Both the position numbers and the translations under genes were made by a program. A DNA stretch of 64,000 nucleotides from Gammaproteobacteria bacterium (GTDB lineage Bacteria; Pseudomonadota; Gammaproteobacteria; UBA6429; Thiohalophilaceae), in contig WGLP01000004.1 of assembly GCA_016125505.1 (NCBI GenBank), positions 62,001 through 126,000 of the forward strand. Reading direction: 5' to 3'. Numbering within the stretch: the stretch's first letter is position 1; each line of letters opens with the position of its first letter. Positions 1-64,000 of this stretch are shown piece by piece. The notes beneath the pieces are model-generated. The model was not told the origin of the DNA. It did not search any database and was given only the letters and a program-made list of their open reading frames with translations.

Positions 1-1
1 C

Positions 2-1936
2 GAACTGATCCATCATACTTACCCCGACGGCACCCCCTATCCAAAAGAAAAATGCGCGGTTCGTCTTTCCGTCCTGCAGGGACAAACCTGCCATAACGAT
101 GTCGAAGTGCATTGGCGCGCCGACGGCAGCAGCTTCCCGGTAGAGTACTGGTCACACCCCATGTACAAGGACGGTAACCTGATCGGCGCGGTCGTCACCT
201 TTGTCGACATCAGTGAACGCAAACAAAGCGAACTCGAACTGCTGCGGTTCCGCGCTGCGCTCGACAGTTCTGTCGATGCCATTTATTTGATCGATGTCCA
301 GAAAATGAAATTCGTGGATGCCAATCGCGCCGGTTGGGAATCGGTGGGTTACACCCGCGCAGAATTACTGCAACTCGGGCCACTGGACCTGGCTGCAGAC
401 TATACACGCATGGCCATGACCCATGAAATCGAAACACTACTGAAAACACCGGCGGACAGCGCCGTAATTGAAACCGTTCATCACCGCAAGGACGGCAGCA
501 ATTTCCCGGTGGAAATCTCCTTACAATCTCTTTCGACACACTCCGGTTCACATGACAGTGCGCAACTGCTGGTTGCCCTGGCGCGCGACATTACCGAACA
601 CAAGCAAAACGAGGAGGAACTCAATCGGCTCGCGTATTACGACATGCTGACCGGACTTCCAAATCGTTTATTGTTCAATGATCGCCTGCACCGCGCCGCC
701 CTTGATGCAAAACGGCGCGGTCACTATGTCGCCCTGTTGTTGCTCGATATCGATCGCTTCAAGGTCGTCAACGATACGATGGGCCATGTCGCCGGGGATC
801 AACTATTACGGGAAATGGCATCACGCCTGAAATCGAGCGTGCGCGAAGGAGACACGATTTCACGCCTGGGCGGTGACGAGTTTGCGCTGGTCTTTGCCGA
901 TATCAATGAGGTGCGTGACGTAGCACAACTGGCGCAAAACATATTGACGCGACTGAGCATACCGATGGAAATCGATGGACGTGAAGTCTTTTCCTCTGCC
1001 AGCATCGGGATTACGCTTTATCCATCTGACACCGAAGAGGTGGATACCATGGTCAAATTTGCCGATTCCGCCATGTATTACGCCAAGGAACAGGGCCGGA
1101 ATAACTACCAGTTTTATTCACAGGAAATGACCACCACTGCGCAGGAACGTCTGCGCGTGGAATCCAATTTGCGGCGGGCACTCGAACGCGAAGAGCTGTT
1201 CCTGCATTATCAACCGCAGGTCGAAATTGCGAGCGGGCGGATCCGCGGCGTCGAGGCGCTGTTGCGCTGGCATGACAGCCATGGCCGACACATTCTACCG
1301 GGACAATTTATTCCGCTGGCGGAAGAAACCGGCCTCATCGTACCGATTGGCGAGTGGGTGCTGCACCAGGCCTGCCAGCAGCTCAAACGGTGGCACAATG
1401 CCGGCTATTCAGATATGACCATGTCGGTCAACGTCGCCTCCCGCCAGTTCAAGGACCCGCGTTTTGCGCAGCTGGTCCTGCGTTCGCTTGAATCACTCAA
1501 TATCCCCGCAAACTGCCTGGAACTCGAAATTACCGAAAGCGTCCTGATGGAAAACAGTGAGTTGATCCTGCGTATACTGAATGAACTGAAGCATGCAGGC
1601 GTTAATCTGGCAATCGATGATTTCGGTACCGGCTACTCGTCGCTCAGTTATCTCAAACGTTTCCCCATCGATCGCGTCAAGATTGATCGCTCATTCATAC
1701 GCGATCTCAGCTCTGATTCAGACGATGTCGCCATCGTGAAGGCGATTATCGCCATGTCCAAGACATTGCGCCTGCGTGTCGTTGCGGAAGGGGTGGAAAC
1801 GGAAGAGCAGCTTGCGCTACTGCGCGGTGAGGGGTGTCATGGATTTCAGGGATTCCTGTTTGCCACTCCCATGCCGGAAAACGAATTGAGTGACCTGCTG
1901 CACAGGCATGCGCCCGCCATCAAAAAATCGATATAA
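2..1936 (+). CDS. PAS-GGDEF-EAL cyclic di-GMP signalling protein (5' truncated)
   Basis: The reading frame is open from base 2, so the N-terminus lies outside the window; the GTG at 107 is only the first internal start-like codon. Visible order: end of one PAS/PAC unit (ending DISERKQSE), a second complete PAS domain, then GGDEF and EAL domains. The GGDEF active site is intact (RLGGDEFAL) with an RxxD inhibitory site (REGD) five residues before it. The EAL domain keeps EALLRW, LEITES and DDFGTGYSS, so both cyclase and phosphodiesterase chemistry look possible; tandem proteins of this kind are often net phosphodiesterases. No membrane segment is visible in the part present. It converges with the mutarotase gene 10 bp away. 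Confidence 0.93.
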   Translation, partial: ELIHHTYPDGTPYPKEKCAVRLSVLQGQTCHNDVEVHWRADGSSFPVEYWSHPMYKDGNLIGAVVTFVDISERKQSELELLRFRAALDSSVDAIYLIDVQKMKFVDANRAGWESVGYTRAELLQLGPLDLAADYTRMAMTHEIETLLKTPADSAVIETVHHRKDGSNFPVEISLQSLSTHSGSHDSAQLLVALARDITEHKQNEEELNRLAYYDMLTGLPNRLLFNDRLHRAALDAKRRGHYVALLLLDIDRFKVVNDTMGHVAGDQLLREMASRLKSSVREGDTISRLGGDEFALVFADINEVRDVAQLAQNILTRLSIPMEIDGREVFSSASIGITLYPSDTEEVDTMVKFADSAMYYAKEQGRNNYQFYSQEMTTTAQERLRVESNLRRALEREELFLHYQPQVEIASGRIRGVEALLRWHDSHGRHILPGQFIPLAEETGLIVPIGEWVLHQACQQLKRWHNAGYSDMTMSVNVASRQFKDPRFAQLVLRSLESLNIPANCLELEITESVLMENSELILRILNELKHAGVNLAIDDFGTGYSSLSYLKRFPIDRVKIDRSFIRDLSSDSDDVAIVKAIIAMSKTLRLRVVAEGVETEEQLALLRGEGCHGFQGFLFATPMPENELSDLLHRHAPAIKKSI

Positions 1937-1946
1937 CAACGTTTAC

Positions 1947-2852
1947 TTAATCACGTTCGACACGATAGCTGACCCAGAGCAAATGTTCCTCTCCCGGTGC
2001 AATCGTGACCGTATTCTCGGCCGCATTCCCGCTTTCGACACAGACCATGCGCCGAAAACCCGCTTCCCCGAGATCGCCCATCTTGTCCGCCTTTGCCTGC
2101 CAGGGGTTCCATACTACGGTGGAGTCGCTGCCGCGTTTGCTGATATGGATTTTACGCTGTAGCTCGAGGTCTTCGATAAAAACCTCGGCACGTGTATCAA
2201 GATAGACACGGTCGACTTCACCTGCGATCGTCACCGGACCGTGTTGCAGCTTGCGCTGACCGCCATCGACCTTGTCCAGGTATTCGGTATCTTCAAGACC
2301 GGCAATACTCACCTTGCCGATATCTCCAATCTCGAAATAGGTATGCAGGGCTTCGGTAATGGTGACTGTCGAATCCGTATTGTTTTTTGTCGATAACTCA
2401 ATCTCGAGTGTGTCGCCTACGGTAATGCGACATTCGAGCGGCGTGTCATGCGGCCATTGTTCCCGGGTTGGGGCACTCTCTCGCAGACGAAACACGAGCA
2501 GCGTACGCCCGTCGGCCAGGGCGGCTGTTTCAATAACATCCCATTCCACCGTACGCGCATAACCATGCGCAGGAAAACGGGTGTCGCTCGCATGTGGACC
2601 AAACCACGGCCAACACACAGGGACACCGCCGCGAACGGATTTGCCGGGCATAAACTTCGCGGCCTTGGATAACCAGATGACAGGGTGTTCGTTTAGTGGC
2701 GCCCATTGAATTACCTGTGCGCCTTGCAAACAGATTTGCGCACTGGCGTGCGGATTACGTACCTTTGCCAGAACCAAACCATTGGGTTCTGCTTCAAAGG
2801 TGACTTGTCCAGCGATGGCGTAACGATCGTTCAGTGCTGACAAAGTTGTCAT
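1947..2852 (-). CDS. D-hexose-6-phosphate mutarotase (YeaD-like aldose 1-epimerase family)
   Basis: A 301-aa cytosolic protein of the galactose mutarotase superfamily, YeaD/glucose-6-phosphate 1-epimerase branch, which interconverts anomers of hexose 6-phosphates. Support: family length, PAHGYAR near residue 96, the HTYFEIGDI signature with the probable catalytic His at about 170, and VCVESGNA with the probable catalytic Glu at about 273. The ATG start is preceded by a 690-bp intergenic region shared with the divergent gpmI. Pairing with a glycolytic mutase fits a housekeeping sugar-phosphate role. Exact substrate is inferred from the family. Confidence 0.9.
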   Translation of the reverse strand: MTTLSALNDRYAIAGQVTFEAEPNGLVLAKVRNPHASAQICLQGAQVIQWAPLNEHPVIWLSKAAKFMPGKSVRGGVPVCWPWFGPHASDTRFPAHGYARTVEWDVIETAALADGRTLLVFRLRESAPTREQWPHDTPLECRITVGDTLEIELSTKNNTDSTVTITEALHTYFEIGDIGKVSIAGLEDTEYLDKVDGGQRKLQHGPVTIAGEVDRVYLDTRAEVFIEDLELQRKIHISKRGSDSTVVWNPWQAKADKMGDLGEAGFRRMVCVESGNAAENTVTIAPGEEHLLWVSYRVERD

Positions 2853-3542
2853 GGCTTACAGTTCCGATTCTTATAATGTGTGGGGTTTATAAAAACCGTG
2901 GCAAAGAGTAATGGATTGAATGTGTTGCGTAAATATTTTTTTCATAAAAATGACGCTGTGAGGGAAATATTACTTCTGCATTACAACATATGGTGAATAC
3001 ACCGCCAACATATACGCAGAAGCAAGACCGCGCATGGTGATTTAATAGCCGCCACGACCACGCATGACGATGCCGGTTTGATTTACTACATCAGCTTACT
3101 CAACTATCCGTTTCAAGCCCTCGATTTCGGTTACTTATATTGGTAATGCGGGAACGCGCAAGGTGCTTATCCTGGCGGACTGCCCGGCATGGCATTCATC
3201 GGGAGCACCCCGCCGGGAAATTAAAAGCGACCAATGCCTTTCATGGAACGATCGTGTATTGCGATAACTCCAGTAACAGATCGCCCTGCGCCTACCGACA
3301 GATTCGGTCATGCGCACGTGTACAGTTAATCAAACCAACACGCCCGTATTGCACCGCAATATGACATCCGTTTCCGGCTTGCCCTGAACACGTGCAAACT
3401 AAAAGACCGCTTATGCTGAAGGTCATTGAAGATTTATCGTTAGGACAAGGAGTTAGCCTCTACGTCAACTTGTCATCAAACTGGCATGGGAATTGTTTAA
3501 ATTTGCGCATGACTTGCAACCCGGCATTCAGCGAGAGTAACG
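2853..3542. other. 690-bp divergent intergenic region between yeaD-like gene and gpmI
   Basis: No credible gene is seen. The two longest small ORFs here (60 and 74 codons) overlap on opposite strands, lack good ribosome sites and have unnatural composition. The stretch 2870-2960 is AT-rich and could carry the promoter of the mutarotase gene. At 3482-3497 there is a TGGCATG-N4-TTGTT element with sigma-54 spacing but with GT in place of the critical -12 GC, so it is only a weak candidate for gpmI. The length is unusual for this compact window and may hide an unrecognised RNA or a decayed gene. Confidence 0.5.
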
Positions 3543-5117
3543 ATGGTGCAATCTAGCGTGCCGCGACGTCCGGTTGTGTTGATTATTCTGGATGGCTTCG
3601 GAGTCAATCCGGCCAAGGAAAATAACGCGGTTTACCTCGCCAACACCCCGCGTTTCGATCAGTATTTTTCCCATTATTCGCACACCACGTTACAGGCCTC
3701 CGGACACGCGGTCGGCGTGCCTGATGGACAGATGGGAAATTCTGAAATCGGCCACATGACCCTGGGTAGCGGCAATATCATCAAACAGGACATCATGCGT
3801 ATCGACGCCGCGATTGCCAGCGGTGAATTTTTTGAAAACCCGGCGTTTATCGACAGTCTGCTCAAGGCCAAGCTGACCGGTCGCCCGTTACATCTGCTCG
3901 GCCTGGTTTCCGACGGCGGCGTTCACAGCGCACTCAACCACCTGCAGGCACTGATCAAACTCTGCAAGCTTTATGCGGTAAAACCCCTGCTGCACATGAT
4001 CACCGATGGTCGCGACACTGCCCCCAAGTCCGCGCTGACCTTTCTGCATCAGGTTGAACCTGTGCTGCATGAGAGTGGTGGCGCCATTGCCACGGTCATG
4101 GGCCGCTACTATGCCATGGATCGTGACAACCGCTGGGATCGTATCGAACTTGCCTGGCGTGCCATCGTCCATGGCAAGGGGCAACACATGTATTCCGCCG
4201 AGACCGCCCTGCGCAGTGCCTACGCCGCCGGCGATACCGATGAATTTATCCGGCCGGTAATTCTACCCACGTGGCAGCCACCGCAATCCGGCGATCCCTT
4301 GATCAGTTTCAATTTCCGCAAGGATCGGCCGCGTCAGATCGTCAAGGCCCTGGGCAGCCAGGAGTTCGCCAGCTTCGATCGCGGCGAGACCCCGGTGTTC
4401 AAGATCACCACCATGATGCCGTATGACAATTCCACGGAGATGCCGTCCGCTTATCAATCTGAACAACCGCCGATTACGCTGGGCGCCATACTCAGCGATC
4501 TCGGCCTGCGCCAGTTTCATTGCGCGGAAACCGAAAAGTATCCGCATGTCACCTACTTTTTCAACGGCGGGCGTTTTGATCCCTACCTTGGCGAAACACA
4601 AAAGCTGATCCCGTCGCCGAAGGTCGCCACTTACGATCAAAAACCCTCCATGAGTGCCGACAAGGTTGCTGACGCGGTCATTCACGCCATCGCAGAGAAT
4701 GTTTACGGTTTTATCCTGGTGAATTTCGCCAATGGCGACATGGTCGGGCACACCGCCAAACCCGATGCCGTGATCGAAGCCGTCGAAACCCTCGACCGCG
4801 AGGCTGGCCGGGTTCTGGATGCCGCGGTGGCGCATGATTACTCGGTCATCCTCACGGCCGATCACGGTAATTGTGAAGAACTTATCGACCCGGTAACCGG
4901 CGCACCCCATACCCAGCACACACTCTATCCCGTGCCGTGTCTGATCGTGGACGAAGATGCCTGGCAATTGTCCTGCAGCGGTGGTCTTGCGAATGTGGCG
5001 CCGACGGTATTGCAGTTGATGGGGATTGAACAACCGGAAACGATGGCGGCCGGCTCCCTCCTGCTAAAACCCCTGGACAGGCCTGCGCTGCCGACGAAAC
5101 TGCGCGGCGCGGCCTAA
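3543..5117 (+). CDS. gpmI: 2,3-bisphosphoglycerate-independent phosphoglycerate mutase
   Basis: Interconverts 3-phosphoglycerate and 2-phosphoglycerate in glycolysis/gluconeogenesis using two Mn ions and a phosphoserine intermediate. The 524-aa length is normal. Metal ligand Asp17 lies in ILDGFGVNP, and the catalytic Ser67 lies in DGQMGNSEIGHMTLG. Further signatures are ITDGRDTAP, NFRKDRPRQ, NGDMVGHT and TADHGNCEE. ATG start follows GAGAGTAACG. It is convergent with the isoaspartyl peptidase gene, leaving only 9 bp between the stops. Confidence 0.97.
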   Translation: MVQSSVPRRPVVLIILDGFGVNPAKENNAVYLANTPRFDQYFSHYSHTTLQASGHAVGVPDGQMGNSEIGHMTLGSGNIIKQDIMRIDAAIASGEFFENPAFIDSLLKAKLTGRPLHLLGLVSDGGVHSALNHLQALIKLCKLYAVKPLLHMITDGRDTAPKSALTFLHQVEPVLHESGGAIATVMGRYYAMDRDNRWDRIELAWRAIVHGKGQHMYSAETALRSAYAAGDTDEFIRPVILPTWQPPQSGDPLISFNFRKDRPRQIVKALGSQEFASFDRGETPVFKITTMMPYDNSTEMPSAYQSEQPPITLGAILSDLGLRQFHCAETEKYPHVTYFFNGGRFDPYLGETQKLIPSPKVATYDQKPSMSADKVADAVIHAIAENVYGFILVNFANGDMVGHTAKPDAVIEAVETLDREAGRVLDAAVAHDYSVILTADHGNCEELIDPVTGAPHTQHTLYPVPCLIVDEDAWQLSCSGGLANVAPTVLQLMGIEQPETMAAGSLLLKPLDRPALPTKLRGAA

Positions 5118-5126
5118 AGCAATATT

Positions 5127-6047
5127 TCAGAAACGACAGTGGGTGTCGCCGCTGCGCTCGATCCAGCCGTGGATCATCTTTTTCGTGGTAAATCCGCTGG
5201 CGCAGTTGCCATGACTATCGATAACGATCACGCCACCGCGTCCGTTCACCTTTTTCACCAGATACTCCATGCCGTAGGCCACGGCCTTGTCGGCGTCCTC
5301 ATGGGTGAATTCAATATAATCCGCAATGGTCTTGGCCAACACCGTACGCATGAAATCTTCGCCATAGCCCGTGGAAGACACCGCGCAACTGACATCATCG
5401 GCAAACACACCGGCGCCGATAATGGGTGAATCGCCTACCCGTCCGACATGCTTGTTAACGATCCCGCCGGTCGAGGTCGCCGCGGCGAGGTGGCCTGCCT
5501 TGTCACGCGCCACCGCCCCCACGGTTCCGTATTTTTGTTCATCCGGCGAATCGTGATCGAGGGCGAGCTGTTGCCCCTTGCGCGCGCGCTGGAACTGTTC
5601 GATGCGTTCGGGGACATGGAAATATTTGTCTACCGCATACGGCATCCCGTGCTGGCGGGCAAACTCCATGGCGCCCTGTCCGATCAGCATGACATGCTCA
5701 CTCTCCGCCATAATCAGGCGTGCCAGGTGGACTGGATTGGTGATATTGCTGACGGCTGCCACGGCACCGGCGCGCAGGTCCGCGCCATTCATAATGGCGG
5801 CATCCATCTCCACCCTGCCGTGCTCGTTGAGCACCGAACCGCACCCGGCATTAAAGACGGGATCGTCTTCCAGCAGGCCAACGCTGACTTCCACCGCTTC
5901 CAGTGCACTGCCACCCGCGGAGAGAATCGTGCGACCGTGTTCCAGTACGGTGCGAATGCCTTCGAGGTATCGCACGGCAACTTTCGCATCCTTGATATTG
6001 TCCAGACTGCCTGCGCCGCCGTGGATCATTAATGAATAATCATTCAT
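5127..6047 (-). CDS. Isoaspartyl peptidase / type III L-asparaginase (Ntn hydrolase)
   Basis: A 306-aa plant-type asparaginase/isoaspartyl dipeptidase precursor (IaaA family). It starts MIHGGAG, as this family does, and contains KYGTVGAVARD, where autocleavage before the Thr at about 175 frees the N-terminal nucleophile; ATSTGG after it forms part of the substrate pocket. The products would be an alpha and a beta chain acting on beta-aspartyl dipeptides and asparagine in the cytosol. No signal peptide is seen. The next upstream gene on the same strand (ATP-grasp) ends 59 bp away, so co-transcription is possible. Confidence 0.93.
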   Translation of the reverse strand: MNDYSLMIHGGAGSLDNIKDAKVAVRYLEGIRTVLEHGRTILSAGGSALEAVEVSVGLLEDDPVFNAGCGSVLNEHGRVEMDAAIMNGADLRAGAVAAVSNITNPVHLARLIMAESEHVMLIGQGAMEFARQHGMPYAVDKYFHVPERIEQFQRARKGQQLALDHDSPDEQKYGTVGAVARDKAGHLAAATSTGGIVNKHVGRVGDSPIIGAGVFADDVSCAVSSTGYGEDFMRTVLAKTIADYIEFTHEDADKAVAYGMEYLVKKVNGRGGVIVIDSHGNCASGFTTKKMIHGWIERSGDTHCRF

Positions 6048-6106
6048 CGTCCCTTACCTCGCTCGCTGTCAGGCGTTGCCATACTGCACATCTGCATAGT
6101 GACCAA

Positions 6107-7225
6107 TTATAGACGTCGTTCAAGTTCTTCACGCAATGCCTGTTGCTGTACCGGTGTACCGGCGATGAGTAACATCAGTTGCCCCGCCAGGATCGTACCC
6201 CAATTGACCATAACAATCCCGCGTTGATCTGCGGGGTTATATTCCAGGTCCTGCAAAGGCAAATCCGCGATGTGACGAAACTGCGTGGAGAAGTTGCGCG
6301 CCTGCCAGCGCTGAATCGCCAGTTTTTTGGCAATCAAGGTCGGATACGAGGCGCCATTGAAACGGGGATTGCATTCGATAGGCAGGTAGTCGGTGCCACA
6401 GCAATCCTTCACCACTGCCACATCAAAGGCAAAGATACCGCGCATACCGTGACTGAACAGCCACTTTGCCATGGGTTCAACGCTATACCAGGCATTATGC
6501 GGCGTCGGATAGCGATTTCCCTGATGCGTAAAACCGTCCAGGATCTGTTCGGTTGCCGCCAGGCGTTCCAGGTGTGAACCCGTCACCTGGTACTGCAGAT
6601 TCAGGAAGGTTGATGCCTTCACCTCCTGCTGGATCTGCAGCGGGGTTGTCTTGCCGAAATACGCCAGGTATTGCCATAAGTCCTGTTCGTTTTCACAGCG
6701 ATAGATACCGACACCGGCAACCGAGACCGCCGCCTTGAGATAACACGGATAGCTAATCTGTGCCAGCACCTGGGCATCGATCTCCGTCGCCTTGTTAAAG
6801 CAAAGCGTCTCCGGCACGCGCATCTCGAGCTGCCGTGCCAGCGACATAAAGTGATTTTTCGAGTTGATGTAATCCACCACCCGATACCAGTTTTCGTTAC
6901 GCACCGCCGCATGCTGCGCCAGCCCGAAATAAAAATACGAGGCATCATAATGTGCATAGTGTTCAAATTCCGCGACGTCCAGATTCCAGATAATCTGATC
7001 GGAATAGCTCAGTCCAATACGATCGTAATGCGCGCAGATCGCGGGAAATTCATCGATCAGGTCGGCATGGATCTGAATGACGTCATACGGTGTGGTAATG
7101 CCCAGGGCGCGGCCCGAATACAGATAGCTGCCGGTGACACCGTCCGTGGTGCAGTGCATGATGTCGTGGTTCACGAATTGCGGGTGAACCGGGTAAAAAT
7201 CCTCGATGGGCTGTGTTACCGCCAT
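6107..7225 (-). CDS. ATP-grasp domain protein, substrate unknown
   Basis: A 372-aa protein with an ATP-grasp fold at about residues 120-330. The nucleotide-binding lysine region is YPCYLKAAVSVAGVGIY, and the metal-binding Glu/Asn pair sits in IECNPRFNG. Enzymes of this superfamily join a carboxylate to an amine or thiol through an acyl-phosphate. The N-terminal 110 residues (rich in H, Y, D) probably bind the substrate and match no family I recognise. There is no partner biosynthetic cluster; the only co-directional neighbour is the isoaspartyl peptidase, which could suggest amide or peptide chemistry, but that is guesswork. Confidence 0.75.
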   Translation of the reverse strand: MAVTQPIEDFYPVHPQFVNHDIMHCTTDGVTGSYLYSGRALGITTPYDVIQIHADLIDEFPAICAHYDRIGLSYSDQIIWNLDVAEFEHYAHYDASYFYFGLAQHAAVRNENWYRVVDYINSKNHFMSLARQLEMRVPETLCFNKATEIDAQVLAQISYPCYLKAAVSVAGVGIYRCENEQDLWQYLAYFGKTTPLQIQQEVKASTFLNLQYQVTGSHLERLAATEQILDGFTHQGNRYPTPHNAWYSVEPMAKWLFSHGMRGIFAFDVAVVKDCCGTDYLPIECNPRFNGASYPTLIAKKLAIQRWQARNFSTQFRHIADLPLQDLEYNPADQRGIVMVNWGTILAGQLMLLIAGTPVQQQALREELERRL

Positions 7226-7592
7226 TCTGCTTCTCCATACATAGCCATACTGGTCTGTGCTAAGGCAAATACAGTGCCAAACTAACTGTTTGATCTCCTT
7301 GAATGGGAACCCGGTAAATGCCCATAAAAGGCGAGCCGCCGATAATTAAGGGAACAACTCAGTGCATTCCAGCAATCGGATAGTGGCTTTCACCAGAACG
7401 GTGCACGTTACGTTTTCATTCACCACCTTGGCGCACACCCTGTATCGACGCTTTGGCTTGCCCGTCGACAAGTGCCTGAAATATGGCAAATCCCCGTCTG
7501 GCACACTTTCTGCTCTGTTATAGATGGCCGCAGGTGCAGTTTGGCGTAGGAAAATCCTGTGTACATGCTCCCCAAACCCTGTGAGGTGTTAC
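7226..7592. other. Divergent intergenic region carrying a sigma-54 promoter match
   Basis: A 367-bp region between the ATP-grasp gene and the 76-aa ORF. I see no gene in it. Its one clear signal is the -24/-12 element described separately at 7499-7514. The region upstream (about 7330-7480) is where enhancer sites for a sigma-54 activator would lie, but I cannot identify one. Confidence 0.4.
7499..7514 (+). promoter_or_regulatory. Putative sigma-54 (-24/-12) promoter
   Basis: TGGCACACTTTCTGCT matches the RpoN consensus TGGCACG-N4-TTGCW at the invariant GG and GC dinucleotides with the required 10-nt gap. The only departures are A for G after TGGCAC and C for the first T of TTGC. Transcription would start near 7525, about 68 nt before the 76-aa ORF. 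Confidence 0.55.
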
Positions 7593-7823
7593 ATGATTAG
7601 CTACATAGTAAGGATGATTGACGAGTTCAAACGCGAACACGGTTATCCGCCCAATCTGCTTTATCTGAACGAATTCCACCTCAACCACCTGAAGTCTGCC
7701 CTGTCCGACGAGCTCAGCCTGCCGCAGATGTGTGAATTGTTTCAGCTGGAGCTGATTGTCGATCGGGAAGTGATGCACCCGCATGTCGCCTGGACACACT
7801 CAGCCGACAAACTCGCAATCTGA
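7593..7823 (+). CDS. Conserved-looking small protein (76 aa), function unknown
   Basis: ATG at 7593 is preceded by GAGGTG at good spacing. The protein begins MISYIVRMIDEFKREHG and has mixed alpha-helical composition with PQMCELF in the middle; no membrane segment, signal peptide or metal motif is evident. An upstream in-frame start at 7524 exists but would lie at the predicted transcription start of the sigma-54 promoter and has no ribosome site. It ends 68 bp before the VOC-family gene and probably shares its transcript. I do not recognise the family. Confidence 0.6.
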   Translation: MISYIVRMIDEFKREHGYPPNLLYLNEFHLNHLKSALSDELSLPQMCELFQLELIVDREVMHPHVAWTHSADKLAI

Positions 7824-7891
7824 CCAGGAAACGTGGGTAATTTTTCACGCGTAAAGATTTTTAGGCATTGGAGGTTTTAAGCAGTCGTACC

Positions 7892-9130
7892 ATGATGCAA
7901 TCGCTGAATTTCGCCCGTTACGGCGACAAGGAAAACAGCCCCTTCTTCGAGGAATATCTGGTGCGCCTGCTGGAAGAACGGGATCGCGTCGGCCTCTCCG
8001 ACATGATTTACCAGATCGACGCCATTATGCTGACCGTCGATCCGGGACACTCCATCTCCTACATCGCCGAACTGTGTCTGATGACACCGTATCATTACCT
8101 GGTTACCCTCGAGAGCGAGTCGCACTGGACCCATATCCTGCGCATCACGCTGGATCACCCCGACCTGATCGTGCGCGAAGTCAAGGACCCGAGGATCCAG
8201 GGTATCTTTCGCAGCCTCAACGAGGTCTACCCCATCGGCTCACGTAAACCCAACAGCCGCTACATGGGGGAGATACTGCGCGTAAGCGATTTGCACAGCG
8301 TGGTGGAACTGCAGAAGGAACGCGAGTTTCGCTTTTTCACCCAGGATCAAATCCGCAAACTGGAACTACCGGGCAACGTTGCGATCAGCAAGCCTTCACC
8401 CTATACGCACAACATCGTAGGCTACATGGAACGGCCGCCGGAACAATTGCGTGTGTACGCCCTGGGACTCAGCAATATCCGCAGCGATGTCCAGGACGTC
8501 TATCTTGCCGCGAAAGAGCTGCAGAAGAAGCGCGAAATAGATGATCTGCTGTTACCCATCGACCATCTTGCCACCCGTATCTACAGCCAGAACCGGGAAG
8601 TCGCGATTCTCGAATGGCTGTCGCTTTCCAGTTATTACTATTGGGGCTCATACGATATCAAGAACCAGAACTCGTCCACCAATGTGACCAAGAGTACACA
8701 CTTCAGCGACGAGATCCGCAGCCCGGCCAAGGTCTTCACGGCCAATAACACGCCGTATTTCGTCAATCACCTGGAAAAGCTGCCGTCACCGACCGAGACC
8801 TTTGTGCGTAATTACGGTCCCCGCCTGCATCACGTGGCACTGGCGGTGGCCGACGGCGAACGTCATGGGATAGAGAATATCGAATACGTGGTGGAACAGA
8901 TTAAACAGGAAGGTCAGGACTTTCTGCTGGATGTCATCGGCTCCAAGGCGGAGGGTTTGAAGCAGATCTTTTCCAATGCCTCCGAGCATTCTTCACTGAT
9001 TATCGAATACGTCCAGCGCTTTGGTGAATTCAAGGGATTTTTCACCAAACAAAACGTCGCGGAGTTGACCCACGCCGCCGGCGTCGCGGACGAACTGCTG
9101 GAATTACAAGCCGAGTCCGGCGGCAGTTAG
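7892..9130 (+). CDS. VOC-fold protein resembling 4-hydroxyphenylpyruvate dioxygenase-type enzymes
   Basis: About 412 aa. The N-terminal half (to about residue 210) matches nothing I recognise. The C-terminal half has the spacing of a type I extradiol/HPPD-like iron enzyme: IDHLATRI (first possible His ligand), HHVALAV (second His) and IIEYVQRFGE (possible Glu ligand, aligning with the FEIIQR region of HPPD). This supports a 2-His-1-carboxylate non-heme iron site. The chosen ATG lies 16 nt after GGAGG; a TTG at 7868 would overlap that sequence, so the start is uncertain. The gene probably shares a sigma-54 transcript with the small ORF upstream. The substrate is unknown. Confidence 0.65.
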   Translation: MMQSLNFARYGDKENSPFFEEYLVRLLEERDRVGLSDMIYQIDAIMLTVDPGHSISYIAELCLMTPYHYLVTLESESHWTHILRITLDHPDLIVREVKDPRIQGIFRSLNEVYPIGSRKPNSRYMGEILRVSDLHSVVELQKEREFRFFTQDQIRKLELPGNVAISKPSPYTHNIVGYMERPPEQLRVYALGLSNIRSDVQDVYLAAKELQKKREIDDLLLPIDHLATRIYSQNREVAILEWLSLSSYYYWGSYDIKNQNSSTNVTKSTHFSDEIRSPAKVFTANNTPYFVNHLEKLPSPTETFVRNYGPRLHHVALAVADGERHGIENIEYVVEQIKQEGQDFLLDVIGSKAEGLKQIFSNASEHSSLIIEYVQRFGEFKGFFTKQNVAELTHAAGVADELLELQAESGGS

Positions 9131-9149
9131 CGGATTTCTCAGGACCACG

Positions 9150-9179
9150 CTCAAAATGTCGCGGGGCAGTAATTTTGAG
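9150..9179. terminator. Possible convergent hairpin
   Basis: CTCAAAAT (9150-9157) and ATTTTGAG (9172-9179) form perfect 8-bp arms with a 14-nt loop between the convergent VOC and macro-domain genes. There is no strong U tract; it could act weakly on both strands. Confidence 0.3.
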
Positions 9180-9187
9180 AGAGGGTT

Positions 9188-9868
9188 CTATTTAAACCAG
9201 GAATCGATATCGCTGTCATCCAGGTCCGCAATCTCCGACTCGCTCAGACTGATCTCGCCGATATTCTCTTCCACGGCCGCGGCATGCGCACCTGAAGCTG
9301 TGGGTTGGGTGGCTCCCTCGTGTTCGTGAAAAGCCGCGCTAAACGCCTGGAATTGATCCGGTAGCAGGTACACCCTTACCTGCTCCACCGCACACTCCTG
9401 GCGCGCATCCCAGAACCGGGTGATCGCACGATAAAAGGCCTGCGCACACAAGGCGAGCGGCAAACCCCCAGCTTCAGTGCCAATCAGCGGAAAACCAACG
9501 GAGCGCCACTCGTTCATATCGCAAAGTTGCAGACTGCGCGAGACGGCCTGTTCGAGCTTGCGCTGTTCTTCCCTGTCACCCGGCGGGGGCGGCACGGCAT
9601 GGATAATGGCCTTGTACGGCAGCTCCCCGGCGGAGGTATATACCGCCATTCCGGGATCGATGACACCGTATTCGCGGATCAGCTGGTCACTGTCCTCCTG
9701 CAGACGCGAACCGGCACGTTGCCGAATCGTTTGCGCCATACCCTGCACATGTTGCAAGGTCGGCTCCGCCGAATTGACGATGACCTCAACCGGCGCCGAA
9801 AGCAGGTCCGCCACCGTCAGCAACAACTCACGATCGCCGAACAAGAAACGTTTTTCCGATATTTCCAT
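9188..9868 (-). CDS. Macro domain protein
   Basis: A 226-aa cytosolic protein. The macro fold occupies about residues 1-165: VEVIVNSAEP is the strand and loop that contact the distal ribose/ADP-ribose, YKAIIHAVPPP matches the central strand, and VGFPLIGTEAGGLPLAL is the phosphate-binding loop. Macro domains bind or hydrolyse ADP-ribose, O-acetyl-ADP-ribose or ADP-ribosylated protein. The usual NAAN of hydrolases reads NSAE, so catalysis may be lost or altered. The acidic C-terminal tail (EIADLDDSDIDSWFK) is typical of a flexible docking tail. No NAD-related neighbour is present. Confidence 0.85.
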   Translation of the reverse strand: MEISEKRFLFGDRELLLTVADLLSAPVEVIVNSAEPTLQHVQGMAQTIRQRAGSRLQEDSDQLIREYGVIDPGMAVYTSAGELPYKAIIHAVPPPPGDREEQRKLEQAVSRSLQLCDMNEWRSVGFPLIGTEAGGLPLALCAQAFYRAITRFWDARQECAVEQVRVYLLPDQFQAFSAAFHEHEGATQPTASGAHAAAVEENIGEISLSESEIADLDDSDIDSWFK

Positions 9869-9954
9869 AGTGCATCCGTTTGAAAGATTCCCTGGCTATC
9901 GACCACACTGTGCCGCCGGTTTAGAATGCAAGGCGACTTCCCGACCGTATCACC

Positions 9955-10704
9955 ATGTTAAGCCAGTTTTCCACCGAGCAAATCATCATCATAGGACTCC
10001 TTTTCGTTTGGGCGGGTTTCGTCCGCTCCGGCCTCGGTTTCGGCGGGGCCGCCCTGGGCCTGCCCCTGCTCCTGTTCCTGGACAACCGCCCCATCTACTG
10101 GCTGCCAATCATCGGTACCCACCTGCTGTTTTTCTCCGGGCTGACACTCCGCACCCGTCTGCACGATGTCGACTGGCGCTATTTACGCAAATCCGGCGCG
10201 CTGATCGTGCCCGCCGCCGTCGTCGGCGTGTTCGGACTGGTCAGCCTGCCTAACGATTGGCTGTTGATTTTTATCTATGGTATCGCGCTGTTTTACGCCT
10301 TCATCTGGGTCATGAACCTGGCCATCCACAGTCACCATAACTGGGTCGACAATCTGCTGCTGATCTTCGGCGGCTACGTCGCCGGGACATCACTGACCGG
10401 CGCCCCCCTGATGGTCGCGGTCTACATGCGCAATGTCAGTCGACGCCAGTTACGCAATACCCTGTTCGTGCTCTGGTTCATCCTGGTCTCCATCAAGATG
10501 GCGACATTTACCCTGCTCGGGGTGCAGCTGAATCTGCTCACGGCACTGGTGCTGTTACCCGTTGCCGCCATTGGCCACGTCCTGGGGCTGAAGGCACACG
10601 ACAAAATCATGGAAAACGATCAGCAATTCAAGCGTGTGGTCGGCGGCGTGCTGATGCTGATCAGCGTACTGGGTCTGGCCAAGGTCTTCCTCAGCGGGCA
10701 TTGA
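9955..10704 (+). CDS. TSUP family membrane carrier (TauE/SafE-like)
   Basis: A 249-aa integral membrane protein with about eight hydrophobic segments. The first repeat starts VWAGFVRSGLGFGGAALGLPLLL, shortened here to the key GLGFGGA motif of the sulfite exporter TauE/SafE (TSUP) family; the second repeat has VAGTSLTGAPLM. Family members export sulfite, sulfoacetate or other organosulfur anions across the inner membrane. No sulfur gene lies nearby, so the substrate is open. Start ATG at 9955 follows a weak ribosome site. It is divergent from the macro-domain gene (86 bp). Confidence 0.88.
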   Translation: MLSQFSTEQIIIIGLLFVWAGFVRSGLGFGGAALGLPLLLFLDNRPIYWLPIIGTHLLFFSGLTLRTRLHDVDWRYLRKSGALIVPAAVVGVFGLVSLPNDWLLIFIYGIALFYAFIWVMNLAIHSHHNWVDNLLLIFGGYVAGTSLTGAPLMVAVYMRNVSRRQLRNTLFVLWFILVSIKMATFTLLGVQLNLLTALVLLPVAAIGHVLGLKAHDKIMENDQQFKRVVGGVLMLISVLGLAKVFLSGH

Positions 10705-11116
10705 CGGCCATGCGAAAAACGCAGCCGGCTGCCGGTTGTGAATTTTTGTGGCAATGAGAATTTTTGCCTGCCGCATGCCCGTCACCTGTGCAGAGGCCGG
10801 TGAGAAATCGTCAAATGCCTCGTGGCAGTGCGAATTTGTCAGATATGAAACACTGGTGTCATCTTGCAGTCTCGCCTCAGTGCAATATTCCGGATTCTGC
10901 ACGAATTTATGGCATTATTTTTGCCATTCCCGTTACAAAATTTTATGCAGGATATTGAAAGCGCTAGTATCTTTTTTTTTTATTTCAGTTAAACTTTCAG
11001 CGTTGCTTGTGAAAAGGTTTATATAGACGCACTACCCATTCAGTTCACGCCTGTGTTTACCCACGATGTACAGCAATCCATGTTTTGATTAATTTGATAC
11101 AAGAGGTCTTTTCTCC
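10705..11116. other. Intergenic region and probable long leader of the cold-shock gene
   Basis: A 412-bp stretch without a convincing gene. It becomes strongly AT-rich from about 10900, with an 11-T run near 10972-10983 and TATATA at 11020-11025 that could be a -10 element, though no good -35 is at the right distance. A long structured 5' leader is usual for cspA-type genes, which fits this layout. Confidence 0.4.
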
Positions 11117-11320
11117 ATGAGTACTGGTACTGTTAAATGGTTCAATGAATCCAAGGGTTTTGGTTTTATTACTCCTTCCGACGGCAGCAAGGACGTGTTC
11201 GTACACTTCTCTGCCATCCAGGCCGACGGCTTCCGCACACTGCAGGAAGGCCAGAAAGTCGAATTCGAAACCGAGAACGGCCCCAAGGGTCCACAGGCAG
11301 CAAAAGTCAAACTCGTTTAA
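11117..11320 (+). CDS. Cold-shock domain protein (CspA family)
   Basis: A 67-aa single cold-shock domain: [16 protein letters not shown] carries RNP1 (KGFGFI), and DVFVHFSAI carries RNP2. It binds single-stranded RNA and DNA as an RNA chaperone. Length and sequence are canonical. The start follows AAGAGGTC about 10 nt upstream. A strong terminator follows 26 nt after the stop, so it is transcribed alone. Confidence 0.96.
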
Positions 11321-11346
11321 TTTAAACGAAATCCGATACAACCATA

Positions 11347-11380
11347 CCCCGCTGCTCCGGCAGCGGGGTGTCTTTCGTTT
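11347..11380 (+). terminator. Rho-independent terminator of the csp gene
   Basis: CCCCGCTGC (11347-11355), loop TCCG, GCAGCGGGG (11360-11368), followed by TGTCTTTCGTTT. The 9-bp GC stem with a stable UNCG-type tetraloop lies between the csp gene and the convergent CDF gene. Confidence 0.85.
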
Positions 11381-11387
11381 ACCCGCC

Positions 11388-12284
11388 TCAATGGTGATCG
11401 ATACAGTGTTCCAGTTCTACCTGGACCGTTGAATGCTGAATATTGAAACGCTTCACCAGCACCTGTTTTATCTGCTGCAAGGCCTGGACATAATCCGCCC
11501 CCTCCTCCAGATTCACGTGCAGCGTTAGCAGGGGGAAGGTCGGTGTCAGCGACCAGATATGAATATGATGCACGTCCCTGACCGCAGCAACGTCCTGCAT
11601 CAGTGTCTCCCGGATAAGCACGGCATCGAGGTCCTCCGGCGTCCCTTCCAGCAGGATATGCCCCGACTGCCTCACTACCTGCCAGGCGCTGCGCAGAATC
11701 AATAATGCCACCAGGATGGAGAGCAAGGGGTCGATCGGCATCCAGCCGGTAGCGATAATAATGCCGGCTGCCAGAATCGCCGCGACCGAGCCGAGCAGAT
11801 CCCCAAGCACGTGCAAAAGCGCAGCCCGCATATTGAGGTTGTGGTGATCGCCGCCATGCAATAAACGAAACGCGAGCAGGTTCACCAGCAGGCCCATGAT
11901 GGCGACGATGATCATCATCTTGCCGTGCACCTGGACCGGGGACATAAAGCGATTTACCGCTTCCACCACGATCCACAGCACGATAGCGATGAAGGCGATA
12001 CCGTTGATGAATGCCGCCAGGATCTGCATCCGGTGATAACCGTAAGAACGCAGGGTATCGGCGGGGCGCAGCGCCTGCCGCGCCGCAAACCAGGCAATAA
12101 ACAACGAGGCGGTGTCCGTCAACATGTGCCCGGCGTCCGCCAGCAAGGCCAGGGAACCGGAGAGAATGCCACCGAAGACCTCGACCACCATAAATCCCAG
12201 GGTCAATAACATGGCCCACAACAGGCGCTGCATATCGTGGTGGGCGTGAGAGTGTGAGTGCGAGTGCGGGGTCTGTGTTGTCAT
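11388..12284 (-). CDS. CDF family divalent cation exporter (CzcD/ZitB-like)
   Basis: A 298-aa inner-membrane cation diffusion facilitator that probably exports Zn or a similar metal in exchange for protons. The His-rich N-terminus (HSHSHSHAHHD) is a metal-binding tail. Six membrane helices fit the sequence: the intramembrane site uses LADAGHMLTD in helix 2 and HVLGD in helix 5. The C-terminal cytosolic domain (about 215-298) includes DVHHIHIWSLTP, a regulatory metal site. No metal-responsive regulator is adjacent. It is not obviously in an operon with ppnN upstream (57 bp gap on the same strand). Confidence 0.93.
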   Translation of the reverse strand: MTTQTPHSHSHSHAHHDMQRLLWAMLLTLGFMVVEVFGGILSGSLALLADAGHMLTDTASLFIAWFAARQALRPADTLRSYGYHRMQILAAFINGIAFIAIVLWIVVEAVNRFMSPVQVHGKMMIIVAIMGLLVNLLAFRLLHGGDHHNLNMRAALLHVLGDLLGSVAAILAAGIIIATGWMPIDPLLSILVALLILRSAWQVVRQSGHILLEGTPEDLDAVLIRETLMQDVAAVRDVHHIHIWSLTPTFPLLTLHVNLEEGADYVQALQQIKQVLVKRFNIQHSTVQVELEHCIDHH

Positions 12285-12340
12285 GCTGCCAGTATATCGA
12301 AAAAACCGATGCCTTAACTATGTATCCGTACCCGCCTCGG

Positions 12341-13711
12341 TTAACTCACAATACGGTAGCATGGTGTATACGTCTTGCCCGGCAGTTTCATGCGTTGTTG
12401 CTCGACAAATGACGTCAACAGGGAATCCATCGGTTGCATAATTCTGGCGTCGCCATGAATTTCAAAATGACCATGCTTCTCGATGGCGCGAATGCCTTCA
12501 TCCTTGACGTTACCCGCCACCACCCCGGAGAACACCCGTCGCATATTCGCCGCGAGCTGATGCCGATCCAGATCCGGATGCAGCGCCAGATTGCGCATGT
12601 TCTCGTGATTGGGCACGAATGGCCGTTGAAACTCCTCGTCGATCTTTAGCAACCAGTTGAAATACACGGCGTCACTGCTGTCCCTGCGAAAGGCGTGAAC
12701 CAGTTGCATCCCCTCCGCCATCTCCTGGGCCACCCGCTGTGGGTCGTTGATAATGATGCGATAACGCTGACGTACCTCGTCACCCAGCGTGATCGTCAGA
12801 AAGCGATCGATCTCATTGAAATAGGCCTCGGCACTCGCGGGGCCGCTGAAGATCAGTGGAAACGGGATATCCGCATTATCCGGATGCAACAGGATACCCA
12901 GTACGTACAGAATTTCCTCCGCGGTACCGACGCCCCCCGGAAACACCACGATGCCGTGACCGGTGCGCACAAATGCCTCCAGTCGTTTCTCGATATCCGG
13001 CATGATCACCAGTTCGTTCACGATAGGATTAGGCGACTCGGCGGCAATAATGCCCGGCTCGGTAATCCCCAGATAGCGGCCGCCACGAATACGCTGTTTG
13101 GCATGGCCGATCGTCGCGCCCTTCATCGGGCCTTTCATGGCGCCGGGGCCACAACCCGTGCAGATATCCAGGCCGCGCAAGCCCATCTGATAACCGACCA
13201 CCTTGGAATAATCGTATTCCTCGCGCGAGATGGAATGACCACCCCAGCAGACGATCAGCTTCGGCAGGGTTTCCGGCCGCAGGATGTCGGCATTGCGCAG
13301 GATATGGAACACGGCATTGGTGATCCCTTCGGAGCGGTCCAGGTCGAAATTCGCATTATGTTGTATTTCGTCATTGACGTAGATGACATCGCGCAATACC
13401 GAAAACAGGTGTTCGCTGATACCGCGAATGATCCTGTCATCGACGAAGGCATTGGCAGGGGCGTGCCGCAGGGCAAGCTTGATACCGCGTTCTTCCTGGA
13501 TCACGCGAATGGCGAATGACTGGTAGCGCTCGAGCAGTTCCTTGCCATCGTCGAGATAATTACCGCTATTCAGTACCGCCAGGGAACAGTTCCGGAACAG
13601 GTTATACAAGCCACCCTGACTGGTATCCAGCAGCTTGCTGACTTCTGCCTGTGACAACACGTCGAGACGTCCCTCCGGCGTGATCACGGCATCCTTGATA
13701 GTTTGACTCAT
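12341..13711 (-). CDS. ppnN: Pyrimidine/purine nucleotide 5'-monophosphate nucleosidase
   Basis: A 456-aa PpnN (YgdH) homologue, which cleaves the N-glycosidic bond of nucleoside 5'-monophosphates to give base and ribose 5-phosphate and, in Escherichia coli, is a (p)ppGpp target. The central LOG/Rossmann-like domain holds VFPGGVGTAEEILYVLGI; the N-terminal and C-terminal extensions match PpnN rather than short LOG enzymes. Upstream bases CTGCGCTGCGA-type motifs are not resolved. It is preceded by a 138-bp intergenic stretch. Confidence comes from length plus the GGVGTAEE signature. Confidence 0.92.
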   Translation of the reverse strand: MSQTIKDAVITPEGRLDVLSQAEVSKLLDTSQGGLYNLFRNCSLAVLNSGNYLDDGKELLERYQSFAIRVIQEERGIKLALRHAPANAFVDDRIIRGISEHLFSVLRDVIYVNDEIQHNANFDLDRSEGITNAVFHILRNADILRPETLPKLIVCWGGHSISREEYDYSKVVGYQMGLRGLDICTGCGPGAMKGPMKGATIGHAKQRIRGGRYLGITEPGIIAAESPNPIVNELVIMPDIEKRLEAFVRTGHGIVVFPGGVGTAEEILYVLGILLHPDNADIPFPLIFSGPASAEAYFNEIDRFLTITLGDEVRQRYRIIINDPQRVAQEMAEGMQLVHAFRRDSSDAVYFNWLLKIDEEFQRPFVPNHENMRNLALHPDLDRHQLAANMRRVFSGVVAGNVKDEGIRAIEKHGHFEIHGDARIMQPMDSLLTSFVEQQRMKLPGKTYTPCYRIVS

Positions 13712-13849
13712 GACTTACACTCTATTTTTAACATGACCAGGCATATATGCAGTGCATAATAAACGGTGAATAGTAACTGATTGGGAAAACGTCCTGGTCG
13801 GCTGTGACTTGCGCTGCCGTCATGGCGAGGTCATCTTTGCCAGATAGAG

Positions 13850-16198
13850 TCAGGATTTGCAGGGAAAGCTGTGAACCGTACTCTTGACCTGTATCGCAGC
13901 GACTCCTTTTTGTATGCGCTTGATGATCGCCGCTAACGCACCAATCAGCTCACCGACAGTATCCATATTTCTGGCAACGATTTCGAACTCAATACGCTTG
14001 GTAATATCGAACAGTTCGGTATAACCGAAATTTCCGCCGGTGCCTTTCAGGGTATGCACCTCGTGGCGCAACGCATCGATATTGTTTTCCTCATAGCGCT
14101 TCTCAATGTTCTGAAGCATGACAGGCAGCCTGTCAACAAATTCACGAATCAGGTCTACCAGTTCCGGCTCTTCCGCCAACAGACTGGAAACAATCGGCGG
14201 TCCCTCTGCGCTATCCGGCGTCTGCGCCCTGTCCAGGTAGCGCGACAGCACCATACCGAATGAATCGTGATCGATGGGTTTTGTACACACATCGTCACAC
14301 CCGGCTTCGATGCACTCCCGCTTTTCCTGTTGCATCGCATTCGCCGTCAGCGCAATCACGGGACCGACATAGCCCTGTTGCCGCAACAGGCGGGTCGCGG
14401 TCAAGCCATCCATCACCGGCATTTGCACATCCATCAACACGGCATCAAAATCCTGACGGCACGCCACGGCAATCGCCTCTTCGCCATTATTCGCGACCTG
14501 AAACTCAAGCCCCATGCGTTTCAATAAGATCGAAACCAGACGTTGATTATCCTTGTTGTCTTCAACCAGTAATACCCGCCCCCGGAGGCGCACCTGCCGG
14601 GTTCGGGTAGCGGAACTCATTTCCAGATGCTCAAAATCCGGACTGCCGGTCAGGACGTTTATCCCCGATAAACTGCCCGTACCGATGGTCAGTGTGAAAC
14701 AACTGCCCACTTCGGGGGTACTGTCTACGCTCAGTGAGCCACCGAGCTTCTCTGCAAGTTGTTTGGATAAGTGCAGGCCAAGGCCGGTGCCACCATAACG
14801 CCGGGTGGTTGAGGCATCGGCCTGAGAAAAAGGCTGAAACAACTTGCTCATTTGTTCCTGAGTCAATCCAATCCCGCTGTCTATCACCTTGACGGTGAGC
14901 TGTTCTGCCGAGAAATCACAGGAGACCTTAACAAGGACATTGCCTTCGTTGGTGAATTTGATGGCGTTATTACATAGATTCAGCAGGATTTTTTTCAGCC
15001 GCACGGGGTCGGACTGGATCTCCTGCGGCACCGTGTTTTCGAACATAATCTTGAACGACAGGCCCTTTTCCGAAGACTGCAGCTTGATCAGCGAATAAAG
15101 ATCTCGACACACATCCACCAGGGAAAACGAAATACACTCGATATCCAGCCGGTTGGCTTCGATCTTGGACAGATCCAGTATTTCATTTATGATTCTTAAC
15201 AGATGGTTTCCGGCCTGTATGATCCGGTGAATTGAATCGATCCGTTCTTCCATACTATGACTGCTATCAAGCAGGGATTCGGCAAATCCAATCACGGCGG
15301 TAAGCGGGGTACGAATCTCATGACTCATGTTCGCCAGAAATTCGCTTTTACTGCGATTGGCATTGATTGCCTCGTCACGCGCCACCGAGAGCTCGGCCGT
15401 GCGCTCCAGCACTCGCAGTTCCAGTTCGTCCGTCAGGTCCTGCTGTTCCTTGATTTTCTGATTCAGTGCATCGTTCTTGGCTGCCAGATTCTGCGACGTC
15501 CGGTTCAGTGCACAGGTCAAGCGGTTCAGTTCATCATAGTTCTGGTTTACCGGAATCTGCTGGCCAAAATTGACATCCAGCTCGTCGGCGAATTTCGTGC
15601 TCTGCTCAATCACTCGAAATGGTTTACGCAAATAGAACGAATACAACAGGATCGCGACCAGCGCGACGATAGTTCCCACCAGCAGGTTATAGTGCCAGAT
15701 CTGTGTCTTTATCACGGCGATTCTGTTCAAGGTGTAACGTATCCGGAACCACCCCACCAAATCGCCCAACACGACCGGCTGCCAGACTGTCATTGCGCCG
15801 TCCTCAATCATGATCTCCCGTGACATGGTGCGCGGCGGTGTCGCAGCCTTCCTGTCGTATCTTACAGTCGCCTCACCTGAATCCGTACGTGTCACATCCG
15901 CCAGCAACTGGCCTTTATCGTTGCTTACCTGAATATCCGAGATACTGGGAAATCGCGCCGCCCTGAGCAAGATACTTTCCAGCGACGTATAATCCTTGAC
16001 GATAATATACGACGCGGTACTCGCCGCCAGATTGTCCGCCAGTGCCACCGCCTGTTTCTGTAATTCAGAGGATAGCGTCGTGGATTCCTTTTCCACCACC
16101 AGGTAGGTGAAGGTAATTATCGCCAGCATAATCAGCAACGCCGACATCAATGACAGACGGCTGCTAAGACGGCGGTACCAATTACGTATGGGTTTCAC
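13850..16198 (-). CDS. Hybrid sensor histidine kinase with REC and Hpt domains
   Basis: A 782-aa inner-membrane phosphorelay kinase. Order: TM1 (about 15-32), periplasmic sensor of about 130 aa, TM2 (about 168-188), HAMP-like linker and coiled coil, HisKA (SHEIRTP), HATPase (NAIKFTNEG, DSGIGL, GGTGLGL), REC (VLLVEDN, VLMDVQMPVMDG with the phospho-Asp) and C-terminal Hpt (HTLKGTGGNFG). The GTG start overlaps the stop of the PhnD-like gene as GTGA, so the two are translationally coupled; the binding protein is probably its ligand-loaded periplasmic partner. No separate output regulator is adjacent, so the Hpt must hand phosphate to a distant response regulator. Confidence 0.93.
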   Translation of the reverse strand: MKPIRNWYRRLSSRLSLMSALLIMLAIITFTYLVVEKESTTLSSELQKQAVALADNLAASTASYIIVKDYTSLESILLRAARFPSISDIQVSNDKGQLLADVTRTDSGEATVRYDRKAATPPRTMSREIMIEDGAMTVWQPVVLGDLVGWFRIRYTLNRIAVIKTQIWHYNLLVGTIVALVAILLYSFYLRKPFRVIEQSTKFADELDVNFGQQIPVNQNYDELNRLTCALNRTSQNLAAKNDALNQKIKEQQDLTDELELRVLERTAELSVARDEAINANRSKSEFLANMSHEIRTPLTAVIGFAESLLDSSHSMEERIDSIHRIIQAGNHLLRIINEILDLSKIEANRLDIECISFSLVDVCRDLYSLIKLQSSEKGLSFKIMFENTVPQEIQSDPVRLKKILLNLCNNAIKFTNEGNVLVKVSCDFSAEQLTVKVIDSGIGLTQEQMSKLFQPFSQADASTTRRYGGTGLGLHLSKQLAEKLGGSLSVDSTPEVGSCFTLTIGTGSLSGINVLTGSPDFEHLEMSSATRTRQVRLRGRVLLVEDNKDNQRLVSILLKRMGLEFQVANNGEEAIAVACRQDFDAVLMDVQMPVMDGLTATRLLRQQGYVGPVIALTANAMQQEKRECIEAGCDDVCTKPIDHDSFGMVLSRYLDRAQTPDSAEGPPIVSSLLAEEPELVDLIREFVDRLPVMLQNIEKRYEENNIDALRHEVHTLKGTGGNFGYTELFDITKRIEFEIVARNMDTVGELIGALAAIIKRIQKGVAAIQVKSTVHSFPCKS

Positions 16199-17046
16199 TG
16201 GGGGTCAGGGGAATTATTGTGAAAGGGAGCAATCAGTTGACGTACGATGTCGTATTCCTGGTCCGAGGTGGCGGCAAATCCGTCGTAGTTCTTGTCCAGC
16301 GTTTTGATGATGCGCATGTGTTCCGGATTCTTCGGATCGAGTTTCAGGAAGGCGGCTTTTAGTTTCTTCAACATGGCTGCGCTGACATGCCTGCTGGCAG
16401 TGATATTGTAAGGTGGCAACGCCTCCGAGGCGTACAAGATGCGAATGCCTTTACCCCGCCACTTGTATGCCATCGTGTCCTTAACGATCCCGGCGTCGTA
16501 TTCACCTCGCATCACGGCACGCACGATATTGTCGTAGTGGCCCAGAAAATCGTAAGTCCCCAGGGAGGACAAGCTAACGCCGGCGCCGACAACCACGGCA
16601 CGCTGCAGCAGTGCTGCGCGATCCCCGAAGGCGAAGCTCTTGCCGCGCAAATCCGCAATGCTGTGAATCGGGCTGTCGGCACGAACCACAATCATCAGCT
16701 TGAACGAGCCCTGACCTTCAGTCACGGTCTTGGCAACCAGCTGGGTCTGCCCCAGCTGATGGGATTCGAGATAGGCCACCGGTGTCAGGTAGGCCACGTC
16801 AACCCTGCCCAGGGCAACATCCCTGATTGCGCCACGCATGTCCTTGGCCAGTTTCAGCGACACTGGCTGGCCCAGTTCCTGGCTCAGATACTGCGTTAAC
16901 GGGGTCAGGCGTTTGTGCATGACCGCCGGAATATCCATGGCAACCGAACCGAAACGGATAGCAGTCTGCTGGGCAACCGCGACCGGTATCATCTGGCCCA
17001 TCAGGCAGACCAGGGCCAAAACCCGCATCGGTGCACGAAAACGCAT
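16195..17046 (-). CDS. PhnD-like periplasmic binding protein coupled to the hybrid kinase
   Basis: 283 aa with an N-terminal signal peptide ending near AVAQQ. The mature part is a type II periplasmic binding protein of the phosphate/phosphite/phosphonate (PhnD) family: FGSVAMDIPAVMHKRLTPL, DVAYLTPVAYLES, and a conserved mid-region with DAGIVKDTMAYK. No ABC permease or ATPase is next to it; instead it overlaps a histidine kinase, so it most likely serves as a sensor component rather than a transporter. Ligand unknown; phosphonate specificity should not be assumed. Confidence 0.85.
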   Translation of the reverse strand: MRFRAPMRVLALVCLMGQMIPVAVAQQTAIRFGSVAMDIPAVMHKRLTPLTQYLSQELGQPVSLKLAKDMRGAIRDVALGRVDVAYLTPVAYLESHQLGQTQLVAKTVTEGQGSFKLMIVVRADSPIHSIADLRGKSFAFGDRAALLQRAVVVGAGVSLSSLGTYDFLGHYDNIVRAVMRGEYDAGIVKDTMAYKWRGKGIRILYASEALPPYNITASRHVSAAMLKKLKAAFLKLDPKNPEHMRIIKTLDKNYDGFAATSDQEYDIVRQLIAPFHNNSPDPQ

Positions 17047-17211
17047 TAATATTGATGCCTTAGTTATTACTCACTTTCAGGGTTATCGGTTTTGAGCCTC
17101 ACCTGCTTTAAGCCGGGCACACCGTGCGCGCCCTGCTTTTACAATTTCAGTAGGTCTGGCTACGATTAAAATGACATGTGCCACCGAAATGTCTCGAACT
17201 AAGAGGATCCC

Positions 17212-18219
17212 ATGCCGAGTTTTGGAACCGATCGTGAAATTGTGCAGACTGCGTTGGACTGGTTGCAGCAAGGCCACCGCCTGGCGCTGGTCACGGTGGC
17301 CAGGACCTGGGGGTCTTCACCCCGTCCTGCCGGGTCGTTGATGTTAATGCGCGAGGACGGTATCCATACCGGTTCCGTTTCCGGCGGCTGCGTCGAAGAG
17401 GATCTGGTGGCGCGTTACACTCGCCGCGAATTGGCGGCAACCTTTCCCACCGTGGTCGATTATGGCGTCGATCGGCAACAGGCGGCCCGCTTTGGTCTCC
17501 CCTGTGGTGGCCGCCTCGAGCTTGTGCTTGAACAACTCGACAATCCCGCGCAACTGCGACTGCTCCTCGACAAGATAAACAAACAGGAACTGGTCGCAAG
17601 ACGGGTCTGCCTGACAACCGGGGAGATCAGCCTGCATTCGGCGAACGCGGCCGAGGACTTCAGTTACGAGCCGGGCGCGCTCAGCAAGGTCTTCGGTCCG
17701 CGCTGGCAAATGCTGTTGATCGGTGCCGGACATCTCTCGCAATACCTTGCCCAAATGGCCTTGCTGCTGGACTACCAGATCATCGTCTGCGACCCCCGCA
17801 TCGAATACCGCGCTGCCTGGCTGGGGAGTGAAATCGGTAAGGCGACGCAATTTGTCAGCGACATGCCTGACGATGCGGTACGTGCTTACGCCTGTCACCC
17901 CCGCAGTGTGGTCATCGCCCTCACCCACGACCCCAAGCTCGACGATCTGGCCCTGCTCGATGCGCTCAGCGCCAACACCTTTTACGTCGGGGCCATCGGC
18001 TCCCAGCAAAACAACCGGCTGCGCCGGGAACGACTGGCGCAGCTTGGGCTCACGCCGGCGGAATTGGCGCGCCTGCACGCCCCGGTGGGCTTGCCTATCG
18101 GCAGCCACACACCACCGGAGATTGCGGTCTCGATCCTGGCGGAGATCACGGCCCTGCGTAACCCGCAGCCACAGACCCAGCCGCGCGTAGCGGACACCCA
18201 GCCATCCCAGCTGGCATGA
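17212..18219 (+). CDS. XdhC family molybdoenzyme maturation protein
   Basis: A 335-aa protein. The N-terminal XdhC/CoxI domain has GSVSGGCVEEDLV, with the cysteine linked to molybdenum cofactor handling; the C-terminal Rossmann domain has LIGAGHLSQYLAQMA and VGAIGSQQNN. Homologues load sulfurated Moco into xanthine dehydrogenase-like enzymes. No xdhA/xdhB or CO-dehydrogenase genes are in the window, so its client is encoded elsewhere. ATG follows AAGAGGATCC. It is divergent from the PhnD-like/kinase operon (165 bp). Confidence 0.88.
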   Translation: MPSFGTDREIVQTALDWLQQGHRLALVTVARTWGSSPRPAGSLMLMREDGIHTGSVSGGCVEEDLVARYTRRELAATFPTVVDYGVDRQQAARFGLPCGGRLELVLEQLDNPAQLRLLLDKINKQELVARRVCLTTGEISLHSANAAEDFSYEPGALSKVFGPRWQMLLIGAGHLSQYLAQMALLLDYQIIVCDPRIEYRAAWLGSEIGKATQFVSDMPDDAVRAYACHPRSVVIALTHDPKLDDLALLDALSANTFYVGAIGSQQNNRLRRERLAQLGLTPAELARLHAPVGLPIGSHTPPEIAVSILAEITALRNPQPQTQPRVADTQPSQLA

Positions 18220-18284
18220 GGCTGACATCGCTCACATCGACTCAGCGCGCAGGGGTAGGTGAGCACTCGCCCAAATCTTGCCGC

Positions 18285-18312
18285 TTGACTTGACCGTTCG
18301 GTCAACTATACT
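18285..18312 (+). promoter_or_regulatory. Promoter of the TetR gene
   Basis: TTGACT (18285-18290), 16-bp spacer, TATACT (18307-18312). The -10 ends only 6 nt before the ATG at 18319, so the transcript should be leaderless or nearly so. Confidence 0.7.
18290..18305. promoter_or_regulatory. Palindromic TetR operator 1
   Basis: TTGACCGTTCGGTCAA has perfect 7-bp arms around a 2-bp centre and fills the spacer between the -35 and -10 boxes, a typical position for autorepression by a TetR-family protein. Confidence 0.75.
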
Positions 18313-18318
18313 TCCGTC

Positions 18319-18921
18319 ATGACTCCACAAGCCGATACCTATGACCGAATCCTCCAGGCCGCCCGGGATCTGATCTACGCCCGCAGCTATGCGGACGTGG
18401 GTGTCGCGGCCATTTGCGAACACGCCCGGGTCAAGAAAGGCAGCTTTTATCATTTCTTTCCCAGCAAACAGGAATTAACACTGGCCGTGCTCGACACCTT
18501 CTTCGTCGACATGAAAGCAGGCCTCCTGGATCAGGCCTTCCGCCCTGAGCTGCCACCGCTGGAACGCCTGCAGCAGTTGGGCGAACTCACCTATGAATTC
18601 CAGGCGCGCATGAAAGACATGACCGGCCATGTCCTCGGCTGTCCCTTTGGCAATCTCGCCTCGGAACTGGCCACCCAGGACGAGGCCATCCGGCATAAGG
18701 TCTCCGCCATCTTCGAGAAATTTCAAAGCGCCATCGAACTTACCCTGCAACAGGCCAGGGACGCGGGCGACTTGCCTGCGACGGACGTCGCCGCCACCGC
18801 ACAGGCCATGCTCGCCTATTTCGAAGGCGCCGTGTTATTGGCCAAGACCCGCAACGAACCCGAACTGCTGCGTCAGCTCCTGCCCGCCATGACGCAGATC
18901 CGTATTCCCGCTCAACATTGA
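18319..18921 (+). CDS. TetR/AcrR family transcriptional regulator
   Basis: A 200-aa dimeric repressor. The N-terminal HTH (about residues 8-55) reads RILQAARDL then GVAAICEHARVKKGSFYHFF, shortened here to the hallmark KKGSFYHFF recognition helix end. The C-terminal ligand domain resembles the YcdC/TetR_C_33-type. ATG at 18319 is the only sensible start because the HTH begins at once after it; it lies 6 nt from the -10, giving a leaderless message. The same palindrome occurs in front of the next gene, so it probably represses itself and the AhpD-like gene. Confidence 0.92.
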   Translation: MTPQADTYDRILQAARDLIYARSYADVGVAAICEHARVKKGSFYHFFPSKQELTLAVLDTFFVDMKAGLLDQAFRPELPPLERLQQLGELTYEFQARMKDMTGHVLGCPFGNLASELATQDEAIRHKVSAIFEKFQSAIELTLQQARDAGDLPATDVAATAQAMLAYFEGAVLLAKTRNEPELLRQLLPAMTQIRIPAQH

Positions 18922-18931
18922 GGAGACACTG

Positions 18932-18952
18932 ATGATGTACGCACCGACGTAA
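18932..18952 (+). other. Six-codon micro-ORF with a ribosome site
   Basis: GAGGAGA at 18920-18926 is followed at 18932 by ATG ATG TAC GCA CCG ACG TAA (peptide MMYAPT). It may be the relic start of a lost gene or a leader peptide between tetR and the AhpD-like gene. Confidence 0.25.
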
Positions 18953-18965
18953 TTTGCCCTGATTA

Positions 18966-18981
18966 TTGACCGACCGGTCTA
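18966..18981. promoter_or_regulatory. TetR operator 2 upstream of the AhpD-like gene
   Basis: TTGACCGACCGGTCTA matches operator 1 in layout: arms TTGACCG and CGGTCTA (one mismatch from perfect) around a 2-bp centre. Its first six bases, TTGACC, can serve as a -35 box for the downstream gene; the -10 is not clear. Confidence 0.65.
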
Positions 18982-19025
18982 CTACTTTCTGCTAGTTAAG
19001 AAACAACAACAATCGGAGAACACAC

Positions 19026-19598
19026 ATGCAAACACAAGCCTACGCAAACACTGACGCACCCCTGCTCTTTCCCGCCGTACCCAAGGAAGACGAGCAACGG
19101 GTGTCCGCCATCTTCCATGCCATCGAGCAACGTCTCGGCTTTATCCCCGATGCCCTGCGCCTCTATAGCATCAGCCCGGCCTTGCTGGAAAACTTTGTCG
19201 CCAACATAAGCTACTTCAATGGGGGTGGCAGTAATCTACCGGGCGAACTCACCGCCATGATCCGCTACCTCGTCTCCTGGCAGGCCGGTTGCCGTTTCTG
19301 CGTGGACATGAACGAAAGTTTCCTGCTCAGCTTCGGCAAGGACCTCGACAGCATTCGCGCCGCGCGCAACAACCCCGCGGCTGCCCCGCTCTCCGACAAG
19401 AACAAGGTCCTGCTAAAACTGGCGCTCAAGTCCGTCAACAGTCCGGAGTTTGTCAGCGAGCAGGATCTCGACGAGGCAAAGGCGCAAGGCTGGCAGGAAC
19501 GCGATCTGTTTGACGCCGTGGTACAGGCCGCCAACAATCGTGCCCTGAACACGATCCTGCGTACCTTCAAGGTGGATCATCAGGGGTCGTTCGTCTAA
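19026..19598 (+). CDS. Carboxymuconolactone decarboxylase family (AhpD-like) protein
   Basis: A 190-aa cytosolic all-alpha protein. The core matches AhpD/peroxidase-related proteins with the redox pair CRFC (in GCRFCVDMN) at about residues 92-95. Such proteins act in thiol-based peroxide or electrophile defence. ATG follows CGGAGAACACAC. It lies 104 bp after tetR behind a second copy of the TetR operator, which implies induction by the regulator's ligand. The His downstream of the CxxC found in classic AhpD is not present, so activity may differ. Confidence 0.85.
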   Translation: MQTQAYANTDAPLLFPAVPKEDEQRVSAIFHAIEQRLGFIPDALRLYSISPALLENFVANISYFNGGGSNLPGELTAMIRYLVSWQAGCRFCVDMNESFLLSFGKDLDSIRAARNNPAAAPLSDKNKVLLKLALKSVNSPEFVSEQDLDEAKAQGWQERDLFDAVVQAANNRALNTILRTFKVDHQGSFV

Positions 19599-19616
19599 AC
19601 CGATAACGACATGTGA

Positions 19617-19653
19617 GACCGGTGGCTTGTGGGGTTGTCACAAGCCACCGGTC
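19617..19653. terminator. Strong convergent hairpin, probable bidirectional terminator
   Basis: GACCGGTGGCTTGTG (19617-19631) and CACAAGCCACCGGTC (19639-19653) form perfect 15-bp arms around GGGTTGT, between the convergent AhpD-like and marC genes. Neither strand has a U tract, so termination may need Rho or the hairpin may protect 3' ends. Confidence 0.55.
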
Positions 19654-19662
19654 CTGCATCCA

Positions 19663-20295
19663 TCAGGTCAGACCGGGGAACAGACCTTTCAAGCCGTTGG
19701 CAATGAACTCCACGGCAATCGCGGCGAGGATCAGGCCCATGATCCGGGTGAAGATATTGACACCCGTGGCGCTGATATGTCGCGAGATGATCGGTGACAG
19801 GCGCAGCACCAGCCACAGGATGAAACTCAGGATCCCGATCTCGAGCGCGACAATCGCATAATGCGCAACCCCCGTGCCGCGGTGCGCATCGATGATGACC
19901 GTACTGATCGCGCCGGGTCCGGCCAGCAAGGGGATCGACAGGGGCACAATGGCGACCGATTCCTTGTCGCGCGATTCATCCGCCTCTTCCTTGGTTTGCG
20001 AAATGGGACTGATCTTGGCGTGCATCATGGAGATTGCCATCAGCATGATCAAAATACCGCTGCCGACCCGGAACGAATGTACCGAGATGCCGAAAAACTC
20101 CAGGATGAACTCGCCGAAGAACAACGATACCAACAGGATAAATCCCACCGTCACCGCCACAACGTTGATAATGCGATAACGCATGGCATCCTGCATGCCC
20201 GTAATCAGGTCGATAAAGATCGGCATCGCACCGATGGGATTCACGATGGCGATCAACGAGACGAAGATCTTGATGTAATCCGGGAGTTGTAGCAT
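19663..20295 (-). CDS. MarC family integral membrane protein
   Basis: A 210-aa protein with six predicted membrane helices. The family signature IVNPIGAMPIFIDL is near the N-terminus and GPGAISTVII in the middle. MarC proteins (UPF0056) have no established transport substrate; the old multiple antibiotic resistance link is not supported in E. coli. It starts 12 bp after the last ABC-2 permease gene and is probably the final gene of that transcript, ending at the 15-bp hairpin. Confidence 0.9.
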   Translation of the reverse strand: MLQLPDYIKIFVSLIAIVNPIGAMPIFIDLITGMQDAMRYRIINVVAVTVGFILLVSLFFGEFILEFFGISVHSFRVGSGILIMLMAISMMHAKISPISQTKEEADESRDKESVAIVPLSIPLLAGPGAISTVIIDAHRGTGVAHYAIVALEIGILSFILWLVLRLSPIISRHISATGVNIFTRIMGLILAAIAVEFIANGLKGLFPGLT

Positions 20296-20307
20296 AGCTT
20301 CCCCTTG

Positions 20308-21426
20308 TTAATTCATGCGATGACGGAACAGCCAGCTGGCGAAACTCAGGGTCACAACCGCAATGATCGCCATGGGCCAGTAATAGGGTTGCAGCACGGC
20401 GTAGGAATCGCCTTCCAGAAACGTGCCACGCAATATCACCAGAAAATAACGCAATGGATCGACATAGGTAATCAACTGCACCACGTACGGCATATTGGCT
20501 ATGGGTGTGGCGAAGCCCGACAGGATCACCGCGGGGACCATAAATAAAAAGGCGCCGAGCAATCCCTGCTGCTGGGTCACGGCCAGTGACGAGATCATCA
20601 GGCCTATCCCGACCGCCGACAGAATAAATAAGAACAGACCGAGATACAGCGCGCCGTAACTGCCGCGAAACGGCACATCAAACCAGTTGATCGCCATGAA
20701 CAGGATAAACGAACCTTCGAAGGTCCCGATCAACATGCCCGGCAAGGATTTCCCGATCAGCAATTCCAGAGGCCGTAACGGCGTCACCAGCAATTGATCG
20801 AAGGTACCGGCCTCGCGTTCGCGCGACACGGACATCGCCGTGACGATCATCGTGATCAACAGGGTCAGCATCCCCACGATGCCCGGCACGATAAACCAGC
20901 GCGATTCGCGGTTGCTGTTGAACCAGGAGGTCACCTTGACCGTGGCCGGTGGCGCCGCCTGGCCATGCCGCGCCGCCCAGTCGAGATTGAAGTCGGTGAC
21001 AATATCGCGCATATAGCCTTGTACCAGCAACGCGGTGTTGGAATTGCGTCCGTCGATAATCAGTTCCGCCTGCCCGGAACGCCCCTGTGCCAGATCCGCA
21101 CTGAACCGCGGCGAGATGTGCAACACGATCAGCACATCCTGATCATCGATCAATGGTGCGATCTCCCTGTCGCTGCTGATATTGCCGTACAGATGGAAAT
21201 GCGGTGAACCCAGCACACGGGATACCAGGTCACGCGATGCCGTGCTCTTGTCCTCATTGTACACCGCCACCGGAATATCATTGAGATCGAAACTCGCGGC
21301 GTAACCGAAGACAAACAATTGCAGTATCGGCGGCACAACCAACAGGATGCGGCTGCGCTTGTCCTTGAGAATCGCCAGCAGTTCCTTGATGGTAAGCGCG
21401 ACGATACGTTGCAATGAGGCATACAT
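20308..21426 (-). CDS. ABC-2 type permease subunit (YbhR-like)
   Basis: A 372-aa inner-membrane subunit: one N-terminal helix (IAL..LLVVPPILQLFVFGYA), a large extracytoplasmic domain of about 130 aa, then five helices at the C-terminus. SVSREREAGTFDQLLVTPLRPLEL, shortened to REREAGTFDQL, is the ABC-2 coupling motif contacting the ATPase. It is 4 bp from the other permease; the pair would form a heterodimeric channel of a YbhGFSR-type exporter. Confidence 0.92.
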   Translation of the reverse strand: MYASLQRIVALTIKELLAILKDKRSRILLVVPPILQLFVFGYAASFDLNDIPVAVYNEDKSTASRDLVSRVLGSPHFHLYGNISSDREIAPLIDDQDVLIVLHISPRFSADLAQGRSGQAELIIDGRNSNTALLVQGYMRDIVTDFNLDWAARHGQAAPPATVKVTSWFNSNRESRWFIVPGIVGMLTLLITMIVTAMSVSREREAGTFDQLLVTPLRPLELLIGKSLPGMLIGTFEGSFILFMAINWFDVPFRGSYGALYLGLFLFILSAVGIGLMISSLAVTQQQGLLGAFLFMVPAVILSGFATPIANMPYVVQLITYVDPLRYFLVILRGTFLEGDSYAVLQPYYWPMAIIAVVTLSFASWLFRHRMN

Positions 21427-21430
21427 GGCT

Positions 21431-22561
21431 TCAATCCAAACGCTTGCGGGTTTTGCGCCGCGCCATACCCAGGAAAAAGATCGTCATCAGCAACAGGGCG
21501 GCGCTGTTAGTGAGGATCACCGGCCAGATATCGCCCGCCATGAAGACCGTTTGTAATATCGAAACAAAATAGCGCGCCGGGACAATGTGCGTAATCACCT
21601 GGATGACATCCGGCATGGAGCTGATTTGAAACAGGAACCCGGAGAGGATAAACGCCGGCAGAAACGTGGCCACCAGCGCCACCTGTCCGGCGACATATTG
21701 GCTGCGTGCCACCGTGGAGATCAATAAACCCATGCCCAGCGCCACCAGCATGTATAAGGCCGAGGCAACGATCAGTGTCAAAAACGAACCGCGCAAGGGT
21801 ACATGAAACAACCACAGCGCGGTGATCACCGTTAACAACATCCCGCCCATGCCGAGCAGGAAGTACGGTAGCAGCTTGCCAACGGTCAGCTCCCAGATCC
21901 GGATCGGCGTGACCATCAAGGCCTCCATGGTGCCGCGTTCCCATTCGCGTGCTACCACCATCGAGGTCAGCAATGCGCCGGTAAGTGTCATGATGATGGC
22001 AATCAAACCGGGCACCAGAAAGTCGCGGCTGCGTACCGCCGGGTTAAACCAGATCCGCGGTGTCAGGCTGACCGGTGTCACCAGGTCGTGGCCACGGTCG
22101 CGCGCATAGCTTGCCAGCCAGACCTGCCAGACACCTTGTATATATCCTTCCGTGATACGCGCCTGGTTGGCATCGACACCATTGACGAAGACTCCAATCG
22201 GCGCGTCGCCGCTGCCCAGCAGGCGCGAGGTAAAATCATTGCGCAACCAGACAATGCCATCCACCTGATGGTGGACCAGGGCCTGCTCCGCCGTTTGGAT
22301 CTCGTGATAGCCTACCGGCACAAAATAATCGGATTGCGCGAAGGCACCGGTCAGGCTCGCGGTATTGGCATCCGGTTGTTCCACCACCAGCGCCAGCCGA
22401 ATGTGTTTGGCATCGAGCGACACGCCAAAACCGAACAGCAGCAATAACAACACCGGCATCACAAAGGCGATGGCAATGCTCGAGGGATCGCGCAGGATCT
22501 GCAGGCTCTCCTTGCGAATCATGGCACGCACGCGCATACGCATGGCGGCACGTGGCTTCAT
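21431..22561 (-). CDS. ABC-2 type permease subunit (YbhS-like)
   Basis: 376 aa starting MKPRAAMRMRV. The start is fixed by the ATGA overlap with the end of the ATPase gene; a longer frame upstream encodes unnatural Arg/Gly-rich sequence. Topology is the same as its partner: one N-terminal helix (FVMPVLLLLLFGFG), an external domain, five C-terminal helices and the coupling motif REWERGTMEALMVTP. Probably transports a drug-like or lipid substrate together with the HlyD adaptor. Confidence 0.92.
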   Translation of the reverse strand: MKPRAAMRMRVRAMIRKESLQILRDPSSIAIAFVMPVLLLLLFGFGVSLDAKHIRLALVVEQPDANTASLTGAFAQSDYFVPVGYHEIQTAEQALVHHQVDGIVWLRNDFTSRLLGSGDAPIGVFVNGVDANQARITEGYIQGVWQVWLASYARDRGHDLVTPVSLTPRIWFNPAVRSRDFLVPGLIAIIMTLTGALLTSMVVAREWERGTMEALMVTPIRIWELTVGKLLPYFLLGMGGMLLTVITALWLFHVPLRGSFLTLIVASALYMLVALGMGLLISTVARSQYVAGQVALVATFLPAFILSGFLFQISSMPDVIQVITHIVPARYFVSILQTVFMAGDIWPVILTNSAALLLMTIFFLGMARRKTRKRLD

Positions 22562-24312
22562 GCCGCCGCCTCCTTGTGTTTTTGCTGGGCCTCGATCAAA
22601 CCGATGAAGGCGTCTTCCATGGTCGGCCTGGGCAAGGCTGCGCTGCGAAAGCGTTCTTTCATCTGTGCCGGTGTCCCTTCCGCCAGGACATCGCCCTCCG
22701 CCATGATCACCAGGCGATCGCAATAGTTGGCCTCATCCATGAAGTGAGTCGTCACCAGCACCGTGACGCCACTCTCCGCCAGGGCATTGATGCGATCCCA
22801 GAATTCGCGTCGCGCCAGCGGGTCCACCCCCGAGGTTGGCTCATCCAGAAACAGGATATCCGGTTCGTGTAACAAGGCCGCCGCCATGGCCAGACGTTGT
22901 TTGTAACCCAGAGGTAAATCGCCGCTGTTGCTGTTTGTATACGACGACAGTTCAAACGTCTGCAGCGCCCACTCGATGCGTTGCCGCCGCCGTGCGCGCG
23001 GCAGACCATAGGCGCGCGCAAAGAAGGTCAGGTTCTCCATGACCGAGAGATCGACATAGAGGGAAAACCGCTGCGCCATATAGCCCAGGCGGCTGCGCGC
23101 ATCGGCGGTCGCGCGCCGCAGATCACGCCCGGCCACCGCCAACTCACCGGCAGTTGCGGGTAACAAACCGCACAGCATGCGAAAGGTCGTGGACTTGCCG
23201 GCGCCATTGGCGCCCAGCAGGCCGAAGACCTCGCCGCGTTGCACCTCAAAGCTGATATTTTTTACCGCATAGAAATCGCCAAAACGTTTTTGCAGACCGT
23301 GCACACGGATCACGGTATCGTGTTGCTGCGCGGACTTGTGCGGCTGTACCACGAAGTTGCCGGTTTGCGCATGTTCGCCCTTAAGGGTGGCAACAAAGGC
23401 GTCTTCGAAACTCGGTGGAACCGCATCCACCTGCAGGTCCGGGATCTCATCGCACAGGCGTTCGATTGCCGACGCCCCCGTCGTCTGTGTCACCACCCGG
23501 ACCTGTTCGTCTTCGATCACCGCATCGACAACGCCGTCAACCTTGCTTAGACGATGTTGCAGACTGCGCTTGGCCAGGGATGTCGCGCTGACCCGAAAAC
23601 TGCGGCCGCGCAAGGGTTCACTAAATTCCCGCGGCGGTTTTTGTCCCATCACCTGCCCGGCATGAATCATAATGACTTCATCGCAGCGTTCCGCTTCATT
23701 CAGATACGCGGTGCTCAACAAGACGCCCAGGCCTTCGCGTTTGACCAGGCGATCAATGATCTCCCACAATTCACGCCGCGATACCGGATCGACGCCCACG
23801 GTCGGTTCATCCAGGATTAACAGCCGCGGTGTACGTACCAGCGTACACGCCAGTCCGAGCTTTTGCTTCATGCCCCCGGACAGCCGTCCGGCGAGGCGTT
23901 TGCGAAACGGCGCCAATGCGGTCATGCGCATTAGCTCGGCATAGCGTTCGGGACGTTGCGCCGGATCGACACCCTGCAGGTCGGCATAGAGATCAAGATT
24001 TTCCTGCACACTGAGATCTTCATACAGACCGAAGCGCTGGGGCATATAGCCCACAGCAGATTGCGCCTCCAGCGGGGATTTGACGACATCGATGTCCAAC
24101 GCATGAATACTGCCGCTGTCCGGCAATAACAGCCCGGCGGCGAGACGCATCAGGGTGGTCTTGCCGGCACCATCGGGGCCGATGAGGCCGGTGATCCTGG
24201 CTGCCTGCACGCGAATACTGATCTTGTCGAGCGCCGTCACGCGCTTGCCACCGGCGGCAAAGGTCTTGCTCACCGCATTGAAGCCCAGGATCGGAGACGA
24301 GGCGTTTGTCAT
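22558..24312 (-). CDS. Fused double ABC ATPase (YbhF-like)
   Basis: 584 aa with two nucleotide-binding domains. NBD1: Walker A GPDGAGKTT, signature LSGGMKQKL, Walker B LLILDEPTVGVD. NBD2: Walker A GANGAGKST, signature LPLGYKQRL (degenerate LSGGQ) and Walker B ILFLDEPTSGVD. The asymmetric second signature suggests one canonical and one weaker ATP site. ATG at 24312 gives a 4-bp overlap with the HlyD gene stop; a start 7 codons earlier is possible but less likely. In E. coli the homologous YbhF works with YbhG, YbhS and YbhR. Confidence 0.94.
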   Translation of the reverse strand: MTNASSPILGFNAVSKTFAAGGKRVTALDKISIRVQAARITGLIGPDGAGKTTLMRLAAGLLLPDSGSIHALDIDVVKSPLEAQSAVGYMPQRFGLYEDLSVQENLDLYADLQGVDPAQRPERYAELMRMTALAPFRKRLAGRLSGGMKQKLGLACTLVRTPRLLILDEPTVGVDPVSRRELWEIIDRLVKREGLGVLLSTAYLNEAERCDEVIMIHAGQVMGQKPPREFSEPLRGRSFRVSATSLAKRSLQHRLSKVDGVVDAVIEDEQVRVVTQTTGASAIERLCDEIPDLQVDAVPPSFEDAFVATLKGEHAQTGNFVVQPHKSAQQHDTVIRVHGLQKRFGDFYAVKNISFEVQRGEVFGLLGANGAGKSTTFRMLCGLLPATAGELAVAGRDLRRATADARSRLGYMAQRFSLYVDLSVMENLTFFARAYGLPRARRRQRIEWALQTFELSSYTNSNSGDLPLGYKQRLAMAAALLHEPDILFLDEPTSGVDPLARREFWDRINALAESGVTVLVTTHFMDEANYCDRLVIMAEGDVLAEGTPAQMKERFRSAALPRPTMEDAFIGLIEAQQKHKEAAA

Positions 24313-25202
24313 TTCGTTGCAGATGAATGGCAACGCGTCTCCGCCGACACAGCGGCCGCCGTGTCTGTCAACGCGATGCTGACCGTCGCCGGCATGCCGA
24401 GGCGCAATTCATCCTGTGGATTGCAGGCGAACACGCGTACCTGATACACCAGACGCGTACGCAGGTCAGGCGTCTCGACACTCTTCGGCGTGAATTCCGC
24501 CGTCGGCGAGATCGCACCCACCCAACCTTCATAGACCTTGCCGGGATAACTGTCGGTGGTGATCTGCGCCGGCGCACCCGGCCTGACCTTGCCGAGATAA
24601 CTCTCGGGTAAATACGTGCGTACCCACACCGGGTCGGTCATCGCCAGGGTATACACGGGAGCCTGCGGCGTCACGAAATCGCCCGGTTGCACCAGGCGTT
24701 CGCGAATCACGCCATCGACCGGCGCATACAGGTTGGCATCCTTCAGCGCCTGATCCGCCTGCGTCAACACGGCCTCGGCCGCGGCGACCCGCGCCGTGGC
24801 GGCGCTGCTATTGGCCTCGGCGACATCGGCATCGGACTTGGATGCCAGCTTGCGTTTCGACAGCGAATGGATGCGTTGATAATTGAGTGTCGCTGCGTGC
24901 GCCTCCGCCCTGGCGGCGGCAACATCGGCACGCGCCTTGTTCACGGCGGCCTCTAAGCGATCGGTTTGTAATCTCGCCAGTAACTGCCCGGCTTTGACGG
25001 GCGCACCCTCGTCCACCAGCATCTCGCTGACGTGTTCGCTGCCATTAAAGGCCACGCGCACTTCTCGAATATCGACATTGCCGTACAACACCAGCTCCGT
25101 GCCGTTACTCGCTTCCGTTGCATGCCGGTGACGCCAGAAATATATACCCGCGGCCAGGGCAATGATCAAAACGACGATCACGATCGGTAATTTTTTCTTC
25201 AA
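24309..25202 (-). CDS. HlyD-type membrane fusion protein (YbhG-like)
   Basis: 297 aa anchored by one N-terminal helix (IVIVVLIIALAAGIYFW). A biotinyl/lipoyl half-motif (VDEGAPVKAGQLLARL) precedes a coiled-coil hairpin (about 75-155) and a second lipoyl half (LYAPVDGVI), followed by beta barrel GAPAQITTDSYPGKVY. The start is TTG after GGGAATAACAA. It heads a four-gene, translationally coupled exporter operon and would link the ABC-2 pump to an outer-membrane TolC-type channel encoded elsewhere. Confidence 0.92.
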   Translation of the reverse strand: MKKKLPIVIVVLIIALAAGIYFWRHRHATEASNGTELVLYGNVDIREVRVAFNGSEHVSEMLVDEGAPVKAGQLLARLQTDRLEAAVNKARADVAAARAEAHAATLNYQRIHSLSKRKLASKSDADVAEANSSAATARVAAAEAVLTQADQALKDANLYAPVDGVIRERLVQPGDFVTPQAPVYTLAMTDPVWVRTYLPESYLGKVRPGAPAQITTDSYPGKVYEGWVGAISPTAEFTPKSVETPDLRTRLVYQVRVFACNPQDELRLGMPATVSIALTDTAAAVSAETRCHSSATK

Positions 25203-25251
25203 TTGTTATTCCCTCTCGACTCAGTGGTATGCATGCATCATCGCATGCCGG

Positions 25252-27642
25252 TCATTGTCCCCATTTCCAGTCGCGGATTTCCGGCATGTCCTCGCCGTGC
25301 CGGGCGATATACTGTTTATGTGTCGCCAGTTTATCGCGCATGTGTTGTTTGAGATAGGCGGCACGATACCCCAGCTTCGGCACCCGGTCGATGACATCCA
25401 TGACCAGGTGGAAGCGATCCAGGTCGTTCAGGACCGTCATGTCGAACGGCGTGGTCGTCGTGCCCTCTTCCTTGTAACCGCGCACGTGCAGGTTCTTGTG
25501 ATTTGTCCGCCGGTAGACCAGCCGGTGGATCAACCAGGGATAACCATGAAAGGCAAAGATGATCGGCTTGTCCGTGGTAAACAGGGCATCAAAATCCTTG
25601 TCGGGCAGGCCGTCCGGGTGTTCCTCCCGCGGCTGCAGCGTCATCAGGTCCACGATGTTGATCACGCGGACCCGCAACTCCGGCGCGAAATTCCGCAACA
25701 ACTCCACCGCCGCCAGGGTTTCGATGGTCGGTACATCGCCGGCGCAGGCCATGACCACGTCCGGCTCGCTGTCGCGATCATTACTCGCCCATTCCCAGAT
25801 CCCGATCCCGCTGCTGCAATGCCGGATGGCGGCATCCATGTCCAGCCATTGCGGGTTGGGTTGCTTGCCGGCCACAATGACATTGACGCGATCCCGGCTG
25901 CGCAAACACTTGTCCGCCACGTGTAACAGCGTGTTGGCATCGGGCGGCAGATAGACCCGCACGATATCCGCCTTCTTGTTGACCACGTGATCGATAAACC
26001 CCGGGTCCTGATGGGAAAAGCCGTTGTGATCCTGGCGCCACACGTGCGAGGTCAGCAGAATATTCAACGACGCGATGGGACGCCGCCAGGGGATCTGCTT
26101 GCACACCTTCAACCACTTGGCATGCTGGTTGAACATGGAGTCCACGATATGGATAAACGCCTCGTAACAGGAGAAAAAGCCGTGGCGTCCGCTCAGCACG
26201 TATCCCTCCAGCCAACCCTGGCAGGTATGCTCCGACAAAATTTCCATGACACGCCCGTCCGGCGCCAGATGATCATCGCTATCGTAAGTCTCCGCCACCC
26301 AGCAGCGATCGGTGACCTCTAGGAGCGCGCCCAGCCGGTTGGAGACGGTTTCGTCCGGCCCCATCACGCGAAAATTGCGTTTCGACAGATTACGCTGCAT
26401 CACCTCGCGCAGATACTCGCCCAGGCGCCGCGTCGCTTCGCCCATTACCTCGCCGGGATGCGCCACCGGGACGGCAAAGTCGCGATAGTCCGGTAACTTC
26501 AGATCGTGCAACAGGCCGCCGCCGTTGGCGTGCGGGTTCGACCCCATGCGGCGTTCTCCCTGCGGTGCCAGTGCGGCCAGCTCGGGCTTGAGACTGCCGT
26601 TATCATCGAACAGTTGTTCAGGCTGGTAGCTGCGCATCCAGTTTTCCAGTGCCTGCAAATGTTGCGGTTTGCTCGCCAGCTCGGCAAAGGGCACCTGATG
26701 CGCGCGCCAGGTGCCTTCCAGTTTGACGCCATCGATTTCCTTGGGACAGGTCCAGCCCTTCGGCGTACGCAAGATGATCATCGGCCAACGCGGACGCACC
26801 ACATGGCCGCCACTGCGCGCGTGCGATTGAATATTCCGGATCTCATCCATGACCTTGTCCAGGGTCGCCGCCATGATCTGATGCACCGCCTTTGGATCGG
26901 CGCCTTCGACAAAATACGGCTGGTAGCCATAACCGATAAACAGATCGCGCAGTTCATCTTCGCTGATACGCGCCAGCACTGTCGGGTTGGCAATCTTGTA
27001 GCCGTTCAGATGCAGGATGGGTAACACCGCGCCATCGCTCACCGGATCCAGAAACTTGTTGGAATGCCAGGCGGTGGCCATCGGCCCGGTCTCGGCCTCA
27101 CCGTCGCCGACGACACAGGCGACGATCAGATCCGGATTATCAAATGCCGCGCCGTAGGCGTGACTCAGGGAATAGCCGAGCTCGCCCCCTTCATGGATCG
27201 ATCCCGGTGTCTCCGGGCTGGTATGGCTGGGGATCCCGCCCGGAAAGGAAAACTGGCGAAACAGTTTTTTCATGCCGTCGCGATCGAGGGTCACGTTGGG
27301 GTAGAACTCGGAGTAGCTCCCTTCCAGATAGGTATTCGCGACAATCCCCGGGGCACCGTGACCGGGACCGGTGATAAACAGGATATTGAGATCACGCGCC
27401 TTGATCACGCGGTTGAGATGGACATAGATCAGGTTGAGGCCCGGGGCCGTGCCCCAGTGGCCAAGCAGGCGCGGCTTGACGTGTTCCAGCCGCAGCGGTT
27501 CCTGCAACAATGGATTGTCGAGCAAGTAGATCTGACCGACAGCCAGATAGTTCGCGGCACACCAATAAGCGTGAATGCTCTCCAGCTCTGCCTTGGATAA
27601 TGGTGTCCCTTCAATTGTCGCCGCCAGTGTAATCTCGTCCAT
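25252..27642 (-). CDS. xfp: Xylulose-5-phosphate/fructose-6-phosphate phosphoketolase
   Basis: 796 aa, the normal size for bacterial phosphoketolases. This thiamine diphosphate enzyme splits xylulose 5-phosphate (and often fructose 6-phosphate) with phosphate to acetyl phosphate plus an aldose phosphate. Signatures: [27 protein letters not shown] (phosphoketolase signature 1), and [11 protein letters not shown] for the ThDP/Mg site; ESGxDH-type residues [14 protein letters not shown] occur mid-protein. It lies 3 bp after ackA, which would convert acetyl phosphate to acetate with ATP gain. Not classical in all gammaproteobacteria, so lateral origin is possible. Confidence 0.96.
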
Positions 27643-27645
27643 ACT

Positions 27646-28818
27646 TCACCTCGCGATTAAAGTTAAGGTCTGTTCCGCTATGACGTGTTCTTCATCCGTA
27701 GGAATGACCAGCACCGGCAGCTTGCTGCTGCCGGCACTGATCTTCAGTGCATTTTCCTTGTTGGCGTTATCATCAATGACAATCCCGAGCCAGGCGGCCG
27801 CAGCACCGATCTGTTTACGCACAACGCCGGCGTGCTCGCCGATACCGCCGGTAAACACCAGTGCGTCAAGCCCGCCCAGTGCCGCCGCCAGGGATCCAAG
27901 TTCGCGGTTGATGCGATAACAAAAATAGGCAACCGCCTCCCGCGCCGCCTGACGATCGCTGGACAACAGCGTGTGCATGTCACTACTGACACCGGAGATA
28001 CCCAGCAGGCCGGAGCGTTGATGCAATAACTCGGAGACCTCATCGGCGTGCATGCCACGCGCCAGCAGATACAACACCACCGCCGGATCGATGGCGCCAC
28101 TGCGTTTGCCCATGGGTAGGCCATCCAGCGGCGTAAAACTCATGGTCGTGGCAATGCTGCGCCGCGCCTGCACGGCGCACATACTGACGCCGTGCCCCAG
28201 ATGCGCGATCACCACCTTGCCGTTTGCGCTAGCACCAAGATGCTTTGGCAACACGCTCACAATGTATTCATAGGACAGACCGTGAAAGCCGTAGCGCCGG
28301 ATACCCATCGCCTCGCATTCCTGCGGCAACGCAAACCGTCGTTCATGCTCCGGCATCCCGGCATGGAATGCCGTATCAAAACAGGCTACCTGTGGCAGCT
28401 GCGGATATTCCCGCATCAGGACCTCGATTGCGTGCAGGGCATGCGGTTGGTGCAAAGGCGCCAACGGAATCAGGGCCTGAAGTTCGCTGAAGACAGCCGC
28501 ATCCATTTTCACCGCGCGCACATATTTCGTACCGCCGTGCACTACCCGATGCCCGATAGCGATCAGTTTCAGATCGGTCTGCCGTGAATCGAGCCAGGAC
28601 AGGAGATATTGCAGTGCATGCGCATGATCGCCTGCATCAATATCGTGTTCCGTCTGAGTCCGACCCGTTTCGTCTGTGTACGCCGAGAATACGGTCTGTG
28701 CACCGATATTACTGACCAGGCCACGCATGCATTGTTTCAGGGCATTGGTTGCAGGCTGATACAGGGCGAACTTGATGCTGGAAGAGCCGCTGTTTATGAC
28801 CAGGATAGCTTCGCGCAT
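27646..28818 (-). CDS. ackA: Acetate kinase
   Basis: 390 aa, sugar kinase/Hsp70/actin fold. N-terminal phosphate loop INSGSSSIKFALY, IGHRVVHGG, DTAFHAGMPE, and adenine-site VFTGGIGEHA are all present. Catalyses acetyl phosphate + ADP to acetate + ATP. Together with the phosphoketolase immediately downstream it forms a compact bypass from pentose phosphates to acetate. The next gene upstream (trkA) is on the same strand, 211 bp away. Confidence 0.96.
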   Translation of the reverse strand: MREAILVINSGSSSIKFALYQPATNALKQCMRGLVSNIGAQTVFSAYTDETGRTQTEHDIDAGDHAHALQYLLSWLDSRQTDLKLIAIGHRVVHGGTKYVRAVKMDAAVFSELQALIPLAPLHQPHALHAIEVLMREYPQLPQVACFDTAFHAGMPEHERRFALPQECEAMGIRRYGFHGLSYEYIVSVLPKHLGASANGKVVIAHLGHGVSMCAVQARRSIATTMSFTPLDGLPMGKRSGAIDPAVVLYLLARGMHADEVSELLHQRSGLLGISGVSSDMHTLLSSDRQAAREAVAYFCYRINRELGSLAAALGGLDALVFTGGIGEHAGVVRKQIGAAAAWLGIVIDDNANKENALKISAGSSKLPVLVIPTDEEHVIAEQTLTLIAR

Positions 28819-28935
28819 ACAAGCAGTACCCGCTGTTGGTATGACCTTGACCGAGTGCTGACGGAGAAGACACTCGTGTTGATCGACATACCTGTATTAG
28901 AGCGCGACGTGTCGCGTATTGCAAACGATTGCAGT

Positions 28936-28945
28936 GGTCTAGACC
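28936..28945. promoter_or_regulatory. Short palindrome upstream of ackA-xfp
   Basis: GGTCTAGACC is a perfect 10-bp palindrome about 120 bp before ackA. It could be an operator of the phosphoketolase operon, but its size makes chance likely. Confidence 0.15.
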
Positions 28946-29002
28946 GCGTTTCCGCATGACGGTTCCCGCCCGCCAGGCGTTAAACGATTTGTAACAATAG
29001 AA

Positions 29003-29025
29003 GATGCCGGGGCAAGGCCCGCATC
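29003..29025 (-). terminator. Probable terminator of trkH-trkA
   Basis: On the minus strand GATGCGGGCC and GGGGCATC-type arms (29003-29025: outer GATGC/GCATC, inner GGGC/GCCC with a bulge) are followed by TTCTATTGTT. It begins 5 bp after the trkA stop. Confidence 0.5.
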
Positions 29026-29029
29026 GTGT

Positions 29030-29707
29030 TCAGGATTTGTCCGGGGTTGGTATCTCCGTCGGCATCGGCGCCCAGTGCGATTCCAGTGCGGGCAAGGCCT
29101 TACGATGCGCAATGATCACCACTTCATCACCTTTTTGCAGGGCTGTATTGGTCTCCGGCAACATGAACTTTTCATTACGATAGAAAAAGATCACCCTGCT
29201 GTTTTCAGGTAGTTTGAGTTCGCTCAGCAACCCCTCATCCTGCTCGCGGGCAACAAACGAAAAGATACGTGCGTCCGCCTTGATCAGGGCGGACAGCTCG
29301 AGTGGATTCTGCCCGGCGCACATGTCGGCGAGATATCGCGCAATCGTGTAGTTTGGCACAATGACATCGGTCAGACCGAGTTCGATACAGATATGCTCGT
29401 AGGACGGATCCTGAATCCGGGTGACAACGCGCGGATATCCCAGCGAGCGCCCTACCAGGCTGGCGAGGATGTTGTTCTGGTCATTATCGGTCAGACAGAA
29501 TAAGAAATCGGTCGCCGCGGGATCCGCCTCGCGCAGTATTGCCGGCTTGCTGCCGTCGCCATGAATAAAGCCCGACCCGATCTCCGTGCTGAGTTCCTCG
29601 ATACGCGCCTTGTCGCGTTCGATAATCACCACCTCGTGGCCGCTCTTGAGCAATTGCTGCGCCGTCGACAGGGTCAGATCACTTGCGCCGATAAATACCG
29701 ATCTCAT
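29030..29707 (-). CDS. TrkA/KtrA-type potassium uptake regulatory protein
   Basis: 225 aa: RCK_N (about 1-120) and RCK_C (about 135-215). It forms a cytosolic ring on the TrkH channel and gates it by NAD(H), ATP/ADP or related ligands. The first strand and loop read VFIGASDLTLSTA, where the expected GxGxxG is reduced to one Gly, while the acidic residue ending strand 2 (IIERD) is kept. The ATG overlaps the trkH stop as TAATG, so the two are coupled. Single-RCK length (half of E. coli TrkA) is as in KtrA. Confidence 0.88.
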   Translation of the reverse strand: MRSVFIGASDLTLSTAQQLLKSGHEVVIIERDKARIEELSTEIGSGFIHGDGSKPAILREADPAATDFLFCLTDNDQNNILASLVGRSLGYPRVVTRIQDPSYEHICIELGLTDVIVPNYTIARYLADMCAGQNPLELSALIKADARIFSFVAREQDEGLLSELKLPENSRVIFFYRNEKFMLPETNTALQKGDEVVIIAHRKALPALESHWAPMPTEIPTPDKS

Positions 29708-31176
29708 TACACCACCTCTCTGCGGCCGAACCAGTTACGCGGATACAGTACTACCAACAGGGCAACGATTTCCACACGCCCCGCCAGCATGTCGAAACAC
29801 AACACCAGCTTGAGAAAATCCGACAGCTCCGGGCGCGTAATGCCCGTGCTCAGCCCTACCGTGCCACAGGCGGAGATCACTTCGAACAGGCTGTCGAGCG
29901 GGTCATAACCGGCGAAGATAAACGGCAGCCAGGAAACGGCGACGACAATAATGTATAACAGAATCAGCAACAGCACACGGCTGACATCATCCGCAGCCAG
30001 CTTTTGTTCGCCAAGCCGGAAATCGACTACCGCATGTGCCGGTGTTGCCGCGCGGCGTAATACCAATTGAATGGCGCGCAACATGACGAGCAGGCGCAGG
30101 ATTTTAAAACCACCGGCGGATGATCCAACGCTGCCGCCAATCAGCATGGCAAACATCATAACCAGTTTGGATGCCGCATCCATCGTCGCGATCGACTGGG
30201 TGGCAAACCCTGTCGTGGTCTGTGCGGAAAAACCCAGCATCATGCCTTGATACCACGGCGCCGGATTACCGTGCCACCATGCCAGCACGCTCAACGCCGT
30301 ACCGATCAGCAGACAGGCCAGGATCAGCGCCCGCCATTCCACATCGCGCACCAGTGTACGCAGGCCTTCATACCAGCCGGCATGGAATGCCTTCCAGTAC
30401 AGTGGCAGAGATACGGCGCTGAGGAACGAGATCGCCATGACCGCCATCGCCCCGAGATGGGATGGCATGCCCGCCAGGCTGTTATCAAACATGGAAAACC
30501 CGCCGGTCGACACGGCGGAGAACACATGCAACATCGCGGCAAAGCCGTCACGACTCAGGGGCCAGATCAGGATGAACCCGAACAGTGTCAGGCACACATA
30601 CACAATCAAGGTCTGGCGTGCAAAGGTTCGAGCGGTTGCGATGAGAGACTCGCCCGTGTCGACCGGGTTCATCAATCGCCGCGCCGTTGTCGTATGTCCC
30701 AGCAGCAAGGCAACCGACAACACGATAAACCCCAGACCGCCGTACCACTGCATCCATGCGCGCAGGAATAAAAAACTGGCAGGCCGATCGGCAACGTGGT
30801 CCAGTGCGGATAAACCCGTGGTGGTAATCCCCGACACCGCTTCGAAAACGGCATCGCCCCAGGAGATATTTGCCGCCGTCATGGGCCAGGCCATCAGCAC
30901 GGACGGGATCAAAAACGCCAGCACCGTGATCGTCAGGGCTTCATTCGTCCGGATCACATCCGGCGCCGGCAGCCTTGCGAACAAACCGCCCGCCAACACC
31001 AAGCCGAAACACAGGATCAGATAGCGTGTGACCAGAACCCAGTTCGTTTCGACCAGGGCTACCACCAAGGGCGCCAGCGTCAACACGGCCAGTACCAGCG
31101 CCAATTGTCCGCAGTACTTTAATACCACGCGGCCGCGCACGGCATATATCAATACACTGAGACCGGCTTCGCTCAT
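29707..31176 (-). CDS. TrkH/KtrB family potassium channel-like transporter subunit
   Basis: 489-aa polytopic inner-membrane protein with four M1-P-M2 repeats. Pore-loop signatures visible include SGITTTGLSAL, SAVSTGGFSMFD, TTTGFATQ and ISACGTVGLSTG, each giving the selectivity-filter glycine. It takes up K+ (or Na+) under control of the RCK protein encoded next. The start ATG follows a run of other-strand-free sequence; no upstream partner is seen. A conventional trkHA-like unit. Confidence 0.93.
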   Translation of the reverse strand: MSEAGLSVLIYAVRGRVVLKYCGQLALVLAVLTLAPLVVALVETNWVLVTRYLILCFGLVLAGGLFARLPAPDVIRTNEALTITVLAFLIPSVLMAWPMTAANISWGDAVFEAVSGITTTGLSALDHVADRPASFLFLRAWMQWYGGLGFIVLSVALLLGHTTTARRLMNPVDTGESLIATARTFARQTLIVYVCLTLFGFILIWPLSRDGFAAMLHVFSAVSTGGFSMFDNSLAGMPSHLGAMAVMAISFLSAVSLPLYWKAFHAGWYEGLRTLVRDVEWRALILACLLIGTALSVLAWWHGNPAPWYQGMMLGFSAQTTTGFATQSIATMDAASKLVMMFAMLIGGSVGSSAGGFKILRLLVMLRAIQLVLRRAATPAHAVVDFRLGEQKLAADDVSRVLLLILLYIIVVAVSWLPFIFAGYDPLDSLFEVISACGTVGLSTGITRPELSDFLKLVLCFDMLAGRVEIVALLVVLYPRNWFGRREVV

Positions 31177-31239
31177 CGGCAGCAGTAAATGTCTATTCGT
31201 CTGGTGAAGTTATCCTGGAGACACGCCCGGTATAGAGTG

Positions 31240-31704
31240 TCAGCGTGCATAGGTCGCCATCAATTCCGCCTCAGCCAGCCCATGGTCTTGCATATGTTGC
31301 AGTAATTTTGCTTTGCCTGGCTTGTGCAGATCCGGCAAGAGAGTATCCAGCGCATACAACCGAAAATAATACCGATGGCGACCGATGGGCGGACAGGGCC
31401 CACCGTATCCGGTGCGCTTCCAGTCATTGACCCCTTCGTGCGTGCCGCCCGGCAAGGCCGCCGCTGCGATGGCCTCGGGCAAGCCTGTGCACGTTACCGG
31501 CAGGTTGTACAAAACCCAATGCACCCAGATCATGCGCGGCGCTTCGGGATCCGGCGCATCCGGGTCGTCGACAATCAGGGCCAGGCTTTTTGCCTGTGCC
31601 GGCACACCTGTCCAGTGCAAGGGCGGCGAGACATCCTTGCCGTCACAGGTATACTGCCGCGGCACGGCATCCTTGTGCTTGAACGCTGAAGAGAATATCT
31701 GCAT
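31240..31704 (-). CDS. YbhB/YbcL family (PEBP-like) protein
   Basis: 154-aa phosphatidylethanolamine-binding-protein fold. Motifs: LALIVDDPDAPD (ligand pocket), WVHWVLYNLP and GYGGPCPPIGRHRYYFRLYAL, trimmed here to GPCPPIGRHRYYF. Bacterial members have no agreed function. Without a signal peptide it is cytosolic. It sits 19 bp after the 92-aa gene on the same strand, so they may be co-transcribed. Confidence 0.92.
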   Translation of the reverse strand: MQIFSSAFKHKDAVPRQYTCDGKDVSPPLHWTGVPAQAKSLALIVDDPDAPDPEAPRMIWVHWVLYNLPVTCTGLPEAIAAAALPGGTHEGVNDWKRTGYGGPCPPIGRHRYYFRLYALDTLLPDLHKPGKAKLLQHMQDHGLAEAELMATYAR

Positions 31705-31723
31705 GCCGAACCTCCTTGTCTAG

Positions 31724-32002
31724 TCACACAGTCGATTTGAGTTTGCACGCCGCCAGGCTGTCGCGCCAATTGTCCAGCAACACAGCGTGTGCAACCGCAT
31801 CGTCGCGACCATGCAGGAGATAATCGGTAGCCGCCGTGAGTTGAAAACGGCTCCAGCCGTCAACGGTCGCGCACTCCACGTTTATCTCCCACAGCCCCGG
31901 TTTGGGTTCGATCTCAAACAGATAGGCATCGAGGTGTAATTCATCCAGCAGCGCAGTCACTGTCGTGCGCATCTGGGCAAGTTCTTCGACGGAGAAGTCC
32001 AT
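31724..32002 (-). CDS. Hypothetical protein, 92 aa
   Basis: ATG start; sequence begins MDFSVEELAQMRTTVTALLDE and looks like a small soluble alpha/beta protein (LYAYLFEIEPKPGLWEINVEC-type strands in the middle). No motif I recognise. Good coding composition, and 19-bp spacing to the PEBP-like gene argue that it is real. Confidence 0.6.
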   Translation of the reverse strand: MDFSVEELAQMRTTVTALLDELHLDAYLFEIEPKPGLWEINVECATVDGWSRFQLTAATDYLLHGRDDAVAHAVLLDNWRDSLAACKLKSTV

Positions 32003-32294
32003 CGCACGCCCCTTTTAATTGCTTTGACGACTTCCCTGCTAAGTATAACAAGCACATTTTGCGCGACGACATCAAAAGACCCGGAGATGCTGACCCCGGT
32101 CATAAAAACCCGACTTTGCCTGGATTGCCGCAGGAAGGCAGCGCTATCCGCGCTACAGCACACATGCACCACGCTAAATCCCTCCGCCGCGGAGGCGGTT
32201 TATACTATATATATACTTCGCAGCCCGCGCGGTCGCCCTGCTCCCCGGGATTTTGAGTATACTAGGCGCCGCATTTAACCACCCCGGGATCGAC

Positions 32295-33359
32295 ATGTCA
32301 CACGCTGAAGCCGCCCAATCCACCACGGTACGCCTGACCGAATACAGCCACGGTTCCGGCTGCGGTTGCAAGATTTCGCCGGCCTTGCTGGATAACATTC
32401 TCAAATCCGCGATACCGGCGGTGCCGTATCCGCAATTGCTGGTGGGCAACGAATCCAGGGACGACGCCGCGGTTTATGATCTTGGCAACGGTACCTCGGT
32501 GATCAGCACCACTGATTTCTTCATGCCCATCGTCGATGATCCGTTTGAGTTCGGCCAGATTGCCGCGACCAATGCCATCAGTGACGTTTATGCGATGGGC
32601 GGTGCGCCGCTGATGGCGATTGCAATTTTCGGCTGGCCCATCGACAAACTCGGTCCGGACGTCGCGCAGCAGGTGATCGAAGGCGGACGTTATGCCTGCC
32701 AGCACGCCGGCATCCCGCTGGCGGGTGGTCACTCCATTGATGCACCGGAACCGATCTTTGGTCTCGCCGTTACCGGCCTGGTCGATAACGCGAATATCAA
32801 ACGCAACAACCACGCGCGTGCCGGCAGCAAACTCTATCTGACCAAACCGCTGGGGATCGGCATCCTGACCACCGCACAAAAGAAAAAACTCCTGCGCCCG
32901 GAACATCAGCGGCTGGCGCCGGATACCATGTGTCAACTCAATCGCGCCGGCGCCGATTTCGGCAGGCTTGCGTCGGTCACGGCCATGACCGATGTCACCG
33001 GCTTTGGTTTGATGGGGCATCTCGCGGAGATCTGCGAAGGCAGCGGCGTCCACGCCGTGATCGATTATCACGCGGTCCCCAAACTGGCCCAGGTCGAAAC
33101 TTATCTGGAACTGGGCTGCTCGCCCGGCGGCGCGCAACGCAACTTCGACAGCTACGGCCACAAGCTGGCGCCCATGCCGGAAACGCAACGCAAGATTCTG
33201 TGTGACCCGCAAACGTCCGGCGGCCTGCTGGTGGCGGTATTGCCTGACGGTGAAGCGGAGTTTCTGCGCACTGCAGCCGGACACGGTTTTCAACTCAAGG
33301 TTATCGGTGAACTCAGGGACACCCGGACCACGGATAAATTCCTGATAGACGTTATCTAG
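32295..33359 (+). CDS. selD: Selenide, water dikinase (selenophosphate synthetase)
   Basis: 354 aa from ATG 32295. It makes selenophosphate from selenide and ATP. The catalytic loop is SGCGCKISP, with Cys rather than selenocysteine at the active position and the essential Lys. Other signatures: [14 protein letters not shown] (metal Asp), [11 protein letters not shown] and [12 protein letters not shown] longer frame from TTG 32253 overlaps the putative -10 TATACT (32258-32263), so the later start is preferred. mnmH begins 9 bp after the stop, so the selenophosphate is probably used for tRNA 2-selenouridine. Confidence 0.95.
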
Positions 33360-33368
33360 GCAGCGTGC

Positions 33369-34475
33369 ATGCAATTACCTGTCATCGACGATTACCGGCA
33401 ATTATTCCTGCAAGACACACCACTCATGGACGTGCGTGCGCCCATCGAATTCGCCCAGGGCGCGTTTCCCCACTCCGATAACCTGCCCCTGATCAATGAT
33501 GCCGAACGTCACGCCATCGGCATACGCTATGCGGAAGACGGCCAGGACAATGCCATCGCCCTCGGCCATGAACTGGTCAAAGGCGAACTGCGCGAACAAC
33601 GCATCCAGGACTGGATCGAATTCATGCGGCAACACCCGCAAGGCGCCCTGTATTGTTTTCGCGGCGGTATGCGCTCGAAGATCTCCCAGCAATGGATCTA
33701 TGAAACGACAGGCATCGCCTACCCGCGCGTGGCCGGTGGCTACAAGGCCTTGCGACGGTTTCTCATCAATGAACTGGAGACAAGCGCGACGACACTGGAC
33801 GCGGTGGTCATCGGCGGCCGCACGGGTGTCGGCAAAACGCTCCTCTTGCAACAGATCGAACACCGCATTGACCTGGAAGGGATCTATCATCATCGCGGCT
33901 CGAGCTTTGGCTATCGCGCCACTCCGCAACCTAGTCAGATCGACATCGAAAATGCGCTGGCGATCGCCTTGCTCAAACACCGCAGCAATAACGTGAATAA
34001 ACTGGTATGGGAAGACGAGGCGCCGAACATCGGATCACGCAGCATCCCCGCCAGCGTCACGCAGCTTATGCGTAGCGCACCGCTGGTCCTGATCGAGGCC
34101 GGGATCGAGGAACGTGTCGCTGCGGTATTCGATGAATACATCGATACGGCGCTGGCAGAATTTCAGCGTGTTCATGGTGACGCACTCGGATTTGCCACCT
34201 GGGCGCAACAATTACGCGGTGCACTGGATCGCATCCAGCGCCGCCTCGGTGATCAGCGCTATCACGTGCTCAGGGACGTCATGGACGACGCGATTCAACA
34301 ACACCAGTTGCATAATTTTCGCGAACGGCATAAGGACTGGATCCGGACTTTGCTGCTGGAATACTACGATCCCATGTACGATTATCAGCTGGAGAAAAAA
34401 ACCGAGCGTATTGCGTTTCAGGGTGAGCGTGATGCCGTCCTGCAGTATCTGCGGCAGCAACATGCAATACGTTAA
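33369..34475 (+). CDS. mnmH: tRNA 2-selenouridine synthase
   Basis: 368 aa. Replaces sulfur by selenium at wobble 2-thiouridine of Lys, Glu and Gln tRNAs using selenophosphate, through a geranylated intermediate. An N-terminal rhodanese domain has the catalytic Cys in YCFRGGMRS; the C-terminal P-loop domain has GGRTGVGKT. Immediately after selD, forming a two-gene operon; the stop is 19 bp from the convergent GGDEF-EAL gene. No selA/selB/selC is visible in the window. Confidence 0.95.
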   Translation: MQLPVIDDYRQLFLQDTPLMDVRAPIEFAQGAFPHSDNLPLINDAERHAIGIRYAEDGQDNAIALGHELVKGELREQRIQDWIEFMRQHPQGALYCFRGGMRSKISQQWIYETTGIAYPRVAGGYKALRRFLINELETSATTLDAVVIGGRTGVGKTLLLQQIEHRIDLEGIYHHRGSSFGYRATPQPSQIDIENALAIALLKHRSNNVNKLVWEDEAPNIGSRSIPASVTQLMRSAPLVLIEAGIEERVAAVFDEYIDTALAEFQRVHGDALGFATWAQQLRGALDRIQRRLGDQRYHVLRDVMDDAIQQHQLHNFRERHKDWIRTLLLEYYDPMYDYQLEKKTERIAFQGERDAVLQYLRQQHAIR

Positions 34476-34494
34476 ACAGCGAGAACAAGCCGGT

Positions 34495-36897
34495 CTATAG
34501 CTGCTGTTCCCCCAACGCGGACTTTCGTTTATTTTCCACGACCAGCTCTTCCGCGGTCCGGAAACTATCCGCGGGCCGTGCCAGGTAATAGCCCTGTCCC
34601 ATGTCCACACCCAGCTTGATCAGGACCGCAATGACTTCCTCGTTTTCGATGAATTCCGCCGTGGAGGTAATACCCAGGCCGCGCGCCATGTCACTCATGG
34701 ATTTGATAAAGACCTGATCGAACTTGTCTCGCTCCAGTTGGCGGACGAAACTGCCGTCCAGTTTAATCATGTCCACCGGCAGGTGTTTCAGATAATGAAA
34801 CGAGGAAAAACCGATGCCGAAATCATCCAGCGCAATGCGGCAACCGAGATTATGCAGCGCATCGGTGAAGCGCAAGGCCTGGTTGATATTCTCGACAGCG
34901 GCGGTCTCGGTAATTTCAAAAATCAGCCGGGTCGGGTCGGCGGCACTTTGTTGTACGAATTCACGAATCCAGTCCAGCACCTGCGGGTCGCCGAAATGCC
35001 GGCCGGACAGGTTGATCGCCAGGGTCACCGGATGTCCAAGCCGGCACGTCTCGCCCTGTACCTGGATTGCCTTGCTTAACACCCAGCGATCGATTTCCCG
35101 AATCAGGCCAAAGCGCTCGGCGATGTCGAGGAATGCGCCGGGCGGCACCAGCCCGCCGTCGCCATCCTGCATCCGCAGCAAGACTTCGTAATGGGTGATC
35201 GCGCGATCCTTGAGTCTGTACACGGGCTGATAGTGCAGAACAAAACGATCTTCATTCAGGGCATGACGAATCCGCTGTTCCCACTGCAGCTTGGCATGCA
35301 TGGACACCAGCTGTTTGTCGGCATCGTTGTAGACATGGTAGGTGTTGCGGCCTTTGTCCTTGGCGCTGTACATCGCCGCATCCGCCTTGGCCAGCAATTC
35401 GCCCGGGGTCTTGCCATGTTTCGGAAACAGCACGACACCGATGCTCGCGGTGATTGCAGTATTCTCCGCCTCGTACAGTTCGACATCGCTCACCAGACGT
35501 TGCAGCACCTGCCGGGTAACATGCTCAACCTCTTCATAGCTGGTATTGGGCAGGATGATCCCGAATTCATCGCCACCCAGGCGCCCGAGAATATCCACCT
35601 TGCGCAGACTGCCGGCCAGCCGGCGAGCCACCGTACACAGGACTTCGTCGCCCGCCTGGTGACCCAGGGTATCGTTGATATACTTGAACTGATCCAGGTC
35701 GATGAACATCAGCGCGATTTCCTGATCGAAGCGCTCGCTGTAGAGCAGTGTGCGTTCCAGTTCCTCCTGGAACCGGCGACGATTGAACAGCCCCGTCAGG
35801 GCATCGTGCTCCGCAAGATAGGCGATACGCTTTTCGTTCTGTTTCTGCTCGGTAACATCCAGTATCAGGCCGCGACAAACGGGCCTGCCGTCCTCATTGA
35901 AAGACATGATATCGATACTGCGAATATCCAGGACTTTCCCGTTACGATGAAACATGCGGTAATCGAAGATCACTGTACCCGGACCCTGGGTATGCATCTG
36001 CACCTGCTGCACGAAATAGTCCAGGTCGTCCGGATGGATATGCGATTTCATGAAATTCGGTTCATACCATTCCTCTACCGGGTATCCCAGCAGATTCTCG
36101 GCATCGCGGCTGACATACCGATACTGGCATGCCATCGGGTCGCCTTCGATAATGACGGCGTTAACGCTGTCCATCAGCGTCTGCAACTGTTCGCTTTTCT
36201 CCTCCAGCGCCTTATGCTCATTACGCAGGTCCGCGCGGGTCTGCGCCAGGTGGGCTGCAAGTTCATTGAACGAATGCGCGAGATCACCCATTTCGTCATT
36301 CGACGCCAGTTCGATACGGTGATCCAGTTCATCGCGCAGCAGGGCGCGGGCACCACCCTCCAGTCTGCGCAGACTGCGCGTCAGAAAATAACCGACGCCG
36401 AACGTGACCAGAATGCTCAGTATCAGTTCGATCAGGGCGATGGCGGTGTTTTGATTGCGTGTCTTGCTGGTGATCGCATCGACATACGCCGTGGAGTAAC
36501 CAATCCGGAGTTCGCCGAGTTTCTGATTTGTCAGCGTGATAGGCGTTGTCAGATCGAGTACCTTGCGCTGACGGTCCTGCTGCGGGCTTGCGGGTGCCGG
36601 GATATTGCCAAGCGATGCCATGGGTTTGCCCTCGGCATCGACGACGTCGATATACACGATATTCCCGTCTTTCTGTGCCAGGGTGAGCGCATCCATCACA
36701 ATGGCACGGTCATTAACGGCGAGGCCAGGCGCCAGCAGATTTGCCAGCAGATTCACCTCTTCGCGCAGGTGGTGCTGAAGCACATCGGCGTGACTGGAAC
36801 TGATCAGACGCACACTGTTCCACACCAGGGTGGTCAGCATGACGGCCTCGATCAGAACCACACTCAATATCAGGCGTGTCGACAAACGGATTCGCAT
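34495..36897 (-). CDS. Membrane HAMP-PAS-GGDEF-EAL sensor protein
   Basis: 800 aa. Layout: TM1 (about 9-30), periplasmic sensor of about 120 aa, TM2 (about 150-172), HAMP (about 175-225), PAS (about 240-350), GGDEF and EAL. GGDEF is intact (RLGGDEFGI) with I-site RKVD. The EAL motif reads EVLLRM; FEITET, ALDDFG and the lysine in MIKLDG are kept, so phosphodiesterase activity is plausible. The gene begins 39 bp after a PhnD-like binding protein gene, mirroring the binding protein/kinase pair at 13.8-17.0 kb; the binding protein probably presents a ligand to its periplasmic domain. Confidence 0.93.
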   Translation of the reverse strand: MRIRLSTRLILSVVLIEAVMLTTLVWNSVRLISSSHADVLQHHLREEVNLLANLLAPGLAVNDRAIVMDALTLAQKDGNIVYIDVVDAEGKPMASLGNIPAPASPQQDRQRKVLDLTTPITLTNQKLGELRIGYSTAYVDAITSKTRNQNTAIALIELILSILVTFGVGYFLTRSLRRLEGGARALLRDELDHRIELASNDEMGDLAHSFNELAAHLAQTRADLRNEHKALEEKSEQLQTLMDSVNAVIIEGDPMACQYRYVSRDAENLLGYPVEEWYEPNFMKSHIHPDDLDYFVQQVQMHTQGPGTVIFDYRMFHRNGKVLDIRSIDIMSFNEDGRPVCRGLILDVTEQKQNEKRIAYLAEHDALTGLFNRRRFQEELERTLLYSERFDQEIALMFIDLDQFKYINDTLGHQAGDEVLCTVARRLAGSLRKVDILGRLGGDEFGIILPNTSYEEVEHVTRQVLQRLVSDVELYEAENTAITASIGVVLFPKHGKTPGELLAKADAAMYSAKDKGRNTYHVYNDADKQLVSMHAKLQWEQRIRHALNEDRFVLHYQPVYRLKDRAITHYEVLLRMQDGDGGLVPPGAFLDIAERFGLIREIDRWVLSKAIQVQGETCRLGHPVTLAINLSGRHFGDPQVLDWIREFVQQSAADPTRLIFEITETAAVENINQALRFTDALHNLGCRIALDDFGIGFSSFHYLKHLPVDMIKLDGSFVRQLERDKFDQVFIKSMSDMARGLGITSTAEFIENEEVIAVLIKLGVDMGQGYYLARPADSFRTAEELVVENKRKSALGEQQL

Positions 36898-36936
36898 AAA
36901 TTCAGTGATTACTCTGGATGCTTACACTCACGCTAC

Positions 36937-37839
36937 CTATCTGCCCAACGAAGCCTGCGAAAGCGGGTTCGCCAGCGCCTTCACGGCCTGCTCCATATAT
37001 GGACGCATTGATTCATATTCGGCAACACTCTTGACCACACGGTAACCTTTAAAGCGGGTATGTCGACAGACCTCCCCGCCCCGCACCGTCTTGTTTATGT
37101 CCACCAGGGCCTGCACCACGCGGTCGCCGAGTACCGGGTCAAGGTCGCTGGCCACCAGCACCGCGATGTTAGGCAATTGCGGACTGCGGCTGAGGATACG
37201 GTATGTCGATTCCGTGCCTTGCATCTGCTTGATGACATTGGTGGATGCGATGGCGGCATCGACCTCATCCGCCAGCAAGGCCGCAGTCGCGGCATTGTGG
37301 CTGATGAATGCGCGATACTGCGGCGCCTGATCGCCGACCAGCCCTGCCTTGGCCAGCGCATGCACGCCGACCATGGTCATCAGTGCATTGGGCGGCGGCG
37401 TGGCAATGCGTTTCCCGGCCAATTGCCGGATCTCGGTGATGGGGCTGTCGCTGCGCACGATCAGTAATTGTTGTAACACGCCGTCCAGGGCAAGCCGGAT
37501 CCGATACTTCCCGCTGTCCGCCGCGAGCAGGGCGAAATGCGGGGCGGTCACCACGATATCGTATTGGCGTGCCGCGGTCCGTTGTATGAAGGTAGGAAAA
37601 TCCTTGGCCGTTTCCAGTCTGACCGGGCGTTGCAGGACATCCGTAAGATAATCGCGCAATGGCGCAAAACGCTTGTATAGCGCCACCGTACTCATCTGGG
37701 GGAAGAAGCCCAGGCTCAACGGGGCCACGCCGGCTGGTGATGCCTGATCTGCCCGGGCGTGCGTGCCCGTGGCACCCCCCAAACAGATACACAATGCCAG
37801 CAAAACCGTCCGCCCCTGCATCCGGACGTGTCTACTCAT
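36937..37839 (-). CDS. PhnD-like periplasmic binding protein paired with GGDEF-EAL sensor
   Basis: 300 aa. ATG 37839 follows GAGGCAACG; a TTG 18 nt earlier overlaps that ribosome site. A signal peptide (LLALCICLGGATGTHA) precedes a type II binding protein domain: LSLGFFPQMSTVALYKRF, FVVTAPHFALLA-type strand (DIVVTAPHFALLAAD), and EVDAAIASTNVIKQM. There are no transporter genes next to it, so it is likely a receptor for the adjacent c-di-GMP enzyme. Ligand unknown. Confidence 0.85.
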   Translation of the reverse strand: MSRHVRMQGRTVLLALCICLGGATGTHARADQASPAGVAPLSLGFFPQMSTVALYKRFAPLRDYLTDVLQRPVRLETAKDFPTFIQRTAARQYDIVVTAPHFALLAADSGKYRIRLALDGVLQQLLIVRSDSPITEIRQLAGKRIATPPPNALMTMVGVHALAKAGLVGDQAPQYRAFISHNAATAALLADEVDAAIASTNVIKQMQGTESTYRILSRSPQLPNIAVLVASDLDPVLGDRVVQALVDINKTVRGGEVCRHTRFKGYRVVKSVAEYESMRPYMEQAVKALANPLSQASLGR

Positions 37840-37959
37840 CGTTGCCTCTAAACTCAACGCAATTTGCCGTCAAATGTATATCGGTCTTTATTTGTCCAAA
37901 CATAATAGGATTTCCGCCGAATCGGGTCTCCGGGCGACGAGCGGTCGCCCAAAACCGCC

Positions 37960-38244
37960 TCAATGAGCCCAGATGGCGATCCCCGTTGCGCAGAGCGCCA
38001 GGGCGACGGCGGCCACGGCGACAATGCGATTGTTCCTGACCGCGAGCACCAGATTGCGGTTATTCAGGGCCAGTTCTTCCAGTACCTTCGCCTGTTGTTC
38101 CAGCAAGGCGGCCAACTCGTCCAGTTTCGCGGTATCCGCCTGTGGCACCGCCTGTTTGTTCTTCCGGATCATACCGATGATATCCGCCGCCGCCGAGATT
38201 AAACCCGGTGCGGCATTCAGTACCGTCGCCAGAGGAAACGCCAT
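37960..38244 (-). CDS. Small tail-anchored membrane protein, 94 aa
   Basis: Strong ribosome site (GGAGGGC) before ATG. Residues 35-65 form a likely coiled coil (KLDELAALLEQQAKVLEELAL) and residues 72-91 a single C-terminal membrane helix (IVAVAAVALALCATGIAIW). An N-terminal amphipathic stretch (LISAAADIIGMI) could also touch the membrane. It lies 44 bp before the ABC exporter start-to-end boundary but on the same strand; function unknown. Confidence 0.65.
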   Translation of the reverse strand: MAFPLATVLNAAPGLISAAADIIGMIRKNKQAVPQADTAKLDELAALLEQQAKVLEELALNNRNLVLAVRNNRIVAVAAVALALCATGIAIWAH

Positions 38245-38288
38245 ATGCCCTCCTGAGGGATGTCGCTGTCGTCAAACCAAAGCATAGT

Positions 38289-40058
38289 TTACAGGTCCGC
38301 GCGCTCGCCGGTCTGCAATCGCCAGAGCGCCGCATAAATTCCATCGTGATGCAGCAGTTGCGCGTGCGTACCGGATTCGACGATGCGGCCTTTATCGAGT
38401 ACGTGGATGGTATGCGCATGCCTGACCGTGGACAGGCGGTGGGCGATGATCAGACTGGTACGCCCCACCACCAGCCGCTCCAGGGATCGCTGAATCGCCG
38501 CCTCGGTTTCGTTGTCGACGGCGGAGGTGGCTTCGTCCAGGATCAAGATCGGCGGGTTCTTCAAGATCGCGCGCGCCAGGGCCAGACGCTGGCGCTGTCC
38601 CCCCGATAACTTCATGCCGCGCTCGCCAACCTGCGTGTCGTAGCCCTGCGGCAGTTGCGTGATAAATTCGTGCGCCTCCGCCGCCTGCGCCGCCGCTATG
38701 ATCCTCTCGCGTGATACCGTGTCCATGCCGTAGGCAATGTTCTGCGCCACCGTGGCGTCGGCCAAAAACGTATCCTGCGCCACGTAGCCAATGGCGCGGC
38801 GCAGGTCCTGTAATGCGATCCCGTTAATCGGTTCACCGTCGAGACGTATCTGGCCTTCCTGCGGTTCGTGGAAGCGCAATAACAATTTGATCAGGGTGCT
38901 TTTACCACCGCCGGTGCTGCCGACAAAGGCCACCGTGTCACCCGCCGGGATCGTCAGATCAATATCGTCGATGGCGTAGGTATTGCCCTCGTCGTAACGA
39001 AAGCGCACGTGATCGAAAACCAGTTCACCGCGCACCTGTGCCACCGGCAACGATTTGCCTTCGTAACTGATGACCATCGGTGTCTGCAACAAATCCATGA
39101 CCCGCTGAATCGACGCCATCGAACGCTGATAGAGATCGGTCATCTCCGCCAGGCGCGTCATCGGCCACAGCAGGCGTTGCGTCAAGTACACCAGTACCGA
39201 GTAACTGCCAACGCCGATCTCACCGTTGAGTGCTAGAAAGCCACCATATAAAAGCGTCACCGTGAATCCCGCCAGGATGGCCATGCGAATCACCGGCGTG
39301 ATGGCCGCGGACCAGCGAATCGCCTCGCTGTTGCGTGCGCGATAGGCGTCGGAACCGGCGCTGATATGCGCAGCTTCGTATTCCTCCGCGGTATAGGCCT
39401 TGACCGTCGCGATCCCGGTCAGGTTGTTATTGAGCCGGGTCGCGAGGGCGCCGGCGGCCTCGCGCATGGCGGCATAACGTGGCGCCAGCCGGTTCTGAAA
39501 CCAGAATGCCCCGTACAGAATAAACGGCACGGGCACCAGTGCCAGGAAGGCCAGTTTGCTCGTCAGCATGAAGAACACCGCGCCGACCATCATCGAGCCG
39601 AAAAACACCTGGATCAGATCGTTGGCGCCGCCATTGAGAAAGCGCTCCATCTGGTTGATGTCTTCATTGAGGATCGCCAGGAGATTGCCGGTGCGATTGC
39701 GTTCGAAATAACTCATTTCGAGTTTTTGCACATGACGATACGCCTCCATGCGCATATCGTGCTGGAGGTTCTGCGCCAGATTGCGCCATTTCAGGCTGTA
39801 CAGGTATTCAAAGGCGGATTCGCCAACCCAGATGACAACGGTCAGGATCGCCAGCAGAATCAACTGCTGTTTGGGATCCACTATGCCAACGTGTGCGAGA
39901 AAGGAACCCTTCCGGTTCACCACAACATCCACCGCGACACCGATCAGGACTTCCGGCAGGACATCGAACAACTTGTTGAGCACCGAATAGAACGACGCAA
40001 TCAGCACCTGGGTGCGATACTGGCCGGCATACTGAAATAAACGACGCAGGGGATGCAT
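38289..40058 (-). CDS. MsbA-like ABC exporter (fused permease-ATPase)
   Basis: 589 aa from the ATG at 40058 (MHPLRRLFQYAG); the 38 extra codons upstream look non-coding. Six-helix ABC exporter domain (about 1-310) followed by ATPase: Walker A GSTGGGKST, Q-loop YVAQDTFL, signature LSGGQRQRL, Walker B ILILDEATSAVD and H-loop AHRLST. Forms a homodimer exporting lipids or hydrophobic compounds, or one half of a heterodimer; no partner gene is nearby, so a homodimer is more likely. Confidence 0.92.
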   Translation of the reverse strand: MHPLRRLFQYAGQYRTQVLIASFYSVLNKLFDVLPEVLIGVAVDVVVNRKGSFLAHVGIVDPKQQLILLAILTVVIWVGESAFEYLYSLKWRNLAQNLQHDMRMEAYRHVQKLEMSYFERNRTGNLLAILNEDINQMERFLNGGANDLIQVFFGSMMVGAVFFMLTSKLAFLALVPVPFILYGAFWFQNRLAPRYAAMREAAGALATRLNNNLTGIATVKAYTAEEYEAAHISAGSDAYRARNSEAIRWSAAITPVIRMAILAGFTVTLLYGGFLALNGEIGVGSYSVLVYLTQRLLWPMTRLAEMTDLYQRSMASIQRVMDLLQTPMVISYEGKSLPVAQVRGELVFDHVRFRYDEGNTYAIDDIDLTIPAGDTVAFVGSTGGGKSTLIKLLLRFHEPQEGQIRLDGEPINGIALQDLRRAIGYVAQDTFLADATVAQNIAYGMDTVSRERIIAAAQAAEAHEFITQLPQGYDTQVGERGMKLSGGQRQRLALARAILKNPPILILDEATSAVDNETEAAIQRSLERLVVGRTSLIIAHRLSTVRHAHTIHVLDKGRIVESGTHAQLLHHDGIYAALWRLQTGERADL

Positions 40059-40143
40059 ATACTTGGTGGCATACGATTGAACACAAACGCGACCACTATA
40101 CACGATGCCCTGGGGCGGTGCAGGTTCCGTCCTGATGGCCTCG

Positions 40144-40959
40144 CTATTTTTTTGTGGCCAGGACGCCGTCACCCTGCCGTTGCGCCTGAAACCCCGCCCG
40201 CTGCAGCCGCTTCATGACTTCCCCCGGCACATCCCGGCCACTGGTGAGCTTGTTCGGCGTGCCGGTATAGTGAAACAGCCTGCCCTTGCGCCGAAGCACG
40301 CGGGCAAGCTGCGCGTAAAAAGTCTGTGCATATAACTCGCCGGCGATACCAAAACGCGGCGGGTCATGCAGAATCGCATCGACACTTGCGCTGGGAAGGG
40401 CCGCTATTTGCGTCAGGACATCTGCATGCGTCAGGGATAACACACCGTCTTCCTGCGGCGACCACGGATTGAGTTGCCGCAACCAGATCACATCCGGATT
40501 TTTTTCAAAGGACAGGATGCGTCTGGCCTGACCGCGTACACACCATGCCGCGAAATATCCCAGGCCGCCACAGGTATCCAGGATTATCTTGTCACGCGGC
40601 TGAATCAACTCCACCTTGCGGCGGGCATCTTCATACGGTGAGAGCTGCGACGTCGGCAGCATCTTGATCCCATCGATCTCAAAGGTCGGCGCGCCCCAGG
40701 CGCTGGGCACCAGCTTGATCAGCGACGTATCGTAACGCGCGACCACAGCGAATTGGCCGCCGTCCCAGTAATAAATGCTGCGGTCCTTGGCATTCTGCAG
40801 ATAGGGAAACGCCTGTTCCTGGTACACCCAGGCGTTTTCCGTCAACGTGACGGTCGTCGTGGACAGCTCCAGGTCGAGCGAGCACACGATGCGGGACTCA
40901 CCGGACCGCCGGGCGGCATCCAGTCTTGTCGCGACTTCCAAGGTTAACAAAGGTCCCAT
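40144..40959 (-). CDS. Class I SAM-dependent methyltransferase
   Basis: 271 aa from ATG 40959; an upstream extension to 41076 overlaps the switch-protein gene and reads poorly. SAM-binding loop ILDTCGGLGYFA and acidic motif SFEKNPDV, then a DPPY-like HDPPRFG motif followed by LARVLRRKGRLFHYTGTP, consistent with N-methylation of a planar base or RNA/DNA-related substrate, or a spermidine-synthase-like fold. No target can be named. It may be read through from the upstream signalling operon. Confidence 0.75.
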   Translation of the reverse strand: MGPLLTLEVATRLDAARRSGESRIVCSLDLELSTTTVTLTENAWVYQEQAFPYLQNAKDRSIYYWDGGQFAVVARYDTSLIKLVPSAWGAPTFEIDGIKMLPTSQLSPYEDARRKVELIQPRDKIILDTCGGLGYFAAWCVRGQARRILSFEKNPDVIWLRQLNPWSPQEDGVLSLTHADVLTQIAALPSASVDAILHDPPRFGIAGELYAQTFYAQLARVLRRKGRLFHYTGTPNKLTSGRDVPGEVMKRLQRAGFQAQRQGDGVLATKK

Positions 40960-41063
40960 GGACGCGATTGTAATGACAAACAATAAAGAAATGCCAGGAA
41001 CGCCTGACAATGCCGGCGCGTGCGCGAAAATCCAGTGTAAATAGCCCGGCGGGAATTTATCAG

Positions 41064-42800
41064 CTAGTAATGCCACTGATAGCGGGCGTGGACTTCATTT
41101 CCTTTGTCGTTGAATACTAGCGTCTCGCAAATATTCTTTATCAGCAACAAACCCCTGCCATGGTATCCCGAGGTTTGCGCATCGGTTTTATCCAGAATCG
41201 CCTTGGTATCAAATCCCTCGCCGGTGTCATACACATAGACATCCAGGACGCCGCCCTCCGGATGCGCCGAATGCACGAGTTCGATACTGATAATGCCTTC
41301 GCTCAGTTCCTTAAGCCGTTTCTCCCGCTCCTGCATATAACTGGAAAAGCCGTTCATGCCGGTCTTGATGCTGGAATCCAGTTTCAACAAGCCATGGTCC
41401 AGCGAATTGATAAAGAGCTCTTTTAATATGACAAAAATATCCTGTTTGTATTTATGCAGCTTCTGGAACTCCATTAAAGATTGCACCAGGATTGGCAGCG
41501 GGTCGACCTGGCGCAGCATGTCAGGACCGAAACAATAACTCACCTTCCATTCCGCATTGAACGTCGGCGTCGGATATTCCTTGTGCTTCTTTGCCGCAAT
41601 TGGCTGGGATGTGGCGTCGAGATCGATCTCGATGACGGTGACATCGTCCTGGTTATTCGTACCGCCGACAAACCGCAGCAGATCGTCATGAATACGATCC
41701 GACTTCCAGCCAGGAGGATTTGACCGGATGATACCGAGCACACGATCGGTACCGTATTGCTGCTGCTGCGGATTCTTGGCCTCGACCAGACCGTCAGTAA
41801 ACATCAACAACCTGTCGCCTTCTTCCAATTGCAGGACTTCCATGCTTTGCAGCAGAGACAGATTGCTTTTGATCCCCAGGGGAAAATGTTTCGAAGCGAT
41901 CCGCACACGAATATCACCGTCATTACCAAAGACAATAATATCCGGCAGGCCCGCATTCCAGACGGTCATTTTTCTCGTCTCATGCGAAAACTCCACCAGA
42001 CAGGCCGCCAGGAACAGGCCACGCGGCAGGGTCAACAGTAACTTGGCGTTAATCTCCTCGATAATCTCACTGATTGAAAATCCCTTCTCGGTCATCCCGT
42101 AAAAGATATCTGAAACCGGGATGGCGCCAATCGCCGCCGACAGACCATGCCCGGTAAAATCACCCAGCATGACGTGCAGCTCGCCGGTGGGACGGTAGGC
42201 GGCAAACAGAATATCACCATTGAAGATCGAGGACGGCGACAGGTAATACTTGATGGCATCCGATTTCAGGACCTCACTCTGCATTACCTTGTTAAAAACC
42301 TTTTCCGCTATGGCATAGCTTGCTTCCAGGTAGCTGGTATGCGCCGCCAGTTTGTCGCGCTGGTCCTTGATGGTTTTATGCAGTTTAGCGATCTGCTTGA
42401 AGGTCTGTATCTTCAGGTTCAGAACTGCCGGATTATACGGCTTGATCAGGCAATCGACGCCGCCGCTTTCCAGGCAGGAGACGACGGAATCCGATGAGTT
42501 GTGCGAACTGATAAAGATAATGGGGACGAAAATCTCAGGATTGATGCCTTGTATCTCGCGCGCCACCTGAAAACCGCTTAGCCCGCGCATCACGGTATCC
42601 ATCAGGATTACATCGGGCCAGAACGTTTTGTAGACTTCGATAGCCCGTTCGCCGCTATCGACTTGTGTTGTGATAAATCCCTGTACCTTGAGTATTCCAG
42701 CCAGCAGGTCGGCCTGCGCGATCTCGTCGGCAACGATCATGACGCGAGTCTCGTCTCTCGCGTCCAGCGTTTTATTCATCTCTTCATAGTTAACAGCCAT
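41064..42800 (-). CDS. REC-PP2C-HATPase partner-switch protein (HsbR-like)
   Basis: 578 aa. REC (about 12-135): phospho-Asp in VILMDTVMRG and Lys in LIKPY. SpoIIE/PP2C phosphatase (about 185-385): metal motif GDFTGHGLSAAIGA. C-terminal HATPase (about 430-575) of the anti-sigma kinase type: N-box ELFINSLDHGLL, DTGEGFD and GRGLLLI. The same architecture is known in Pseudomonas HsbR, which phosphorylates and dephosphorylates a STAS antagonist. Its ATG overlaps the STAS gene stop (TGATG), so the two proteins are almost certainly partners. Input is phosphorylation of the REC domain, presumably by a kinase encoded elsewhere. Confidence 0.92.
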   Translation of the reverse strand: MAVNYEEMNKTLDARDETRVMIVADEIAQADLLAGILKVQGFITTQVDSGERAIEVYKTFWPDVILMDTVMRGLSGFQVAREIQGINPEIFVPIIFISSHNSSDSVVSCLESGGVDCLIKPYNPAVLNLKIQTFKQIAKLHKTIKDQRDKLAAHTSYLEASYAIAEKVFNKVMQSEVLKSDAIKYYLSPSSIFNGDILFAAYRPTGELHVMLGDFTGHGLSAAIGAIPVSDIFYGMTEKGFSISEIIEEINAKLLLTLPRGLFLAACLVEFSHETRKMTVWNAGLPDIIVFGNDGDIRVRIASKHFPLGIKSNLSLLQSMEVLQLEEGDRLLMFTDGLVEAKNPQQQQYGTDRVLGIIRSNPPGWKSDRIHDDLLRFVGGTNNQDDVTVIEIDLDATSQPIAAKKHKEYPTPTFNAEWKVSYCFGPDMLRQVDPLPILVQSLMEFQKLHKYKQDIFVILKELFINSLDHGLLKLDSSIKTGMNGFSSYMQEREKRLKELSEGIISIELVHSAHPEGGVLDVYVYDTGEGFDTKAILDKTDAQTSGYHGRGLLLIKNICETLVFNDKGNEVHARYQWHY

Positions 42801-43102
42801 CAACTCACATCAAACATGCGGTCGAACTGCAACATGGAAAACGATTTCCTCAGGTCATCACTGGTATTGACAATCGAAATCTCCGCCTTATCGCCACCCA
42901 CATAATCTTTAAATACCAGCAGCATGCCGAACGCCGAGCTGTCCATGTATTCGGTTCCCCGCAAATCGATAACGTAACGCTTGCCTTTGCCGCTCTCCTC
43001 GTAGGCCTTGCGAAAATCCCCCTGCAGGGAAAGATCGAACATGCCGTCAATCGAAATGGTAACGGTTTTGTTATCGCCTGAAGTATGTTTTCTTAGACTC
43101 AT
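42800..43102 (-). CDS. STAS domain anti-sigma factor antagonist (HsbA/SpoIIAA-like)
   Basis: 100 aa single STAS domain; the phosphorylatable Ser is in YMDSSAFGML. Unphosphorylated protein would bind a kinase/anti-sigma factor or another effector. It is coupled to the REC-PP2C-HATPase gene by a 1-nt stop/start overlap and lies 18 bp after the MCP gene. In Pseudomonas the equivalent switches between FlgM and a diguanylate cyclase. Confidence 0.92.
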   Translation of the reverse strand: MSLRKHTSGDNKTVTISIDGMFDLSLQGDFRKAYEESGKGKRYVIDLRGTEYMDSSAFGMLLVFKDYVGGDKAEISIVNTSDDLRKSFSMLQFDRMFDVS

Positions 43103-43120
43103 ATGTGCCTCAATCTATCG

Positions 43121-44344
43121 CTAGAAAAATTCAACATCATTACCGAGCATCGAATCCTGCCTGACGGGTTTGTGCTTCGCATCCGACATTCTCTTCGAGA
43201 GTTTTTCCAGTTCATGCAGCATATCCGGTTGCCCATCCTGAGCGACCGCATCCGCATTCGACGTCAATGCCGACATCGACCTGTAGCCATCCACCAGTTT
43301 GTCCATGGAGTGCTGCATGTGCTCTATCAATTGCCGGGAGATATCCTCGAATTGCAATGACGTAATTGCAACGCCCACGTTATCCTTGATCTCATCCGTG
43401 ATATCCCTGAGTGCCAGCAGATTTTCATCCGCCTTGCGGTCCAGGGTGGACAATTTCTCCAGCATCGCATCGGCCCTGCTCTTCGCGGACAGATGCACAT
43501 TCATGTCTTTCGCCGCCATGTCATAGATGATCTTGCGGGCGGCGGTGATCGTTTCCTTGGTGGAATTCACCTGTTGCCGGATATTTTCGTTCATATCACG
43601 CGAGCGCGTGGAAAGATTTCTGACCTCGTCGGCAACCACGGAAAAACCGCGCCCGGCTTCGCCTGCCCTGGCGGCTTCGATGGCGGCGTTCAGCGCCAGC
43701 AGGTTGGTCTGATCGGAAATACTCTTGATGTCTTCCAGCAGGGCAAAGATGCCATCCATCTTCTCGACCATGTCATCCATCTTGTGCACAATCAGAATGC
43801 TCTGCTTGCTCACATCGATAATGATGCCGATGAAAAATTCCAGCGTCTCGGAGATAGTGGAATAGAATTCGCGAATATTGATGCCGTCGGCTGCGTGTTC
43901 CGATGCGGACTCATAGTCACTGTCGATGACGGACAAGACGATGTGCTTCTGGGTCTGCCCCAGCTCATTGAGTTTGACAAAGCTTTGATTGAGCTTGCCG
44001 ATGGCATCCTGCAAGACCCCTTTGAGCTGGCCCAGGTCGCTGGCGTTGTCATTGATTTTTTGCGTGAACTGCTGATTAAGTTCGTGCAGGGCGGTTGTCA
44101 TCTGCGCCGGCAGGACATGGCTCCGGGTGGCATCGTCGATATCGCTATCGGCCTCACGTCGAGTGCGACGATACAGCTGATGGTAACTGACATGCCAGAC
44201 AACGGCGGACAGTAACAGCAGACCCGCCATTGCATACTCGGCCCACAGCAATGCCGCCAGCATCGCATTGCCAATACTCGCGATAAGCGCAAACCAGTAA
44301 TAAGGGGAAAAAAAGCGCATGGCGTTCCCTGTCGATTCACTCAT
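43121..44344 (-). CDS. Membrane methyl-accepting chemotaxis-type protein without periplasmic domain
   Basis: 407 aa from ATG 44344 ([12 protein letters not shown]). Two short N-terminal helices (about 15-50) with almost no loop anchor it to the inner membrane, then a long coiled coil and the MCP signalling tip [19 protein letters not shown], followed by [12 protein letters not shown]. There is no extracellular sensor and no HAMP, so the signal must be internal or membrane-borne. Located 18 bp upstream of the STAS gene; a direct link to the partner switch or to CheA/CheW elsewhere is possible. Confidence 0.9.
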
Positions 44345-44561
44345 TCGTTGCAACAACTATCCAACACTTATGTTTTGGTATCGGCTTGCGGGACTTATGC
44401 TTTAATGCGGCGGCTGGGCGCGACAAAATACCCATGTGATCAACGCGTCTATATTTTACGCGACAATCAACGAGTTATTGATTGCATCGCGGCTGCAGGG
44501 TGAGCCTGGGTGGAGGTGGGTCAGTGTTATCCTGCGCAGAATTGATGCAGGTCAATTGCGC
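44345..44561. other. Upstream region of the MCP-STAS-switch operon
   Basis: About 215 bp between the MCP start and the end of the SIMPL gene. No gene is seen; it should hold the promoter of the signalling operon, but no convincing -35/-10 or sigma-54 motif was recognised. Confidence 0.3.
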
Positions 44562-45260
44562 TTAATCCATCAGCAATTCGATCTCGCCGCTGACGGTGAC
44601 GGTGACTTGCTGTTTGCCGGGTTCCAGGCTGGGCGCGCTGCTCGCCTCCGCCATTACCCGATAGCGTGGGGTGGGTGGCTGTTGCAAATTGCCGCCGGTA
44701 TCCACCCGCAGGTTGACCAGACGATAACGCTTTCTGCCCAGGTGATGCGTAATCTCCTGCGCCCGCCGGGAAAATGAGGCTATCGCCTGCCCGATGAGCG
44801 ACGCCTGCGCCTGTTCCAGGCGTTTTGCTGAAACCTCATATTGCATTGACTGTAACATCAGGTTCGCCTGGAGTTCGCCGAGCAGGTGACTGAGCACGTC
44901 GCTGTCACCGCTCCTTAATTCGAGGGACTGAGTCACGGACCAGCCCGTGCGATGCTGCTTTTCGTACACCGGATTGGTCTGGTAATCCAGGGTCTGCACC
45001 GAAACCGCCGTGACCTGCTTGCAGCGTTTTATCGCCCCGGCCATGACCTGATTGACTTCCGTCGCCAGCCTGGCGACATCGGTCCCCTGGCGTTGTACCG
45101 ACAGAACCGCTACCAGCGTATCGTTTTCGACATCGGCAACCGCCTGTGCAGACAGCTGAACGCGATCATAGCTTGGCGTCTCAGCGGCCGTAGACAGACT
45201 GACCGACACCAGCATCAGCAAGGACAGCGCTAACCGGATTCGCCACCGGCAGCGATTCAT
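44562..45260 (-). CDS. SIMPL (DUF541) domain exported protein
   Basis: 232 aa with signal peptide (LALSLLMLVSVSLSTAAE). The mature protein has the two-lobed SIMPL/DUF541 fold: VADVENDTLVAVLSV, VQTLDYQTNPVYEK and TVTVSGEIELL at the end. Members are periplasmic and linked to stress tolerance in E. coli (YggE), but the molecular role is unknown. The start overlaps the stop of the PAS-GGDEF-EAL gene by 4 nt, an unusual link between a c-di-GMP enzyme and this family. Confidence 0.88.
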   Translation of the reverse strand: MNRCRWRIRLALSLLMLVSVSLSTAAETPSYDRVQLSAQAVADVENDTLVAVLSVQRQGTDVARLATEVNQVMAGAIKRCKQVTAVSVQTLDYQTNPVYEKQHRTGWSVTQSLELRSGDSDVLSHLLGELQANLMLQSMQYEVSAKRLEQAQASLIGQAIASFSRRAQEITHHLGRKRYRLVNLRVDTGGNLQQPPTPRYRVMAEASSAPSLEPGKQQVTVTVSGEIELLMD

Positions 45261-47362
45261 ACCGCACCGCCCACTGCCGAGGGGCAGGCCCAGGGTTGCG
45301 GCTCGCCGATATGATTACCCTGGGCATAGTCCACGCCTATCTCGCGCAGTTTCGGCATGATGGCCGGACTTTCGACAAACTCGGCAATCGTTTTCAGTCC
45401 CATCACATGCCCGATGTTGTTGATCGCGGACACCATCGAATAATTAATCCGATCCTTGTGGATGTCGCGCACGAAACTGCCGTCGATCTTCAGATACTGC
45501 ACCGGCAGGTTTTTGAGATAAGAGAACGAACTCAGACCGCAGCCAAAATCGTCCAGTGCAAACTGGCAGCCGTAGTCGCGCACGCTGCCGATGAGCCGGA
45601 TGGCATTGGTCAGGTTGGAAATGGCGGCGGTTTCAGTGATTTCGAAACACAGGTTTTGACTGGGCACCCCGTATTCCCCGAGTGCGGACAAAAGAAAATT
45701 GCAGAATCCGGCATCGGCAATGGTCGAACCGGACAGGTTGATGGAATAAATCCGATCGAGCGGTTGCATCGCCTGCATCTGCGCGAGCTGCAGCAGGGTC
45801 TTCTGGATCACCCAACGGTCGATCTTCTGCATCAGACTGTAACGCTCGGCGGCGGGAATAAAGGCCATCGGCGGTACCAGCTCCTCGCCACTGTTAATTC
45901 GCAACAGGATTTCACAGTGCCGTTCGCTGGCACCGTTGAGCGGGACGATATCCTGGGCATACAGGCAAAAGTAATTCTCCTGGAACGCGCGCTGTATCTC
46001 ATGGGCCCAGTGCATCTCGCGATGCTGGGGTGACAGGCCCTTGCCCTCGTCCTGATAGATATAAACGCAATTGCGACCCTTGTCCTTGGCGATGAAGCAC
46101 GCCGAATCCGCCTTGCTCAGGACATCGGTCACGTCGCCCGACGACTGTTCCAGGACGACCATGCCGATACTGATGCCGATTTCAAACATCTTTTCCTGCC
46201 AGACGAAACGGAAACTGGCGATGGACTCCCGGATCTCCTCGGCGATCTCCAGACCGCGTTCCAGGGGGCAGTTTTCCAGCAACAGGCCGAACTCGTCGCC
46301 GCCCAGCCGGGCGATCGTATCGCCGTCGCGCACAAAGGATTGCATGGTATGCGCCAGTTGCACCAGCATGGTGTCACCGGCAATGTGGCCGCAGGTATCG
46401 TTGATGATCTTGAACTGATCGAGATCCATATAACACAACACGTGCTGGATACCTTGCGTATGACTCGCCTCCAGCGCCTGCAATACATGTTGCTCGAATG
46501 CACGCCGGTTTAACAGGCCGGTATGCGCATCATGACTGGCCTGGAACGCCAGTTGCTGGGACATGTCGCGAATATGCGTCACGTCGTGGATGATCAACAC
46601 CACGCCGATGATTGCACCTTCACGATTGCGGATGGGCGAAGCGCTGTCGCGTATCGCAAACTCCCTGCCATCCTGGCGCGTCAACAGGCGGATGTTGGTG
46701 AACATCACACTGTTGCCGGTACGCAGACATTCCGTGACCGGATTGGAGACCTGCAATAACTCGGAATCCGAGATGGGGTGATATACCGTCTCGATATGCA
46801 TGCCCTTGGCGGCGGCAAGCTGCCAGCCGGTGATCGTGGTCGCGGTGGGATTGAGATACTCGATATGGCCGTGAACATCCGTCGTGATCACGCCATCGGC
46901 AATCGATTTGAGCGTCACTTCCGCCTTCTCGCGCTCGTAATCCAGTGCCTGCTCGGTCAATTTACGACTGGTAATGTCCCGGATGATGCCTTCGATACCG
47001 GCGAGCTTGCCGTGGTTATCGTGAAAATAACGTACATTAATCAGCACCCAGACGCCGTGGCCCTTCTTGTGGCGCAGTTCGACTTCGTAATTATCGAGGA
47101 TGCCGTTGCCGGTTTTCAGCCGTTCCAGGAATTCCTCGCGTTTTTCCGGGTACATGTAGATATCGGTGACGACCATGCCGATGAGTTCGCGCCTGGAATA
47201 GCCTGTCAACTCTTCGGCGGACGGACTGACGTAGACCAGGCGTCCCGTTTCATCGACGCGATATAAGGTATCGCGCATGTTCTGGATGATCAGCTCCGCA
47301 TCCTGCGCTGTGAGCTGATACAGACTGAGTAGGTTGGCAACCGGTAAGTCCTGACTATTCAT
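45257..47362 (-). CDS. Soluble PAS-PAS-GGDEF-EAL protein
   Basis: 701 aa, no membrane segment. Two PAS/PAC units (about 15-140 and 150-270), GGDEF (about 280-435) with RLGGDEFGL and I-site RDGD, then EAL (about 450-695). The EAL motif reads EILLRI; FEITET, ALDDFG and the Lys in YLKIDG remain. It is probably a c-di-GMP phosphodiesterase or bifunctional enzyme tuned by small-molecule or redox input to the PAS domains. It overlaps the SIMPL gene. Confidence 0.93.
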   Translation of the reverse strand: MNSQDLPVANLLSLYQLTAQDAELIIQNMRDTLYRVDETGRLVYVSPSAEELTGYSRRELIGMVVTDIYMYPEKREEFLERLKTGNGILDNYEVELRHKKGHGVWVLINVRYFHDNHGKLAGIEGIIRDITSRKLTEQALDYEREKAEVTLKSIADGVITTDVHGHIEYLNPTATTITGWQLAAAKGMHIETVYHPISDSELLQVSNPVTECLRTGNSVMFTNIRLLTRQDGREFAIRDSASPIRNREGAIIGVVLIIHDVTHIRDMSQQLAFQASHDAHTGLLNRRAFEQHVLQALEASHTQGIQHVLCYMDLDQFKIINDTCGHIAGDTMLVQLAHTMQSFVRDGDTIARLGGDEFGLLLENCPLERGLEIAEEIRESIASFRFVWQEKMFEIGISIGMVVLEQSSGDVTDVLSKADSACFIAKDKGRNCVYIYQDEGKGLSPQHREMHWAHEIQRAFQENYFCLYAQDIVPLNGASERHCEILLRINSGEELVPPMAFIPAAERYSLMQKIDRWVIQKTLLQLAQMQAMQPLDRIYSINLSGSTIADAGFCNFLLSALGEYGVPSQNLCFEITETAAISNLTNAIRLIGSVRDYGCQFALDDFGCGLSSFSYLKNLPVQYLKIDGSFVRDIHKDRINYSMVSAINNIGHVMGLKTIAEFVESPAIMPKLREIGVDYAQGNHIGEPQPWACPSAVGGAV

Positions 47363-47503
47363 AATTCTGTCTACAGGGACCCATTCGACACATGCGTGTG
47401 TTCAATTTCTGAACCATTATATAGGAATATGGCCAAAATACTCCCCCACATCCCGCCACTATTTGTTAATGATTTTTTCCCGGCAGCCTTCCCGTCCAGC
47501 CGC

Positions 47504-48406
47504 TTACGGTGATACACATTGTAAATCGTCCGCGAACAGCACGGGGCCACGGTAGTGTGCCTTGATGAAATCAAGCGATTCCCCCTCATGCCCCAGGGTC
47601 CGCCGCATACGGTGGGACAACAACAACTTTTTTACTGCTGCCTTAGCGGCGATATCGCCAATCACGGATGGCGGCATATGCAGGTTGCGGGCAACACGAT
47701 CCGCGTGTTCGGGAATGGCGTGATGCGCAACCAGCAGATCCGCGCCGGCGGCGAGACCGGCCAGGGTATGGTAATCATTGTTCATATCGCCACTGAAGAC
47801 AATCACATACTCGCCTATTTCTACGCGATAGGCCAGGGCCGGAACCGGGCCGTGATGAACGGGGACCGCGCTGATTCGATACTCCTTTGACACCAGGATG
47901 GATGCTTGTTCCTTGCCATCGGCAACGACGTCGTGCGCCTCCAGGCGATAGGATTCACTGCCGTCAAGATAACCCGACAGGTAGCGATACGCCCCCTCTG
48001 GTCCGAACAGATCACGCACGAACTCCACCGTTGCGGGCATCAGCCGATTACCGGTCGGACCGAAGACCGGCAACGCCCGCTCCCGCGCGGTGAAAAACGA
48101 GGCCTTGATAAAAGACGGCAAGTCCGCCGTATGATCGACATGCAAATGCGTCAGCAGAATCGCATCGAGATCGCTGAAGTTGGCGCCACTTTGTTCAAAC
48201 CTCAGCATACTGCCGCTGCCAGCATCCACCAGGATGCGCGCCTTGCCATCGCGCCAGATCAGATACGCACTCGACGCACGACCGTTATTGACCTCCGGCC
48301 CACCGGAACCCAATACCTGCAGCCAGACACCGTGCGCGTCACAGCGTGTCATCGCAGACAGCGGACTCGCATAGACCACTAGCAGCAACAGCAAGCTTCT
48401 GAACAT
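47504..48406 (-). CDS. Exported metallo-beta-lactamase fold hydrolase
   Basis: 300 aa from ATG 48406, chosen because it opens a clean signal peptide (MFRSLLLLLVVYASPLSA). The di-zinc motif is THLHVDHTADLP, with further ligands in FSGDMNND, VAHHA and LLSHRM. The arrangement resembles the RNase Z/arylsulfatase branch (LGSGGPEV..GRASSAYLI), but export to the periplasm points away from RNase Z and toward hydrolysis of an ester substrate. Faces the cassette array. Confidence 0.88.
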   Translation of the reverse strand: MFRSLLLLLVVYASPLSAMTRCDAHGVWLQVLGSGGPEVNNGRASSAYLIWRDGKARILVDAGSGSMLRFEQSGANFSDLDAILLTHLHVDHTADLPSFIKASFFTARERALPVFGPTGNRLMPATVEFVRDLFGPEGAYRYLSGYLDGSESYRLEAHDVVADGKEQASILVSKEYRISAVPVHHGPVPALAYRVEIGEYVIVFSGDMNNDYHTLAGLAAGADLLVAHHAIPEHADRVARNLHMPPSVIGDIAAKAAVKKLLLSHRMRRTLGHEGESLDFIKAHYRGPVLFADDLQCVSP

Positions 48407-48430
48407 TTCCCCTTTGCTCCCGCCCCGCAA

Positions 48431-48855
48431 CCCCGCATGTGCCTATCGACCGTATGCGCCGAATCGATATGACATCGAGAAAGTTTAATTGTAATCGTTC
48501 ACACCAGTATCTCACACAACATTGTCCTGGTTACGACAAAAGTGCGTTCAGACACCGTGGCAGTCGCAGCTAACAAACTGTTTCTCAAGCGATTCAGGCG
48601 AGGTGGATGGCGGTACCACGGACTATCACCTTACTATTATCCTGTTAAAATTTTCCTGTCACGCAAGGCACGGTTCCCCAGCAGAACCGGCAGTCAGCGT
48701 GCATCGCAATATCGAGATAACCGTATCCCGGAACATTACCATGCCAAACTCAGTAGAATGCGCAATAATCAAACATCGTCTGCATTTGCAGTCTTTTCCG
48801 GTAATAGACCGCTGCAGCCTATTCCACGATTTAGACTGCAGCGGTCTGAGTAACT
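48431..48855. other. Region upstream of the first cassette, no recognised gene
   Basis: About 425 bp between the MBL gene and the first core site. Two overlapping small ORFs in different frames (112 and 103 codons) exist but neither has a ribosome site or plausible protein. If this is an integron, an attI-like site or leader promoter would lie here; I cannot identify intI. Confidence 0.35.
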
Positions 48856-48862
48856 GTTAGGG
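48806..48862 (+). repeat. Hairpin and GTTAGGG core at left edge of the cassette array
   Basis: AGACCGCTGCAG (48806-48817) and CTGCAGCGGTCT (48836-48847) form perfect 12-bp arms around 18 nt. Nine bases later, GTTAGGG (48856-48862) resembles an R' core, and the first cassette ORF starts 8 nt further on. There are no extrahelical bases and no clear R'' partner, so it could be a decayed attC, an attI-side element or a terminator. Confidence 0.4.
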
Positions 48863-48870
48863 CTCTACAG

Positions 48871-49152
48871 ATGACACCGAAAGGAATCATGCGAGAGAAA
48901 TACCAGGACTACTTGGTGCCGGGAAAGAAGTATCGTGTAGTTAAGCCATTCCTAGACGCCACAAAGTCAGTCCATCCCGCCGGTGAGACATGGACATTCC
49001 TTGGGTACTTACCCAATGGTTTTGGTGAGGCTACATATATTTCTATAGCCAAGGAAGATAAAACGGAAAGTGGCTTCGGGATAGACTGGAATTACGGTGA
49101 AAATAATCTTGGCCTCGAAAATATTAAAAACTTCATTCAAGAGATTTCATAA
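48871..49152 (+). CDS. Cassette ORF 1: DUF3601-like protein
   Basis: 93 aa. Core sequence LVPGKKYRVVKPFLDATKS and VHPAGETWTFLGYLPN matches, as I remember it, the DUF3601 family often met in integron cassettes; function unknown. No signal peptide. AGGG of the adjacent core (48859-48862) serves as ribosome site, 8 nt before the ATG. An attC site begins 26 nt after the stop. Composition differs from flanking genes. Confidence 0.75.
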   Translation: MTPKGIMREKYQDYLVPGKKYRVVKPFLDATKSVHPAGETWTFLGYLPNGFGEATYISIAKEDKTESGFGIDWNYGENNLGLENIKNFIQEIS

Positions 49153-49177
49153 GTGTCTTGCCAGAAAAGACAGCAAG

Positions 49178-49268
49178 CCCTAACAACCGGCTCGTGCGGA
49201 CGCCGGGGTCAGCACGCCATGTTTCCTGAAATAGTAGTGGCTGGCGCCGCACAGCCGGAACGTTAGCG
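49178..49268 (+). repeat. attC site 1
   Basis: R'' CCCTAAC (49178-49184) and R' GTTAGCG (49262-49268) bracket L'' (49187-49204, CCGGCTCGTGCGGACGCC) and L' (49243-49258, GGCGCCGCACAGCCGG). L'' is 18 nt and pairs with the 16-nt L' perfectly if C49193 and A49200 are left extrahelical. This fold, with a 38-nt variable terminal loop, is diagnostic of integron attC sites. Confidence 0.85.
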
Positions 49269-49278
49269 GTATAAAAAC

Positions 49279-49599
49279 ATGCCATCTGCAACATTTTATA
49301 TAAAAAACATACGGCGCAGCTTAACTTCAGTTGTTTCAAAACTTCCATTTTCAAAAATAGAAGGTGAAGCAATACTTCTGCGCTCTCAGCTAAATCCTGA
49401 AAATTCATTAAATGAACATCTTGTCTGGCTATGGAGCATGCTGAATATTGAGCGCAAGTTATTAAAAACTCTGAAACAAGAAGGTGCTCTATTAGAATGC
49501 AGATGCGAAGCAAAAAAAGATGAAATTATTATTAAGTCAAATGCTGCAGAAATGTTGCATTTGTTGGAGGCGGATTTATATGTTGAAGTTAACCGCTAA
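49279..49599 (+). CDS. Cassette ORF 2: hypothetical protein
   Basis: 106 aa, AT-rich gene. Sequence MPSATFYIKNIRRSL, then SLNEHLVWLWSMLNIERKLL and a charged C-terminal half; probably a small alpha-rich cytosolic protein. No family recognised. ATG is 11 nt after the R' core of attC 1; its ribosome site is weak (GCGG). It ends just inside the next attC. Confidence 0.6.
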   Translation: MPSATFYIKNIRRSLTSVVSKLPFSKIEGEAILLRSQLNPENSLNEHLVWLWSMLNIERKLLKTLKQEGALLECRCEAKKDEIIIKSNAAEMLHLLEADLYVEVNR

Positions 49600-49644
49600 A
49601 AATGTATATCGAGACAGGGGGTCTCTATAATTCAACTGTTAGGC
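49594..49644 (+). repeat. attC site 2 (short)
   Basis: R' GTTAGGC (49638-49644) is a perfect GTTRRRY core; CGCTAAA (49594-49600) is a degenerate R''. Between them TATATCGAGAC (49605-49615) pairs with GTCTCTATA (49621-49629), leaving two unpaired bases, around a loop of AGGGG. It overlaps the stop of ORF 2 and is 51 bp, at the short end for attC. Confidence 0.5.
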
Positions 49645-49655
49645 CAGGATAATAA

Positions 49656-50669
49656 ATGACTGAACGTATATACACATATTCACAGCTTTCATCAAAGACA
49701 GTGGGTCACATGGTTATGTCTCAATATGGATTCAATGAGAATTTAACTTGCAGGTATTATGTCCGAGGGATGCATGATAACTATCTCATCGAAAGTGATG
49801 GTCAAAAATATATTTTAAGGATATACAGGAACAATTGTCGAACTGAAGAGGAGATACTGTTTGAGCTTGAATGGCTAGGATTCCTGAAAAATAAAACAGA
49901 TCTTGTTGCCGAGATAATAGAAACAAAAGATGGAAATTTAGCATTTCAATTCGATAGTCCGGAGGGTATTAGATTTGCATCAATATTTCGATATGCATCC
50001 GGGAGTCCACCAGGAAATACAATAAATGTAAATGGTTCAGAGTTGCTCGGCGAGGCTGCGGCATATATACATAATTTTTCAGATACATTCCTACCACAAC
50101 GTACTCGCCAGGCTCTAGATATTCACTATCTGCTAGATGATTCAATACGTGCTATAGAACCATTCCTTGATAAAGAGGGTTATGCTTATCTTCGTGACGT
50201 TCATGAACAACTATATAATTCGATGCCAATACTCAAAAAGCAACCCGGTATATATGGCTTATGTATTGGCGACGTAAATCCTTCAAACTTCCATATCAAT
50301 AAGAACAATGAAATTACAATATTTGACTTTGATCAGTGTGGTTATGGATATCGAGCATTTGAAATTGGAAAATTTTTCTCATCTGTTCGTAACCACAATG
50401 ATAAACAGGTAATTACAGACTCATTTCTAAAGGGTTACCAGTCTATTCGCCCGTTGAGTCAACCAGAACACGATTCAATACCATATTTTGAAATTATTTC
50501 TGTAATTTGGGTAATGGCCATTCAAGTCGCAAATTCTGATCTTATCGGATATAAATATTTGGAAAAGCCAGCCTGGGATATGCGATTAAGTAGCTTAAAA
50601 AAGTTAGTTTCAGCTTGGCCAAGCAAATCGCTCCAATCGACACCAAAAAGCGGTGCGGCGGAGCTTTAA
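49656..50669 (+). CDS. Cassette ORF 3: aminoglycoside phosphotransferase-fold protein
   Basis: 337 aa, clearly AT-rich. Kinase-like APH fold: N-lobe YYVRGMHDNYLIES and KYILRIYR (ATP Lys), C-lobe catalytic loop CIGDVNPSNFHI and metal-binding IFDFDQCGYG. The usual Brenner-motif HGD is IGD, so the conserved His is replaced while the catalytic Asp and the Asn are kept. Many families in this fold phosphorylate sugars, choline, homoserine or aminoglycosides; a resistance role is only a possibility. AGGAT precedes ATG. Its 3' end overlaps attC 3. Confidence 0.8.
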   Translation: MTERIYTYSQLSSKTVGHMVMSQYGFNENLTCRYYVRGMHDNYLIESDGQKYILRIYRNNCRTEEEILFELEWLGFLKNKTDLVAEIIETKDGNLAFQFDSPEGIRFASIFRYASGSPPGNTINVNGSELLGEAAAYIHNFSDTFLPQRTRQALDIHYLLDDSIRAIEPFLDKEGYAYLRDVHEQLYNSMPILKKQPGIYGLCIGDVNPSNFHINKNNEITIFDFDQCGYGYRAFEIGKFFSSVRNHNDKQVITDSFLKGYQSIRPLSQPEHDSIPYFEIISVIWVMAIQVANSDLIGYKYLEKPAWDMRLSSLKKLVSAWPSKSLQSTPKSGAAEL

Positions 50670-50677
50670 CGCTAGGG
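50619..50677 (+). repeat. attC site 3 with altered core
   Basis: R'' CCAAGC (50619-50624) and R' GCTAGGG (50671-50677). L'' GCTCCAATCGACACC (50630-50644) pairs with L' GGTGCGGCGGAGC (50652-50664) through GCTCC/GGAGC and CACC/GGTG with unpaired bases between, closed by an AAAAAGC loop. The normal AAC/GTT pair is AGC/GCT on both sides, so pairing is preserved. Confidence 0.6.
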
Positions 50678-50685
50678 GTTCATAA

Positions 50686-51075
50686 ATGAATACATTACGT
50701 TCTTTTATATTGCTACTGGGAATTAGCGTAATGTCATTCACACCTGCATATTCTGGCGCTGAGTCAGCAACAGAGCATGCCGTCATAGTGCATTTCAATT
50801 ATGGCTCCAAAGATCTAAAAAGCCTGTTCGCGCTCGAAGATAAACTAGAGGCGGCAATATCAAAGTCGGGGGCTGGCGAATATGATGGTAATGAAATAGC
50901 AGTAGATGGAAGTCATGGCAGCCTGTATATGTACGGCCCAAGTGCAGACAAGCTTTTTGAGGTAGTAAAGCCCATTCTCGAAGCAACACCTTTTATGAAG
51001 GGTGCAAAGGTAAAACTGCGCTACGGCCCACCAAAAGATGGTGTGAAGGAAAAACATTATGTCATTAATCCCTGA
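50686..51075 (+). CDS. Cassette ORF 4: exported protein of unknown function
   Basis: 129 aa. Signal peptide FILLLGISVMSFTPAYSGA, so the product is periplasmic or secreted. The mature part (about 105 aa) holds LFALEDKLEAAI, GAGEYDGNEIAVDG, YMYGPSADKLFE and KLRYGPPKDGV, an alpha/beta ferredoxin-like looking pattern; I recall similar unexported proteins in other cassette arrays but cannot name a family. AGGGG of the core serves as ribosome site 7 nt before the ATG. Confidence 0.7.
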   Translation: MNTLRSFILLLGISVMSFTPAYSGAESATEHAVIVHFNYGSKDLKSLFALEDKLEAAISKSGAGEYDGNEIAVDGSHGSLYMYGPSADKLFEVVKPILEATPFMKGAKVKLRYGPPKDGVKEKHYVINP

Positions 51076-51150
51076 CAGGCGGGTCAAAGTCGCTTCCTTC
51101 GGTCGCAAGGACGCGCAAAAAGCGTACGCCCTTTACCCTTGTCGTTGGAC
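51067..51150 (+). repeat. attC site 4 (degenerate)
   Basis: R' GTTGGAC (51144-51150) fits GTTRRRY. GACAGGCGGGTCAAAG (51074-51089) pairs with CTTTACCCTTGTC (51131-51143) in segments GACA, GGGT and AAAG with an extrahelical C; a second hairpin AAGGACGCGC..GCGTACGCCCTT closes on AAAAA. R'' is poorly preserved. Confidence 0.5.
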
Positions 51151-51213
51151 ATACTAAGGATCTTGCGAAAGAACGGAAGGCCCTGATTAGTTCTCAATAG
51201 GAGTCGACAATTC

Positions 51214-51450
51214 ATGACACCTGTTCAATTAAAATTTGCACGTTTCAAATCAGGCCCGCTTGGCCGGACCATAGACACAATCCTCGGGCTGGCGCTCATC
51301 TGGTGGGGAAGCAGTCTCTCTTCTCTGTTCAAGGATCTCGCGCTCGTCATCGGTATATTCGCGCTGCTTGCCGGTGTACTGAACGTCTGCTGGGTGGCAC
51401 CTATTATTGGCATCCCGTTTCGGGGTAAAGACATACCCAAAGAAGACTAG
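51214..51450 (+). CDS. Cassette ORF 5: small membrane protein (DUF2892/YgaP-like)
   Basis: 78 aa with two membrane helices (about 19-35 and 42-62) and a C-terminal VAPIIGIPFRG. Organisation and sequence RTIDTILGLALIWWGSS resemble DUF2892 inner-membrane proteins. It starts 64 nt after the R' of attC 4, further than the other cassettes, behind AGGAG. A second GTTGGACA lies 30 bp after its stop (51480-51487), which would bound a last cassette, although no attC fold is visible there. Confidence 0.65.
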   Translation: MTPVQLKFARFKSGPLGRTIDTILGLALIWWGSSLSSLFKDLALVIGIFALLAGVLNVCWVAPIIGIPFRGKDIPKED

Positions 51451-51618
51451 GTATTGTGTCCCGCTTCATCGCGCTGGCTGTTGGACAGCCCATCAACTTC
51501 GATGTTGGGGAGAGTTCCTACGGTTTGGTTCACTCCCTGATTCAGCCACCGGTCAAATGCCATCTGCCTGTCGGGATTATACCCGTCTGACGGCGAGGCA
51601 AGCTTGTACGGATAGTTA

Positions 51619-52653
51619 TTATTGCGGCAGCCAGGACTGTTTGAGGTCTTCGAGTTTTTGTTTGGCCTCTGTCACGCGCGCCTGGGTATCCCGTACCTTG
51701 TCATACAGATCAAAGCTGAAGAATACATACGTATCGTCCACATCCTGGCGGCGAACCACACCCAGGGCATAATTGTTGTAACGAATCAGACCGCCCAGAC
51801 CGGCGCCGTTGTTATCCGTGCCCAACGTGACGAGTGTCGATACACCCCACCAGTGCTTGTAACTCGTATCGGTGTACCGGACAAAACCAATCGGCTCGAC
51901 GCCCACCGACGCCTCCAGCTTGGCCTGTTTCCGATTGGGCCAGTTCAGTTCGAGACCGACGCTGGGACGCACCACCACCCACTGCCAACGCGGCGCTGCT
52001 GCGAACAGATCCTGGTAGTCCTGCCCCCAGCCGTTAATCGCCAGTTCCCATGGCCACATGGGCAAACCGTCGGTCATATAGTGCATATACTCTTCGGCCC
52101 GTGTACGGACTTGCGCGCTGTAATATTTGTCGAATGACTGTAACTGCTCACTCAATACGGTAAACACCACGCTCGCGGCATAAGCGATATTCGCCTTCTG
52201 CGGATTGGATACGATCAATTTGCCCGGCGTCTCGCTGGCACAATTAAACACGACCTGCCTGCTCTCTTTGGGCCAGATCAACCTGGCGTTGCCGCTGACC
52301 GGGTCAGTGGAAAATTGAAAATAGTTTTTGAGATTTTCTCCGCCAATCTGCGCCTGCAGCACCTTGCGAAAGGCCTGCACGTCCGGGTCGTTTGCCGCCG
52401 CCTTGCCGCTGACAACCAGGGTGTTTTCCTCGCGCTCGAAGACATTGCTGATGGCCTGCACGGCCTTGACCGGGTCGCGCCGGACATCCGGCGCCAATAA
52501 GGCACCGCGCGCCATGGCCTCGAACGAGAGCGGATAATTCGGGTCGCCCGCTTCGTCGCACCAGGGCGAGACGGCGGCAGCTGCCGAGGCGATACCGAAA
52601 ACAAAGACAATGACGGAGAATACTATCTGGCGGGTTCCGGATTTATTGTGCAT
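51619..52653 (-). CDS. Exported protein of unknown function next to lipase-like gene
   Basis: 344 aa from ATG 52653 (an ATG 12 nt earlier is also possible); frame further upstream overlaps the lipase gene and is not coding. Signal peptide IVFSVIVFVFGIASAAAA. Mature protein: alpha-rich N-half with two cysteines, then a beta-rich half with many aromatic residues (PRWQWVVVRPSVGLELNW, GLGGLIRYNNYALGVV) and a short C-terminal coiled coil. The pattern could suit an outer-membrane or surface protein. No family recognised; it starts close after the hydrolase gene and is probably co-transcribed. Confidence 0.65.
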   Translation of the reverse strand: MHNKSGTRQIVFSVIVFVFGIASAAAAVSPWCDEAGDPNYPLSFEAMARGALLAPDVRRDPVKAVQAISNVFEREENTLVVSGKAAANDPDVQAFRKVLQAQIGGENLKNYFQFSTDPVSGNARLIWPKESRQVVFNCASETPGKLIVSNPQKANIAYAASVVFTVLSEQLQSFDKYYSAQVRTRAEEYMHYMTDGLPMWPWELAINGWGQDYQDLFAAAPRWQWVVVRPSVGLELNWPNRKQAKLEASVGVEPIGFVRYTDTSYKHWWGVSTLVTLGTDNNGAGLGGLIRYNNYALGVVRRQDVDDTYVFFSFDLYDKVRDTQARVTEAKQKLEDLKQSWLPQ

Positions 52654-52666
52654 ACACGTCGCCATC

Positions 52667-53797
52667 CTAGAGCAATTGTTTGAGTTGTTTGAGGATTTCC
52701 TGGAGTTTCTCGGCCTTGTCGCTTCCCAGGGCGTCCTGCACCTTCGCCTCCAGCTTGTCCTGCAGTGCCTGTTTGACGGCAGCCGGTTCAAATCCCGGTC
52801 CCCAGCGCTTGAAGTCGCCGTTATCGACACGCTGTTGCGCCTGCTGCAAATGCTGCAATTTAAACGCCGGCGCCATCTGGAAAAAGATGGCGGCATGCAC
52901 CTTGGGGTTCAGCAGGTAGTGATCCAGGGCGTGCACATTGGCCTGATACACATGATCGACATCGACCTGGGCCGCGCCGTCTGTATTACCACTCCAGGCA
53001 TCCGCGAGGCGAAACTGTTTCACCTTACTCACCGGATCCCACTGGTGTTCGATATTGTAAAAACTGCGGCACACCGCCTGGGCGTTTTGCAGATTGAATG
53101 GCCGTACCCGGGACTCGTACGGGCCCAACTCGGTGGTATGCAGCAGGCGGCTCGTATTCGAGACCATATACACGGCGTCGAATTGAAAGTTCGCATCGCT
53201 GAACGGATTATTCCCGAAGTTTTGCACGTAGGCATCCGCCAGCTCGGGGATCGACTGGCGCAACTCCGCCAATATGGCATCCGTCGTCAGCATGGGCTGG
53301 GTAGCCAGCAACTGCAGGGCATCGTGCACCACCGTCGTCCCCATGGAATGTCCGAGGATACCGTACTTAACGACTTGCCCATCGTGGACTCGTCCGATGC
53401 GGGAAACGGTATCGGTGATGGTTTGCATCACGCGCAACAACACGGTGGTGGAAACCAGTTTGAACTGGTACAGCAGGACATCACCGGCATAGCGCGCCGC
53501 TACGCTATCCGGCTTACTCAGAATGTCGTTGACCTTGCTTAACAGGTTCGGCACCAGCCCCGGGTCGAGCCGCTTGAACTGTTCGGTCAGGCCCTGAAAG
53601 CGGCTCAGGATGAGATCGAAGATGTCGTCGTAGCGAATTTCGACAAACTGGATCTGGTGTTCGAGGGGGTCGGGGCTAGCGTCAAAGCAGTCATACTGGC
53701 TGGCGGCGTCACGCAGGCAGGTCTTCGGTAGCTGGCTCCAGCCGCCCCGATGTTCGCCGATTCCATGGACCAAAAACAGTACGTTCGGGGCGACCAT
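52667..53797 (-). CDS. Alpha/beta hydrolase, lipase-like
   Basis: 376 aa without signal peptide. Oxyanion-hole region FLVHGIGEHRGGW and nucleophile elbow GILGHSMGTTVV with Ser in GHSMG. Insertion of about 90 residues separates them. Probably hydrolyses an ester or thioester; the substrate cannot be guessed. Followed immediately by an exported protein of unknown function, so the two may act together, although the hydrolase itself seems cytosolic. Confidence 0.82.
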   Translation of the reverse strand: MVAPNVLFLVHGIGEHRGGWSQLPKTCLRDAASQYDCFDASPDPLEHQIQFVEIRYDDIFDLILSRFQGLTEQFKRLDPGLVPNLLSKVNDILSKPDSVAARYAGDVLLYQFKLVSTTVLLRVMQTITDTVSRIGRVHDGQVVKYGILGHSMGTTVVHDALQLLATQPMLTTDAILAELRQSIPELADAYVQNFGNNPFSDANFQFDAVYMVSNTSRLLHTTELGPYESRVRPFNLQNAQAVCRSFYNIEHQWDPVSKVKQFRLADAWSGNTDGAAQVDVDHVYQANVHALDHYLLNPKVHAAIFFQMAPAFKLQHLQQAQQRVDNGDFKRWGPGFEPAAVKQALQDKLEAKVQDALGSDKAEKLQEILKQLKQLL

Positions 53798-53851
53798 GTC
53801 TTATCTCCTTTTCAACACGGTTTATTGTTCTGGCTTTATTATTTACCACTG

Positions 53852-54043
53852 CTACTGCTCGCAAACTAGCGAAAAATTGAAGACAGGATACTGATCCCGA
53901 TCAGCTAAGCCCTTTGCAAAACTACACTGATATTGTTGAATTCCTGCTGCCATGTAATCTCGTGGCTCAACTGCCGCAGCAACACCGCTGTCCGGACAGG
54001 GACTCTTCAGGCAGTGGCAGGTTAACGCATGATCACACGCCAT
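53852..54043 (-). CDS. Possible Cys-rich small protein, 63 aa
   Basis: ATG overlaps the stop of the amine oxidase gene as TAATG, a common coupling arrangement. The first 16 residues contain four cysteines (CDHALTCHCLKSPC), followed by a further Cys in the middle and one near the end, suggesting metal binding. There is no independent evidence of translation and no family recognised, so it may be chance. Confidence 0.3.
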   Translation of the reverse strand: MACDHALTCHCLKSPCPDSGVAAAVEPRDYMAAGIQQYQCSFAKGLADRDQYPVFNFSLVCEQ

Positions 54044-55134
54044 TAAGCGGACGGCTGCAGTAAGGCTGCCATGACCCTTTCCGCAGACTCTAACGCCCCC
54101 TCCAGATAACCACCATAGTCCGATGCGGTTTCAGTCCCGGAAAAATACAGTTTATCCGTCCAGTGATCCAGCTTGATCCAGGGATGGCCATAGTGTGGAT
54201 GGCCCGCCGGCGGGACTGCATCCTCTGCCGTTGCCGTCAGCGGTTCCTCACACCAGTCGTGGATCCGGATCGAGTCGGGCCTGGCCGCCTCTTTGCCAAA
54301 CAGGCGCACCAGTTGTTCCAGAATCAGCGCGTCCAGATCGGCATGGTGTTGACGCCGTAATGTTGCCGGCAAGGCAAGGAACCCGGACAAGGCAGCGTGT
54401 GTGCCATCCTTAGCCGTTGCATCGTAGATCTCCGCCATGGCCGCGCCCGGATAAGCCGACAGTGCACTGCCGGATAGACCTGCCTCCCGCCAGAACGGTT
54501 TTGCATAACGTATCAAGGCCTTGGCATGTCCCGCCATCCAGGTCGGCGTTGCCAACATCACATCCTGCAGGCGCGCATCCAGTGCCGGTTTAAATGTGAC
54601 GCTCTTCGCCAGCAGGCGCGGCGGGATGGTGATCACGACCTGGCTTGCCTTGACACTGAGTTTTTCGCCGCGCCATTCAAATATCAACTCGATATGATTG
54701 CCTTGATCAATAACCTCGCGTAAACAATGTTCCGCTTTCAGGATGGCGTGCGGCAACGTCTGCAACAACACCTCGACCAGACGAAAGACACCGCCTTCGA
54801 TCCGGCACGCCCCTGCGTAGGTGCCTTCATCGCGATATGCCTGTGGCGCTTGCAAGCGGTCGCGTTGATAAAATGAAATGCCTTCACACCACTGCGGATA
54901 GACATCAAGCGCGTAGCGGGTAATGAATTCCGCAAGACGTGGTTGCAGTTCCGGCCAAATCCAGCTGGGGCCCAGGTCATAGCGGAAACCCGGACCCTCA
55001 GGCACACTGAGGATGCGCCCACCAAATCGCTCGCGTGCTTCAAATACAGCAATGCTGCGCTGCGTATCCCATAGACCTTGCGCCAGGGATAGCCCCGCCA
55101 GGCCTCCACCAATGATGGCTATGTCCAGCATCAT
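54043..55134 (-). CDS. FAD-dependent amine oxidase family protein
   Basis: 363 aa of the monoamine oxidase/phytoene desaturase superfamily. N-terminal dinucleotide fold AIIGGGLAGLSLAQ and the RxGGR motif ERFGGRILS bind FAD; the C-terminal signature YFSGTETASDYGGYLEGA closes the isoalloxazine site. Short for the family (about 450 aa usual), so the substrate domain is reduced. No signal peptide. The TAA stop overlaps the ATG of a possible small Cys-rich ORF. Confidence 0.87.
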   Translation of the reverse strand: MMLDIAIIGGGLAGLSLAQGLWDTQRSIAVFEARERFGGRILSVPEGPGFRYDLGPSWIWPELQPRLAEFITRYALDVYPQWCEGISFYQRDRLQAPQAYRDEGTYAGACRIEGGVFRLVEVLLQTLPHAILKAEHCLREVIDQGNHIELIFEWRGEKLSVKASQVVITIPPRLLAKSVTFKPALDARLQDVMLATPTWMAGHAKALIRYAKPFWREAGLSGSALSAYPGAAMAEIYDATAKDGTHAALSGFLALPATLRRQHHADLDALILEQLVRLFGKEAARPDSIRIHDWCEEPLTATAEDAVPPAGHPHYGHPWIKLDHWTDKLYFSGTETASDYGGYLEGALESAERVMAALLQPSA

Positions 55135-55242
55135 GTCCTCGTCGACTCGTCACTTGCAAATATAAATCGTCCCAACACAAAAGCTCATGTAGACAAGCAT
55201 ATATATAAGTAGTTTCCTTTAGCGTTGGCTTAAACCGCGTGT

Positions 55243-55294
55243 TTTTCTGTTTTAACCTGACGTCATAATAAGTTCATTTTTGTTAAACAGAAAA
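55243..55294. promoter_or_regulatory. Inverted repeat upstream of secreted phosphoesterase gene
   Basis: TTTTCTGTTTTAAC (55243-55256) and GTTAAACAGAAAA (55282-55294) are complementary apart from one extra T. Between and after them GTCAT at 55262, TTCAT at 55273 and GTCAT at 55295 fall on an 11-bp period, as in Pho boxes. PhoB control is a weak inference. Confidence 0.35.
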
Positions 55295-55352
55295 GTCATA
55301 AAGCATGATTACCGTCGGGCTTCCCAATAACCTCTTTTGGAGAGAAGCCATC

Positions 55353-56927
55353 ATGTTTAAAAAATCCCTTATCGCCGGAAGTATCGCGCTGGGTATTGCC
55401 GGCATGTGCGGCGCTGTCTTCGCACCTGCGGCAGTCGCTGGCACATCAACGCATACCAAAACGCCAATCAAACACGTTGTTGTGATCTTTCAGGAGAACG
55501 TGTCCTTCGATCATTATTTCGGTACTTACCCGACTGCTATGAATCCTGCCGATGAACCGCACTTTGTTGCACGCCAGGATACACCGCAGGTCAATGGTCT
55601 TAACGATGCCGCGTTGAACCACAACACAAACAGCGCCAATCCTTTCCGTCTTAGCAGGAATGAGTCACTGACCTGCGACGAAGACCACAACTACACGCAC
55701 GAACAACTCGCATACAACGGCGGCCTGGTCGACAAGTTTGTCGAACATACGACTCGCGATACCTGTTCCGCCCCGAATGTCAGCAAAGACAATCTCGTCA
55801 TGGGTTACTACGACGGCAATACGGTGACTGCGTTGTGGAACTACGCACAGAACTTCGCCATGAGCGACAACTCATACGACACGACCTTTGGCCCATCCAC
55901 ACCGGGCGCACTGAACCTGGTCTCCGGTCAGACCTGGGGTGCGATCTCAACCGACCCGGCAACGGATACCTATGGCGCAGTCGGCACCGACGCCAATGGT
56001 GTTGGCACGGTCATCAACGATCCGGATCCGACCTACGATGATTGCTCCACGAGCAAATACCCGACCGTGTCCATGATCGACAGCAACAAAAACGTCGGCG
56101 ACCTGCTCAATGCGAAAGGCATTACCTGGGGCTTCTTCGAAGGCGGTTTTCGTCCGACCAGTTGGGACGCCAATGGCAAGGCAACCTGCGGTGCCAAGAG
56201 CGCCAACATCGGTGGCGTCATGGTGAGCGATTACATCCCGCACCACCAGCCGTTCCAGTACTACAAGTCCACCTCGAATCCGCACCACTTGCCGCCTTCG
56301 TCAGTGCGCATGATCGGCAAAACCGATCAGGCCAATCACCAGTATGACCTGAGCGACTTCTGGGCTGCGGTTGATGCCGGCAACATGCCTGCCGTGAGCT
56401 ATCTGAAGGCCGCTGCCTATCAGGATGGCCACGCCGGCTATTCCGATCCGCTGGACGAACAGACCTTCATCGTGAGCACGATCAATCGTCTGGAAAAATC
56501 CCGTGACTGGGACAGCACTGCAGTGATCATCGCCTATGACGATTCCGATGGCTGGTACGACCATGTGATGCCACCGATCGTGAAGCAATCCAGCGATGCC
56601 TCACACGACGGTCTGGCCAATGGCAGCTGTGGCACGGTAGCCGACGGTGAACATCAGGATCGTTGCGGTTATGGTCCGCGTCTGCCGCTGCTGGTGATCT
56701 CACCGTGGGCGAAGGAGAACTATGTCGACCACAGCGTGACCGATCAGTCTTCCATTCTGCGTTTTGTAGAAGACAACTGGAACCTGGGCCGCATCGGCGA
56801 CACATCCTTCGATCAGCTTGCGGGATCACTGGAAGGCATGTTTGACTTCAGCCGCCATCACCATGACCACGATCGTCGTCTGTTCCTGGATCCGACGACC
56901 GGCCAGGTGCGTTTCCACCACGGCTAA
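55353..56927 (+). CDS. Secreted phosphoesterase (phospholipase C / AcpA acid phosphatase family)
   Basis: 524 aa from ATG 55353, behind GGAGAG; frame upstream is non-coding. Signal peptide SLIAGSIALGIAGMCGAVFA. Catalytic domain starts HVVVIFQENVSFDHYFGTYP (Asn/Asp metal site) and ends with IIAYDDSDGWYDHVMPP and RLPLLVISPWAKENYVDH, the metallophosphoesterase signature of bacterial phosphatidylcholine phospholipase C and Francisella-type AcpA. Some members are exported by Tat, but a twin Arg is not visible. Substrates may be phospholipids or phosphate esters in the periplasm or medium. Confidence 0.9.
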   Translation: MFKKSLIAGSIALGIAGMCGAVFAPAAVAGTSTHTKTPIKHVVVIFQENVSFDHYFGTYPTAMNPADEPHFVARQDTPQVNGLNDAALNHNTNSANPFRLSRNESLTCDEDHNYTHEQLAYNGGLVDKFVEHTTRDTCSAPNVSKDNLVMGYYDGNTVTALWNYAQNFAMSDNSYDTTFGPSTPGALNLVSGQTWGAISTDPATDTYGAVGTDANGVGTVINDPDPTYDDCSTSKYPTVSMIDSNKNVGDLLNAKGITWGFFEGGFRPTSWDANGKATCGAKSANIGGVMVSDYIPHHQPFQYYKSTSNPHHLPPSSVRMIGKTDQANHQYDLSDFWAAVDAGNMPAVSYLKAAAYQDGHAGYSDPLDEQTFIVSTINRLEKSRDWDSTAVIIAYDDSDGWYDHVMPPIVKQSSDASHDGLANGSCGTVADGEHQDRCGYGPRLPLLVISPWAKENYVDHSVTDQSSILRFVEDNWNLGRIGDTSFDQLAGSLEGMFDFSRHHHDHDRRLFLDPTTGQVRFHHG

Positions 56928-56954
56928 TCAGCAATTCATCTTGCTGTAAACGAG

Positions 56955-56984
56955 GAGCCCCGCATCATGCGGGGCTCTTTTTTT
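56955..56984 (+). terminator. Rho-independent terminator of the phosphoesterase gene
   Basis: GAGCCCCGC (56955-56963), loop ATCAT, GCGGGGCTC (56969-56977), followed by T7 (56978-56984). Confidence 0.95.
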
Positions 56985-57342
56985 ATTTGCGTGTCCATTG
57001 CCCGGAGGGCAGGCGTATATACTGACCGGCCGGTGTACGTTCGATGGCCTTTTTACCCGCCAGCGTCTCCACCACATTCAACTGGGTATTGTTGCGCCGC
57101 GCGATGGACTGATATTCCTGTTTGCGCCTGGCGTTGATATCGGACATCAGTGCCTTTACATCCGCGGATGCGTCGGCCTTGACCAGGCCAAGATAACCGT
57201 CAGGTTGTTCGCCCAATAAACCCTGTTCCTTGGCATCCTGCAGGCTCATGGCCCAGGTAGCGGAAGACCAGCCGAGACCACCCAGCATGGCGATCATGAC
57301 GGGCAGAATAAATAAACGTAACGTTAAGCGTCTTGTCATCAT
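56983..57342 (-). CDS. ydbL: YdbL family (DUF1318) periplasmic protein
   Basis: 119 aa from ATG 57342, preceded by AGAGGAATCACC. Signal peptide FILPVMIAMLGGLGWSSATWA, then MSLQDAKEQGLLGEQPDGYLGL, which matches the start of the DUF1318 domain, and the conserved VKALMSDINARRKQEYQSIA. Third gene of a ydbH-ynbE-ydbL set (gap to ynbE 16 bp). In E. coli YdbL works as a chaperone-like partner that modulates the YdbH-YnbE bridge. Confidence 0.93.
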   Translation of the reverse strand: MMTRRLTLRLFILPVMIAMLGGLGWSSATWAMSLQDAKEQGLLGEQPDGYLGLVKADASADVKALMSDINARRKQEYQSIARRNNTQLNVVETLAGKKAIERTPAGQYIRLPSGQWTRK

Positions 57343-57358
57343 GGTGATTCCTCTTTGA

Positions 57359-57559
57359 CTAAAACAGTCCCTTGTCTTCACTGAATACCTTATCGAGGTC
57401 CTTGTCTACCTTGACCCGGATCTCGTGTTCGATTTTGACATTAAGATTGATCGTAATTGGTTTATCAGGTGCGACCACTTCCACCTTCGGTGTACACGCA
57501 CTCGCCAGTATGGCAAAGCCCCATACCAGACCTAGATTGTTTAAGGTGATTCGCTTCAT
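57359..57559 (-). CDS. ynbE: YnbE-like outer-membrane lipoprotein
   Basis: 66 aa. Lipoprotein signal with lipobox LASAC, then the family pattern TPKVEVVAPDKPITINLNVKIEHEIRV trimmed to PDKPITINLNVKIEHEI. In E. coli, YnbE is anchored in the outer membrane and stacks with YdbH as a beta-bridge for phospholipid transport. Lies 87 bp after ydbH. Confidence 0.93.
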   Translation of the reverse strand: MKRITLNNLGLVWGFAILASACTPKVEVVAPDKPITINLNVKIEHEIRVKVDKDLDKVFSEDKGLF

Positions 57560-57646
57560 GGATATCCCTCGTAATATTTTATGAAAACCAGCATAGCACC
57601 ATTCATCTTAGGCAGCCACTTACTACCTTCATCTGCTCATGCACAG

Positions 57647-59584
57647 TCAGGGTGACTTTTGATAATGCTTGCGCACTTTTTCCGTGATATCACTGCTCAA
57701 TTGCAGGCTCCGCAACAACGTCGGAATATTCTCCTGCAGGTTCAGATTCAAATGCACCGGTTTACCTGCCTGCCAGTCCGGGTTCTTGCCTTCCAGGTGG
57801 ACCTGTAACTTGAGGTCACCCTTGGTGTGATAGTCACTGCGCACCTCCATGAGGTGATACTGAAAGTTACTCAGCGCATCCACGGCCACCTTTACGCCGG
57901 TATTCGATTGTGCCAGTGCCGCCACTTTGTCCGTCGGCGTATAGCGGATGACGCCGCCGGGGGCCTGCGCGTTCAATTTGCCATCCGTCACGGCAACGCC
58001 TTCATGCGTGAGCGTGATCGGGATCTGCCCGTCCAGTCTGCCACTGCCCTCCAGTCCTTCCTGATGTTCCAGTCGCATAATTTCATTCAGATCGAGTTGC
58101 TCAAACCGCACCAAAAAGGTATTACGCTTGCGGCTGAAATCGAGTACAAACGGTCCACTGTGTACCTTGCCACCCAGCAGGTCAGCCGTCACGGTTTGGA
58201 CGTTCACCACCGGTGGACTTGCCGCGGATTTCAATGAAATCCCGAATTGTGCCGCGATGTTCTGCACGGGAAAACCGACATCCACATTATCGACATGAAG
58301 CTTGACCGGCTGGCTGGTCGCAATCGCTTTGTCCATTGCCGCGGTAACATCTCCCTTTAGTCCTTTGAAGGTAATCTTGTTGTAGCGACCGCCCAACTGG
58401 TCCAGCGTCAGTCCCAGTTTTGCTGTCAGCACCTTATCCCAGGCCAGCTGAACGCCAGCTGAAACACGACCGGCATTGACGTCGAAGGGATAAGGCCAGT
58501 CGGGTAACAATTGACTCAGGATAAAACCGCTTTCGCTGAAACTCACCGGCGTCAATTTCAGATCGGCACGCGCCGTGTTTTTATCAAAATCATACGTGCC
58601 TTCACCCTGAACCGTGACGGCCTGTGCGGCGGCAGCCAAGGTCATGCGTAGCAATGCCTTTGATGGTTCAGCCCGGTATGTGGCATTGAACTGGGTAGCC
58701 GGCAATTCCCGGGATGTCCAGCGCCCGCGCAGATCATTGATTGCCGCATTGCCGTCGATTGCCCACTCCGTACCCTGCAATTGTGCATGCCATTGCGATG
58801 TCAGTTCGCCATGGGTAATGGCAAGCGCCTGCAGCGGCGCAAACCACGGCAGCAGAAATGTTGTGAGCGGCGACAGCTGTGCCTGCAACTCGCCATTGAT
58901 CTGCAGCGGTTCACCCGGCTGCACCGAGGTCACTGCCACGTTCACTAACGGTGTCGTTGTGTTGTTACTCGCGCGCGATATATGCAGCTGCGTTTCACCG
59001 CTTTGTTTTGCCTGTAGTTGAAACGCAATCGATGCCGGCGGTGATGACAGATGGATATCGCCCTGAACATCCAGTTGCCCATCCAGCAAATGCAGATGCG
59101 ATTGCAAGGTATAGATCGTGTCTTTTGCCGGCTGCCAGCGAGCGTTTATCTCGTCCACGTTAAGCTCGTGTATGGGCAGTTGTGTCAACCATTGCCCCGT
59201 GAACAGCGCCGCCGGCGGCGCACTCGCCGCTGCCCGCTCCACAAATGGTGCCGGGGATGTCGGCATTGCCTGAACTTCGGCAAGAGGCACATGCACGCGC
59301 TCGACTCGACCAGTGATCAGATCTGTAAGGCCATAACGAATATCGACATCCGGGATTTTTACACTGAGGTGATTACCACCGGCTGCCGTGGTGAAGGCAA
59401 TGGCATGCAGTTGAAGGCCGTGCCAGTTCGGATAATCGAGACGCAGCGCAATATCGCGCAGGCCCTGCGCCGCCAAGTGTTGTCGAATCACCGTGGTCAA
59501 CAGCCAGGGCGAAACGGCATACGCGAGACCCAGCACGATCAGGATCACCGACAGCACTACGAGTAGTCGATTACGTCGTGACAA
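57647..59584 (-). CDS. ydbH: YdbH-like AsmA-family intermembrane lipid transport protein
   Basis: 645 aa with one N-terminal membrane anchor (VVLSVILIVLGLAYAVSPWLL) and a long, beta-rich periplasmic part of the AsmA-like/TamB/YhdP class; the conserved C-terminal half begins at about residue 380. With TamB and YhdP, YdbH moves phospholipids to the outer membrane. It is shorter than the E. coli protein (about 880 aa), so the bridge may span less distance or have fewer repeats. The TTG start follows GAGGAAGCAGG. ynbE and ydbL follow on the same strand. Confidence 0.9.
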   Translation of the reverse strand: MSRRNRLLVVLSVILIVLGLAYAVSPWLLTTVIRQHLAAQGLRDIALRLDYPNWHGLQLHAIAFTTAAGGNHLSVKIPDVDIRYGLTDLITGRVERVHVPLAEVQAMPTSPAPFVERAAASAPPAALFTGQWLTQLPIHELNVDEINARWQPAKDTIYTLQSHLHLLDGQLDVQGDIHLSSPPASIAFQLQAKQSGETQLHISRASNNTTTPLVNVAVTSVQPGEPLQINGELQAQLSPLTTFLLPWFAPLQALAITHGELTSQWHAQLQGTEWAIDGNAAINDLRGRWTSRELPATQFNATYRAEPSKALLRMTLAAAAQAVTVQGEGTYDFDKNTARADLKLTPVSFSESGFILSQLLPDWPYPFDVNAGRVSAGVQLAWDKVLTAKLGLTLDQLGGRYNKITFKGLKGDVTAAMDKAIATSQPVKLHVDNVDVGFPVQNIAAQFGISLKSAASPPVVNVQTVTADLLGGKVHSGPFVLDFSRKRNTFLVRFEQLDLNEIMRLEHQEGLEGSGRLDGQIPITLTHEGVAVTDGKLNAQAPGGVIRYTPTDKVAALAQSNTGVKVAVDALSNFQYHLMEVRSDYHTKGDLKLQVHLEGKNPDWQAGKPVHLNLNLQENIPTLLRSLQLSSDITEKVRKHYQKSP

Positions 59585-59652
59585 ACCTGCTTCCTCTGCA
59601 ATTTATATCGTGTACTGCACCTAATAGCTATCCCTGTGGATCTTAGATGCGG

Positions 59653-59746
59653 GGTATCCTGTCATTCCGAGACTCGCGGTAAATACATCCCTGTACGCTC
59701 ATATGCCGCATCCCTGCGGCATATGGTCCCGTAACGACAGGATACC
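59653..59746. repeat. Nested palindromic intergenic element
   Basis: Outer arms GGTATCCTGTC (59653-59663) and GACAGGATACC (59736-59746) are perfect; 10 of the next 14 bases also pair. Inside, CATATGCCGCA (59700-59710) and TGCGGCATATG (59715-59725) form an 11-bp stem with a TCCC loop. The 94-bp structure sits between ydbH and the NUDIX gene and looks like a mobile palindromic repeat (MITE/REP-like) or a structured RNA. Confidence 0.6.
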
Positions 59747-59780
59747 TTGCCAGAAGCAATGTATGTTTAAGAACGCTTTC

Positions 59781-60257
59781 TTATTTTTCGCTTCCAGTCT
59801 TGGCCAGATGTTCCAACAGACGATCCAGAAATGCCGCCTGGCCTTCATAGATTTTCTGGCGCGCCATCGCCAGGGAAAACCACGCGCCCCTGTCCACCTC
59901 CGGATACTCGCGCAGCTTACCCGAACCGCGTGGCCATTCCAGTGTAAACGTATTGCTGTGCAGATCCACCGGATCCAGATCCATTGGCAGCGCCCAGGCA
60001 TGCACAATTTTTCCGGAACGCTGCTTGAGCTGTCCCAGTTCGACACACTCACCGTTGGCGACAAACCCCGTTTCTTCATTGAACTCGCGGCGCGCGGCGG
60101 CCAGCGGGTCTTCCCCGGTTTCGATCAAGCCCTTCGGTATCGACCAGGCGCCGTCATCACGCTTCGCCCAGAACGGCCCGCCCGGATGCACCAGAAACAC
60201 CTCGAGTCCCTGTTCCCGATCGCGGTAACACAATATGCCGGCGCTATGTACATTCAT
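59781..60257 (-). CDS. NUDIX hydrolase
   Basis: 158 aa from ATG 60257 (TTG 21 nt earlier is less likely). Nudix box GLIETGEDPLAAARREFNEETGF, trimmed to the consensus G-x5-E-x7-REFNEETGF, is intact. Such enzymes split nucleoside diphosphates linked to another group. Start MNVHSAGILCYR and DGAWSIPKG resemble RNA/dinucleoside polyphosphate NUDIX enzymes. It begins 26 bp after hipA on the same strand. Confidence 0.92.
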   Translation of the reverse strand: MNVHSAGILCYRDREQGLEVFLVHPGGPFWAKRDDGAWSIPKGLIETGEDPLAAARREFNEETGFVANGECVELGQLKQRSGKIVHAWALPMDLDPVDLHSNTFTLEWPRGSGKLREYPEVDRGAWFSLAMARQKIYEGQAAFLDRLLEHLAKTGSEK

Positions 60258-60283
60258 GCGATGATTCTGATTCAGCAAAAAAT

Positions 60284-61645
60284 TTATTTGCTATGCCTTT
60301 GTAACAGGCTGCGCTCCTTATTCACGATGTCCTGGAGTTGCTGTCGTTGCCGTACTGGCACGCGCGTCAGCGCCATCACCTGCTCCGCATAGGTCGTGGT
60401 TGCGTGCAAGGACTCGTCAATACAGTGTTGCGTCTGCTTTGGCGATAGACCAAAGCGTTTACCCAAGACAACGAAATAATCACCGTGATCCTGGTAGCCG
60501 CTGGGATCAAATGGAATCGCACTGACCAGATTGTGCCGCGGCCAGGCCCGCATGGGTGACGGGTCGTATACCGGCGCCAGACGGCAATCCTGGATCCCGC
60601 CCAGCAGCGCCAAGTTATCCAGATGCAGGTCGCCATTGCCGGTGAGCAGCGCCATCAGGATACGGCGATAGACCTGTTCGCCGGTATCGGCGGGCAAGGT
60701 CACGACCTCGGCCAAACGTCCAAGGACATCACCCAGCTCTTCCAGCAAAATATCGCCGGTCTCGCGAAAGTGATGATCGCCGGTGGCGATCACCGAGAAC
60801 AGCGACTCCATCGGCAGCGGTCTCCCGTCGACACGATCAAAGCGTTCCACCGCCAGAAAGTGTAATTCATCATCATCGAAACGATGATACGCAGGCACAG
60901 TAAAACCCGCCGCACGATGCACATCCAGACACAGGGCCTCCAGATCGAGCAGACCGTGGTATTCGGGCGGCTCCACTTTTAATACCACGTCGCGTTTACC
61001 CTGGGTGCCCGGCGGATAAAACCCGGTGGCAGGCTGTGCCGAATCGATGGCGACCAACAGCTTCGGGATCATCCCCCCCACCGAGGGTGTGGGCCCCAGT
61101 GTCTGTTCCACCAGTTGCGGATCGAAATCGACGTTTTCGTCCAGCACGTTGTGCTTGAGCATGCGCCACAATTCGGAACGGTCGGTGTGGGTTACCGCGA
61201 CATGTTCTCCGTTGCCGTGCATGGCATGGCGATACCAGGCCTCCGCGGCGAGGTCGCCTTCGAAGACATCGATATGACCGATGCCGCCGTGTCCGCCCAT
61301 CAACAACAGCAGCCACTCGGTGTCGATGCCCGGCGGCGGTTCCTTGCCCAGGCGGGCGCGCAGCAGGTCCAGGTAATGCCGGCGCTGCAGGTTACGCGGA
61401 TTATTGCCGGGGATCAGCGCCAACAAGCGGGGGAATACCGGGATGCGCTCGCTGATGGGATACGTCACGCTATCGCCGCCCCAGATTGCGCCATCCCCCA
61501 ACAGGCAGAAACCGGGCTGGCCCGAAGCCAGATAGTCCTGGGTGTAGGTGAAGCTGGCGCGGTCGTCGGTCAGGACCAGATCGCCCATTTTCTGGGGCAG
61601 CCCCGTCAGCCGGGTCCAGATCACCGCATGCTGGTGGCGCGCCAT
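60284..61645 (-). CDS. hipA: HipA-family serine/threonine kinase toxin
   Basis: 453 aa. HipA_N at the start, then kinase core: NGDLHLDNLAL is the catalytic loop (HGDxHxKN type), and YDPSPM the metal motif. In E. coli HipA phosphorylates GltX and slows translation, causing persistence. Its ATG directly follows the hipB stop (TAA then ATG), the usual antitoxin-first order. A NUDIX gene follows 26 bp later. Whether the target is GltX here is unknown. Confidence 0.9.
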   Translation of the reverse strand: MARHQHAVIWTRLTGLPQKMGDLVLTDDRASFTYTQDYLASGQPGFCLLGDGAIWGGDSVTYPISERIPVFPRLLALIPGNNPRNLQRRHYLDLLRARLGKEPPPGIDTEWLLLLMGGHGGIGHIDVFEGDLAAEAWYRHAMHGNGEHVAVTHTDRSELWRMLKHNVLDENVDFDPQLVEQTLGPTPSVGGMIPKLLVAIDSAQPATGFYPPGTQGKRDVVLKVEPPEYHGLLDLEALCLDVHRAAGFTVPAYHRFDDDELHFLAVERFDRVDGRPLPMESLFSVIATGDHHFRETGDILLEELGDVLGRLAEVVTLPADTGEQVYRRILMALLTGNGDLHLDNLALLGGIQDCRLAPVYDPSPMRAWPRHNLVSAIPFDPSGYQDHGDYFVVLGKRFGLSPKQTQHCIDESLHATTTYAEQVMALTRVPVRQRQQLQDIVNKERSLLQRHSK

Positions 61646-61930
61646 TTACTTGTCCTTCGCCCCGGCTGTCCTCCGGGTACCGAAAAAGGTGCCGGTCTTG
61701 ATTGCCTCGGCCGCGCGCTGCGGTGCGGACCGGGGCACCAGGGTCAGTTCCAGATTTAGTTGGGCAGCTAACTCAGCCAGGGTGGAGGCACGCATGTCGC
61801 CGCGGGTCTTGGCCTTACTCAGGCCCACGGCACTTAAACCCACCTGCTCCGCCAGTTGCGCCTGGGACAGGCCCTGCGCCTTGGCAGTGTCGATGAGCTG
61901 CTGAATGAGCTGTTGGATTTGCTTAGACAT
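61646..61930 (-). CDS. hipB: HipB-like Xre antitoxin
   Basis: 94 aa, helix-turn-helix Xre/Cro type: SQAQLAEQVGLSAVGLSKAKT. It should bind HipA and repress the hipBA promoter through the palindromes at 61929-61997; the ATG lies inside the first of these. C-terminal 30 residues are basic and unstructured, suited to HipA contact or degradation. Confidence 0.9.
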   Translation of the reverse strand: MSKQIQQLIQQLIDTAKAQGLSQAQLAEQVGLSAVGLSKAKTRGDMRASTLAELAAQLNLELTLVPRSAPQRAAEAIKTGTFFGTRRTAGAKDK

Positions 61931-61946
61931 TAAACTCTAGTTTAAT
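61929..61946. promoter_or_regulatory. hipB operator 1 (overlaps start codon)
   Basis: ATTAAACTCTAGTTTAAT, perfect 8-bp arms, 2-bp centre. The antitoxin ATG (61928-61930 on the minus strand) overlaps its edge. Confidence 0.75.
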
Positions 61947-61969
61947 TTAAGGCCGTTTACAGGCCTTAA
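61947..61969. promoter_or_regulatory. Third inverted repeat in hipBA promoter
   Basis: TTAAGGCC (61947-61954) and GGCCTTAA (61962-61969) flank GTTTACA. It lies between the two operators, at the likely transcription start, and could form an mRNA hairpin or an additional site. Confidence 0.55.
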
Positions 61970-61974
61970 GTATA
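61969..61974 (-). promoter_or_regulatory. hipBA promoter -10 box
   Basis: TATACT on the minus strand; the -35 (CTTAAA, 17 bp upstream) is poor and lies within operator 2, consistent with repression. Confidence 0.5.
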
Positions 61975-61979
61975 GCAGA

Positions 61980-61997
61980 ATTAAACTAAAGTTTAAG
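61980..61997. promoter_or_regulatory. hipB operator 2
   Basis: ATTAAACTAAAGTTTAAG, the same half-site ATTAAACT as operator 1, one terminal mismatch. Centre-to-centre distance to operator 1 is 51 bp, about five helical turns. Confidence 0.75.
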
Positions 61998-62008
61998 TTT
62001 GCGCGGGG

Positions 62009-62731
62009 TTATTCCTGAATTTCGGCGTTGTGGTAGACGTCCTGCACGTCATCACAATCGTTCAACATCCCCAGGAATTTCTCGAATTGCTCGGCATCCT
62101 CGCCACTGATCGGACAGGTGCTTTGCGGGATGAAGGTGATCTCATCCACCTCGAACTCGATCTCACCCAGGAGTTCGGTCAGGGCAGTCTTAGCCTTGTT
62201 GTATTCCGTGGGTGGCACCAGCACCGTGATCATGCCGTCCTCGGATTCGACGTCGCTGACATCCACGTCCGCCTCGAGTAGGGCCTCCAGGATCTTGTCC
62301 TCGTCCTCGCCCTTGAACACAAACACCGCACGGTGATCAAACATGTGGGCGACTGCTCCGGGGGCCCCGATCTTGGCCTTCACCTTGGTGAAACACAGGC
62401 GGACATCGTTGAAGGTACGGGTGTTGTTGTCGGTGAGGCAATCCACGATCACATTGCAACCGCCGGGGCCAAACCCTTCGTAGCGTGCCGGCACAAAGTC
62501 CTCGCCACCTGCCCCCTTGGCCTTGTCCAGGGCCTTGTCGATCACGTGGCCCGGGACCTGTTCCTTTTTCGCATTATCGATCAACCGGCGCAGGGCCAGG
62601 TTGCCGTTCGGGTCAACCCCGCCATTTTTGGCGCTGACATAAATTTCACGGCCGTACTTGGAGTAGACCTTGGTCTTGGCGGCCGCTGTTTTGGCCATGG
62701 AGACTTTGCGATTTTGATAGGCGCGACCCAT
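62009..62731 (-). CDS. YebC/PmpR family protein
   Basis: 240 aa. N-terminal [18 protein letters not shown] and the conserved [19 protein letters not shown], trimmed here to [17 protein letters not shown], define the YebC family. Members act as translation factors at proline-rich stretches or as DNA-binding regulators. The N-terminus (MGRAYQNRK) is of the YeeN-like rather than the ruvC-linked YebC type. It stands alone, downstream of an old yellow enzyme gene on the same strand. Confidence 0.92.
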
Positions 62732-62831
62732 AAGATGTTCTCTCGCTCAGTGATACGGATAACCGGCGAGGATTTTACTAAAGCCATCCCGGTGCCGTCC
62801 AAGCAATCTTTAACAATCGAGCGCTGAATAT

Positions 62832-63896
62832 TTATTGTTTCGCGCGTTCGTACTGTACCGGCCAGGGCACATCCGTGTGCAGGGCGCGGGCGGCATGCAA
62901 GGGCCAGTAAGGATCGCGTAACAATTCACGCGCAAGAAATACCGCATCCGCCTGACCCGTGCGCAGGATATGCTCGGCCTGTTGCGGCGAGGTAATCAGG
63001 CCTACCGCACCCGTCGCAATACCGACCTCGCGACGAATACGCTCGGCAAAGGGCGTTTGAAAACCCGGTCCGGCGGGAATCACGGCATTCGGTACCACGC
63101 CGCCAGTGGAGCAATCGATCAGGTCCATGCCGATGTCCTTCAGGTGACGGCTCAATTCCACGGATTGCTCCAGATCCCAGCCACCCTCCACCCAATCGGT
63201 GGCGGAGATGCGTACCAGCAGGGGCAGGTTTGCCGGCCACTCCTGCCGCACCGCCGTGGCCACGCGTAACGGTAAACGCATGCGGTTCTCCAGACTACCG
63301 CCGTAATCGTCTTCGCGCTGATTGGCCAGCGGTGACAGGAATTCATGCAGGAGATAACCATGGGCCATATGGATCTCGATACATTCAAACCCGGCGGCGC
63401 GTGCCCGCTGCGCCGCCGCGACAAAGGCGGCAATGACATCGTCCAGTTCCGAGAGTGACAATTCGCTCGGCGGTGGAAAATTCCCGGCAAAGGGGATTGC
63501 ACTGGGTGCCAGCGTCACCCAGCCGCCGGCGTCAAGTCCGACCGGACCGCCGCCGCGCCAGGGCACATCCGTGCTGGCCTTGCGCCCGGCATGCGCGAGT
63601 TGCATGGCGGGCACCGCGCCGTGTTCGCGAATAAACCGGGTAATGCGCACAAACGCCTCGGCGTGCGCATCTGACCAGATGCCGGAATCGGCAGAAGAGA
63701 TCCGCCCTTCCGGTGTCACCGCCGTCGCCTCCACCATCACCATCCCAGCACCGCCCACCGCGCGGCTACCCAGGTGTACCAGATGCCAGTCGGTTGGCAT
63801 GCCATTGAGACTGGAGTACTGACACATGGGTGACACAAAGACGCGATTGCGAAAAGTGATATCGCCGATGCTTAACGGGGTAAAAAGCTGGCTCAT
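62832..63896 (-). CDS. NADH:flavin oxidoreductase, old yellow enzyme family
   Basis: 354 aa TIM barrel with FMN. YqjM/NamA-like: LFTPLSIGDITFRNRVFVSPMCQYS start, HLGSRAVGG, QLAHAGRKAS (substrate His/His), IHMAHGYLLHEFLSPLANQR signature trimmed to HGYLLHEFLSP. Reduces activated C=C bonds with NAD(P)H. The Cys of VSPMCQYS is the thermophilic-type FMN tuner. A 16-bp-armed palindrome region lies upstream. Confidence 0.94.
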   Translation of the reverse strand: MSQLFTPLSIGDITFRNRVFVSPMCQYSSLNGMPTDWHLVHLGSRAVGGAGMVMVEATAVTPEGRISSADSGIWSDAHAEAFVRITRFIREHGAVPAMQLAHAGRKASTDVPWRGGGPVGLDAGGWVTLAPSAIPFAGNFPPPSELSLSELDDVIAAFVAAAQRARAAGFECIEIHMAHGYLLHEFLSPLANQREDDYGGSLENRMRLPLRVATAVRQEWPANLPLLVRISATDWVEGGWDLEQSVELSRHLKDIGMDLIDCSTGGVVPNAVIPAGPGFQTPFAERIRREVGIATGAVGLITSPQQAEHILRTGQADAVFLARELLRDPYWPLHAARALHTDVPWPVQYERAKQ

Positions 63897-63946
63897 GGTG
63901 GTAGCTCCATTGACGGAAATGTTTCTTCAGACAATGAAGATACTAA

Positions 63947-63965
63947 AGCATTCCATCGGAATGCT
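63947..63965. promoter_or_regulatory. Palindrome upstream of old yellow enzyme gene
   Basis: AGCATTCC-ATC-GGAATGCT, perfect 8-bp arms, 51 bp before the ATG. A regulator site (TetR or MarR class) is plausible. Confidence 0.4.
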
Positions 63966-64000
63966 GGTGACAATAATTCATCCATTGTTGCCGGATGCGC

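Follow-up and report, generated by a model that had tools for sequence, protein, structure and literature searches.

How do integron cassettes come to stand in a row where no integrase gene accompanies them? The question is raised by positions 48856 to 51487 of the DNA analysed here, a window of 64 kb that spans positions 62001-126000 of the 168-kb contig C12 (assembly of 4.16 Mb in 23 contigs). An earlier note on this DNA had read the segment as an integrase-less cassette array (CALIN-like), and this is right: the array is real, but worn, and attC covariance models match at three of the four places proposed. Our verdict is that it is a CALIN, yet one headed by an attI-like site and satellite-like.

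Cassettes, cargo and attC sites

The ORFs of four cassettes, with their cores and the palindromes between them, lie where the earlier note had placed them, and a further ORF follows.

48856 to 49261, + strand: cassette 1, with ORF 48871-49152 (93 aa) and most of attC1
49178 to 49268, + strand: attC1, 42.0 bits with model R1 and 43.5 bits with model R2, E 4e-8 to 8e-8
49262 to 49637, + strand: cassette 2, core GTTAGCGG at 49262, ORF 49279-49599 (106 aa)
49593 to 49644, + strand: attC2, short, AT-rich and weakly supported, R'' 7/8, hairpin in the sequence
49638 to 50670, + strand: cassette 3, core GTTAGGCC at 49638, ORF 49656-50669 (337 aa), APH-fold kinase
50618 to 50677, + strand: attC3 with eroded cores, 27.2 bits with R1 (E 2e-4), 16.9 bits with R2, R'' 6/8
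50671 to 51143, + strand: cassette 4, core GCTAGGG at 50671, ORF 50686-51075 (129 aa), exported protein
51070 to 51150, + strand: attC4, the last recognisable attC, 13.1 bits with R1, 20.5 bits with R2
51144 to 51487, + strand: possible cassette 5, ORF 51214-51450 (78 aa), GTTGGACA at both ends

The cassette ORFs start 15-18 nt past the first base of their respective cores. These cores are GTTRRRY-like at 48856, 49262 and 49638, as had been stated, but the one at 50671 is a degenerate GCTAGGG. A strict finder of RYYYAAC/GTTRRRY pairs missed the attCs of the window because their cores are degenerate, and covariance models were used in its place. R1 was built from 22 sites, all outside the window (class 1 cassettes on plasmids, a Thiodictyon plasmid integron, chromosomal integrons of relatives and two sites of the resident integron), and R2, a second model, from 55 sites. 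Over the 64 kb, on both strands and with filters off, the three best R1 matches are attC1, attC3 and attC4, all on the + strand, and R2 matches the same three; the best match away from the array reaches 11.5 bits with R1 and 10.1 bits with R2. The earlier note had named a covariance-model search as the check on its four palindromes, and three of them pass it. The remaining site, attC2 (49593-49644), gives no match with R1 or R2; its palindrome, recognised by eye, is a bulged GAGAC/GTCTC hairpin, and its R'' at 49593 matches the start of its own cassette in 7/8 positions.

In a circular cassette the R'' box of the attC pairs with the first bases of the cassette itself. The start of cassette 1, GTTAGGGC (core at 48856), and its R'', GCCCTAAC, are complementary in 8/8 positions, and cassettes 1 to 4 give from left to right 8/8, 7/8, 6/8 and 5/8. 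New cassettes enter at attI, and the falling series, read from four sites, fits growth at the left end with decay of the older attCs. Triples of a core, a complementary R'' and a next core number two on the + strand of the window and none on the - strand, with a mean of 0.22 per shuffled strand, while a bulged stem like that of attC1 arose in 0/60 shuffles. Ordinary small genes with chance palindromes between them would suit attC2, missed by the models, and attC4, which scores near the R1 threshold, but not the fall of the three best matches of 64 kb into one 2-kb stretch, on one strand and in register with the ORFs, nor a circular-cassette complementarity that shuffles do not give, nor a core junction in common with the relative G020; this non-integron reading is already refuted at ordinary standards and has next to no credit left.

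The cargo is of the kinds listed in the earlier note, among them a DUF3601-like protein and an APH fold, although the DUF3601 and YgaP-like matches fall below the cut-off and no clear function emerges. The cassette 1 protein is weakly DUF3601-like (Pfam DUF3601, E 0.011, sub-cut-off). The products of cassettes 2 (106 aa) and 4 (129 aa) have no family match, and hypothetical relatives of the latter are encoded on Paraburkholderia and Methylosinus plasmids. The cassette 3 protein matches PF01636 (E 7e-17), with homoserine-kinase-like families nearest (sub-cut-off), and its carboxyl terminus TPKSGAAEL extends into attC3. No close relative of it was found in the contigs of the genomes searched, and a kinase fold by itself does not argue for drug resistance. 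For their size, no stretches of the window are richer in AT than ORF2 (35% GC) and ORF3 (37% GC; window mean 55.6% GC), in agreement with the claim that two to three of the genes are distinctly AT-rich.

The fifth ORF had been described as lying between two cores. GTTGGACA does stand on both sides of it (cores at 51144 and 51480), and its product is a YgaP-like membrane protein (PF11127, E 0.001, sub-cut-off). Neither R1 nor R2 matches an attC for this possible cassette and, because no attC lies ahead of the second GTTGGACA core, ORF5 is not established as a complete cassette. A segment of G020 (contig C108) is 82% identical to 51129-51288 and is preceded there by another attC: the homology starts in the L' arm and core of attC4, and the remaining attC differs. 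Since it begins at this arm and core, 51144 is a real cassette junction. ORF5 may be a cassette that has lost its attC, or else flanking DNA next to which arrays came to lie. In G020 (L069 14900-15550, - strand) the stretch in common with the 5' part of cassette 5 enters, after 26 codons, a small Cys-rich ORF that we take to be DUF1272-like, and this counterpart appears to be a truncated or recombined copy. No orthologue of the right-flank protein was found in the order, and no synteny across the array was found, though orthologues of the left flank are present in G030, G020 and G034.

The left boundary of the array

A tblastn search of the window and of 40 kb of C12 on each side found no integron integrase, which bears out the claim that no intI lies within the window. 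With three model matches and one weaker site in 2 kb on one strand, the locus has the clustered attCs (at least two) of a CALIN; a complete integron unites intI, attI and attC, and here intI is missing. The array is more than attC sites adrift because its left end is an attI-like site.

48800 to 48859, + strand: orphan attI-like site that bounds the array on the left and ends at the GTTA core

The CALIN-like reading thus holds for an array without integrase but was incomplete, having overlooked this boundary; the genome also encodes an intact-looking integrase (IntI) on another contig. In BLAST, 48805-48860 and the left boundary of an array on contig C5 are 82% identical over 56 nt, the homology stopping at the GTTAG core, and the same kind of end at the core is seen in IntI-adjacent attI sites of the source genome and its relatives. 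Ten such IntI-adjacent sites can be aligned over 60 nt, and the left boundaries of the C12 (window), C5 and C6 arrays fit into the same alignment. The segment 48800-48859 looks like a diverged copy of the attI that adjoins IntI in the family. A position matrix trained on relatives only gives 67.7 for the C6 site, 62.8 for the attI on contig C2, 23.7 for the C5 site and 18.2 for the window site, against -5.9 for the next best unrelated position of the window and 5.4 for the best of 12 shuffled windows. The local profile R3 is strong at C2 and C6 and weak at C5; at the window site it gives a reverse half-match only, of 11.6 bits, and 3.6 bits at the expected position. Since the matrix finds the window site and R3 does so only as a half-match, the site is attI-like but eroded.

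Two properties of an attI are thus separated at this locus: the sequence is like IntI-adjacent attI and ends at the core of the first cassette, with a weak R3 match, and no intI adjoins it. The place of intI is occupied by a gene for an MBL-fold hydrolase (47504-48430, - strand). A cassette promoter was sought at the window site and not shown. Among the type-A sites it is the one that has diverged most in sequence, and it may now be inactive. The only Rfam match (E up to 1), to mir-21, falls on the palindrome of this site (48795-48859) and is meaningless.

Ordinary genomic secondary sites (attG) have little in common beyond the core. IntI could have put the cassettes into such a site with attI uninvolved, and the weakness of the window site in the strict local profile would suit this, but the left junction is attI-like across 60 nt and shares 82% identity with the C5 head, whereas an attG junction resembles neither attI nor attC. 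Insertion at attG is known (Loot et al. 2024, as cited in PMC12901181 and PMC11023631) and shares with the proposed origin of the window array, so far as those citing papers describe it, that IntI works off its own integron; the contrast of an attI-like junction with a bare core makes it a very improbable origin of this array.

Integrase, arrays and attI sites in the genome and its relatives

NF011946 is a poor test for IntI, being matched by Xer-type proteins in all control genomes, and TIGR02249 was used instead. The sole protein of the assembly above its cut-off (468.6 bits; cut-off 265) is an IntI of 465 aa on C2, accompanied by a divergently oriented attI and three cassettes with attCs of 59.6, 28.0 and 47.2 bits. 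This locus is a normal small chromosomal integron. The window array shares with it an attI of one type followed by attC cassettes, and differs in having neither intI nor the divergent integrase promoter region. The C2 IntI (L009:6051-7448, + strand) carries about 148 N-terminal residues without Pfam match ahead of a normal IntI. Open frames of about 470-490 aa occur at the corresponding IntI match in many relatives, and the IntI of a Thiodictyon plasmid covers 98% of the C2 protein.

Six integrase-less arrays were found in the genome, and five of them are headed by a recognisable attI, in two lineages. Heads of the same attI type as the window site are found on C5 and C6, and the C6 orphan attI looks intact in sequence. 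Contig C21 has two arrays with a second attI type, and one further array on C6 makes the sixth.

L051 10306-10466 and L052 7454-7614 (C21), - strand: second attI-like type, present twice at a distance of about 16 kb, 91% identity
C6:94562 (L053 9563-9628 and 10737-10820), - strand: sixth integrase-less array

The C21 heads, which share 91% identity over the 203 nt that lead to the core, are assigned to a second attI type because they match, at about 66%, the region upstream of a short-type IntI in G005 and G032. This short-type IntI, the likely partner of the second type, is absent from the source genome. The left boundary of the C6:94562 array is like neither attI type. The window array accordingly belongs to a set of at least five integrase-less arrays in this genome that have an attI-like head. 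Mis-binning was considered, the assembly being listed with 5.72% contamination, and is disfavoured because the tetranucleotide profiles of the C2, C5, C6, C12 and C21 stretches agree (r 0.91-0.96).

IntI is found in 32/40 genomes of the order. Within the family R3 detects several attI-like sites per genome, for instance 11 in G018, which has one IntI, and 9 in G001, which has none; outside the family its matches are rare (6/183 sampled genomes of the class). Of the attI-like sites in the relatives' loci, most of which were picked for their attI match and not for attC, 14/20 are followed on their own strand by an attC no more than 1.5 kb downstream, and 0/20 have one on the opposite strand. No IntI was found near these sites apart from a broken remnant in G012, where (G012:C216, L125 1920-2417) a fragmented IntI immediately adjoins an attI-like site and the genome has no IntI above the cut-off. 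This is an example of intI loss with attI retained. Public stretches in which attC comes after attI, and whose stored part contains no IntI, occur in JANTGN010000053.1 (a Thiotrichales MAG) and JAUWUS010000003.1 (a Gammaproteobacteria MAG).

G018 and G001, of the same genus, share one orthologous orphan attI. The two loci are conserved in left flank, attI and the sequence past the last core, GTTACGCATA, whereas the cassette between the attI and this core differs, with breakpoints at the cores. The difference is a cassette exchange at a site without an adjoining integrase gene, and IntI acting in trans would have carried it out. In both genomes a dispersed repeat, about 0.4 kb long and partly made of 117-nt tandem copies, carries attI at its 3' end and is a possible vehicle for it.

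L117 937-1455 and 2905-3300 (G001), and L113 (G018): dispersed-repeat loci

Matching pieces of this repeat number 47 in G018 and 62 in G001 and often stand just upstream of attI-like sites.

Filling of the array and its meaning

We privilege, as the likely course, that the window holds an old, partly eroded array with four recognisable cassettes at an orphan attI-like site without intI, filled by IntI in trans. The site would once have worked, with IntI most likely adding cassettes singly at the attI end, and the newest cassette would be the one next to attI; the right-most attCs would be the most decayed because cassettes were added successively at that end. The integrase may have been today's 465-aa C2 IntI or a past relative of it. 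The attI-like site and the distal attCs would have decayed after the cassettes were inserted and, because of this decay, the array is probably now static.

The main alternative is a complete chromosomal integron that lost intI from this locus by deletion, each dispersed array being an independent loss. The remnant adjoining an attI in G012 and the second attI type on C21, with no IntI left for it in the source genome, are what one would expect from such losses. The same account needs five of them with every attI kept. The C12, C5, C6 and C21 arrays are all without IntI remnant, and the account leaves aside the cassette exchange seen in relatives at an orphan attI. We hold it unlikely, if well short of negligible. 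Filling in trans itself leaves room for two origins of the orphan attI: the G012 remnant favours loss of intI in place, and the dispersed repeats of another genus favour the copying of attI alone.

Parts of this picture are known: CALINs, their mobilisation in trans and insertion at attG. The window array shares with CALINs as defined by IntegronFinder (PMC9024848) at least two attCs in a row, cassettes on one strand and no IntI near, and differs in being attI-headed, in having several counterparts per genome and in the presence of IntI elsewhere in the genome. CALINs are commonly read as degraded integrons, and a more recent reading of scattered cassettes takes them for attG insertions. In Xanthomonas, CALINs are mobilisable in trans by a functional IntI (PMC12444791) and, as here, several integrase-less arrays occupy fixed chromosomal places in each lineage; unlike the window array, they are not mentioned as carrying attI copies at their heads in the accessible part of that study. 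Orphan, dispersed or multiple attI sites, and attI-headed CALINs in several copies per genome, were not found described in the searchable literature, which includes few subscription journals.

Several stray attI sites in the source genome and its relatives suggest that one integrase may serve many capture spots. We give an even chance to the broader view that integrons of the family are multi-locus systems, with one intI and many dispersed intI-less attI platforms that carry one to a few cassettes apiece and exchange them in trans, some genera copying their platforms with a dispersed repeat. If IntI serves orphan attI sites in trans, a small integron would have many first positions simultaneously, and tools that look for attC or intI only would overlook attI platforms. 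The family is a natural place for testing capture in trans and the spread of attI. Were this view true, cassette capture and expression would be dispersed over the chromosome instead of being queued behind a single attI.
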